Shown: one piece after another, positions 1-37,338 of the stretch
Numbering within the stretch: position 1 is the stretch's first letter
Layout: every line of letters starts with the position of its first letter
NCBI GenBank assembly: GCA_017443065.1
Contig: JAFSPF010000143.1
Span: 1 to 37,338, forward strand
Direction: 5' to 3'
Origin: Lachnospiraceae bacterium
Lineage (GTDB): Bacteria; Bacillota; Clostridia; Lachnospirales; Lachnospiraceae
DNA: 37,338 nucleotides
Program-made: the position numbers and the translations under genes
The notes under the pieces: generated by a model
Databases searched by the model: none
Told to the model about the DNA's origin: nothing
Seen by the model: the letters and a program-made list of their open reading frames with translations, nothing else

Positions 1-42
1 ATCAATAGGACATCATGAAACACAGAGGTTGCACGCAGAGGA

Positions 43-120
43 GATTTGATGTAAAGTAGGGGAACAATTCTGGCAGGAAAACCTGATCACACACAAGGGT
101 GTATTCTGACTTATCAAATC
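43..120 (+). other. Possible structured element upstream of the first gene
   Basis: Complementary arms GATTTGAT (43-50) and ATCAAATC (113-120) could close a stem around two small hairpins, CAGG-AAAA-CCTG and a CACAC/GTGTA pair. I do not recognise a riboswitch core, and the predicted transcription start of the next gene lies downstream, so the structure would belong to an upstream transcript or act in DNA. The rest of positions 1-158 shows no gene I can support. Confidence 0.2.
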
Positions 121-158
121 CGAATAAAAACTGACGCGGCCTCGTGAAATCGCAAATC

Positions 159-187
159 TTTACCTTTAAGGGCTGATCTTATATAAT
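159..187 (+). promoter_or_regulatory. SigA-type promoter of the sensor operon
   Basis: TTTACC (159-164), a 17-base spacer and a perfect TATAAT (182-187). The -10 box ends six bases before the ATG at 194, so transcription should begin at or next to the start codon. No Shine-Dalgarno sequence lies at a usable distance; the only AAGGG, at 168-172, is upstream of the -10 box. Confidence 0.6.
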
Positions 188-193
188 AAATCC

Positions 194-1615
194 ATGAGAA
201 AACCATTCCGTTTTCTGTCTTTTATGCTTCTTGCGGTTTTGTTCGCGTCCTGCGCGAAGACCGGGACGGTTTCTTCGCCTGCGCCCGGAAACAGTACGAT
301 TTCCCCGGAAGAACAGAGTGACCATACGGAAGACACGGCGGGGCCGGAGACAGATGATCCGGACGCACTTTCCTTCTGGGCGGCCGCGGCGGGAAACGAG
401 GGTCCGGTTCTGCAGGAACTCGTTGCGGATTATAACGCAAGCGGTCCGGAAAGAGAAGTCCGCCTGCGTCTTTTTGAAAACGAGACGCTGCTTTACCAGG
501 AACTGCAGGCGGCGATCGCCCTGGATGCGGTGCCGGATCTTGCACTCTTAAACCGGGACAATTCCATTGAACTGTATGAAAGAGGGGCCACGGCGGATCC
601 CGGGAAACTGCCCGGGGGAGATGATATGCTTTCCGGAGAGGCCTTTCTTCCCGTATACCTGGACCATGCAAAAGCGGAGGACGGCAGGTATCTTGGAATC
701 CCCTTTTACGGCACGATCCATGTCATGTATTACAACAAGGAGGCCTTTGCCTCCGTAAAGCTGGATCCCGGCGAAATCAACACCTGGCAGGATGTGGCGG
801 AGGCCGCGGGCCTTTTGCAGCGAAGGCTTATCTGCGAGGAGGGGTGGGAGCTGACCTGGGGTTATGAAAACCTGCTGGACGCCGTGATGAGCAACGGCGG
901 TTCCATCTATTCCGAAGACGGACGGACCGTGACGATCAACACGGAAGAGTGGGTTTCGGTCTGGGAACAGTTCCGTCTGTGGCTGCATGAAGACCGCTGT
1001 ATGCGGGTGCATACGGGAGGCCTCGGAGAGGAGTGGCTGGACCGCACGAAGGCGGATGCCCTCGATATGACGGCAGGCGGTTTCACCGCGTCCTCCGCCG
1101 AACGCATCGGACTAAACGACAGTGTCATCGGTGTCCTGCCGCAGCCGGCATGGGAGGAGGAACAGGACGCCCGTCCCGGCACCCGGCTTTACCTTCTGAA
1201 TATCTTTTCCTATTCCGACCGGGCGCATCAGGAGGCGGCAGCCGGCTTTGCACGCTTTCTGACCGATGTGTACGCGCAGGTTCGCTGGGCGACCGGAACG
1301 GGGCATCTTGCCGTCAACCGGGAGGCGGAGACGGATGAAGCATACAGGGCGTACCTCAAAGCGTATCCGGAGGCAAGGGTGGCGATGGAACAAAGGTACA
1401 TCGCGATCACCTTTCCCACGGACCCGACCGGGGGAGAGATCCGGGAGATTCTTTCCCGGGCAGCGGACCGGGTACTGATCGAAAACATTCCCGCCGGACG
1501 GGTGCTGGATGACGCACAGCGCGAGGCGCAGCGTGCACTGGATGCGGTGCTGCCGCCGCTTCCGGAAGAAGAGGAAACCGAAGCGACGGAAGAGGGAGAG
1601 GAGGATGTGCCGTGA
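194..1615 (+). CDS. Lipoprotein extracellular solute-binding protein, family 1 (UgpB-like), likely sensory
   Basis: A 473-residue binding protein for a sugar-type ABC substrate. The N-terminus has basic residues, a hydrophobic stretch and lipobox FASC with Cys20, so it should be lipid-anchored outside the membrane. The mature region matches the UgpB-like protein encoded at 10548-11924: both have an LQAAIA-x-PD-x-ALL stretch, a YGTI-x-YY segment, a WV-x-VWE-x-FR-x-W segment and a DPTGG-x-I motif followed by a C-terminal helix. The C-terminus ends in a Glu-rich tail. No permease or ATPase gene follows. The gene overlaps the next one by four bases (GTGA), and that one overlaps a sensor kinase, so I infer a ligand-presenting role. 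The ATG at 194 is chosen because it gives a complete signal peptide; no ribosome site precedes it. Ligand unknown, perhaps a glycerophosphodiester or sugar. Confidence 0.8.
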   Translation: MRKPFRFLSFMLLAVLFASCAKTGTVSSPAPGNSTISPEEQSDHTEDTAGPETDDPDALSFWAAAAGNEGPVLQELVADYNASGPEREVRLRLFENETLLYQELQAAIALDAVPDLALLNRDNSIELYERGATADPGKLPGGDDMLSGEAFLPVYLDHAKAEDGRYLGIPFYGTIHVMYYNKEAFASVKLDPGEINTWQDVAEAAGLLQRRLICEEGWELTWGYENLLDAVMSNGGSIYSEDGRTVTINTEEWVSVWEQFRLWLHEDRCMRVHTGGLGEEWLDRTKADALDMTAGGFTASSAERIGLNDSVIGVLPQPAWEEEQDARPGTRLYLLNIFSYSDRAHQEAAAGFARFLTDVYAQVRWATGTGHLAVNREAETDEAYRAYLKAYPEARVAMEQRYIAITFPTDPTGGEIREILSRAADRVLIENIPAGRVLDDAQREAQRALDAVLPPLPEEEETEATEEGEEDVP

Positions 1616-2700
1616 AGAAAGCCTTTCTGATTCTCCTGGCCATCATTGTCGCGATTGCGGGCGGCACCCTCCTGATCCGGCAGCGCCTCAGGGCGGATGA
1701 GGAGACACAGCGGGAAACCCGCATTGCCGTGATCTTAAACGGCAGCAGGGACGACAGGAGTTATTCGCAATCCTTTTATGATGCCATGCAATCCTACGCG
1801 GATATCACCGGAACGGATGTCGTTTTCCGGGACGGGATTTCGCCGGAGCTGTTTGAGGAAACGGTCCGGCCGCTGCTGGAGGAAGGGTACTGGATCATCA
1901 TCGGGGATCACTACGGCTATGAGCCGTATCTCGCATCGCTGACGGAAGCCTGGCCGGAAAGTTATTATCTGATCGCAACCGGTACGGAGGCATCGGTCAA
2001 TCATTCCTCTTTTCTGGGCCGGGTATACCAGGCAAGGTTTTTGTCCGGGATCGTGGCCGGGAAGCGTACGGTCACGGGAGAGATCGGTTATATCATCGCC
2101 ATGCCGACCCCGGAAACGATCCGCCAGGTCAATGCCTTTACGATCGGCGTAAGGAAAGTCAACCCGGAGGCAAAGGTTCATGTCCGCTTCTCGGGAGACT
2201 GGAATGATGACGAAAAGGCCCGCGAGGCCACAAAGGCCCTGCTTGACACCCATGAGATCGACGTGCTCTCCCTGCATGTCAATTCCCTTGCGCCCCTGTA
2301 CGAGGGGGATGCGCGCGGCATCTACCTGATCGGCAATAATTATGACAACCGGGAGCTGTTCCCGAAAACCTATCTGACAGCCTGTGTCTTCCATTGGGAG
2401 GACTTTCTTGCGGAACGCATCAGCGAATGTGAGCGGCACAAGTTCACCGGCAGGCATTATTGGGAAAGTATCAAGACGGGCACCGTGTCCCTGGCGCCGC
2501 TGACCGGCAATGTTTATTTTGCAACGGGGGATGAGGTGGAGCACTGGCGCAGGCAGATTCTGGAAGGGGAATTTGACGTGTTTTACGGCCCCGTCACGGA
2601 CAACTACGGAACCGTCCGCGTGCGGGAGGGAGAAAACCTGCCGGATGACGAGCTGCTGTACAACATGCACTGGTATGTGGACGGCGTGGTGGTGGAATGA
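1612..2700 (+). CDS. BMP/PnrA-like substrate-binding protein, membrane-anchored
   Basis: A 362-residue protein of the basic membrane protein (PnrA/Med) binding-fold family, which usually delivers nucleosides or related small molecules to ABC importers. The family pattern is visible in the early [17 protein letters not shown] segment, in a G[14 protein letters not shown] stretch and in a C-terminal FYGPV-x-DN-x-G-x-VRV segment. Residues 1-22 form one hydrophobic helix with no lipobox Cys and no clear cleavage site, so it is probably tethered by an uncleaved anchor. Translation starts at GTG 1612, overlapping the stop of the previous gene, with GAGGAGG just upstream. Its stop overlaps the kinase start (ATGA). 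With no transporter beside it, sensing through the kinase is more likely than uptake. Ligand unknown. Confidence 0.75.
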
Positions 2701-5264
2701 CAGAGAAGAGGGTACGTGTTGACAACCGCATGCTCCGCATGTTCGGCACGGTCACGCTCATGGTGCTGATCCTTGTGACGATCGGCATCACCCTGTATGC
2801 CCAGGTGAACTACCTGCTCAATGTTTACATGGAGGAGCAGGGGAAGAAGCAGGCGGAGACGCTGGCCGAAGTCACGGGCAGGCAGTTTGAGGGAGAGCTG
2901 GGCGCACTCTATGTCGTGGCGAGCGAACTGGCCCATATCGAAGGGATGCGCACGGAAGCGCTGCGTGCGATCCAGGATGCGGACACGGACGGACGCATCG
3001 GCGTGCTGCGCATCGGCGGTTCGCCCTTCTACGGCGAAGTGTACAGCATGGATGATTATCCCTGCCTGGAAAGCGCCACGCACGGGGAGAGCGCCATTTC
3101 TTATTGCGTGGGGCAGGGGCTGATGTTTGCCGTTCCCGCTTTCCGCGGCAATAATATTGCCTATGTCGTGTACCGTCTGTACCCGGAGGAAGCGCTGTTC
3201 GAACGCTTCGGCGTTACAGGTTACGGCGGCGAGGGACGCGTGCGCATCACGGATACACAGGACCGGGTGATTGTGGGGTCCGTGGCGCCGGACTCTTCGG
3301 AGCATCTGCTGTATGAAGAGGAGAGTGTGATCCGGGGCTTTGAACAGCTGAACCAGATGCTTTATACGGCCGGCAGTGCCGCCGTCTTTACACAGACCTC
3401 CGAAGGAGACATGATGCTCTATGCTGCAGAGATTGCGGGAAGTGACTATCACCTGACCGGTTATGTGCCGAAGACGGTGGTCATGGAAGGCGTGCAGTAT
3501 ATCAGTATGCTGGTGATTCTCGTCTTTGCGGTGCTGGCCGCCATGGTCATTTTCGGCGGTTTCCTGCTGATGAACTTAGAGCGCAGGACGCGGGAGAGCA
3601 AGCGCCTGAAGGAGGAGGCGGAGGTGGCGGAGCATGCCAATGCCGCCAAGAGCGAGTTCCTGGCCAACATGTCCCATGAGATCCGCACGCCGATCAACGC
3701 GGTGCTGGGCATGAACGAGATGATCCTCCGCGAATCCGCGCAGGCGAGGGAGACGGACGGAAAGGAGGAACAGGACCAGGCCTTTCACCGCATCACATCC
3801 TATGCGTATAATGTGGACAGCGCAGGAAAGAACCTGCTGTCCATCGTCAACGATATCCTGGACTTCAGCAAGATCGAGGCGGGAAAGATGGAGCTTGCAC
3901 CCGCAGCGTACAAGCTGTCTTCCGTCTTAAATGATGTCAGCAACATGATTGCCTTCCGCGCACGCAGCAAGGATCTGCGGTTTGAGGTGGAAGTGGATGA
4001 GACACTGCCGGACGCGCTGGTCGGGGATGAAGTGCGCGTCAGACAGGTCATGACAAATATCCTGAACAATGCGGTGAAGTATACGCATGAGGGCAGCGTG
4101 AAACTGGAGGTGGGAAGCACAGGGACACCTCATCCGTCAGCACCTGCGGAGCAGCCGGGTGAGGTGTGCCTTGAAATCTCCGTGAAGGACACCGGCATCG
4201 GCATCCGCGAGGAGGACATGGCGAAGATGTTCTCCAAGTTTGAGCGCGTGGATACGAACCGGACGAAGACGATCGAGGGAACGGGCTTGGGCCTTGCGAT
4301 CACCAAATCGCTGCTCGACATGATGGGCGGGGAGATCCGTGTGGAGAGCGTTTACGGCGAGGGTTCGACCTTTACCGTAACCATTCCGCAGATAATAATG
4401 GGAACGGAAACCGTCGGAAACTTCCGCGACCGTTTCGAGCAGACCTTAAGCGAACTCAAGACCTATCAGGAGAGTTTCCGGGCGCCGGATGCGCGGATTC
4501 TGGTCGTGGATGATACCGAAATCAACCTGACGGTGCTGAAAGGTCTGCTTTCCGCAACGCAGATCAAGATCAATACCGCGACAAGCGGTGCGCAGTCCCT
4601 GGAAATGACAAAGGACATCCCCTTTGATCTGATCCTGATGGATCAGCGGATGCCGCATATGAGTGGAACGGAGGCGCTCCATCTTCTGCGTGCGCAACAG
4701 GACGGACAAAACGCGCACACGCCTGTCATCTGCCTGACGGCGGACGTGGTGCAGGGCGCAAGGGAACGCTACCTTGCGGAGGGCTTTACGGATTACCTGA
4801 CGAAGCCCGTGGAGGGGGCGGCCCTGGAGGCCATGCTGATGAAGCATCTGCCGGCGGAGAAGCTTGTGCGGGAATATGATGCTGACGCGCCCGGCGGACG
4901 CATGGATTCCGGCGAGCGACGTATTCGCCGCGGAGCAGAGACAACAGGCTCTGCGGCGTGTCCGGCGAAACCGGAGCGGGACGGAACCATCGTCCGCCGG
5001 AGCGCTCAAATCGGCATCGACTACGCTGCCGCAAAGCGCTACCTCGGCACGGACGAGATGATCGAAAAGACGCTCAGGCAGTTTACGGAGAGTGCCGCGG
5101 AGAAGGCGGGGGAAATCGAAGACTTCCTGGAAAAGGAGGACTGGGAAAATTACACGATCCGCGTGCATGCGCTGAAGGGCAGCGCCCGCATGATCGGGGC
5201 GGCCGCGCTTTCGGCGCAGGCGGCGCAGCTGGAGGAGACGGGAAATCTTGCCGCAGGGAGATGA
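2697..5264 (+). CDS. Hybrid sensor histidine kinase (HisKA-HATPase-REC-HPt)
   Basis: An 855-residue membrane kinase. It has TM1 near residues 16-36, an extracytoplasmic sensing region of about 225 residues, TM2 near 267-292, and a short charged helix leading into HisKA. The phospho-accepting His327 lies in [15 protein letters not shown]. The ATPase domain follows with DTGIGI and GTGLGLAI boxes. The receiver shows the acidic pair Asp605-Asp606, phospho-acceptor Asp649 (LMDQRMP) and Lys703 (TKP). The C-terminal HPt carries His824 in [13 protein letters not shown]. Only 31 residues follow His824, so the last HPt helix looks missing. The start overlaps the BMP-like gene by four bases and has no strong ribosome site, so translation is probably coupled. 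There is no DNA-binding regulator in the operon; the output partner must lie elsewhere. The two upstream binding proteins are its likely input. Confidence 0.9.
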
Positions 5265-5303
5265 GGTTTTGCTTTTTTTATGAAAATTGAACACAATTCG
5301 TGA

Positions 5304-5332
5304 TTGTTTTTTCCGAAAAACTGGCGTAAGAT
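5304..5332 (+). promoter_or_regulatory. Probable promoter of the CoA-transferase genes
   Basis: TTGTTT (5304-5309), a 17-base spacer and TAAGAT (5327-5332). Both boxes are imperfect, but the spacing is ideal and this is the only gap before the operon. An untranslated leader of about 70 bases follows, with a GCGCC/GGCGC inverted repeat (5351-5355, 5376-5380). Confidence 0.4.
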
Positions 5333-5410
5333 AAAACTGTACTGTCAATTGCGCCGGTTCTTTTTATTCTTCGAAGGCGCGGATCCTGTTACTTAAGGAG
5401 GGAAAGCAAA

Positions 5411-6076
5411 ATGCCAAAAACAGTAACTGTACAAGAGGCAGCCGCTCAGGTAAAGGACGGGATGACCGTCATGATCGGGGGATTCCTGGGCTGCGGTAAT
5501 CCGCACGGCATCATCGCGGAACTGGTGAAAAACAAGGTGAAAGACCTGACCATTATCGCGAACGATTCGCCGAAGACCGGCTACGGTCTGGCACAGCTGA
5601 TTGACAACAAGCAGGTAAAACGCTTTATCGCCACGCATGTCGGCATGAACCAGAATGTCGCCGATCAGATGAACGCGGGCGAGCTCGTTGTCGATCTGGT
5701 TCCGCAGGGCTCGCTTGCGGAAATGGTCCGTGCGGGCGGCGGGGGCTTAGGTGGCATCATCACGCCGACCGGTCTTGCGACACCGGTGGAAGAGAGCCCG
5801 TTTGCACAGGGCAAGATCACCATTGACGGGAAGGAATACCTGATCATGAAGGCCGTCCACGCCGATGTTGCGCTGATTGCTCCGCATACCGTGGACAAAG
5901 CCGGCAACTGCTGGTTCAAGGGCACGACCCGCAACTTCAGCGATCTCATGGCCACCGCGGCGGACATCGTCATTGCCGAGGCGGATCATATCGTTGACAT
6001 CGGCGGGATCGAGCCGGAGAACGTCATGGTACAGGGTATTTTTGTTGACTATGTTGCGCAGGGTGAAGGCCATTAA
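5411..6076 (+). CDS. ctfA: Acetate/acetoacetate-type CoA-transferase, alpha subunit
   Basis: A 221-residue family I CoA-transferase A subunit. It carries the CoA-transferase signature DGMTVMIGGFLGCGNP near residues 17-32 and a Gly-rich loop, RAGGGGLGGIITPTG, in mid-protein. The enzyme moves CoA between acyl-CoA and a carboxylate such as acetate, butyrate or acetoacetate, in the cytoplasm. Length is normal for CtfA/AtoD. A strong ribosome site (AAGGAGGGA) precedes the ATG. The beta subunit follows 35 bases later, so the two should form one heteromeric enzyme. Exact substrate preference cannot be read from sequence; AtoD is an equivalent name. The fatty-acid carrier gene at 13724 is functionally related but not in the same operon. 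Confidence 0.9.
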   Translation: MPKTVTVQEAAAQVKDGMTVMIGGFLGCGNPHGIIAELVKNKVKDLTIIANDSPKTGYGLAQLIDNKQVKRFIATHVGMNQNVADQMNAGELVVDLVPQGSLAEMVRAGGGGLGGIITPTGLATPVEESPFAQGKITIDGKEYLIMKAVHADVALIAPHTVDKAGNCWFKGTTRNFSDLMATAADIVIAEADHIVDIGGIEPENVMVQGIFVDYVAQGEGH

Positions 6077-6111
6077 TCCGGCGGACCGCATCATATAAAA
6101 GGAGCAAACAC

Positions 6112-6771
6112 ATGGATAAAAACGAAATCAAAGCAATTATCGCTAAGAGAGTGGCAAAAGAGTTAAAAGACGGTGACGTGGTCAATCTCGGCATCGGGAT
6201 TCCGACCATGGTCCCTTCGTATCTTCCGGAAGGCGTGAGCCTCACGCTGCACGCGGAGCTTGGCTGCGTGGGCGCGGGCCCCAGGCCCGAAGAAGGCAAG
6301 GAAGATTATTATGTCGTGGACGCGGGCGGCGCACCGTCCTCCTGCATGCCGGGCGGTTCCTTCGTCAACAGCGCGACTTCCTTCTGCATCATCCGCGGCG
6401 GCCATGTCGATGCGACGGTTTTAGGCTGCCTCGAATGTGACCAGGAAGGCAACCTCGCCAACTGGATCATTCCCGGAAAGCGTATGCCCGGCATGGGCGG
6501 CGCGATGGATCTGGTCGTCGGTGCGCGTAAGGTGATCGTCGCGATGGAGCACACGGCGAAGGGCAATCCGAAGATTCTTGAGAAATGCACGCTGCCGCTG
6601 ACAGCCGCCAAGTGCGTCAACCTCATCATCACGGAGATGGGCGTCATGGAAGTCCGTCCGGAAGGCATCACGGTGACGGAGCTGCACCCCGAGGTGACAA
6701 GGGAGCAGATTCAGGAAGCGACCGGCTGCAAATTGCTCTTCGCAGACGAAGTGAAGACAATGGAAGTCTGA
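6112..6771 (+). CDS. ctfB: Acetate/acetoacetate-type CoA-transferase, beta subunit
   Basis: A 219-residue B subunit of the same enzyme. This subunit holds the catalytic glutamate that forms the glutamyl-CoA thioester. Here it is the Glu of LHAELGCVGAGP, where many relatives read SENG; the Glu is kept but its flanks differ. Downstream are family segments such as GGSFVNSATSF and IIPGKRMPGMGGAMDL, the latter a conserved active-site loop. Length is typical. AAAGGAG precedes the ATG. The gene is co-transcribed with ctfA and ends about 40 bases before a strong terminator. Confidence 0.9.
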   Translation: MDKNEIKAIIAKRVAKELKDGDVVNLGIGIPTMVPSYLPEGVSLTLHAELGCVGAGPRPEEGKEDYYVVDAGGAPSSCMPGGSFVNSATSFCIIRGGHVDATVLGCLECDQEGNLANWIIPGKRMPGMGGAMDLVVGARKVIVAMEHTAKGNPKILEKCTLPLTAAKCVNLIITEMGVMEVRPEGITVTELHPEVTREQIQEATGCKLLFADEVKTMEV

Positions 6772-6804
6772 TCAGATCCGTACCCGGCAGAGTTCAAACA
6801 GACA

Positions 6805-6845
6805 TCAAAAAGCCCCCGGACGAAAGCGTGTCCGGGGGTTTTTCT
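6805..6845. terminator. Bidirectional intrinsic terminator
   Basis: CCCCCGGAC (6813-6821) pairs with GTCCGGGGG (6830-6838) around an eight-base loop. It is flanked by A-runs on the left and T-runs on the right. It can therefore end both the CoA-transferase transcript (+) and the converging ugp/glycerophosphodiesterase transcript (-). Confidence 0.9.
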
Positions 6846-6855
6846 GACTTTTTTT

Positions 6856-7587
6856 TCAGGAGGCTTCGGCAATGACCGTGGCCGTGCGGTCGGGGAAATT
6901 GCCGATCACGGCATCCACGCCGACCGAGCGCATCCGCCGCACGTCCTCAGGCTCGTTGACGGTCCAGACATTGATGCCGATCCCGTTGTCGCGCAGGTCC
7001 TTCACGTATTCCGGCGTCATGTTGTTGAAGATCGGATGATAGTATTCGACACCCGCCTTCTTTACATACGCACCGGCGTCGATCAGCCAGCTGTCGGAGA
7101 GAAGACCGCAGCGGATGTGCGGGGCAAGGGCCTTGAAACGGAGTACACTGTGGTGATTGAAGGAGGAGATGATGATGCGCTCCTCCATCCCGTAAGCCCT
7201 GATGAGATCCAGGGTTTTCTGCTCAATGCCCGGATACTCGTATACCCCAGTCTTCAATTCGATATTGGTTTCGAGGTCACAGGTACGGACCAGATCGAAG
7301 TACTCTTCGAGTGTCGGAATCCGCTGTCGTTCACATTTGCCCGCAAAGGTATAGGATAGGTCAAAGCGCCGAAGCTGCTCAAGTGTCAGATCTTTGACCG
7401 TTCCCCGTCCGCTGACCGCCGTCCGGTCCACCTCTTCGTCATGAATAATGACGGGAATTCCGTCCGCGCTTAAGTGGACATCCAGTTCGATGCCGTCGCA
7501 GCCCTTTGTCTTACGGGCCTCGTCAAACGCCAGCAGGGTGTTCTCCGGATATTTCCCGGAAAACCCGCGATGTGCAAAGTTCTTCAT
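6856..7587 (-). CDS. ugpQ: Glycerophosphodiester phosphodiesterase (GDPD family)
   Basis: A 243-residue enzyme that hydrolyses glycerophosphodiesters to glycerol-3-phosphate and an alcohol such as choline or ethanolamine. GDPD catalytic features are in order: His6-Arg7 in AHRG, ENT at 15-17, Glu34 and Asp36 in GIELDVH, His49-Asp50 in IIHDE, then the IELK strand. There is no signal peptide, so it acts in the cytoplasm on imported substrate. The start at 7587 was chosen because MKNFAHRG is the usual N-terminus and AAGGGA lies upstream; the frame is open further upstream but overlaps the permease gene. It is the last gene of the ugp operon, eight bases after ugpE, which supports a role in using diesters taken up by that importer. 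Confidence 0.88.
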   Translation of the reverse strand: MKNFAHRGFSGKYPENTLLAFDEARKTKGCDGIELDVHLSADGIPVIIHDEEVDRTAVSGRGTVKDLTLEQLRRFDLSYTFAGKCERQRIPTLEEYFDLVRTCDLETNIELKTGVYEYPGIEQKTLDLIRAYGMEERIIISSFNHHSVLRFKALAPHIRCGLLSDSWLIDAGAYVKKAGVEYYHPIFNNMTPEYVKDLRDNGIGINVWTVNEPEDVRRMRSVGVDAVIGNFPDRTATVIAEAS

Positions 7588-7595
7588 TTTTCGTA

Positions 7596-8459
7596 TTATC
7601 CCTTCATTCCGGTTTCGCCGCCGATGCCGTTGATGAACCAGCGCTGCGTGAAGGCAAAGAGCACGAGCAGCGGGATCACCACGACGGCGGAGGCCGCCAT
7701 CACGAGCGCCCATTCCGTTCCGTAAGCACCGTCACGGACGAAGAAGGCGCGCAGACCCTGTGACACAAGGAAATAGTCGCTTGTCTTGGTGATCAGGGAG
7801 GGCCACATATAGTTGTTATAGGTGCCGATGAAGTTCATCAGCCCGAAGGTGATGAAACTGGACTTCGTCATGGGACAGACGATCTCCCACAGCGCACGCC
7901 AGTGGCTGGCACCGTCCATGCGCGCCGCCTCCACCAGGCCCTTCGGAATCTGCATGAAGGCCTGCCGGAGCAGGAAGATGCCGAAGATACTGACCGTGCT
8001 GGAGATGATGAGACCGCCGAAGGAATCCAAAAGCCCCCAGTCCGCCAGAATGATGTAACTGGGAATGTAGGTGGCGGCCACCGGCAGCATATAGGTCGCC
8101 ATGACGACGGCAAACAGCACCCGGCGCATGCGGAACTTTAAGAACACAATGGCATAGGCCAGCATCGCTCCGGTGACGATCTGCAGGGCGACAATCGCGA
8201 GAGACACCCACATGCTGTTGAAGATATACTTCGGAATGGGGGAGTCAAAGAGGATGCTCGTGATGTTGTTCCACTGCGGATCCGGCGGAAAGAAGACATC
8301 CGTGTTCAGAATATCGGCCTTGGTCTTCAGGGAACTCAGCACCATCCACAGGAAGGGGAAGGCCGTGAAGACACAGGCGATGCCCAGGATCACGGTCTTT
8401 CCCGCAATGCCGAGAATGCGCAGAATCAAAGGATTTTTATCACTGTATCGGGTATTCAT
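7596..8459 (-). CDS. ugpE: Ugp-type ABC importer permease, second subunit
   Basis: A 287-residue integral membrane permease of the MalG/UgpE family with about six TM segments. The cytoplasmic EAA loop that docks on the ATPase is visible as EAARMDGASHWRALWEIVCP. It pairs with the UgpA-like subunit encoded 15 bases upstream. The operon order (binding protein, ATPase, permease, permease, diesterase) and the linked GDPD point to glycerol-3-phosphate or glycerophosphodiesters as substrate. A sugar cannot be excluded from the permease alone. Confidence 0.85.
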   Translation of the reverse strand: MNTRYSDKNPLILRILGIAGKTVILGIACVFTAFPFLWMVLSSLKTKADILNTDVFFPPDPQWNNITSILFDSPIPKYIFNSMWVSLAIVALQIVTGAMLAYAIVFLKFRMRRVLFAVVMATYMLPVAATYIPSYIILADWGLLDSFGGLIISSTVSIFGIFLLRQAFMQIPKGLVEAARMDGASHWRALWEIVCPMTKSSFITFGLMNFIGTYNNYMWPSLITKTSDYFLVSQGLRAFFVRDGAYGTEWALVMAASAVVVIPLLVLFAFTQRWFINGIGGETGMKG

Positions 8460-8474
8460 ACCGGTTCAACCTCA

Positions 8475-9380
8475 TCAATAATGGACCCATTTTTCGCTGG
8501 CCTTAAACTGGAACACGCTTAAGACCACGGTCAGCAGGATCATGATGACCGCAACCGCGGTCGCCTGTCCCATGTTAAACTCCTGGAACCCCAGCTGGTA
8601 GTACATATAGAGCAGCGTCCTTGTACTGCCACTTGGTCCGCCCTGCGTCAGGATCTGGATCTGGTCATAGGCCTGCAGGGAATTCACCATGGTGATGATC
8701 ATCAGGAAAAAGGTGGTCGGTGAAATCGACGGCAGCGTGATATCAAAAAACTGCCGCCATTTGGAGGCACCGTCCAGGGCGCCCGCCTCATATAATTCTC
8801 CCGGCACCTTTTCCAGGGCGGAGAGGTAGAAGATCATGGCATAGCCCAGGGATTTCCAGATCGTGACGATGACAACGGAAAGCATGGCCGTGTCGGAGGA
8901 GGAAATCCATTTTAAGGGTGAAGCGCCGAGCGCCGAAAGGATCGTGTTGGCGATACCGCCGTCCGCCTTGAAGATCCAGGTCCATACGATGGAGATCGCG
9001 ACCGTCGGCGTGATCCAGGGAGAAAAGAGAATGAACTTCATGATGCCGCTGCCGCGGAAATTCTTCACCAGAAGCAGCGCAAGGATCAGCCCCAGGACGA
9101 TTGTCGGGATCAGGGTTCCCGCGGTAAACACCACGGTATGCCAGAGCGCCTCGAAAAACCGGGGATTCCGGAACAGGGACAGATAGTTTTTCAGCCCGAC
9201 GAGTTTATACGTGGGGGAGATGAAATCCCAGTTCGTGAAACTCAAAAAGATCGAGCGGCAGATCGGGTAGATCCAGAACACGATCAGCGGGATGAAGGCC
9301 GGCAACACGAACAGAAGGACCACCGGCGGCTTATCATAACGCTTCTGAAAGCGTCGCTTGATTCCGGCTCCGTTCCTCAT
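8475..9380 (-). CDS. ugpA: Ugp-type ABC importer permease, first subunit
   Basis: A 301-residue permease of the MalF/UgpA family with six TM segments and no large periplasmic domain, as is usual for UgpA. The first helix begins near PVVLLFVLPAFIPLIVFW, and the EAA loop reads YEAGALDGASKWRQFFDITLP. The start codon shares one base with the stop of the ATPase gene (TGATG), so translation is coupled. It forms the channel with UgpE. Confidence 0.87.
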   Translation of the reverse strand: MRNGAGIKRRFQKRYDKPPVVLLFVLPAFIPLIVFWIYPICRSIFLSFTNWDFISPTYKLVGLKNYLSLFRNPRFFEALWHTVVFTAGTLIPTIVLGLILALLLVKNFRGSGIMKFILFSPWITPTVAISIVWTWIFKADGGIANTILSALGASPLKWISSSDTAMLSVVIVTIWKSLGYAMIFYLSALEKVPGELYEAGALDGASKWRQFFDITLPSISPTTFFLMIITMVNSLQAYDQIQILTQGGPSGSTRTLLYMYYQLGFQEFNMGQATAVAVIMILLTVVLSVFQFKASEKWVHY

Positions 9381-10480
9381 CAGTTGGTCACCGTCCTTTC
9401 CGTTTCGGGATCAAACACGTGCACCATGTCCGCCATGACACCAAGCGAAATCTTTTCCCCGTGCGCATACTCCCGAAGGTCCGAGGTGTTCATGACCATC
9501 CGGCCGGAAGCGGTCTGCACGTAGACAATGGCATTGCTGCCGAGCAGTTCAAACACGCCGACCTCGCCTTCGAACACGGCTTCTTCGCCGCGGTCCGCAC
9601 AGATGACGTGCTCCGGACGGATGCCTGCGGACAGCTGTTTTCCGACCCAGCCGCCGTCCCGAAGCGCCGCGGCCTTCTTTTCATTCATCGGGATGCGGCC
9701 CTTTTCCGTCTGCAACACAAGCTGTCCGCCTTCCTCCGTACAGGTCGCGTCAAAGAAGTTCATCGTCGGCGTGCCGATGAAGCCGGCCACGAAGCGGTTG
9801 GCGGGGAAGTTGAAGAGGTTGGCGGGGCTGTCGATCTGCTGGATCTCACCGTCCTTCATGACGACGATCTTGGTGCCGAGCGTCATGGCCTCCGTCTGGT
9901 CATGGGTCACGTAGATAAAGGTGGTGTTGAGACGCTGGTAGAGATCCGCGATTTCCACGCGCATCTGTCCGCGCAGCTTGGCATCGAGATTGGAGAGCGG
10001 TTCGTCCATCAGGAAGGCCTTCGGATGCCGGATGATGGCACGGCCCATGGCCACGCGCTGCTTCTGCCCGCCGGAGAGCTGTCCGGTTTTTCTGTCTAAA
10101 AGACCGGTAAGACCGAGCGTTTCCGCCACCTCACGTACCCGTTGTTCGATCTCCGCCTTCGGTGTCTTTTTGATCTTCAGGCTGTAGGCGATGTTCTGGT
10201 AGACCGTCATATGCGGATACAGGGCATAATTCTGGAAGACCATGGCGATGTCACGGTGCTGCGGTGCAACGTCATTCATCCGCTTTCCGTCGATCAGAAG
10301 CTCCCCGTCACTGATATCCTCCAGACCGGCAATCATGCGCAGCGTCGTGGATTTGCCGCAACCGGAAGGACCGACGAGAATGACAAATTCGTTGTCCTTG
10401 ATTTCGAGATTGACATCCTTAACGGCCAGGAAGCCGTTTTCGTATTCCTTCGTGATGTTTTTGAGAATGATCTCAGACAT
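9380..10480 (-). CDS. ugpC: Ugp/Msm-type ABC importer ATPase
   Basis: A 366-residue ATPase of the MalK/UgpC/MsmK family. Walker A is GPSGCGKST (37-45). The signature LSGGQKQRVAMGRA and Walker B FLMDEP with LSNLD follow, then the switch His in VTHDQTEA. The C-terminal third is the regulatory OB-fold domain typical of MalK relatives. Such ATPases can energise several sugar-type importers, so it may also serve permeases elsewhere in the genome. AGAGGAAA precedes the ATG. A 13-bp hairpin lies between it and ugpB. Confidence 0.92.
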   Translation of the reverse strand: MSEIILKNITKEYENGFLAVKDVNLEIKDNEFVILVGPSGCGKSTTLRMIAGLEDISDGELLIDGKRMNDVAPQHRDIAMVFQNYALYPHMTVYQNIAYSLKIKKTPKAEIEQRVREVAETLGLTGLLDRKTGQLSGGQKQRVAMGRAIIRHPKAFLMDEPLSNLDAKLRGQMRVEIADLYQRLNTTFIYVTHDQTEAMTLGTKIVVMKDGEIQQIDSPANLFNFPANRFVAGFIGTPTMNFFDATCTEEGGQLVLQTEKGRIPMNEKKAAALRDGGWVGKQLSAGIRPEHVICADRGEEAVFEGEVGVFELLGSNAIVYVQTASGRMVMNTSDLREYAHGEKISLGVMADMVHVFDPETERTVTN

Positions 10481-10501
10481 GGCGTTTCCTCTTTTCTGCG
10501 G

Positions 10502-10536
10502 ACAGGGGACAGCGGAAGGATCCCGCCGTCCCCTGT
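10502..10536 (-). other. Intercistronic hairpin between ugpB and ugpC
   Basis: ACAGGGGACAGCGG (10502-10515) pairs with CCGCCGTCCCCTGT (10523-10536) around a seven-base loop. Read on the + strand there is one A-C mismatch; in the - strand operon transcript the same position is a U-G wobble, so the stem is unbroken there. No U-run follows in the transcript. It fits an RNA-stability or partial-attenuation element that raises binding protein over ATPase. Confidence 0.6.
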
Positions 10537-10547
10537 TGTTTTTTTAT

Positions 10548-11924
10548 TTACTGTCCCAGCGCTTCGTCCAGGGCAATCTGTGCGTTTGCGGCCGCTTCAT
10601 CCAGGACTTCCTGGGCGCTTCTTCCCTCCAGCTCCAGCGCCTGCGCGGCGATGTTGAGTTCGTCGAGAATCTTGCCGCCGGTCGGGTCAACAGGATAAGA
10701 GGAGACGTGCTCCGCCTGCTTTAAGAGCACCCCCGCCACCGGGTTTTCCCGCAGGAATTCCTGATAGGCAGGCACTTCCGTGACGCGCTTGTTGGCGGCG
10801 GGATAGGTGGTCAGCATCGTGTAGGCCGCCTGGTTTTCCGGATTCGTCAGGAACTTGATGAATTCATACGCGCCCTGCTGACGCTCCGAACCGTTGCCAT
10901 CGGGCATGACCAGCATCAGGGTCTGCGCCCAGGGCTTGGATTCCGCGCCGTTCCAGCCGAACTGTTCCAGCGGCTGGATGACATTGAAATCAAAGTCCAC
11001 GGAGTCCACGGGAGAGCCGGTATAGCCCGCGCTTCTGCCCTCGATCACGTCATCGATCGTGTCATACCAGTAGGCCCAGTCATCCAGGCCGTTCCACTTG
11101 GTCTCCATGATGTCATCGTCATGGATCCAGCCGCGGAAGCTTTCCCATACCTCCACCCATTCGGGGGAGTTGATCATGACCTGCGTGCCGTCATCGGACA
11201 GCACCTTCGCGCCGTTGGCAAAGGCCGCGTCGATCAGGTTTTTGGCATCGCCGCCCATCGGCTCCCAGACGCGGTTGTAGCCGGCCGCCTTAAACGCGTC
11301 CGCATGGGAGACGAGATCCTGCCAGGACTTTATGCTTGCGGGATCCACGCCCGCGTCCTCAAAGGCCTTGACGCTGTAATAGGCGATCTGGATCGTGCCG
11401 TACCAGGGGCGGGCAAAGGTCGTGTCACCGTCGATGCCGTTGGCCGCAAAATCGGCATAGAAGTCATCGGCGTTGAAGTCCGGATCCGCATCCTGGAACT
11501 GGTTGAAGGTGACGAGCGCACCCTTTTCATAAAGCTGCCTTGCCGGCGCAGTGTCCAACAGCGCCACGTCCGGCGCCGTTTTGCCGGCGATCGCAGCCTG
11601 CAGGTTGGAGAAGGTCTTGACGTAGTTTTCCTGCTGGATCGCTGTCACATGGTAAAGGTCCTGCGAATTGTTGAAGTTATCGATTTCCTCCTGCACCAGG
11701 TCCATGACGTTATTGCCCTGTGCCAGCCAGAATTCGATCTCGATTTTCTCGCCGGATGCTGCGGGTTCTGCTGCCGTGCTCTGTCCGGCCTCCGTTCCCT
11801 CCGAGGCTGCGGGAGCGGCCGCCGAAGATGCGGCACCGCCGGATGAGCCGCCGGATGAACCGCCGCAGGCGACGAGTCCCGCTGCCAGGAACAGTGCCAA
11901 CCCCCTCGATAAAAGCTTTTTCAT
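10548..11924 (-). CDS. ugpB: Ugp-type extracellular solute-binding lipoprotein
   Basis: A 458-residue family 1 binding protein. The signal peptide ends in lipobox LVAC with Cys20, followed by a Gly/Ser/Ala/Glu-rich linker of about 50 residues, so it is a surface lipoprotein on a flexible tether. The core has family segments YVKTFSNLQAAIAGKTAPD and a YGTIQIAYY stretch, and near the C-terminus DPTGGKILDELN. It should capture the substrate for the UgpAE channel. The start at 11924 is preceded by AAAGGAGG and gives a standard signal peptide; an upstream in-frame ATG adds residues without a ribosome site. It is paralogous to the lipoprotein encoded at 194-1615. Confidence 0.87.
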   Translation of the reverse strand: MKKLLSRGLALFLAAGLVACGGSSGGSSGGAASSAAAPAASEGTEAGQSTAAEPAASGEKIEIEFWLAQGNNVMDLVQEEIDNFNNSQDLYHVTAIQQENYVKTFSNLQAAIAGKTAPDVALLDTAPARQLYEKGALVTFNQFQDADPDFNADDFYADFAANGIDGDTTFARPWYGTIQIAYYSVKAFEDAGVDPASIKSWQDLVSHADAFKAAGYNRVWEPMGGDAKNLIDAAFANGAKVLSDDGTQVMINSPEWVEVWESFRGWIHDDDIMETKWNGLDDWAYWYDTIDDVIEGRSAGYTGSPVDSVDFDFNVIQPLEQFGWNGAESKPWAQTLMLVMPDGNGSERQQGAYEFIKFLTNPENQAAYTMLTTYPAANKRVTEVPAYQEFLRENPVAGVLLKQAEHVSSYPVDPTGGKILDELNIAAQALELEGRSAQEVLDEAAANAQIALDEALGQ

Positions 11925-11942
11925 GTGTTTACCTCCTTTTGT

Positions 11943-11957
11943 CTTGTGCGTTTGCAA
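11943..11957 (-). promoter_or_regulatory. Possible cre-like (CcpA) site before ugpB
   Basis: On the - strand, TTGCAAACGCACAAG agrees with the catabolite-response consensus WTGNAANCGNWNNCW except at the C near the right end. It lies between the BCCT stop and the ugpB ribosome site, with TATGAT just upstream. I see no convincing -35 box. A site here could block ugp transcription when preferred sugars are present. Confidence 0.25.
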
Positions 11958-11998
11958 CCCTATCATAAACGTCCGCGGCAAAGATTCTCCGCAGCCGT

Positions 11999-13525
11999 CT
12001 ATTTCAAGTCTTCCTTTTTCGCGGGAAAGTCCTCCCGCAGCTGCTTCACCAGAGAGACGCAGATCATGATGATGATGACGCCGATCGGAAAGGCCGCAAT
12101 GATGGAAACGGACTGCAGGCTGTAGATGGAACTCTCCGAGGAGATCAGGGCGATCGGGAAGAGAATGAACACGATCGACCAGAAGATGCGGATCGGCTTG
12201 CCGGGCATGACGCCGGTGGCGATCTTCTTATAAGAATAATAGGAGATCACCATGGCCAGGGAATCAAAGGTGGTGGCATAGAAGAGAATCATCGTGATGA
12301 CTAACAGCAACAGCCCCAGCGCCGGCAGCGGCAGCGCAACAAACACGCGGATGACGGATTCCGAGTACAGACCGCCCGCCGCGATGTAGCCGCTGACGTC
12401 CAGGCCGTGCTTCATCTGCTGCGCGAGCCCGTAATTGCCGAGGATGATGAAGGTCATGAAGGTGCCGCAAAGCCCCCAGAAATAACCGCCGAACACCATG
12501 TTGCGGATTGTGCGGCCCTTGCTGATCGTGCCGATAAAGAAAGGCGTCGCCACACACCACACCATCCAGTAGGCCCAGTAATAGACCGTCCAGTTCTGGG
12601 GAAAAAGATTTTCCCTTAAGGGATCCAGCCAGGTGGCCATGCCGATGAAGTTCTGTACCATGTTGCCGAGCGCGGAAAAGCCGGTTTCCAGAACATAACG
12701 CGTTTCTCCGCCGAAGAGGAGGACATAGCCCAGAAGCGCAAGGAACAGCACCACGCAGATAACCGCCAAGCGGGAGATCGCCTTCATGCCGAACCACAGC
12801 ACGAGGGTATAGGTCACGGCGATCACGATCAGGATGAGAATCGCGAGTTTGGTGGAATCCTCCAGATGAAAGACCTTTGCCACCGCGGCACTCAGCAGGG
12901 GAGAGGTGACGGAAAAGGTCGTGCTCGTGCCCGCAATCAGGGAAAAGATGGCGATCAGGTCGATGATCTTCCCGGCGACACCGTCCACTTTTTTTCCCAG
13001 CAGCGGCCGGCAGGCTTCGGAATATTTTTGTTTCTGCGTGCCGCGGACATGGAACATATAGCCGAAGGCGACCGCAAGGGCGATGTAAAAGCCCCAGGCG
13101 ATCGGCCCCCAGTGGAAGAGCGGGTAGGTGGAGGCCCATTTCTGGATGCCGCCCAGTTCTTCGATATAAGGTTCGTTCGCATAAAGCGCCCATTCCGTCA
13201 GGGAATAAAAGAGGATGTCGGCGGCCATCGTGGAGGTGAAAATCAGGGCGCCCCAGCGGAAATCGGAGTATTCCGGCTTTTCCAGATTGCCGAAGCGGAT
13301 CCTGCCGTAACGGGACAGACCGATCACGACGGTGAAGAGTAAGACGCCGACACCGAGCACCGCGAAATAGATGCTGCAGGTATCTCCCACGAAGTGGCGC
13401 ATGGATTCCAGCACCAGCGTCGAGGCCTGCGGCTGCAGGGCAAAAGAGATGCAGAGCAGGATGACCACACTCAGCGGTACCAGAATGGAAAACCAGTCCA
13501 TACGTTTGAACTGCTCACGATCCAT
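11999..13525 (-). CDS. BCCT family betaine/carnitine/choline-type transporter
   Basis: A 508-residue carrier with about twelve TM segments. The BCCT signature with its aromatic substrate cage is present as NWTVYYWAYWMVWCVATPF, followed by IGTISKGRTIRN. The TM3 stretch reads TSTMAADILFYSLTEWALY in place of the GMGxG segment of sodium-coupled members such as BetP; departures of this kind are known in sodium-independent exchangers like CaiT. AAGGGGGG lies upstream of the ATG. Substrate is inferred to be a trimethylammonium compound (choline, betaine, carnitine or butyrobetaine). It is encoded 74 bases upstream of ugpB on the same strand, which suggests a link to choline released from glycerophosphocholine. 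It is divergent from atoE. Confidence 0.9.
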   Translation of the reverse strand: MDREQFKRMDWFSILVPLSVVILLCISFALQPQASTLVLESMRHFVGDTCSIYFAVLGVGVLLFTVVIGLSRYGRIRFGNLEKPEYSDFRWGALIFTSTMAADILFYSLTEWALYANEPYIEELGGIQKWASTYPLFHWGPIAWGFYIALAVAFGYMFHVRGTQKQKYSEACRPLLGKKVDGVAGKIIDLIAIFSLIAGTSTTFSVTSPLLSAAVAKVFHLEDSTKLAILILIVIAVTYTLVLWFGMKAISRLAVICVVLFLALLGYVLLFGGETRYVLETGFSALGNMVQNFIGMATWLDPLRENLFPQNWTVYYWAYWMVWCVATPFFIGTISKGRTIRNMVFGGYFWGLCGTFMTFIILGNYGLAQQMKHGLDVSGYIAAGGLYSESVIRVFVALPLPALGLLLLVITMILFYATTFDSLAMVISYYSYKKIATGVMPGKPIRIFWSIVFILFPIALISSESSIYSLQSVSIIAAFPIGVIIIMICVSLVKQLREDFPAKKEDLK

Positions 13526-13551
13526 AAGCCAAAACCCCCCTTAAGAGAACA

Positions 13552-13581
13552 ATTTTATCTTTTCCTGATCACTTTCGTCAA
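13552..13581 (-). promoter_or_regulatory. Promoter of the BCCT gene
   Basis: On the - strand, TTGACG (13581-13576), an 18-base spacer and TAAAAT (13557-13552). A 21-base dyad, AACCA...TGGTT (13580-13600), abuts the -35 box and could be an operator in this divergent region. Confidence 0.5.
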
Positions 13582-13648
13582 CCATTATTTTAAATTGGTT
13601 CAAATCTGTATCCCCGGCCTGAAGATTCTAAAAAATAAAAAAAGATAT

Positions 13649-13677
13649 TTGACATATCCGGTTATAATTCTTATAAT
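13649..13677 (+). promoter_or_regulatory. Consensus SigA promoter of atoE
   Basis: Perfect TTGACA (13649-13654), a 17-base spacer and perfect TATAAT (13672-13677), followed by an A/T-rich leader to the GAGGAGGG ribosome site. This is among the strongest promoters in the window. Confidence 0.85.
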
Positions 13678-13723
13678 ATTTTTTGTAGATTCTAAACACT
13701 TTATACGAGGAGGGTATGAACGT

Positions 13724-15169
13724 ATGAAAAAACTCACCAATGGGTGCGTAAACCTGGTGAACAGGTTCCTTCCGGATCCGTTCATCTTTTGCGTATTCCT
13801 GACCATCATCGTCTTCATCTTCGCGATCCCGGTCACCGGAGCAACGCCCTTACAGCTTGTCAATGCGTGGGGCACCGGCGTATGGAACCTGCTTTCCTTC
13901 GCCATGCAGATGGTTCTGGTTCTGGTGCTGGGCAATGCCTTTGCGACCGCTCCCCTGATCAGCAAGGCTATCAAGGCGATCGCCAGAACGGCCAAGACAC
14001 CGTTCTCCGCGATCCTGATCGTGACGGCAATCTCCACGATCTGCTGCTTCGTCAACTGGGGCTTCGGCCTGGTTGTCGGCGCGCTGCTGGCAAAGGAAGT
14101 CGCGAAACAGCTGGACGGCGTGGATTACCGCCTGATCATCGCGGGCGCGTACTCCGGCTTCGTCGTGTGGCATGCCGGTATCTCCGGCTCCATCCCGCTG
14201 GCACTGAACACCAAGGGTGAAACACTTGCGTCCGTCACGGGCGGCGCGGTGGCAGCCGATGCGCCGATCTCCACGGCGGAAACGATCTTCTCGCCCTGGA
14301 ACCTGCTGATCTGCCTGGCGATCCTGATCGTGATCCCGGTCTTCCTCGCGAAGATTCATCCTTCGCCGGAAGAGACCGTGAAGATTGATCCCGCACTGCT
14401 GAAGGATGACGAGACGGAATTCCCTAAGGGAACGACGCCCGCCGAAAAGATCGAGAACAGCATCATCCTGAACGCGATCGTCGGTATCGCCGGTGTGGTG
14501 TATCTGGTGCTTTACTTCGCCAAGGCCGGTCTGGACGGACTGAACCTGAACACCGTTAACTTCATCTTCCTGATCCTCGGCATTATCTTCCACATGACGC
14601 CGAAGCGCTATGTGCACGCCATCGCCGAGGCGACAAAGGGTGCGGCCGGTATCATCATCCAGTTCCCCTTCTACGCCGGTATTCAGGCATTGATGGTCTA
14701 CAAACTGACCAATCCCGATGGCAGCGCAATAGAAGGAGCGCAGTCTCTTGCCATCGTGATTTCCAATTTCTTCGTCAGCATCTCCAACACGGTCACCTTC
14801 CCGGTGTTCACCTTCCTCGCAGCCGGTGTCGTCAACTTCTTCGTGCCTTCGGGCGGCGGCCAGTGGACGGTGCAGGGACCGATCATGATGCCTGCCGGAC
14901 TGAAGCTTGGCGTCAAACCGGCCGTCACGGGTATGTCCATCGCATGGGGTGATGCCTGGACGAACATGATCCAGCCGTTCTGGGCGCTGCCTGCACTGGG
15001 TATCGCGGGCCTGTCCGCACGCGACATCATGGGATTCTGCGTGCTCACGCTGCTGATTTCCGGTGTCATTATCGCGATCGGCTTCATCCTTGTCGGTGCG
15101 CTCGGCATCTCCGCCGTGGCCGCCGCGGGTGAGGGCGCTGCCACCCTGCTGGGTGTCTTTGCGGTATAA
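13724..15169 (+). CDS. atoE: Short-chain fatty acid transporter, AtoE family
   Basis: A 481-residue polytopic protein of the AtoE/TIGR00366-like family of short-chain fatty-acid carriers. The family N-terminus is present: FLPDPFIFCVFLTIIVF, then a STICCFVNWGFGLVVGALLAKE segment and VVWHAGISGSIPL. The late VPSGGGQWTVQGPI stretch and WGDAWTNMIQPFWALPAL are also characteristic. Roughly twelve hydrophobic segments can be counted. The start at 13724 has GAGGAGGG nearby; the frame is open upstream through the promoter, but that stretch is A/T-rich and unlike the family. It would move acetoacetate, butyrate or similar acids, matching the CoA-transferase encoded at 5411-6771, though the two are not co-transcribed. 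It has its own promoter and terminator. Confidence 0.9.
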   Translation: MKKLTNGCVNLVNRFLPDPFIFCVFLTIIVFIFAIPVTGATPLQLVNAWGTGVWNLLSFAMQMVLVLVLGNAFATAPLISKAIKAIARTAKTPFSAILIVTAISTICCFVNWGFGLVVGALLAKEVAKQLDGVDYRLIIAGAYSGFVVWHAGISGSIPLALNTKGETLASVTGGAVAADAPISTAETIFSPWNLLICLAILIVIPVFLAKIHPSPEETVKIDPALLKDDETEFPKGTTPAEKIENSIILNAIVGIAGVVYLVLYFAKAGLDGLNLNTVNFIFLILGIIFHMTPKRYVHAIAEATKGAAGIIIQFPFYAGIQALMVYKLTNPDGSAIEGAQSLAIVISNFFVSISNTVTFPVFTFLAAGVVNFFVPSGGGQWTVQGPIMMPAGLKLGVKPAVTGMSIAWGDAWTNMIQPFWALPALGIAGLSARDIMGFCVLTLLISGVIIAIGFILVGALGISAVAAAGEGAATLLGVFAV

Positions 15170-15204
15170 GGCAGGTTCTCAAAAGAGAGTTTGTTATTTC
15201 GGAG

Positions 15205-15239
15205 CGCCCGCGGGAAAAAACCTGCGGGCGTTCTTTGTT
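15205..15239 (+). terminator. Intrinsic terminator after atoE
   Basis: CGCCCGCGGG (15205-15214) pairs with CCTGCGGGCG (15221-15230), one G-U pair included, around an A6 loop. TTCTTTGTT follows. Confidence 0.8.
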
Positions 15240-15257
15240 CCCCGCTCAAACTTTTCC

Positions 15258-15286
15258 TTGTACTATGTTTCCGTTTCTAATATAAT
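15258..15286 (+). promoter_or_regulatory. Promoter of the EF-G paralogue
   Basis: TTGTAC (15258-15263), a 17-base spacer and perfect TATAAT (15281-15286), about 27 bases before the GGAGG ribosome site. Confidence 0.6.
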
Positions 15287-15325
15287 AAACAGGTATGACA
15301 TCAAACATCTGTTGGAGGTATGCTC

Positions 15326-17413
15326 ATGAACGTTTACACAACTGACAAAATCCGCAACGTCGTATTATTGGGGCACGGGGGATGCGGAAAAACGTCACTG
15401 GCGGAGGCCATGGCCTATCTTGCGGGCCTGACCAGCCGCGTCGGAAAGGTGGCGGACGGCAACACAATCAGTGATTTCGGCAAGGAGGAACAGAAGCGTC
15501 AGATCTCCATCTCCACCTCCGTCATCCCGATGGAGTGGGAGGGCGCAAAGATCAATGTTCTGGATACGCCCGGCTTCTTTGATTTCGTGGGAGAGGTCGA
15601 GGAGGCGATGAACGTCGCGGACCTTGCGATCATCGTGATCAGCGGCAAGGCCGGCATTGAGGTCGGCGCGGAGCGCGCCTGGGACCTGTGCGAAAAGCAT
15701 AAGATGCCGCGCATGATCTACGTGTCGGATATGGACATCGATGATGTTTCCTACCGTCAGGTCGTACAGGATCTGGAGGACAAGTACGGCAAGAAGATCG
15801 CGCCCTTCAACCTGCCGATCCGTGAAAACGAGAAGTTTGTCGGTTATGTCAACGTCATTCAGGAAAAGGGCTTCCGCTGGGAAGGCAAGGAAGTGAAGGA
15901 ATGCCCGGTGCCGGATTATAACGAGGAGAACCTGAAACTGTACCGTGACGCGTTGATGGAAGCGGTCGCGGAGACGAGCGAGGAATTCATGGACCGCTAC
16001 TTCGGCGGGGATACCTTCTCCGAGGCGGAGATCCGCTCCGCGGTGCGCATCGGCGTCAACGACTGCTCGATCGTGCCGGTCACGATGGGCTCCAGTACCC
16101 TCGTGCAGGGCGTCTTCACGCTGATGGATGATATCGTGAAATACTGCCCGAGCCCTGACATGCGCAAGATCGCGGGCATCAACTCCAAGACGAATGAGAT
16201 CTTTGAGGCGGATTATGATTTCAGCAAGCCCAAGAGCGCCTTTGTCTGGAAGACGATGATGGATTCCTTCATCGGCAAATACTCCCTGATCAAGGTGCGC
16301 TCGGGCGTCATCAAAACAGATGACATGCTCTATGACGTGGAGGAGGGCTCCGAGTTGAAGATCGGCAAGCTCTTCATCCTCACCGGCAACAAGGCCTCCG
16401 AGATTCCGGAGCTGCACGCCGGGGATATCGGCGCACTGCAGAAGCTGGATGTCAACACCTCGGACACGCTCTCCACAAAGGCGACGCCCGTCCAGTACGC
16501 GAAGATGGATCTGCCGAAGCCCTTCACGATCATGCGCTACCGCGCGGTGAACAAGGGCGATATCGATAAGGTCTCGCAGTCCTTACAGAAGATGGCGGCG
16601 GAAGACCCGACGCTGCGTGTGGTCAATGACGGTGAGAACCGCCAGACCTTAATCTACGGCATGGGAGACCAGCACATTGAGGTTGTGGCCAGCCGCTTAC
16701 AGAACGAGTTCAAGGTGCCTGTGGAGCTGATGAAGCCCAAGGTCGCCTTCCGTGAGACGATCCGCAAGAATTCCGATGTGGATTCCAAGTACAAGAAGCA
16801 GACCGGCGGCCACGGCCAGTACGGTCATGTCAAGATGAAGTTCTCCCCTTCGGGAGAGATGGAAACCCCTTACGTCTTCGAGCAGGAGGTCGTGGGCGGC
16901 TCCGTTCCGAAGAACTATTTCCCGGCGGTGGAAAAGGGCCTTGTGGAGTCCTGCCAGTCCGGACCGCTTGCGGCATATCCCGTCGTCGGCGTCAGGGCCG
17001 TGCTGTACGACGGTTCTTATCACCCGGTGGATTCCTCCGAAGGGGCCTTCAAGGTGGCGACAAGAGACGCCTTCAAGAAGGGCTTCATGGAAGCGGGGCC
17101 GGTGCTCCTTGAGCCCATCGTGACGCTCAAGGTCACGGTGCCGGATGCTTACACCGGCGATGTCATGGGGGATCTCAACAAGCGCAGAGGCAGGGTGCTC
17201 GGCATGAATCCCGTCGGCGGCAAGCAGGTGATCGAGGCGGAGGTGCCGCAGATGGAGCTCTACGGCTACTGCACGCAGCTGCGCAGCATGACCGGCGGCG
17301 CGGGGGACTTTGAATATGAGTTTGCCCGCTATGAGCAGACGCCTTCCGATGTGCAGGAGAAGGAGGTCGCCGCAAGGGCCGCAAAGGTTGCGGAGGGAGA
17401 CGTGGAAGAGTAA
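15326..17413 (+). CDS. Elongation factor G paralogue (EF-G-like translational GTPase) with altered G motifs
   Basis: A 695-residue protein with the full EF-G order: G domain, domain II, III, IV and V. The P-loop is GHGGCGKTS (16-24). The G3 motif is DTPGFFDF (80-87), so the catalytic His of EF-G (DTPGHVDF) is Phe84. The G4 motif is SDMD (134-137) instead of NKMD. Domain IV is intact, including YKKQTGGHGQYGHV and the SSEGAFKVATRDAFKKG region. This is not canonical FusA: it belongs to the paralogue group found in Clostridia and related to EF-G2. Such paralogues can act in translocation with weak or no GTP hydrolysis. I prefer ATG 15326, eight bases from GGAGG, over ATG 15320, only two bases away. 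It stands alone between two terminators, with pepF just beyond the second. Confidence 0.85.
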   Translation: MNVYTTDKIRNVVLLGHGGCGKTSLAEAMAYLAGLTSRVGKVADGNTISDFGKEEQKRQISISTSVIPMEWEGAKINVLDTPGFFDFVGEVEEAMNVADLAIIVISGKAGIEVGAERAWDLCEKHKMPRMIYVSDMDIDDVSYRQVVQDLEDKYGKKIAPFNLPIRENEKFVGYVNVIQEKGFRWEGKEVKECPVPDYNEENLKLYRDALMEAVAETSEEFMDRYFGGDTFSEAEIRSAVRIGVNDCSIVPVTMGSSTLVQGVFTLMDDIVKYCPSPDMRKIAGINSKTNEIFEADYDFSKPKSAFVWKTMMDSFIGKYSLIKVRSGVIKTDDMLYDVEEGSELKIGKLFILTGNKASEIPELHAGDIGALQKLDVNTSDTLSTKATPVQYAKMDLPKPFTIMRYRAVNKGDIDKVSQSLQKMAAEDPTLRVVNDGENRQTLIYGMGDQHIEVVASRLQNEFKVPVELMKPKVAFRETIRKNSDVDSKYKKQTGGHGQYGHVKMKFSPSGEMETPYVFEQEVVGGSVPKNYFPAVEKGLVESCQSGPLAAYPVVGVRAVLYDGSYHPVDSSEGAFKVATRDAFKKGFMEAGPVLLEPIVTLKVTVPDAYTGDVMGDLNKRRGRVLGMNPVGGKQVIEAEVPQMELYGYCTQLRSMTGGAGDFEYEFARYEQTPSDVQEKEVAARAAKVAEGDVEE

Positions 17414-17425
17414 CAAGCGCATACA

Positions 17426-17459
17426 AACGCCCCGGAGGCGCGCCTCCGGGGCGTTTTTT
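17426..17459 (+). terminator. Strong hairpin terminator abutting the pepF ribosome site
   Basis: A perfect palindrome with ACGCCCCGGAGG on the left and CCTCCGGGGCGT on the right encloses GCGC, followed by T6. The T-run is separated by one base from the AAGGAGGG ribosome site of pepF, leaving no space for a promoter between them. Confidence 0.85.
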
Positions 17460-17471
17460 GAAGGAGGGCTT

Positions 17472-19175
17472 ATGAAATTCAGTGAGATGAAGTACGAGCG
17501 GCCGAACAAGGCGCAACTGATCGAAAGGATGAAGGACTGCATTGCCCGCTTCCGGGACGCGGCCTCCTTTGAGGAGGCAAAGGCGGTGTTCCTCGAATGG
17601 GACGAAAACGAAAGACATGTCCACACCCTCAGGACACTGGCCGATATCCGCAATTCCATCGACACGCGCGATGCCTTTTATGAGGCGGAGGAGAAGTGGT
17701 GGAACGAGACGGGTCCGGAGCTGCAGGAATTCGGACAGCTCTGGCAGAAGGCCCTGGTGGATTCGCCCTTCCGTAAGGAACTGGAAAAAGAATTCGGCAA
17801 AATCATCTTCACGAACGCAGAGATCGCCCTGAAGGCCTTTTCGCCGGAGATCATTTCCGAAATGCAGCAGGAGAACGATCTGGTGACGGCCTATGAGAAG
17901 CTGATCGCCTCCGCGCAGATTCCCTTTGAAGGAAAGACCTATACCATTTCCCAGATGGCGCCCTTCCGCAATGACGCGGATGACACGAGGCGTCTTGCCG
18001 CCTGGAAGGCGACGGGGCAGTGGTTCAAGGAGCATCAGGAGGAGCTGGACCGCCTCTATGACGAGCTGGTGCATCTGCGCGATGCGATGGGCAGGAAGCT
18101 CGGCTATGACGGCTACACGGAGCTCGGCTACTACCGCATGTCACGCAACTGCTATGACAAGACGGATGTGGAGAAGTTCCGGAAGGCGGTGGTGGAGTAC
18201 CTCGTGCCCGTGGCGGAAAAGATCCGCAGGGCGCAGGCGGAGCGCACCGGAAAGGCCTGGCCCTTAAGCTATTCCGATATGGCACTGGAATTCAAGAGCG
18301 GCAATCCGAAGCCCGCGGGCGGCGTGAAGGAGATCGTCGAGGCCGGAAAACGCTTCTATGACGCGCTTTCCCCGGAGACGAGCGACTTCTTCAACGGGAT
18401 GATCGAAAACGGCATGATGGACCTGGAATCCAAGGAAGGGAAGCGCGCCGGCGGCTATATGACGGAGATTTTCGATTATAAGACCTCCTTCATCTTCGCC
18501 AATTTCAACGGCACGCAGCATGATGTGGAGGTGGTCACGCATGAGGCGGGACATGCCTTTGCGGGCTACATGAATTACGACCGCGTGCCGCTTTCGACGA
18601 CCCTCCCGACGATGGAGGCCTGCGAGGTGCATTCCATGTCCATGGAATTCTTCGGCTGGAAGAGCGCGGAGGATTTCTTCGGGGCGGATACAAAAAAGTT
18701 TCTGTACAGCCATCTGACGGGTTCCATCCTCTTTATCCCTTACGGCACGCTGGTGGACCATTTCCAGCATGTGATGTATGAAAAGCCGGATCTGAGCCCT
18801 AAGGAACGCCATGCGGAGTGGAAACGCCTGCAGCAGATCTACATGCCCTGGGTGAACCTCGACGGGGACATTCCTTTTTACGCGGACGGAGAGGCCTGGC
18901 AGCAGCAGCTGCACATCTATGTGCACCCGTTCTATTACATTGATTACTGCCTGGCGCAGACCGTGGCGCTGTCCTTCTGGGCGATGATACAGGAAGATGA
19001 GAACAAAGCCTGGGAGAAATACATGGCCTACACGCGCCTCGGCGGTTCCCTGACATTTACGGAGCTGCTGGAGAAGGCGGGACTGCAGACGCCCTTCGGC
19101 GGGGAGATGCTGAAACAGGTCTGCGAGAGGGCGACGGCGTGGCTGGATGACTATGATCTTGAGGGGGTTTTGTAA
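17472..19175 (+). CDS. pepF: M3 family oligoendopeptidase (PepF-like)
   Basis: A 567-residue cytoplasmic zinc peptidase of family M3B, which trims short peptides. The zinc site is HEAGH (His357, Glu358, His361) in VVTHEAGHAFAGY, with the third ligand Glu385 in EACEVHSMSMEFFGW. A family HxYxxPFYYIDY-type segment near the C-terminus helps close the active site. There is no signal peptide. The start at 17472 has AAGGAGGG six bases upstream; the frame is open further up, but that stretch lies in the EF-G gene and the terminator. The peptide importer follows at 19308, so peptides brought in could be processed by this enzyme. Its own promoter is not visible, so it may depend on read-through from the EF-G paralogue gene. 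Confidence 0.9.
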   Translation: MKFSEMKYERPNKAQLIERMKDCIARFRDAASFEEAKAVFLEWDENERHVHTLRTLADIRNSIDTRDAFYEAEEKWWNETGPELQEFGQLWQKALVDSPFRKELEKEFGKIIFTNAEIALKAFSPEIISEMQQENDLVTAYEKLIASAQIPFEGKTYTISQMAPFRNDADDTRRLAAWKATGQWFKEHQEELDRLYDELVHLRDAMGRKLGYDGYTELGYYRMSRNCYDKTDVEKFRKAVVEYLVPVAEKIRRAQAERTGKAWPLSYSDMALEFKSGNPKPAGGVKEIVEAGKRFYDALSPETSDFFNGMIENGMMDLESKEGKRAGGYMTEIFDYKTSFIFANFNGTQHDVEVVTHEAGHAFAGYMNYDRVPLSTTLPTMEACEVHSMSMEFFGWKSAEDFFGADTKKFLYSHLTGSILFIPYGTLVDHFQHVMYEKPDLSPKERHAEWKRLQQIYMPWVNLDGDIPFYADGEAWQQQLHIYVHPFYYIDYCLAQTVALSFWAMIQEDENKAWEKYMAYTRLGGSLTFTELLEKAGLQTPFGGEMLKQVCERATAWLDDYDLEGVL

Positions 19176-19225
19176 AGCAAGAGAACATATGGTTACAAGC
19201 GCGCTTTAAAGCGATAAAGAAATCA

Positions 19226-19254
19226 TTTACAAACCGTATGATTTCGTGTAAAAT
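19226..19254 (+). promoter_or_regulatory. Promoter of the opp operon
   Basis: TTTACA (19226-19231), a 17-base spacer and TAAAAT (19249-19254), five of six matches in each box. A perfect 12-base palindrome, CGCTTTAAAGCG (19202-19213), lies 12 bases upstream of the -35 box and might be an operator. Confidence 0.65.
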
Positions 19255-19307
19255 TAGTTTTGTTTTATGTAACTGTCAGTATTAATTAAGTAAAGAGGAG
19301 GGAGAAC

Positions 19308-21314
19308 ATGAAAAAGAGAACCATGAGAAGCGTTGCTTCTGTGCTTCTGCTCGCCTTCGCGCTGACTGCCTGCGGCGGCAATGCCGGCAGCACAGCCACG
19401 ACGACGGCGGAACCGGCTGCGACGGAGGCGTCCACGGCTGCGGAAGCGACGTCTGAAGCATCTGCGGAAGCGTCCACGGCGGAAGAGGCACCCGCGGAGG
19501 TGCTCAACCAGATCATCTACGGCACGACGACCGAGATGAACGGTGACCTGGGCAATGCCTGGTGGAAAAACAACGCTGCGGACAAGACGCTGCGTGACCT
19601 GATTGATGACTATGATGTGGTTGTTTCCAATCAGGACGGCGAGATCATTTTGAACGATACGGTTGTCAAGAACATGGAAAGCGAAGAAAACGCGGACGGC
19701 TCCAAAACCTTTACGGTTGAGATCAATGAAGGCCTGAAGTTCAACAACGGCGATCCGATCACGGCCGCTGATTTCTGCGCGAATCTGCTGATTGCGCTTT
19801 CTCCCGCCGCAAACGAAGCGGGTGCGAAAACCAATGAAACCGCCGAGCAGGTGGTGGGCGGAGTCGAGTATCAGAGCGGGGAAAGCAATGTGATTTCCGG
19901 TCTGAGACTGCTGGATGAATATACCTATTCCATCACAATCAATGCGGATTTCATTCCGTATTACTTCGATTTACTGTATGCGTCCCTGCGTCCGATGTCC
20001 TTCAAATTGTACGCACCGTCCCAGACGGACATCACGGTCAAGGATGACGGCGAAGGCGTTTATCTGGACGGCGGCGAGCTTTCCGCGGAAGAGATTGATG
20101 CTTCCCGTTACGTTTATGAAGGCCGTATTTCCGCAGGCCCTTACCAGATGGAAAGCTTTGACCAGGCTTCCGTTTCCGCAACCGTTGTGATCAACCCGAA
20201 TTATGCGGGCAACTTTGAAGGCCAGAAGCCTTCCGTCGAGCGCATCATCATTGTGAAGGCCGTGCAGGCGACGATGCTGGATGAGCTGGCCACCGGCGGT
20301 ATCGACTTCTTAAGCGCATTAACCGGCGGTGACGAAGTCAACGCGGCGCTGGATCTGGAAGAAACCGGTGATTTCTACACAGTCAACTATGACCGCGCAG
20401 GCTACGGTAAGCTGATGTTCCAGTGCGACTTCGGCCCCACGCAGTTCAAGGCGGTGCGTCACGCAATCGCCTATCTGCTGGATCGCAATGACTTTGCCAA
20501 TACCTTCACGGGCGGCTACGGCTCCGTTGTGCACGGTCCTTACGGCATTGCCATGTGGATGTACAAGGATTCCAAGGAAGAGCTGGCGGATCGTCTGGAC
20601 ACCTACGCCTATGATGTCAATAAGGCAATCGAAGTCCTGGAAGAGGACGGCTGGGTGTTGAATGAAAAGGGTGAAGATTACACCGAGGGCATTCGTTATA
20701 AGAAAGTCACTAAGGAAGAAGCCGGTGATTACCAGCACAATGTGACACTGGCGGACGGCACGATCCTGATGCCGCTGATCATCGAATGGGCATCCTCCGA
20801 AGGCAACTCCGTGTCTGACCTGCTGGCGGTTATGCTGGCAAACGGTGACCAGGTCAAGGAAGCCGGTATCCAGATCAACCAGGCGGTTATGACCTTCGAA
20901 GAACTGCTGAATTACATGTACCGTGACGCGACGGCAGGTGATCAGTACGGTGTGCCGACCTACGGCATGTACAACCTGGCCTCCAACTTTTCGGCAGCGT
21001 ACTCTCAGGCATATCAGTTTGTTACGGAAAAATCCAATCCGGAGTACTACGCACAGGGCTACAACTCCAACTTCACGGATAGTGAGGAGCTGGATCAGCT
21101 TTCCATGGACATGGTCTATGGTGTGGAGCCCGGTGATTCGGAAACCTACCTGAAGATTTGGGTGGACTTCATCGACGAGTGGAACGATTATCTTCCCGAG
21201 ATCCCGCTGTACTCCAATATCTACTATGATATCATGAGCAGCAAGATCCATGATCTCGAGTGCAACCCGCTCTTTGATTTCCAGCAGGCGGTGGTGTACG
21301 CGTACATCGAATAA
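19308..21314 (+). CDS. oppA: Oligopeptide-type ABC importer binding lipoprotein (family 5)
   Basis: A 668-residue family 5 (OppA/DppA) binding protein. The signal peptide ends at lipobox LTAC with Cys22. An Ala/Thr/Glu/Ser-rich linker of about 40 residues follows, then the folded part. Family features include the TVEINEGLKFNNGDPITAADF segment, the standard early OppA motif, and a middle region with IAYLLDRNDFANTFTGGYGS. The protein is somewhat longer than a typical OppA of about 540 residues. A strong GGAGGG ribosome site precedes ATG 19308. It is the first gene of the operon and is separated from the permease genes by a long hairpin. The ligand is probably a peptide; other family 5 ligands such as opines or nickel complexes are not excluded. 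Confidence 0.85.
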   Translation: MKKRTMRSVASVLLLAFALTACGGNAGSTATTTAEPAATEASTAAEATSEASAEASTAEEAPAEVLNQIIYGTTTEMNGDLGNAWWKNNAADKTLRDLIDDYDVVVSNQDGEIILNDTVVKNMESEENADGSKTFTVEINEGLKFNNGDPITAADFCANLLIALSPAANEAGAKTNETAEQVVGGVEYQSGESNVISGLRLLDEYTYSITINADFIPYYFDLLYASLRPMSFKLYAPSQTDITVKDDGEGVYLDGGELSAEEIDASRYVYEGRISAGPYQMESFDQASVSATVVINPNYAGNFEGQKPSVERIIIVKAVQATMLDELATGGIDFLSALTGGDEVNAALDLEETGDFYTVNYDRAGYGKLMFQCDFGPTQFKAVRHAIAYLLDRNDFANTFTGGYGSVVHGPYGIAMWMYKDSKEELADRLDTYAYDVNKAIEVLEEDGWVLNEKGEDYTEGIRYKKVTKEEAGDYQHNVTLADGTILMPLIIEWASSEGNSVSDLLAVMLANGDQVKEAGIQINQAVMTFEELLNYMYRDATAGDQYGVPTYGMYNLASNFSAAYSQAYQFVTEKSNPEYYAQGYNSNFTDSEELDQLSMDMVYGVEPGDSETYLKIWVDFIDEWNDYLPEIPLYSNIYYDIMSSKIHDLECNPLFDFQQAVVYAYIE

Positions 21315-21356
21315 TCACTCTGCTATCCGATCGATTATTGAATGAAGATCAGACGG

Positions 21357-21391
21357 AATCGGGCGGAACGCGAAAGGCGTTCTGCCCGATT
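21357..21391 (+). other. Intercistronic hairpin between oppA and oppB
   Basis: AATCGGGCGGAACGC (21357-21371) pairs with GCGTTCTGCCCGATT (21377-21391), a 15-bp stem with one G-U pair and a GAAAG loop. Only TCAGGG follows rather than a T-run, so it is not a full terminator. It probably protects or favours oppA mRNA over the downstream genes. Confidence 0.6.
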
Positions 21392-21430
21392 TCAGGGCTT
21401 TGGACGGCGGTGAAGGAGGAAGCATAAGCC

Positions 21431-22447
21431 GTGACGAAATATATACTGAAAAGAATTCTATACATGGTGGTTGTCTTTTTCATCGTATCATTTGTCATGT
21501 ATTTTTTGTTTAATCTGATTCCGAGTGACCCGGCAAGACTGGAACTTGAAGAAATGAAAAAAACACTCAGACCGGATGTCTACGAGAAAATGTACCGGGA
21601 TCTGAGGGAATCTATGGGACTGGATGATCCGATCATTGTACGCTATGCCCGCTGGTTGGGCGTCATTCCCGAAAAGAGCGGCGAGTTCAACGGGTACTTT
21701 CAGGCGAATTTCGGTTATTCCAATTTCTACAAAAAACCGGTGGTGAATGTCATTTCCGCCCCGATCAGGACAACGGTTTTCATGAATATCTTTGCGACGA
21801 TTTTGGCTCTTGGTATCACGATTCCGCTTGGGATCTGGTGCGCGGTGCATAAGGGAAGCCGCAGGGATAATTTTGTCCAGGTGTTTTCTATCGTCGGCTA
21901 TTCCATACCAATCTATATTATAGCCTTGGTATTTATCTATGTATTTGCGGTGCTGCTGCGCTGGTTCCCGGTTTCCGGTATCGGAACACCGGGCGCCAAT
22001 TATACGGGCCTTCGGGCTTTTCTGGATGAATTGTATTATCTTGGTCTGCCGCTGATCGTCATGACCTTCGCTTCGCTCGGCGGCATGAGCAGGTACGTGC
22101 GCTCGGCCATGATCGAGGCGCTCTCCATGGATCACATCCGCACGGCGCGCGCAAAGGGTGTCAAGGAGCGCGTGGTGATTTATTCCCATGCCTGGCGCAA
22201 CGCGCTGCTGCCGGTTGTGACCCTGATCATCAGCTGGTTTCTCGGTATTTTTTCGGGATCCGTGCTGGTGGAGTCCACCTTCGGCATCAGCGGTATGGGA
22301 AGACTTTATATCCAGAGTCTTTCCAACCATGATTTTGAGGTATCGCTTTTTGTGCAGATGTTTTATACGGTCGTGAGTCTGGTCGGTGCGTTGCTGATGG
22401 ATCTGATCTACGGATTTGTCGATCCGCGCATCCGTGTCAATAAATAG
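21431..22447 (+). CDS. oppB: Oligopeptide ABC importer permease OppB/DppB
   Basis: A 338-residue permease with the usual layout: TM1 at residues 9-29, an extracytoplasmic region of about 80 residues, then five TM segments. Family segments are VSFVMYFLFNLIPSDPA near the N-terminus, the docking loop MDHIRTARAKGVKERVV and the C-terminal DLIYGFVDPRIRV. The start is GTG at 21431 with GAAGGAGGAAG upstream; the first in-frame ATG would cut into TM1. Unlike its partner OppC, it has no extra domain. It ends 13 bases before oppC. Confidence 0.92.
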   Translation: MTKYILKRILYMVVVFFIVSFVMYFLFNLIPSDPARLELEEMKKTLRPDVYEKMYRDLRESMGLDDPIIVRYARWLGVIPEKSGEFNGYFQANFGYSNFYKKPVVNVISAPIRTTVFMNIFATILALGITIPLGIWCAVHKGSRRDNFVQVFSIVGYSIPIYIIALVFIYVFAVLLRWFPVSGIGTPGANYTGLRAFLDELYYLGLPLIVMTFASLGGMSRYVRSAMIEALSMDHIRTARAKGVKERVVIYSHAWRNALLPVVTLIISWFLGIFSGSVLVESTFGISGMGRLYIQSLSNHDFEVSLFVQMFYTVVSLVGALLMDLIYGFVDPRIRVNK

Positions 22448-22460
22448 GGGAGGTTCCGGA

Positions 22461-24329
22461 ATGCCCGAAAAGAAAAAGAAACCATCGATTTGGCGCCGCC
22501 TCTTCGGCAACCGCAATACGGAAACGAATATCCTGGCGGAGGAACAGATACAGTCCCCCGGCAGGATGATGCTTTCCAATTTCCTGCATAACAAGCTGGG
22601 GATGACCGGTTTGATTATTTTTTTATTGATCTTTGTCTTTGTGTTTATCGGCCCGTATTTCATCCAGATTGATCTTGGCGACAATGATAACACGCAGATC
22701 CACGTTCCGCCGATCAACTCCATGCTGGAGGTGCCAAAAGAGCTTGACGGTAACATTCAGGACATCGCCGCGGGAGCGACCTTCGGTCTCGGCTGTGACA
22801 AGGATGGAAAGATCTATATCTGGGGATATACGAAGATTACGGATACGATCGATTTAAAGGATATCCCGGAGGAGGTGCTGGAGGCCAAGATTGTTTCCGT
22901 CGCGGCCGGTTATGACCATGCCGTGGCACTGGGAGATGACGGGCAGCTCTACGTCTGGGGCAACAAGCGTCTCGGGCAGGACCGCATTCCGCAGGAATTG
23001 AAGGTGTCGCGTAAAAAAGGCGGCAAAAACATCATCCAGATCGAAGCGGGATATCAGTGTTCCGGTGCCCTGACGGATGAGGGGAATGTCTATTTCTGGG
23101 GCAACACGAATATGTGTGACCTGGATGTCAGGAAAGATTACCGCGAGGGTGTCAAAAAATTTGCCATTGCCACCTACCACTACTGTCTGCTGATGGAGGA
23201 CGGAAGCGTGGTTTACGGCGGCATTGAAAAGACGAATGCCTTCAACCGGATTCCGGAAAGCCTTTCCTCCGGCGTGGTGGATATCGCCGCGACCGGTGAC
23301 ACGATGGCAGGCGTGAAAGAAAACGGTGAAATCATCGTTTGGGGTAATACCGCACACAGCGAAAACAAGGTGCCGGAGCGCGTATCCGCCGCAGAGGCGG
23401 ATGACGAGGAGCCTGTCATGACCGCGAAGCCGCTGGAAATCTATGGCGGACGTTATCACTATACGGCGCTGATGGAAAACGGCGATGTGGTCAGCTGGGG
23501 AGACAACGGGCATCACCAGATCGACATCCCCGCTTCCGTCAACGAAAAGGATATCGAGACCGTCTTCGCGGGATTTTACCAGAATTACGCGGTGGATGTG
23601 GACGGTGATGTCCATACCTGGGGACTGAAGGGTCACCCGCTCGGGACGGATGACCTGGGCAGGGACATCCTCACCCGCATCATCAACGGCGGACAGATCA
23701 CGATGACCGTCGGATTTGTCGCGGTAATCATTGCGATTGTCATTGGCGTCATTATGGGCGGACTCGCAGGCTATTTCGGCGGCAAGGTGGATATGCTTGT
23801 CATGCGTATCGCGGAGGTATTCGGCGCGATTCCCTTCCTCCCCTTTGCGATGCTGCTTTCCGCGATCATCGGCACAAGGATTGATGTGACAAAGCGCATG
23901 TATCTGATCATGGTGGTGCTGGGTGTTTTGTCCTGGACCGGTACCTGCCGTCTGATCCGTGCGCAGATTTTAGCGGAGCGCGAAAAGGAATTTGTCACGG
24001 CGGCGCAGGCAATGGGTGTCCGAGAAAGGACGATTATCTTCAAACACATTCTGCCGAATGTGCTGAATGTGCTGCTGGTGGAAGCGACACTTTCCTTTGC
24101 CACCTGTATGCTGACGGAATCGACACTGTCTTACCTCGGCTTCGGTGTTCCTTTGCCGTCGCCATCCTGGGGGAATATGCTCTCCGGCGCGAACAACTCC
24201 ATTGTCATCCAGCAGTACTGGTGGCGCTGGGTGTTCCCCTCGCTGATCTTCGGGATCTGCACAATCTGCATCAACTTAGTCGGCGATGCCATCCGAGACG
24301 CGGTTGACCCGAAATCGATCGGACATTAA
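22461..24329 (+). CDS. oppC: Oligopeptide ABC importer permease OppC/DppC with an inserted seven-repeat RCC1 beta-propeller
   Basis: A 622-residue permease about twice the normal 280-320. Residues 1-47 are cytoplasmic and TM1 spans about 48-70. Residues 95-391 hold seven RCC1-type repeats, each of the form [IVP]-x-x-[IVF]-x-x-G-x(5)-[AG]-[LV]-x-x-x-G-x-[ILV]-x-x-WG. They begin near residues 99, 144, 191, 231, 272, 324 and 365; the fourth and fifth are the most degenerate. Seven is the number of blades in an RCC1 propeller. The normal OppC sequence resumes at once with HPLGTDDLGRDILTR (392 onward), followed by five TM segments, the docking loop FVTAAQAMGVRERTI and the STLSYLGFGVPLPSPSWG motif. 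By topology the propeller is extracytoplasmic, on the side where OppA docks. The frame is continuous with no sign of frameshift. The start at 22461 has GGGAGG upstream. Confidence 0.93.
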   Translation: MPEKKKKPSIWRRLFGNRNTETNILAEEQIQSPGRMMLSNFLHNKLGMTGLIIFLLIFVFVFIGPYFIQIDLGDNDNTQIHVPPINSMLEVPKELDGNIQDIAAGATFGLGCDKDGKIYIWGYTKITDTIDLKDIPEEVLEAKIVSVAAGYDHAVALGDDGQLYVWGNKRLGQDRIPQELKVSRKKGGKNIIQIEAGYQCSGALTDEGNVYFWGNTNMCDLDVRKDYREGVKKFAIATYHYCLLMEDGSVVYGGIEKTNAFNRIPESLSSGVVDIAATGDTMAGVKENGEIIVWGNTAHSENKVPERVSAAEADDEEPVMTAKPLEIYGGRYHYTALMENGDVVSWGDNGHHQIDIPASVNEKDIETVFAGFYQNYAVDVDGDVHTWGLKGHPLGTDDLGRDILTRIINGGQITMTVGFVAVIIAIVIGVIMGGLAGYFGGKVDMLVMRIAEVFGAIPFLPFAMLLSAIIGTRIDVTKRMYLIMVVLGVLSWTGTCRLIRAQILAEREKEFVTAAQAMGVRERTIIFKHILPNVLNVLLVEATLSFATCMLTESTLSYLGFGVPLPSPSWGNMLSGANNSIVIQQYWWRWVFPSLIFGICTICINLVGDAIRDAVDPKSIGH

Positions 24330-24348
24330 ACAGGCGGAGGAAACAGAT

Positions 24349-25338
24349 ATGCCTTTACTGGATATGAAACATCTCCACAGTTATTTTACGACGAAACGCG
24401 GGATCGTGAAGGCGGTGAATGACGTGTCCTATTCCGTGGAAAGCGGGAAAACGCTCGGTCTCGTCGGCGAGTCCGGGAGCGGAAAGAGCGTTTCCGCCAT
24501 GAGTATATTAAGACTCCTGGATTCCAACGGCTACATTGATTCCGGTTCCATCGAGTTTGACGGCAGAGAGCTGACCAAACTCTCTCTGAGTGATATGTAC
24601 AAGGTGCGCGGCAATGATATTTCCGTCATTTTCCAGGAGCCGATGACCTCCTTGAATCCCGTGTTTACGGTCGAACGGCAGGCGTCGGAGCCCTTCATCA
24701 TCCATCAGGGCATGAGCAAAAAGGAAGCGGCGAAGAAGGTGGTGGATATCCTTGCGGATGTCAAGATCCCCAATCCGGAGGTTGTGGCAAAGCAGTATCC
24801 GCACCAGCTTTCCGGCGGCATGCGGCAGCGCGTCATGATCGCGATGGCCCTGGCCTGCCGTCCGAAACTCCTGATTGCGGATGAGCCGACAACCGCGCTG
24901 GACGTGACGATACAGGCGCAGATTCTGCATCTGATGAATGAACTCAAACGTGAGCTTGGCACGTCCATCCTCTTCATCACGCATGACCTCGGTGTCATCA
25001 ACCAGATGGCGGACGACGTGGCGGTCATGTACTGCGGACAGATCGTGGAGATGTCTCCCGCGCATACGATTTTCGGCGGCGGAAGCGCTTACATGCATCC
25101 GTATACGGAGGGACTGATGAATTCCATCCCGCGTCTGGACGCGGATTCCTCCGAACGTCTGGAGCCGATTCCGGGTGCCGTGCCGCATCCCCTGAATCTG
25201 CCGAAGGGCTGCAAGTTTGCGCCCCGCTGCAAGTACGCGACGGACAAGTGCAGGGAAGAGGAGCCGGAACTGGTCAAGGTAAGCGATACGCAGCAGATCC
25301 GCTGTTTTTATCCGGAGGTAAGCAAGAGACATGTCTGA
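24349..25338 (+). CDS. oppD: Oligopeptide ABC importer ATPase OppD/DppD
   Basis: A 329-residue ATPase of normal length. It has Walker A GESGSGKS (40-47), Q-loop in VIFQEPMTSLNP, signature LSGGMRQRV, Walker B LLIADEPTTALD and switch His in ITHDLGV. The C-terminal peptide-importer extension carries conserved cysteines in GCKFAPRCKYATDKC and a later IRCFYPE, a spacing that in some relatives binds an iron-sulphur cluster. GGCGGAGG precedes ATG 24349. It overlaps oppF by eight bases and should form the ATPase pair with it. Confidence 0.93.
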   Translation: MPLLDMKHLHSYFTTKRGIVKAVNDVSYSVESGKTLGLVGESGSGKSVSAMSILRLLDSNGYIDSGSIEFDGRELTKLSLSDMYKVRGNDISVIFQEPMTSLNPVFTVERQASEPFIIHQGMSKKEAAKKVVDILADVKIPNPEVVAKQYPHQLSGGMRQRVMIAMALACRPKLLIADEPTTALDVTIQAQILHLMNELKRELGTSILFITHDLGVINQMADDVAVMYCGQIVEMSPAHTIFGGGSAYMHPYTEGLMNSIPRLDADSSERLEPIPGAVPHPLNLPKGCKFAPRCKYATDKCREEEPELVKVSDTQQIRCFYPEVSKRHV

Positions 25339-26824
25339 TGAAAAAAAGGTGTTGCTGCGCATCAGCAATCTGAAACAGTATTTTCCGCTGAAAAAAAGAG
25401 GCCTTTACGTCAAGGCGAATGACGGCATCACGCTGGACATTTACGAGGGTGAGGTCTTCGGCCTGGTCGGCGAATCCGGCTGCGGCAAGTCGACGCTCGG
25501 CCGCACCATTTTACAGCTTTACAAGCAGACGGATGGCCGCACGATGTACTACGGCAAGACCCTGGATGACCTCGCGCCGAAGTACATGCTGGACACCGTG
25601 AAGAATCTGGAAAAGAAGATTGCGGAGATCGGCGAAAAGGAAAAGAAGCGTGACGAGCTGCAGGCGCATTATGACAAGCTCTCCGAAAAGGAGCAGTTTG
25701 AAAAGCACGCGGAGCTGGATGCGGCAAAGAAGGCCGCTTCGGACGCGCTTTTAGATGTGGCGAATATCGTCGGCGGCTTCATGGCGCTGAAGGACCTTTC
25801 CAGGGTGAAGGCGGCCTATGAGGCGAATTACAGCCTGGCGCGCAAGCGCAGGGATTTAAGGGTGGAGCGTGCAAGGGCACAGGTGGAGCATGATGACGCC
25901 GCCTTCGAAAACAGGAACGCTTCCGCACAGGAAGAAAAGGTTAAGAGCATTGACAAGCAGATCGCGGATTTGGACCGTGAGATCGATGCCTCCGTAAAGG
26001 CGATCGATGCGCTCCGGCAGCCGCATATGAACGATCCGGAGTTTCAGAAGTTCGAAGCCATGCGCGACGAGGGCGTGGACCTGGCGCGCCTGACCTATAA
26101 CGAAATCCGTCTGCTGCGGCAGGATTTACAGATCATCTTCCAGGATCCGTATTCCTCGCTCAATCCGCGCATGACGGTCGGTCAGATCATCGGCGAGGGT
26201 CTGATCGCGCATAACATCTTCCGCAAAAACAATGACCGCATGAAGGAGTATATCTTAAAGGTCATGGATGACTGCGGCCTGCAGGGATACTTTCTGCACC
26301 GCTTCCCCTATCAGTTCTCCGGGGGACAGCGGCAGCGTATTTCGATCGCAAGGGCACTTGCGGTGAAGCCGAAGTTTGTCGTCTGTGACGAGGCGGTTTC
26401 CGCGCTGGACGTGTCCGTGCAGTCCCAGATCATTAACCTCCTGCAGGATCTCAGGGAACAGCAGGACCTGACCTATCTCTTCATCACGCATGACCTGTCC
26501 GTCGTGAAGTACATTTCCGACCGGATTGGCGTCATGTACCTCGGCAATATGGTGGAGCTGGCGGCCTCGGATGAGATCTTCCGCGCACCGGCGCATCCTT
26601 ACACGAGGGCGCTTCTGGACTCCATCCCCACGACGGAGGAGAAGAAGGAGATCAAGGTGCTGGAGGGCGATATCCCGAGCCCGGTGAATCCGCCGTCCGG
26701 CTGCAAGTTCCATACCCGCTGCAAGTACTGCACGGAGATCTGCGAGCATGTGACGCCGGCCTGGGAGGAGATCGCACCGGATCACTTTGTGGCCTGCCAT
26801 CACCGCCTGGGTGCGGAGAGCTGA
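25331..26824 (+). CDS. oppF: Oligopeptide ABC importer ATPase OppF/DppF with a long coiled-coil insertion
   Basis: A 497-residue ATPase where about 320 is usual. Walker A GESGCGKST is at 47-55. After the TMYYGKTLDDL strand (71-81), about 175 residues rich in Lys, Glu, Ala and Asp follow (roughly 80-253). They are strongly helical in composition, with heptad-like runs such as KNLEKKIAEIGEKEKKRDEL and KSIDKQIADLDREIDASVKA. The ATPase then resumes with EIRLLRQDLQIIFQDPYSSLNP (Q-loop Gln271), signature FSGGQRQRIS, Walker B FVVCDE (349-354) and the Cys-containing C-terminal extension. The catalytic motifs are intact, so it should be active. The insert lies where other OppF proteins have a few residues. 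It overlaps oppD by eight bases, so translation is coupled. Confidence 0.93.
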   Translation: MSDEKKVLLRISNLKQYFPLKKRGLYVKANDGITLDIYEGEVFGLVGESGCGKSTLGRTILQLYKQTDGRTMYYGKTLDDLAPKYMLDTVKNLEKKIAEIGEKEKKRDELQAHYDKLSEKEQFEKHAELDAAKKAASDALLDVANIVGGFMALKDLSRVKAAYEANYSLARKRRDLRVERARAQVEHDDAAFENRNASAQEEKVKSIDKQIADLDREIDASVKAIDALRQPHMNDPEFQKFEAMRDEGVDLARLTYNEIRLLRQDLQIIFQDPYSSLNPRMTVGQIIGEGLIAHNIFRKNNDRMKEYILKVMDDCGLQGYFLHRFPYQFSGGQRQRISIARALAVKPKFVVCDEAVSALDVSVQSQIINLLQDLREQQDLTYLFITHDLSVVKYISDRIGVMYLGNMVELAASDEIFRAPAHPYTRALLDSIPTTEEKKEIKVLEGDIPSPVNPPSGCKFHTRCKYCTEICEHVTPAWEEIAPDHFVACHHRLGAES

Positions 26825-26830
26825 TGCTCC

Positions 26831-27142
26831 ATGTTTGACAAGCGTCTGGACCGCGCGTTCCGCTTTCAAAGAGAACGAAACGGCCATGCGGAGGAAACGG
26901 AACACGCTGATTTCGCCGTGACGGTTTCGGATCCGGGAGAAGCGGTGGTTCCGGATGCGCCGCAAAACGGGAGTGATCCGGAAAGCCTGCATCCTGTGAG
27001 GCCAATCCCGGGAGCGGAGGAGAAGGTCGGCGTAAAGGAAATGCTCCTGATGATTCTCTCCGCCTGGGGGATTTTTCTTCCGGTTGCCATCGTGATCCTG
27101 CTGGCCATGGTGCTGATCACACGCTTCCTGTTTGGTGTCTGA
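26831..27142 (+). CDS. Small one-TM protein at the end of the opp operon
   Basis: A 103-residue protein beginning six bases after the oppF stop. Residues 1-65 are polar and charged, starting with a basic stretch, then acidic and Pro-rich. Residues 70-100 form a hydrophobic helix, LLMILSAWGIFLPVAIVILL and onward, and the chain ends soon after. It resembles a tail-anchored or single-pass small membrane protein. There is no signal peptide and I recognise no family. Tight spacing after oppF argues for co-transcription and a role beside the transporter, for example as a stabilising or regulatory subunit. The ribosome site is weak, so translation may depend on oppF. Confidence 0.6.
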   Translation: MFDKRLDRAFRFQRERNGHAEETEHADFAVTVSDPGEAVVPDAPQNGSDPESLHPVRPIPGAEEKVGVKEMLLMILSAWGIFLPVAIVILLAMVLITRFLFGV

Positions 27143-27263
27143 GCGGTCGCAGTTTCATTTCTTTTTTTATCTGCAAGGGTTCCCATGATCGCGTTGTAAA
27201 AAATGACCGCCGGATTCTGCTTTTTTTTGGTAGTTTTTCCGCCTGTTTTTTCATGCCCGAAAG

Positions 27264-27272
27264 TGCTATAAT
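27264..27272 (+). promoter_or_regulatory. Extended -10 promoter of carD
   Basis: TGCTATAAT (27264-27272) is an extended -10 element. No good -35 box is seen at the matching distance. The gap 27143-27263 otherwise holds A/T-rich sequence with GCGGTC (27143-27148) and GACCGC (27205-27210) as distant inverted repeats, a doubtful terminator for the opp operon. Confidence 0.55.
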
Positions 27273-27306
27273 ATCAGTACCAAAGCAGATCTGTGGTTGG
27301 GTAAAG

Positions 27307-27354
27307 CGGCCGACGCTCTTGCTTGCGTAAGGCCGGTTTTTTACGCCCTTTTTT
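27307..27354 (+). terminator. Terminator-like leader before carD (possible attenuator)
   Basis: CGGCC-G-ACGC (27307-27316) pairs with GCGT-AA-GGCCG (27325-27335) and is followed by T6 (27337-27342). A competing hairpin uses GCGTAA (27325-27330) with TTACGC (27341-27346), followed by CC and T6 (27349-27354). The two share the GCGT arm, so they are mutually exclusive. Both lie between the promoter and the carD start. Confidence 0.45.
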
Positions 27355-27390
27355 AGAAAAATAGTGGTTTTTCGGAAAGGAAGGCACAAG

Positions 27391-27906
27391 ATGTTGAAGA
27401 GAGGAGACGTTGCTGTTTACGGGAACCATGGCGTATGCCAGGTCAAGGAAGTGCTGGTTCCGCCCTTTCTGGACGGACAGTCGGAAAAGCTGTATTACAT
27501 GATGTCGCCGGCGACGGACCGCAACGGCGTTCTCTATGTGCCGGTGGAGGGCGCGGAAGACAAGATGCGCACGGTCATCAGCAAAAAGCACGCACAGGAG
27601 CTGCTGGCGGAGCTGGATGAGATGGAAGAGATCGAGGTGCAGAGCGGCAAACGTGCGGAAGCCCAGATCGTGAGTGTCATCAAGGAAAACAAGACGGATG
27701 ACATGATGCGCCTCGTGAAGGGTCTTCATAAAGCGAGGGCCAAGCGCGCCATGGAGGGCAAGAAGCTGGCCTCCATGAACGAACGCCATCTGATGACCGC
27801 GGAAAAGCTGCTGTACAGCGAGATGGCCTTCTCCCTGAAAAAGGATGTCTCCGTTGTCAAGGAACAGGTGATGAAGAAGCTCACCAGCCTGCCATTGTAC
27901 GCGTGA
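27391..27906 (+). CDS. carD: CarD/CdnL family RNA polymerase-binding regulator
   Basis: A 171-residue protein with the CarD N-terminal RNA polymerase-interacting domain: it opens with a LKRGDVAVYGNHGVCQV motif, followed by a YVPVE-x(8)-R-x-VIS strand pair. The C-terminal half is an all-helical basic domain. CarD/CdnL proteins bind the RNAP beta subunit and tune open-complex stability at rRNA and housekeeping promoters. ATG 27391 has GGAAAGGAAGG upstream; the frame is open a little further, with a poor GTG start. It overlaps the next gene by four bases (GTGA). Confidence 0.88.
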   Translation: MLKRGDVAVYGNHGVCQVKEVLVPPFLDGQSEKLYYMMSPATDRNGVLYVPVEGAEDKMRTVISKKHAQELLAELDEMEEIEVQSGKRAEAQIVSVIKENKTDDMMRLVKGLHKARAKRAMEGKKLASMNERHLMTAEKLLYSEMAFSLKKDVSVVKEQVMKKLTSLPLYA

Positions 27907-28787
27907 ACAATCCCACAATCAAACTGTATGACAAGAATATATCGGATCCTTCGTTCACCGCCTCCGTGCTCCGGCACGAGGGCGGTGTACTTGTGCTTGA
28001 CCGGACCGCGTTCTTTCCGGAAGCGGGCGGGCAGCTGAGCGACCGGGGAGCGCTGTATCTGCCGGACGGTAAGGGCGGGGAGCTTGCGCTTACCGTGACG
28101 GATGTGCAGATCGAAGACGGCGTGATCCTGCACCGGGTCACACTGCCGCAGGATGTCATGAGCCTGCTGACACCGGGGACCATGCTGCGCGGAGAGGTGG
28201 ACATGGCACGCCGCTTTGATTTCATGCAGCAGCATACGGCGGAGCATATCATTTCCGGCATCGTGCATGCGCGCTTCGGCTATGATAACGTGGGCTTCCG
28301 CTTAAGCGAAAACAGCTGCACGATGGACTACAGCGGGGTGCTGGCGCCGGAGCAGATCCCGGAGATCGAGCTTTCCGCCAACCGGGCCATCTGGGACAAC
28401 CTGCCGGTGGAGATCACTTTCCCTTCGGAGGAGGAGCAGAAGACCCTTGTTTACCGCAGCAAAAAGGAGATCGCCTCGGATGAGCTTCGCATCGTGACGA
28501 TCCCCGGCATCGATACCTGCGCCTGTTGCGCGCCGCATGTGGCACGCACCGGCGAGATCGGTCTCGTCAAAATCATCCGTTTACAGAACTGGAAGGGTGG
28601 TGTACGATTAAGTATTGCGGCGGGTGCGCGTGCCCTTGCCCTCTTCACGGAGGAGCATGACATGATCACCGCCCTCGCCCGCAGCCTCTCCACCTCATGG
28701 GAGAACATCCCCGACCGCTTCACGAAGCTGCGCGAGGAGACAAGGGGATTGAAGAGAGAAATCACAACGTTGAGGAAATCACTGTAG
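27903..28787 (+). CDS. Alanyl-tRNA editing protein (AlaX-like)
   Basis: A 294-residue trans-editing factor related to the editing domain of alanyl-tRNA synthetase; these hydrolyse Ser- or Gly-tRNA(Ala). The first part shows RTAFFPEAGGQLSDRG. The zinc/catalytic residues are His111 and His115 in QQHTAEH and Cys208 with His212 in CACCAPH. The protein ends soon after a short coiled-coil-like tail (REETRGLKREITTLRKSL) and lacks the DHHA1 domain that longer AlaX proteins carry. The start is GTG 27903 inside the carD stop. Translation is coupled to carD. Confidence 0.85.
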   Translation: MNNPTIKLYDKNISDPSFTASVLRHEGGVLVLDRTAFFPEAGGQLSDRGALYLPDGKGGELALTVTDVQIEDGVILHRVTLPQDVMSLLTPGTMLRGEVDMARRFDFMQQHTAEHIISGIVHARFGYDNVGFRLSENSCTMDYSGVLAPEQIPEIELSANRAIWDNLPVEITFPSEEEQKTLVYRSKKEIASDELRIVTIPGIDTCACCAPHVARTGEIGLVKIIRLQNWKGGVRLSIAAGARALALFTEEHDMITALARSLSTSWENIPDRFTKLREETRGLKREITTLRKSL

Positions 28788-28917
28788 AGGCAGGCGACGC
28801 GCACTTGCTGCGCGGCGACGTAAGAATGCGTAAAACAGGAAGGCGGCGCTGAACGGCACCGCTGAAAGCGGTTTGGAATGCCGGAAGCGCAATCATGCTT
28901 CCGACACAGGAGGAAGC
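28788..28917 (+). other. 130-base gap with paired hairpins before ispF
   Basis: No gene is visible. Two perfect hairpins lie side by side: ACCGCT-GAA-AGCGGT (28858-28872) and CGGAAGC (28882-28888) with GCTTCCG (28897-28903), the latter five bases before the AGGAGG ribosome site of ispF. Neither has a T-run, so they look like mRNA structures rather than terminators. I see no convincing promoter. Confidence 0.4.
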
Positions 28918-29472
28918 ATGAGAATAGGTTCAGGATATGATGTTCATAAACTCGTCCCCGGCCGCCCGCTGATCATCGGCGGTGTGACGATTCCCTATGA
29001 GAAGGGTCTGCTCGGTCATTCCGACGCGGATGTCCTTCTGCATGCCATTTCCGACGCGCTCTTAGGCGCCGCGGCGCTGGGCGATATCGGCAAGCATTTC
29101 CCGGACACGGACCCGGAATACAAGGACGCGGATTCCCTGGAGCTATTACGTAAAGTCGGACATTTATTATCGGAAAAACGTTACATCATTGAGAACATTG
29201 ACGCGATCGTGATTGCGCAGGCACCGAAGATGCGCCCCTACATTGATGCGATGCGGGAGAAGATCGCTTCCGCGCTGGAGCTGGACGTGAACCAGGTCAA
29301 TGTCAAGGCGACGACGGAGGAGGGCCTGGGATTTACCGGCGCCGGGGAGGGCATTGCGGCGCAGGCCGTGGCACTGCTGACCACGCCGCAGGATATCTTT
29401 TCGAGAAACGTCACCTTTCAGACCGGGGCCGCACCCGTGAAGCAGGAGGGCTGCTGCAAAGCCGGAACATAA
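28918..29472 (+). CDS. ispF: 2-C-methyl-D-erythritol 2,4-cyclodiphosphate synthase
   Basis: A 184-residue enzyme of the non-mevalonate isoprenoid pathway that cyclises CDP-methylerythritol phosphate to MEcPP. The N-terminus is canonical, [12 protein letters not shown], with metal ligands Asp8 and His10. Next come [26 protein letters not shown] with the third metal His, and [13 protein letters not shown]. The late [20 protein letters not shown] segment is also canonical. About 25 residues extend past the usual end, including two adjacent Cys; their role is unknown. ATG 28918 has AGGAGG at good distance. The partner gene ispD is not in this window. cysS follows after 50 bases. Confidence 0.95.
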
Positions 29473-29522
29473 GAGCGTAAGCGGCACAGGGATGTCATGC
29501 TGTCATCATAAGAGGAGAACGC

Positions 29523-30956
29523 ATGCGTATTTACAACACCATGACCGGGAGGCCGGAGGAATTTCACCCCATCGAGGAAAAGAAGGTCCGCATGTATGTC
29601 TGCGGGCCGACGGTCTATAACCTGATTCATATCGGCAACGCGCGTCCGATGATTTTTTTCGATACCGTCCGTCGTTATTTGGAGTACCGCGGCTTTGCGG
29701 TCAATTATGTCTCCAATTTCACGGACGTGGATGACAAGATCATTAAGGCCGCGCAGGAGGAGGGGGTCCCTGCGGAGGAGATTTCCGAGCGTTATATCGC
29801 GGAGTGCAAAAAGGACATGGAGGCGCTGAATGTGCTTCCCGCGACGCTCCATCCGAAGGCCACGGAGGAGATCGACGGCATGATCTCCATGATCGAAACG
29901 CTGGTGCAAAAGGGGCATGCCTATCCCGCGATGGACGGAACGGTGTATTTCCGCTCCCGCTCCTTCAAAGAATACGGCAAGCTTTCCCATAAAAACCTGG
30001 ATGACCTGCGCAGCGGGGAACGCGCGCTCAAGGTGGACGGCGCGGAGCAGAAGGAAGACCCGCTGGATTTTGTGCTGTGGAAGCCGAAAAAGGAGGGAGA
30101 GCCCGCCTGGCCTTCCCCCTGGTGTGAGGGCAGACCCGGCTGGCATATCGAGTGCTCGGAGATGAGCCGGAAATACCTCGGGGAGGAGATTGATATCCAC
30201 GGCGGCGGGGAGGATCTGGTCTTTCCGCATCACGAAAACGAGATCGCACAGTCCGAATGCTGCAGCGGCAAAGCCTTTGCGCGTTACTGGATGCACAACG
30301 CCTTCCTGAACATCAATAACAAAAAGATGTCGAAGTCGCTCGGGAATTTCTTTACCGTGCGGGACGTTCTGGAAAAATATGACGGTCAGGTGCTGCGCTT
30401 CTTCATGCTCTCCGCGCATTACCGCTCGCCCCTGAATTTCAGCGAGGAGCTGATGGAGAGCGCAAAGACCTCCCTTCACCGTATCGTGAACTGTGCGGAG
30501 AATCTGTCCTATCTCCTGAAGGGGGAGCGTACGGAAGACATGACGGAGGAGGAAACAAAGCTGCTGCAGGAGGCGGGGCGCTTTACCGAAGCCTTTGTCA
30601 GCGCCATGGACGATGATTTCAATACGGCGGACGCCATTGCCGCCGTCTTTGAACTGGTGCGCTTCATCAACTCACATGCGGACGAATCCTCTTCGGCGGA
30701 ATACCTGCAGGGTCTGGAGGACATGCTGCACCGTCTGACGGAGGTGCTTGGACTGACACTTTCCGCAGGGGAAAGCGGCGGCGCGGAAGACGCGCAGGGT
30801 CTGAGCGAAGCGGAGATTGAAGCCCTGATCGCGGAGCGGACGGCGGCCAAGAAGGAAAAGAACTTTGCGCGTGCGGATGAGATCCGCGCGAATCTTCTGG
30901 AAAAGGGCATTGTGCTGGAGGATACCAGGGAGGGCGTCCGGTGGAAGCGGGCATGA
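29523..30956 (+). CDS. cysS: Cysteinyl-tRNA synthetase
   Basis: A 477-residue class I synthetase that charges tRNA(Cys). It has Cys27 and HIGN (36-39) in YVCGPTVYNLIHIGNARP and the KMSKS loop at 268-272 (KMSKSLGNFF). Zinc-binding residues are seen in PGWHIECSEMS and GGGEDLVFPHHENEIAQSE. Length is normal. AAGAGGAG precedes the ATG. The C-terminal RADEIRANLLEKGIVLEDT segment is typical. It overlaps the next gene. Confidence 0.97.
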   Translation: MRIYNTMTGRPEEFHPIEEKKVRMYVCGPTVYNLIHIGNARPMIFFDTVRRYLEYRGFAVNYVSNFTDVDDKIIKAAQEEGVPAEEISERYIAECKKDMEALNVLPATLHPKATEEIDGMISMIETLVQKGHAYPAMDGTVYFRSRSFKEYGKLSHKNLDDLRSGERALKVDGAEQKEDPLDFVLWKPKKEGEPAWPSPWCEGRPGWHIECSEMSRKYLGEEIDIHGGGEDLVFPHHENEIAQSECCSGKAFARYWMHNAFLNINNKKMSKSLGNFFTVRDVLEKYDGQVLRFFMLSAHYRSPLNFSEELMESAKTSLHRIVNCAENLSYLLKGERTEDMTEEETKLLQEAGRFTEAFVSAMDDDFNTADAIAAVFELVRFINSHADESSSAEYLQGLEDMLHRLTEVLGLTLSAGESGGAEDAQGLSEAEIEALIAERTAAKKEKNFARADEIRANLLEKGIVLEDTREGVRWKRA

Positions 30957-31393
30957 ACCCTTTTGTTCCGGTGCGTGATCTTCTGCACGGCGCACGCCTC
31001 ATGTCGGAGGAGGAGATCCGGCAGCTTTCGCCGAATGCGCTGGCCTTTGTCGGTGACGCGGTCTTTGAGCTGTATGTCCGTCTGAGGGTGCTGGGGGAAG
31101 CCGCACAGCCCGCGGACAGGATGCACCGGAGCAAGGCAAAGCTTGTGAATGCCGCCGCGCAGGCGGCGCTGCTTTCCCGTATGGATCCGTATCTGACCGA
31201 TGAGGAGCGGCATGTGGTCCGGCGCGGGCGTAACGCAAAGCATCACAGCACCGCAAAGCACCAGACGATGCATGATTACAATCAGGCAACGGGGCTGGAG
31301 GCGCTCTGCGCATATCTGTATCTCGGCGGCCATACGGAACGGCTGTCGGAATTGCTGGAGAGAGGCTTTTCGGAGCCGGTGATGCTGGCATAG
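30941..31393 (+). CDS. mrnC: Mini-ribonuclease III (MrnC)
   Basis: A 150-residue RNase III catalytic domain without a double-stranded RNA-binding domain. In Bacillus this enzyme matures 23S rRNA. The catalytic helix is NALAFVGDAVFELYVRLRVL, and the central KAKLVNAAAQAAL and RRGRNAKHHSTAKH segments are typical. I place the start at GTG 30941, seven bases after GGAGGG; ATG 30953 overlaps the cysS stop and is an alternative. The location between cysS and rlmB matches other Firmicutes. Confidence 0.92.
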   Translation: MEAGMNPFVPVRDLLHGARLMSEEEIRQLSPNALAFVGDAVFELYVRLRVLGEAAQPADRMHRSKAKLVNAAAQAALLSRMDPYLTDEERHVVRRGRNAKHHSTAKHQTMHDYNQATGLEALCAYLYLGGHTERLSELLERGFSEPVMLA

Positions 31394-31409
31394 GCGGGAA
31401 AACAAGGGA

Positions 31410-32198
31410 ATGAAACAGGAGAACCCCGGGAAAAAACATAGGGAGACGTCAACCGGAGAGGCAAGGACGTCGCAGATCGAGGGACGTCGCGCGGTGCTGG
31501 AGGCGCTCCGTGCGAAGCGCACTCTCAACCGGCTGTATATCCTGGACGGCTGTCATGACGCGCCCGTGGAGGCCATCCGCAGGGAGGCCAAAAAGAACGG
31601 CGTCGATGTGCAGTACGTGGCGAAGGAGCGTCTGGATCAGCTGTCGGAAAGCGGACATCACCAGGGCGTCCTTGCCTTTGCGGCGGCGCATGCCTATGCC
31701 ATGCTTGCGGATGTCTTTTCCCTGGCCGAAGAGAGAGACGAAAAACCGTTAATTTTTTTACTGGATAACATAGAGGACCCGCACAACCTCGGCGCCATTA
31801 TCCGCACGGCAAACGTTTGCGGCGCGCACGGTGTCGTGATTCCGAAGAACCGTTCCGCGCAGCTGACCGCCACCGTGGAGAAGGCGGCGGCGGGCGCGCT
31901 GTCATATACCCCCGTGGTGCGCGTGACGAATCTGACGCAGACGATGGAGACGCTGAAGGAACGCGGCCTCTGGCTGGTGTGCGCGGACATGGACGGAGCG
32001 CCGATGACCGGCCTTGATTTAAAGGGCGCCGTCGGCCTCGTGATCGGGAACGAGGGGAGCGGCGTGTCACCGCTCGTCAAAAAACACTGTGACCTGACCG
32101 CCTCGATCCCCGTGCGCGGGGAGATTTCCTCGCTCAACGCCTCCGTTGCGGCGGGGGTTCTGGCCTACGAAATTCTGCGGCAGCGGATGTCTTCCTGA
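31410..32198 (+). CDS. rlmB: 23S rRNA 2'-O-methyltransferase RlmB (TrmH/SpoU family)
   Basis: A 262-residue SPOUT methyltransferase expected to 2'-O-methylate a 23S rRNA guanosine. It has an N-terminal substrate-binding domain (IEGRRAVLEAL, ESGHHQGVLAF). The knotted SAM domain follows with motif 1 LDNIEDPHNLGAIIRTAN, motif 2 GLVIGNEGSGVS and motif 3 ISSLNASVAAGVLAYE. The ATG at 31410 has AAGGG upstream. Related family members act on tRNA, but the ribosomal gene neighbourhood favours RlmB. Confidence 0.92.
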   Translation: MKQENPGKKHRETSTGEARTSQIEGRRAVLEALRAKRTLNRLYILDGCHDAPVEAIRREAKKNGVDVQYVAKERLDQLSESGHHQGVLAFAAAHAYAMLADVFSLAEERDEKPLIFLLDNIEDPHNLGAIIRTANVCGAHGVVIPKNRSAQLTATVEKAAAGALSYTPVVRVTNLTQTMETLKERGLWLVCADMDGAPMTGLDLKGAVGLVIGNEGSGVSPLVKKHCDLTASIPVRGEISSLNASVAAGVLAYEILRQRMSS

Positions 32199-32211
32199 AG
32201 GAATGCGCGTG

Positions 32212-32853
32212 ATGCAAAAGAACCGGCGATATGAAAACGAAACAGACGAGACGATGATCGGCCTTCTCCGGGACGGGGAGAAGGAGATCACGGATATTCT
32301 CATGGACAAATACAAGGGGCTCGTGCGGGCAAAGGCCTCCTCCATGTACATTCTCGGCGCCGACCGCGAGGACCTGATCCAGGAGGGCATGATCGGCCTC
32401 TATAAAGCCATCCGGGATTATGACGCGGGGCGGGACGCATCCTTCAAAACCTTCGCGGAGCTTTGCGTTTCCAGGCAGATGTACTCCGCCATCGAGGGCA
32501 TGAACCGGAAAAAGCACATGCCGCTCAACACCTATATCTCTTTGTCGGAGCAGGAGTCGCCGCAGGCGGAGCATACGGAAAGCGCCCACGCGGATCTGCT
32601 GCAGGGGCTGCCCGTTGCACCCTCCGCGGAGGAAGAGGTGCTGGCGCTGGAGGATGCCGCCATGCTGCGCGCCGCGATGGAGGAGGTGTTGAGCCCCTTC
32701 GAAAAGCAGGCGGCGGAGCTCATGCTCACCGGCATGACCTGTTCGCAGATCGCAAAAATTCTCAACCGGGATGTCAAATCGACAGACAATGCCTTAACGC
32801 GCGCCAAGCAGAAACTGCGCAAAAGCGTTGCGATTCAGACCCGAATCATGTAG
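32212..32853 (+). CDS. sigH: RNA polymerase sigma factor SigH-type (sigma-30)
   Basis: A 213-residue sigma factor of the SigH group, which in Bacillus drives the early stationary and sporulation transition. Region 2 is present: LMDKYKGLVRAKAS-x-MYILGADREDLIQEGMIGLYKAIRDYD, then ASFKTFAELCVSRQM. Region 4 has a helix-turn-helix in LTGMTCSQIAKILNRDVKSTDNALTRAKQKL. Length fits SigH. Of two close starts, ATG 32212 lies about ten bases after GAAGGA, and ATG 32203 is too near it. In Bacillus a YacP-type RNase gene sits between rlmB and sigH; it is absent here. Confidence 0.88.
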   Translation: MQKNRRYENETDETMIGLLRDGEKEITDILMDKYKGLVRAKASSMYILGADREDLIQEGMIGLYKAIRDYDAGRDASFKTFAELCVSRQMYSAIEGMNRKKHMPLNTYISLSEQESPQAEHTESAHADLLQGLPVAPSAEEEVLALEDAAMLRAAMEEVLSPFEKQAAELMLTGMTCSQIAKILNRDVKSTDNALTRAKQKLRKSVAIQTRIM

Positions 32854-32856
32854 AAT
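32828..32856 (+). promoter_or_regulatory. Possible promoter at the start of xpaC
   Basis: TTGCGA (32828-32833), a 17-base spacer and TAGAAT (32851-32856), inside the 3' end of sigH. The -10 box ends nine bases before ATG 32866, and no Shine-Dalgarno sequence precedes that ATG. This would give an mRNA with almost no leader. Confidence 0.4.
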
Positions 32857-32865
32857 AAAATCGTT

Positions 32866-34137
32866 ATGGAGATCAAGGATATAGCCAATGCGGGGGGAGA
32901 GATTTTAGACGCGGTCACGGACGCGATTTCCTCCGGCAATTTTAATCATTTATCCGAAAACATCCGGCGCAGCGTCGGCGAGATGACGGCCTCCGCGCAG
33001 CGCTGCGCGTCCGCATCAGGCGCACAGTCCGCGCCCTATGCCTTCAATGAGCATCTGAAGGGGAAGAGCGCCGCCTGGACAAGGCCGGAGTCCCTCCGGA
33101 CGAAGTCCGTCACGCAGGGAAATGTCACGGCGCAGAAGACGACGGCCGTGGTGCGGTCAAAGGAACAGCTGCCGGACACGCCCTATTTCCGGCAAGGCTA
33201 CCGGAGCCTTTCCTCCTACAGCGGAACGGGACAGATGGGCGTGGGCGCCGTCGGTGCCGTGGTCTGCGGCGTGGGGGCGGCGGGCACCGCCATCGCCGGA
33301 GGCATTCTGCCGGGCTTCTTAAGCGGGATTGCCCTCTTCGGAACGGGAATTTTCGGTGTCGGACTGATTGCCGGGATCTTCTTTGCGGTGAAGGGCAGCA
33401 AAAAGCGAAAGCTTTATGTGCGCTACCGCGAATACGGTCGGGCGCTCGGGGACGCGGAATACATCGCCGTGGATGACATGGTGCGGCTGACCGGCATTGA
33501 GCGTAACACCATCCTCAAGGACATGCAGGAGCTGCAAAAATCCGGCGTGCTGCCGCAGGTCTGGATTGACCGGAAGGCCACGACGCTGATGTTCACGCAG
33601 AGCGCCTATGAACAGTACACGGCGGCGGAAAAGGCCCGCCTGCAGAGAGAGGACGCGGAACGGTCGCTCACGGACAGGCTGCGCGACAGCTTGTACGGCG
33701 CGCAGGTGCAGCAGATTCTGCAGGACGGGGAGGAGTATCTGAAGACCGTCCGGGAACTGAACGACCGTATTCCGGACGAGGAGATGAGCCGCAAGATCAG
33801 CCGCATCGAAAATCTGATGTATAAGACCTTTGAGGAGGTGAAGGAAAAGCCGGAGGCGGCGCCTTCCCTGCGCAAATACATGAGCTATTACCTGCCGACA
33901 ACGGTCAAGCTCCTGAATGCCTATGCGGATCTGGACACAAAGCCGGATATCGGCAGTAATATCGCACAGACCAAGGCGGAGATTTCGGATTCTCTGGACA
34001 TGGTCGGCGACGGTTTTGAAAAACTCTTCGACAGTCTGTTTGAGGAGATGTCCATGGATATCTCTTCGGACATTTCCGTCATGAAGACGATGATGGCGCA
34101 GGACGGACTGGCGGAGGACACAATAACGAATCTGTAA
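32866..34137 (+). CDS. xpaC: XpaC-like protein (5-bromo-4-chloroindolyl phosphate hydrolysis family)
   Basis: A 423-residue membrane protein. Residues 1-115 are soluble and variable. Two Gly/Ala-rich TM segments occupy about 125-180 (GVGAVGAVVCGVG and GIFGVGLIAGIFFAVKG). A cytoplasmic part follows with a helix-turn-helix-like stretch (DDMVRLTGIERNTILKDMQEL), then the XpaC domain with ISRIENLMYKTFEEVKEKPE and RKYMSYYLPTTVKLLNAYADL. The family name comes from a Bacillus phenotype; a direct enzymatic role is not established. It is followed 17 bases later by telA, a frequent pairing. No ribosome site is visible. Confidence 0.82.
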   Translation: MEIKDIANAGGEILDAVTDAISSGNFNHLSENIRRSVGEMTASAQRCASASGAQSAPYAFNEHLKGKSAAWTRPESLRTKSVTQGNVTAQKTTAVVRSKEQLPDTPYFRQGYRSLSSYSGTGQMGVGAVGAVVCGVGAAGTAIAGGILPGFLSGIALFGTGIFGVGLIAGIFFAVKGSKKRKLYVRYREYGRALGDAEYIAVDDMVRLTGIERNTILKDMQELQKSGVLPQVWIDRKATTLMFTQSAYEQYTAAEKARLQREDAERSLTDRLRDSLYGAQVQQILQDGEEYLKTVRELNDRIPDEEMSRKISRIENLMYKTFEEVKEKPEAAPSLRKYMSYYLPTTVKLLNAYADLDTKPDIGSNIAQTKAEISDSLDMVGDGFEKLFDSLFEEMSMDISSDISVMKTMMAQDGLAEDTITNL

Positions 34138-34154
34138 CATAGGAGGAAAAAAAC

Positions 34155-35366
34155 ATGTCAGAGTTAGAGCAGGTGCAGCAGACGGTTCCGGTCCTTGAGT
34201 TCGGCGCAAACGTCGGAGGCGCGTCCCCGATGCCGGTCGTGGAGGACGGTAAGGTGGTGTCGGAGGTGATGAGCGCAGGCGCATCGGCGGCGGATCAGTT
34301 ACCCGCGCTGCCGATCGAGGAGCATCTGGTGCAGAACGCGAATCTCTCCGAGGAGGAGCTGAAGCAGGTGGAGGAGTTCTCCAAACAGATTGACATCACG
34401 GATACCGCCGCGATCATCAACTACGGCGTCGGCACGCAAAAGAAGCTGGCGGATTTTTCGGAAAAGACGCTGGAGAGCGTCCGCACCAAGGATATGGGAG
34501 AGGTCGGCGGCATGGTGACGAACCTCGTCGTGCAGCTCAAAAACTTTGATGTGGATGACGAGAAGGGCGGCTTCTTCTCCGGCCTTTTCAAGAAGGGCGC
34601 CAACAAGGCGGAGTCCCTGAAGGCGAAGTATTCCAAGGTGGAGACGAATGTCACCACGATCACCAACGAGCTGGAAAAGCATCAGATCACGCTGTTAAAG
34701 GACGTGGACATGCTGGATCAGATGTATGACATGAACCTCACGTACTATAAGGAACTGACGATGTATGTCCTGGCCGGAAAGAAGCGCCTGGAGAGTGTGC
34801 GTAACAATGAGCTGATCGAGGCGCAGAACAAGGCAAAGGCTTCGGGCCTGCCGGAGGATGCGCAGAAGGCCAAGGACCTGGCGGACCAGTGCGACCGCTT
34901 CGAGAAGAAGCTGCATGACCTGGAGCTGACCAGAACCGTGGCCATGCAGACGGGCCCGCAGATCCGTCTGATGCAGTCCTCGGATACGGCGATGGCGGAG
35001 AAGATCCAGTCCACGATCGTCAACACGATCCCGCTCTGGAAGAACCAGATGGTGATTGCGCTCGGCATCGAGCATTCCGCACAGGCGGCCAAGGCGCAGC
35101 AGGCGGTTTCCGACGCGACGAACGAGCTCTTAAAGAAGAACGCCGACAAACTGAAGCTCGCAACGGTCGAGAGCGCAAAGGAGACGGAGCGCGGTATCGT
35201 GGACATCGAAACCTTAAAGCACACGAACGAGCAGCTGATCTCCACCCTGGACGAGGTGATGAAGATTCAGGACGAGGGAAGAGAGAAGCGCAAGGCCGCG
35301 GAGCAGGAACTGGTGCAGATCGAGAACCAGCTGAAGGGCAAGATTCTGGAGGCCGCAAGGAGGTAA
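34155..35366 (+). CDS. telA: TelA/KlaA family protein (toxic anion resistance)
   Basis: A 403-residue soluble, largely helical protein of the TelA family, named for tellurite resistance plasmids but common on chromosomes. Family segments are LEKHQITLLKDVDMLDQMYDMNLTYYKELTMY-type text near the middle, LTRTVAMQTGPQIRLMQ and TIPLWKNQMVIALG. The last quarter is coiled-coil-like. It has no TM segment. A strong AGGAGG precedes the ATG. The pairing with XpaC suggests a membrane-linked stress function, though the mechanism is unknown. Confidence 0.9.
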   Translation: MSELEQVQQTVPVLEFGANVGGASPMPVVEDGKVVSEVMSAGASAADQLPALPIEEHLVQNANLSEEELKQVEEFSKQIDITDTAAIINYGVGTQKKLADFSEKTLESVRTKDMGEVGGMVTNLVVQLKNFDVDDEKGGFFSGLFKKGANKAESLKAKYSKVETNVTTITNELEKHQITLLKDVDMLDQMYDMNLTYYKELTMYVLAGKKRLESVRNNELIEAQNKAKASGLPEDAQKAKDLADQCDRFEKKLHDLELTRTVAMQTGPQIRLMQSSDTAMAEKIQSTIVNTIPLWKNQMVIALGIEHSAQAAKAQQAVSDATNELLKKNADKLKLATVESAKETERGIVDIETLKHTNEQLISTLDEVMKIQDEGREKRKAAEQELVQIENQLKGKILEAARR

Positions 35367-35374
35367 GGAAAGGG

Positions 35375-35401
35375 TTAGCACTCACCGCTTGACAGTGCTA
35401 A
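35375..35401 (+). promoter_or_regulatory. CIRCE operator (HrcA binding site)
   Basis: TTAGCACTC (35375-35383), nine bases, then CAGTGCTAA (35393-35401). This is the CIRCE inverted repeat with one change, C for G at the first base of the right arm. HrcA represses heat-shock genes through this element. It overlaps the promoter of the MecA-like gene. Confidence 0.9.
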
Positions 35402-35417
35402 CAATATTGTATATAAT
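35389..35417 (+). promoter_or_regulatory. Consensus SigA promoter of the MecA-like gene
   Basis: Perfect TTGACA (35389-35394), a 17-base spacer and perfect TATAAT (35412-35417). The -35 box lies within the CIRCE, so HrcA would block polymerase. A leader of about 138 bases (35424-35561) follows, with a CGCC-GTGAG-GGCG hairpin near its 3' end; I recognise no riboswitch in it. Confidence 0.88.
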
Positions 35418-35561
35418 AAGAGCTAAGCTTTCTGATAAAAGAAGCCGATAATACTTCCGAGGGAAAGACGCAGTTGCAAGGATGCAGATGTACAGGCTGA
35501 TGCGAGGAAGAAGAAAACGCCGTGAGGGCGGTGACCGCAGGAGCCGGAAAGGAGCGTCAAG

Positions 35562-36323
35562 ATGATTATCGTGAAGATGAACAATTCCACACTGGAGTGC
35601 AGTATCGCGGCTTCCGAACTGCGGGAGATCGGTCTGACGCCCGAGGCCATCATGAGCGGCGGTCAGACGAGCCACAACTTCATGTCCCAGCTGAATAAAG
35701 AGGTGGGGGAACAGCTGGAGATCAATCCGGAACAGGAAGTGCTGCTGATGTCCAAGAACATGATGGCGGACGGCAGCGTCAGGATCTTCGCCGTCAAGAT
35801 GAGCAATGAGGACATCCAGCGGACGGCGGACCGGATCCGCGCTTCCGCCATGGAAATGCTCTCCCTCGTGGAGCAGGGACGCATTGATGAGATCAAGGAG
35901 ATGGATCCGGAGGAGAAGGGCGAGGCGCTCGGCTCCATGTTTATGGACATCACGGAGCAGGTGAACCGGATCTACATCCCGGAGGAGCAGGATGTGCAGG
36001 GAACGCCTTCCGCCGTCTCCAAACCGATGACGGATTATGAGCGTTACATGATCACCCTGAAGTCCCTGGAGGATGTCCGCCGCTTTGCAAGGATCTGCCA
36101 GGGCTTCCCGGTGAAGGCGTCGGCGCTGTATAAGGCGGATGACCGCTATTACATGGTCATGAAGATCAGAAACGAAGATGACAACATGGTTTATGAGTTC
36201 CGCAAGGCCTGCGTGGAGTACGCGGATGAACTGATGGTGGATTCCCCGCTGGAGGCGCACATTACGGAAACAGCCGATTGCCTGATCGCAGAGGATGCGG
36301 TCACGCATCTCGCGGCACTGTAA
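35562..36323 (+). CDS. mecA: MecA-like adaptor protein of the ClpC protease
   Basis: A 253-residue protein with the two-part MecA layout. The N-terminal substrate-binding part opens with MIIVKMNNSTLECSIAASEL and continues into a helix with an MSGGQTSHNFMSQLNKEV stretch. An acidic, Pro-containing linker follows at about 135-155. The C-terminal Clp-binding part has TLKSLEDVRRFARICQGF and ALYKADDRYYMVMKI, the pattern of MecA and its paralogue YpbH. MecA delivers substrates to ClpCP for degradation. The start has GGAAAGGAG upstream. Control by CIRCE suits a protein quality-control role. The match is by pattern, so related adaptor families remain possible. Confidence 0.75.
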   Translation: MIIVKMNNSTLECSIAASELREIGLTPEAIMSGGQTSHNFMSQLNKEVGEQLEINPEQEVLLMSKNMMADGSVRIFAVKMSNEDIQRTADRIRASAMEMLSLVEQGRIDEIKEMDPEEKGEALGSMFMDITEQVNRIYIPEEQDVQGTPSAVSKPMTDYERYMITLKSLEDVRRFARICQGFPVKASALYKADDRYYMVMKIRNEDDNMVYEFRKACVEYADELMVDSPLEAHITETADCLIAEDAVTHLAAL

Positions 36324-36336
36324 GGCAGAGGCAAAA

Positions 36337-37185
36337 TTGCATATCACATGCTTTGATTTCAGCGGTATTTATGAGACATTGTACGAGGACTTTTCGCCGG
36401 CGGCGGAAGGTCCTTCGTTTTTGTTCCGGGAAAAGGGAGATAAGATAACAGATTTGAGCAACAAACGTTATCTTATAAAATGCAGTGAACTCAAGGGAAC
36501 CAACGCCTACTGTGATCCGGAGGCGGAGGAGGAGCTGCGCAGAAGAATCTCTTGCGTGCCGGACATGCCGCAGGGGATTCACTTTTTAGATAACGGGAAT
36601 TATCATTATATGTCCGCCCTGATCACGGAGCAAATTAAGATACCGTATGTTCTTTTATTGATCGATCATCATCCGGATTTCCGTCCGCCCGCCTTTGGCG
36701 AGGTACTGTCCTGCGGTTCCTGGGTGCTGCGCGCGCTGCGGACACAGCCACTGCTGCGGCGCGTCGTCATGGCCGGAGTGGACGAACAGCTCTTTTATGA
36801 AGAGGGGGCGGATGAGGTGAATGTCATTTTAGCGAAATCCTCTGGTGCATCGTCACTTCCTGCAAGTGTCCTGCAGCTTCTCCCTGCGGAGCTGCCCGTT
36901 TTTCTCTCCATAGATAAGGACGTCCTTTCGACGGAGGAGGTCCGCACCAACTGGGACCAGGGGCGGATGCGCGTGGCGGAGCTGCTGGAACTCGTGGAAA
37001 CCGTCTGTAAAAACCGGCAGGTGATCGGCGCGGATATCTGCGGGGAGCCGGCGCAGGCCGATGCGACTCTCGAATTCTGTCCCTCCTGTGTATTCGGCGG
37101 CGCCGGGGAAAGCTGCGCGGAAAGAAGTGTCGCGGTGAATGCGGCGCTGTTGCATGCCTTGCGATCCGTTTCTGACAAAAGATAA
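36337..37185 (+). CDS. Arginase/agmatinase-fold protein of unknown substrate
   Basis: About 282 residues with the ureohydrolase metal site. Asp110, His112 and Asp114 lie in LLIDHHPDFR (family DAHxD), and Asp193 and Asp195 in LSIDKDVLS (family SxDxD). The early GGDHS motif is replaced by NGNYHYMS, which keeps the metal His90 but not its neighbours. All six metal ligands thus appear present, while the substrate pocket should differ. I favour the TTG at 36337, five bases after AGAGG, giving an N-terminus HITCFDFSGIYE. An ATG at 36295 would overlap the MecA-like gene by 29 bases. It is transcribed after the MecA-like gene, 13 bases away, and closes before a terminator. Substrate unknown. Confidence 0.72.
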   Translation: MHITCFDFSGIYETLYEDFSPAAEGPSFLFREKGDKITDLSNKRYLIKCSELKGTNAYCDPEAEEELRRRISCVPDMPQGIHFLDNGNYHYMSALITEQIKIPYVLLLIDHHPDFRPPAFGEVLSCGSWVLRALRTQPLLRRVVMAGVDEQLFYEEGADEVNVILAKSSGASSLPASVLQLLPAELPVFLSIDKDVLSTEEVRTNWDQGRMRVAELLELVETVCKNRQVIGADICGEPAQADATLEFCPSCVFGGAGESCAERSVAVNAALLHALRSVSDKR

Positions 37186-37243
37186 GCTTTCTTCCGCTCA
37201 GTAATTACGCACGATAAGCGTAAAAGCACATAAGACATGGACA

Positions 37244-37281
37244 AAAGCCACATGGATCATACCGCCGTGTGGCTTTTTTTT
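37244..37281 (+). terminator. Intrinsic terminator after the arginase-fold gene
   Basis: AAAGCCACA (37244-37252) pairs with TGTGGCTTT (37268-37276) and leads into a T-run. Upstream, TTACGC (37205-37210) and GCGTAA (37218-37223) form a smaller dyad. Positions 37282-37338 show no gene. Confidence 0.85.
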
Positions 37282-37338
37282 AACCTGATTTTAAAAGAGG
37301 GGCGGTCATCGACATTTTTTGATCGGTAGTTTCGCCTA

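Follow-up and report, generated by a model that had tools for sequence, protein, structure and literature searches.

The window, a 37,338-nucleotide stretch of DNA from a Lachnospiraceae bacterium (contig JAFSPF010000143.1), carries an oppABCDF operon whose features are collected in Table 1. The oppC open reading frame is intact, and the ribosome-binding-like motif GGGGAGG, 7 bases upstream, makes the ATG at 22461 its likely start. Both the OppC fold and the surrounding operon identify the protein as an OppC-type peptide importer permease, with Pfam matches to OppC_N at residues 32–84 (39.6 bits; cut-off 23.9) and BPD_transp_1 at residues 429–618 (117.7 bits; cut-off 26.4). Its best NCBIfam match was the Opp4C equivalog, but it is not filed as Opp4C because the score of 312.3 bits falls below the cut-off of 350. 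The same genome holds three further OppC-like matches, one of which carries an in-frame stop.

Table 1 Features of the oppABCDF operon and of the OppC insert in the window (OppC residues counted from the ATG at 22461)
Feature	Position	Strand	Basis
oppA, family 5 substrate-binding lipoprotein, 668 aa; non-permuted, C-terminal segment at protein end	19308..21314	+	SBP_bac_5, 129.6 bits
oppB, permease, 338 aa	21431..22447	+	BPD_transp_1, 131.8 bits; BPD_transp_1_N
GGGGAGG, ribosome-binding-like, 7 bases before oppC ATG	22447..22453	+	Sequence read
oppC with RCC1 insert, 622 aa from ATG	22461..24329	+	ORF, Pfam, AlphaFold model
TM1 (residues 45–67)	22593..22661	+	Model helix, hydropathy, OppC_N 32–84
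Predicted seven-bladed RCC1/BLIP-II-like propeller (residues 99–387)	22755..23621	+	
Blade 1 (99–122)	22755..22826	+	AlphaFold model
Blade 2 (144–167), strongest RCC1_2 match	22890..22961	+	Pfam, AlphaFold model
Blade 3 (191–214)	23031..23102	+	AlphaFold model
Blade 4 (231–252), GG at end in place of WG	23151..23216	+	AlphaFold model, sequence
Blade 5 (272–295)	23274..23345	+	AlphaFold model
Blade 6 (324–347)	23430..23501	+	AlphaFold model
Blade 7 (365–387); GLKG (4 residues) between blade 7 and HPLGTDDLGRD	23553..23621	+	AlphaFold model
OppC permease core from HPLGTDDLGRD (residues 392–622)	23634..24326	+	
oppD, ATPase, 350 aa	24286..25338	+	ABC_tran, oligo_HPY; Walker A–Q-loop distance 55 (ordinary)
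oppF, ATPase, 497 aa, with long insert	25331..26824	+	Pfam; alignment against four OppF without insert
OppF insert (about residues 78–246), between Walker A and Q-loop	25562..26068	+	Alignment, distance count

OppC matched RCC1_2 at 111.1 bits (cut-off 22) and RCC1 at 39.1 bits (cut-off 21.7); WD40_RLD, which models the whole RCC1-like domain, scored 139.6 bits, below its cut-off of 150, and the protein is not filed there. The original prediction had placed an RCC1 domain between TM1 and HPLGTDDLGRD, and Pfam and structure prediction of OppC agree on that position. The seven repeat starts that it had listed (residues 99, 144, 191, 231, 272, 324 and 365) coincide with the first strands of the blades in the AlphaFold model, which closes all seven, as had been thought likely, into a propeller similar to BLIP-II. 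RCC1 repeats above the Pfam cut-offs together with this modelled closure place the insert among RCC1/BLIP-II propellers and support a closed seven-bladed domain. RCC1_2, OppC_N and BPD_transp_1 were all matched in 53 of 53 aligned proteins (the window protein and 52 relatives; E 0.001). The arrangement well exceeds chance, and an assembly join is ruled out: the insert occupies the identical site in 53 named loci, of which L058 is truncated where its contig stops. It does so too in 28 of the 43 OppC examined from class and phylum samples, some of whose genomes overlap the named loci, including the one-contig genomes G092 and G109. In Butyrivibrio-type OppC (L004–L011), part of the insert between blades 2 and 3 is acidic and rich in Glu, and the GTD motif is altered, for example to GTDGYGADIF.

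In E. coli OppBCDF (8z21), DppABCDF (8z1y) and M. tuberculosis OppABCD (8j5q), the matched OppC or DppC chains span 273–289 residues, with no room for a propeller. Unlike the propellers of BLIP-II, UVR8, HERC2 and RCC1, the one predicted here forms part of a permease, in which it separates TM1 from the core. Binding-protein domains are fused to permeases in the style of GlnPQ and OpuA; the present system falls outside that class, as its insert is of RCC1 type and OppA is a separate gene. Model comparison showed that the permease part aligns with E. coli OppC on both sides of the propeller. The OppC N-tail has 8 K+R versus 4 D+E, and residues 65–413 have 30 K+R versus 56 D+E. The alignment across the insert and this charge pattern support an extracytoplasmic propeller, in keeping with the location outside the membrane originally proposed.

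The combination of RCC1 with BPD_transp_1, whose spread the original prediction had suggested mapping, occurs in many gut and rumen Bacillota, all within one OppC clade. Of the 61 genomes in the genus sample, 10, counting that of the window, gave a match reaching into the insert (E 1e-60), and three further ones matched only the core and carry a different insert. An insert-alignment scan of genome contigs yielded 53 loci, with record titles mostly of gut or rumen Bacillota; because the scan was keyed on two peptide patterns from the insert start, relatives without both patterns were missed. These loci include records not labelled as metagenome-assembled, namely Butyrivibrio proteoclasticus P18, Butyrivibrio sp. 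AE3009, MC2021, Su6 and AE2015, and Lachnospiraceae bacterium YSD2013. RCC1-bearing OppC was found in 17 of 391 class-sample and 14 of 398 phylum-sample genomes, two genomes, including that of the window, being in both. One of the searches behind these counts gave 49 rows besides the window, with loci for 29; the remaining 20, at ≤46% core identity, lie outside the count of 43 OppC, and one of them (G259, the same as L133) carries a different insert. Among the 43, 28 have the RCC1 insert (core identity 48.9–82.3%) and 15 do not (44.5–48.9%). Rather than an isolated oddity, the RCC1 insert characterises a single clade of OppC within Bacillota. A literature search, outside domain-architecture databases and most subscription papers, found no paper joining RCC1 with OppC, and none of the titles and abstract openings listed described an RCC1 domain in an Opp permease; the architecture may be listed in domain-architecture databases. 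An M3-family peptidase gene lies upstream of oppA (window positions 17310–19172), and relatives of it flank 18 of 64 RCC1-bearing loci, the window counted.

In a permease-core tree, the RCC1 rows formed one side of a branch, with SH-aLRT support of 99 (81 rows) and support of 100/100 after four long-branched rows were dropped (77 rows; labels L095 and L100 were assigned by hand from sequence). Repeated gain of RCC1 is unsupported, as both trees show a single clade. Within it, the window OppC is placed close to loci whose titles give Ruminococcaceae and Erysipelotrichaceae and apart from the Butyrivibrio type seen in its genus mates, a grouping that suggests transfer of the operon, uncertain as the titles of metagenome-assembled genomes are. 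The GC content of the insert (0.546) is similar to that of the core (0.557), and RCC1_2 was not found elsewhere in the genome at E 0.001 (genome 94% complete). Comparing the window with L018 and L019, dN/dS came to 0.064 and 0.116 in the insert, against 0.019 and 0.062 in the core and 0.086 and 0.113 in OppA; these values are rough because dS was 0.7–1.4. By these estimates the insert is under purifying selection. A degenerate or open fragment is ruled out by the closed model and the low dN/dS.

A plasmid tblastn with the propeller yielded 29 records, none of which reached 60% identity (best among those listed, 30.7%); no donor could be named, and no permease name occurs among the 15 records listed of 29. 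Seven of these 15 are named, mostly with secreted or surface-type names, and seven are hypothetical. These names would suit a propeller that anchors the importer by attaching to material of the cell wall or envelope, or to a different secreted protein, as would BLIP-II, described as a secreted protein binder (PMC9218822). We consider such anchoring quite improbable, as the propeller distances described below are closer to OppA than to other parts and do not point to a wall ligand in particular.

OppF of the same operons carries an insert of its own. The Walker A–Q-loop distance was 196–238 residues in 59 of 59 readable OppF from the 64 RCC1 loci (L018–L070, L120–L129 and the window), versus 48–51 in all 12 OppF that were readable next to the 14 other OppC (five with the different insert, seven with a short loop). 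The five unreadable OppF lie at contig ends (L028, L047, L053 and L058) or in L125, where the OppF of the RCC1 operon reads as separate ORFs (L125:7732-9282). The OppF insert is perhaps a coiled coil. Because all RCC1 operons form one clade, it may have been gained with the propeller in one joint event, not many.

The original prediction also held that other OppC proteins have only a short loop at this site, which does not stand: a separate group of OppC has a different insert of about 120–290 residues between TM1 and the core (L012–L014, L088, L090–L092, L094–L097, L099 and L131–L133), for which no Pfam match exceeded its cut-off in the four scanned. Twelve of these proteins form another group in the core trees (support 97, then 100/97). 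The site thus accommodates at least two inserts, with no similarity detected between them. OppD is 379–405 residues long in different-insert operons (L013, L014 and L131–L133) versus 324–338 in seven short-loop operons, and L100:781-2196 is an OppC-like protein whose N-terminus is lengthened by a hydrophobic segment of some 160 residues. The presence of another insert at the identical site, a single RCC1 clade and full co-occurrence with the OppF insert inside it would all fit a propeller that serves as a spacer, or as a regulatory cap lacking any fixed partner, and is retained because the clade ancestor gained both inserts together. Purifying selection and strongly conserved blade and loop residues, many of which may be structural, count against such a spacer or cap, which we judge distinctly unlikely.

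OppB is preceded by OppA in 59 of the 64 loci, and in the other five the sequence starts ≤300 bases before OppB. The propeller might instead be a receptor for peptide or substrate next to the channel, handing peptide to OppA or sensing it. Such a peptide-receptor role has been proposed for CRINKLY4 (PMC4617170), whose ectodomain belongs to a plant receptor kinase, not a transporter. The presence of OppA in every locus whose sequence extends that far means that the propeller has not replaced the binder, and we think the receptor role unlikely.

The architecture of OppA itself varies. Across the 51 complete operons, the end segment of the window OppA has its best match near the N-terminus in 34, and near the end in 17, including the window. 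The predicted model of one OppA of the 34 (L062:4177-6477; pLDDT 72.5, pTM 0.63) matches binding proteins in sequential order only from residue 182–210 onward, and the solved chains end short in the alignment (1b52 at 443 of 515 residues, 1dpp at 441 of 507). These observations fit an apparent circular permutation of OppA in the 34 operons, with the proviso that the last ~65 residues of the model are poor and could alone shorten the match. Both this apparent permutation and the link between the OppF insert and RCC1-bearing operons are new here.

Evolutionary distances were compared across the 51 complete operons of 64 loci (FastTree distances; 13 incomplete operons omitted). Insert distances correlated with those of OppA at r 0.97 and with those of their own OppC core at 0.82, giving partial r values of 0.81 versus −0.08. 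The insert–OppA partial r was 0.80 in the 34 permuted and 0.78 in the 17 non-permuted operons, and none of the 2,000 label permutations run for each set (51, 34 and 17) attained the observed value. Rank versions were weaker (0.54, 0.38 and 0.70 in the three sets), and simple identity distances gave 0.84 for insert–OppA and 0.11 for insert–core. Without the window clade (41 operons), the insert–OppA value was 0.91, or 0.55 by ranks; in the window clade alone (10 operons), it was 0.54, or 0.13 by ranks. Tree topologies showed no excess for insert–OppA, with shared splits of 0.74 versus 0.73 for insert–core at support 90, and 0.58 versus 0.62 with no limit. Because distances covary while shared splits show no excess, the linkage is in rates and not in topologies. 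The signal is diffuse, ranging over 0.46–0.75 across all seven blades and 0.41–0.80 across ten windows along OppA, and the outer segment of OppB covaries too (0.67 with OppA, 0.71 with the insert); lower values were obtained for the OppF insert with OppA (0.35) and for the OppC stretch that comprises the N-tail and TM1 (0.33). The covariation fits docking, and it also fits a common faster pace of the outer parts, which could explain much of it because of this spread over blades, OppA windows and the OppB segment. In the 51 complete RCC1 operons, OppA, OppB and OppC trees agree better with each other than with OppD and OppF trees, a hint of partly separate histories.

We propose, with a probability of about 0.5, that the propeller is an extracytoplasmic docking platform for the cognate OppA, with a role like that of the unrelated MalF-P2. 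The system is a type I peptide importer whose OppC has gained a BLIP-II-like propeller with a predicted position outside the membrane. Short links, the exit link being of 4 residues, would keep the propeller close to the permease, where it could capture the membrane-anchored OppA and orient it over the channel; with several Opp-type permeases per cell, it would keep OppA on its own channel. Sequence or structure prediction directly supports the fold, the insertion site, the operon, the single clade, purifying selection and the linked OppF insert; we infer the outer placement, OppA binding (from the linked rates) and channel specificity. The original prediction had offered substrate recognition, holding of OppA and binding of cell-wall material, and of these three holding OppA is the best supported, through the distance covariation, short of proof. 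Ordinary Opp importers dock OppA without any such domain, which counts against the docking reading. MalF-P2 likewise is a large extracytoplasmic domain within an importer permease, the outer placement being predicted for OppC; it has another fold and lies in another loop. MalF-P2 is described as touching MalE, the maltose binding protein (PMC3150292), and the propeller would do for OppA what MalF-P2 does for MalE. A broader reading, which we hold only tentatively and below even odds, is that of a distinct type I importer architecture in which an external propeller dock and an internal OppF coiled coil emerged jointly, the propeller came to be the obligatory OppA receptor, and one lineage later circularly permuted OppA while preserving the pairing. 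Type I ABC importers are textbook systems, yet how a tethered binding protein is matched to its own channel in a cell with several similar importers is unsettled, and a propeller-bearing permease, for example in the named Butyrivibrio strains, would offer a removable part for testing docking.
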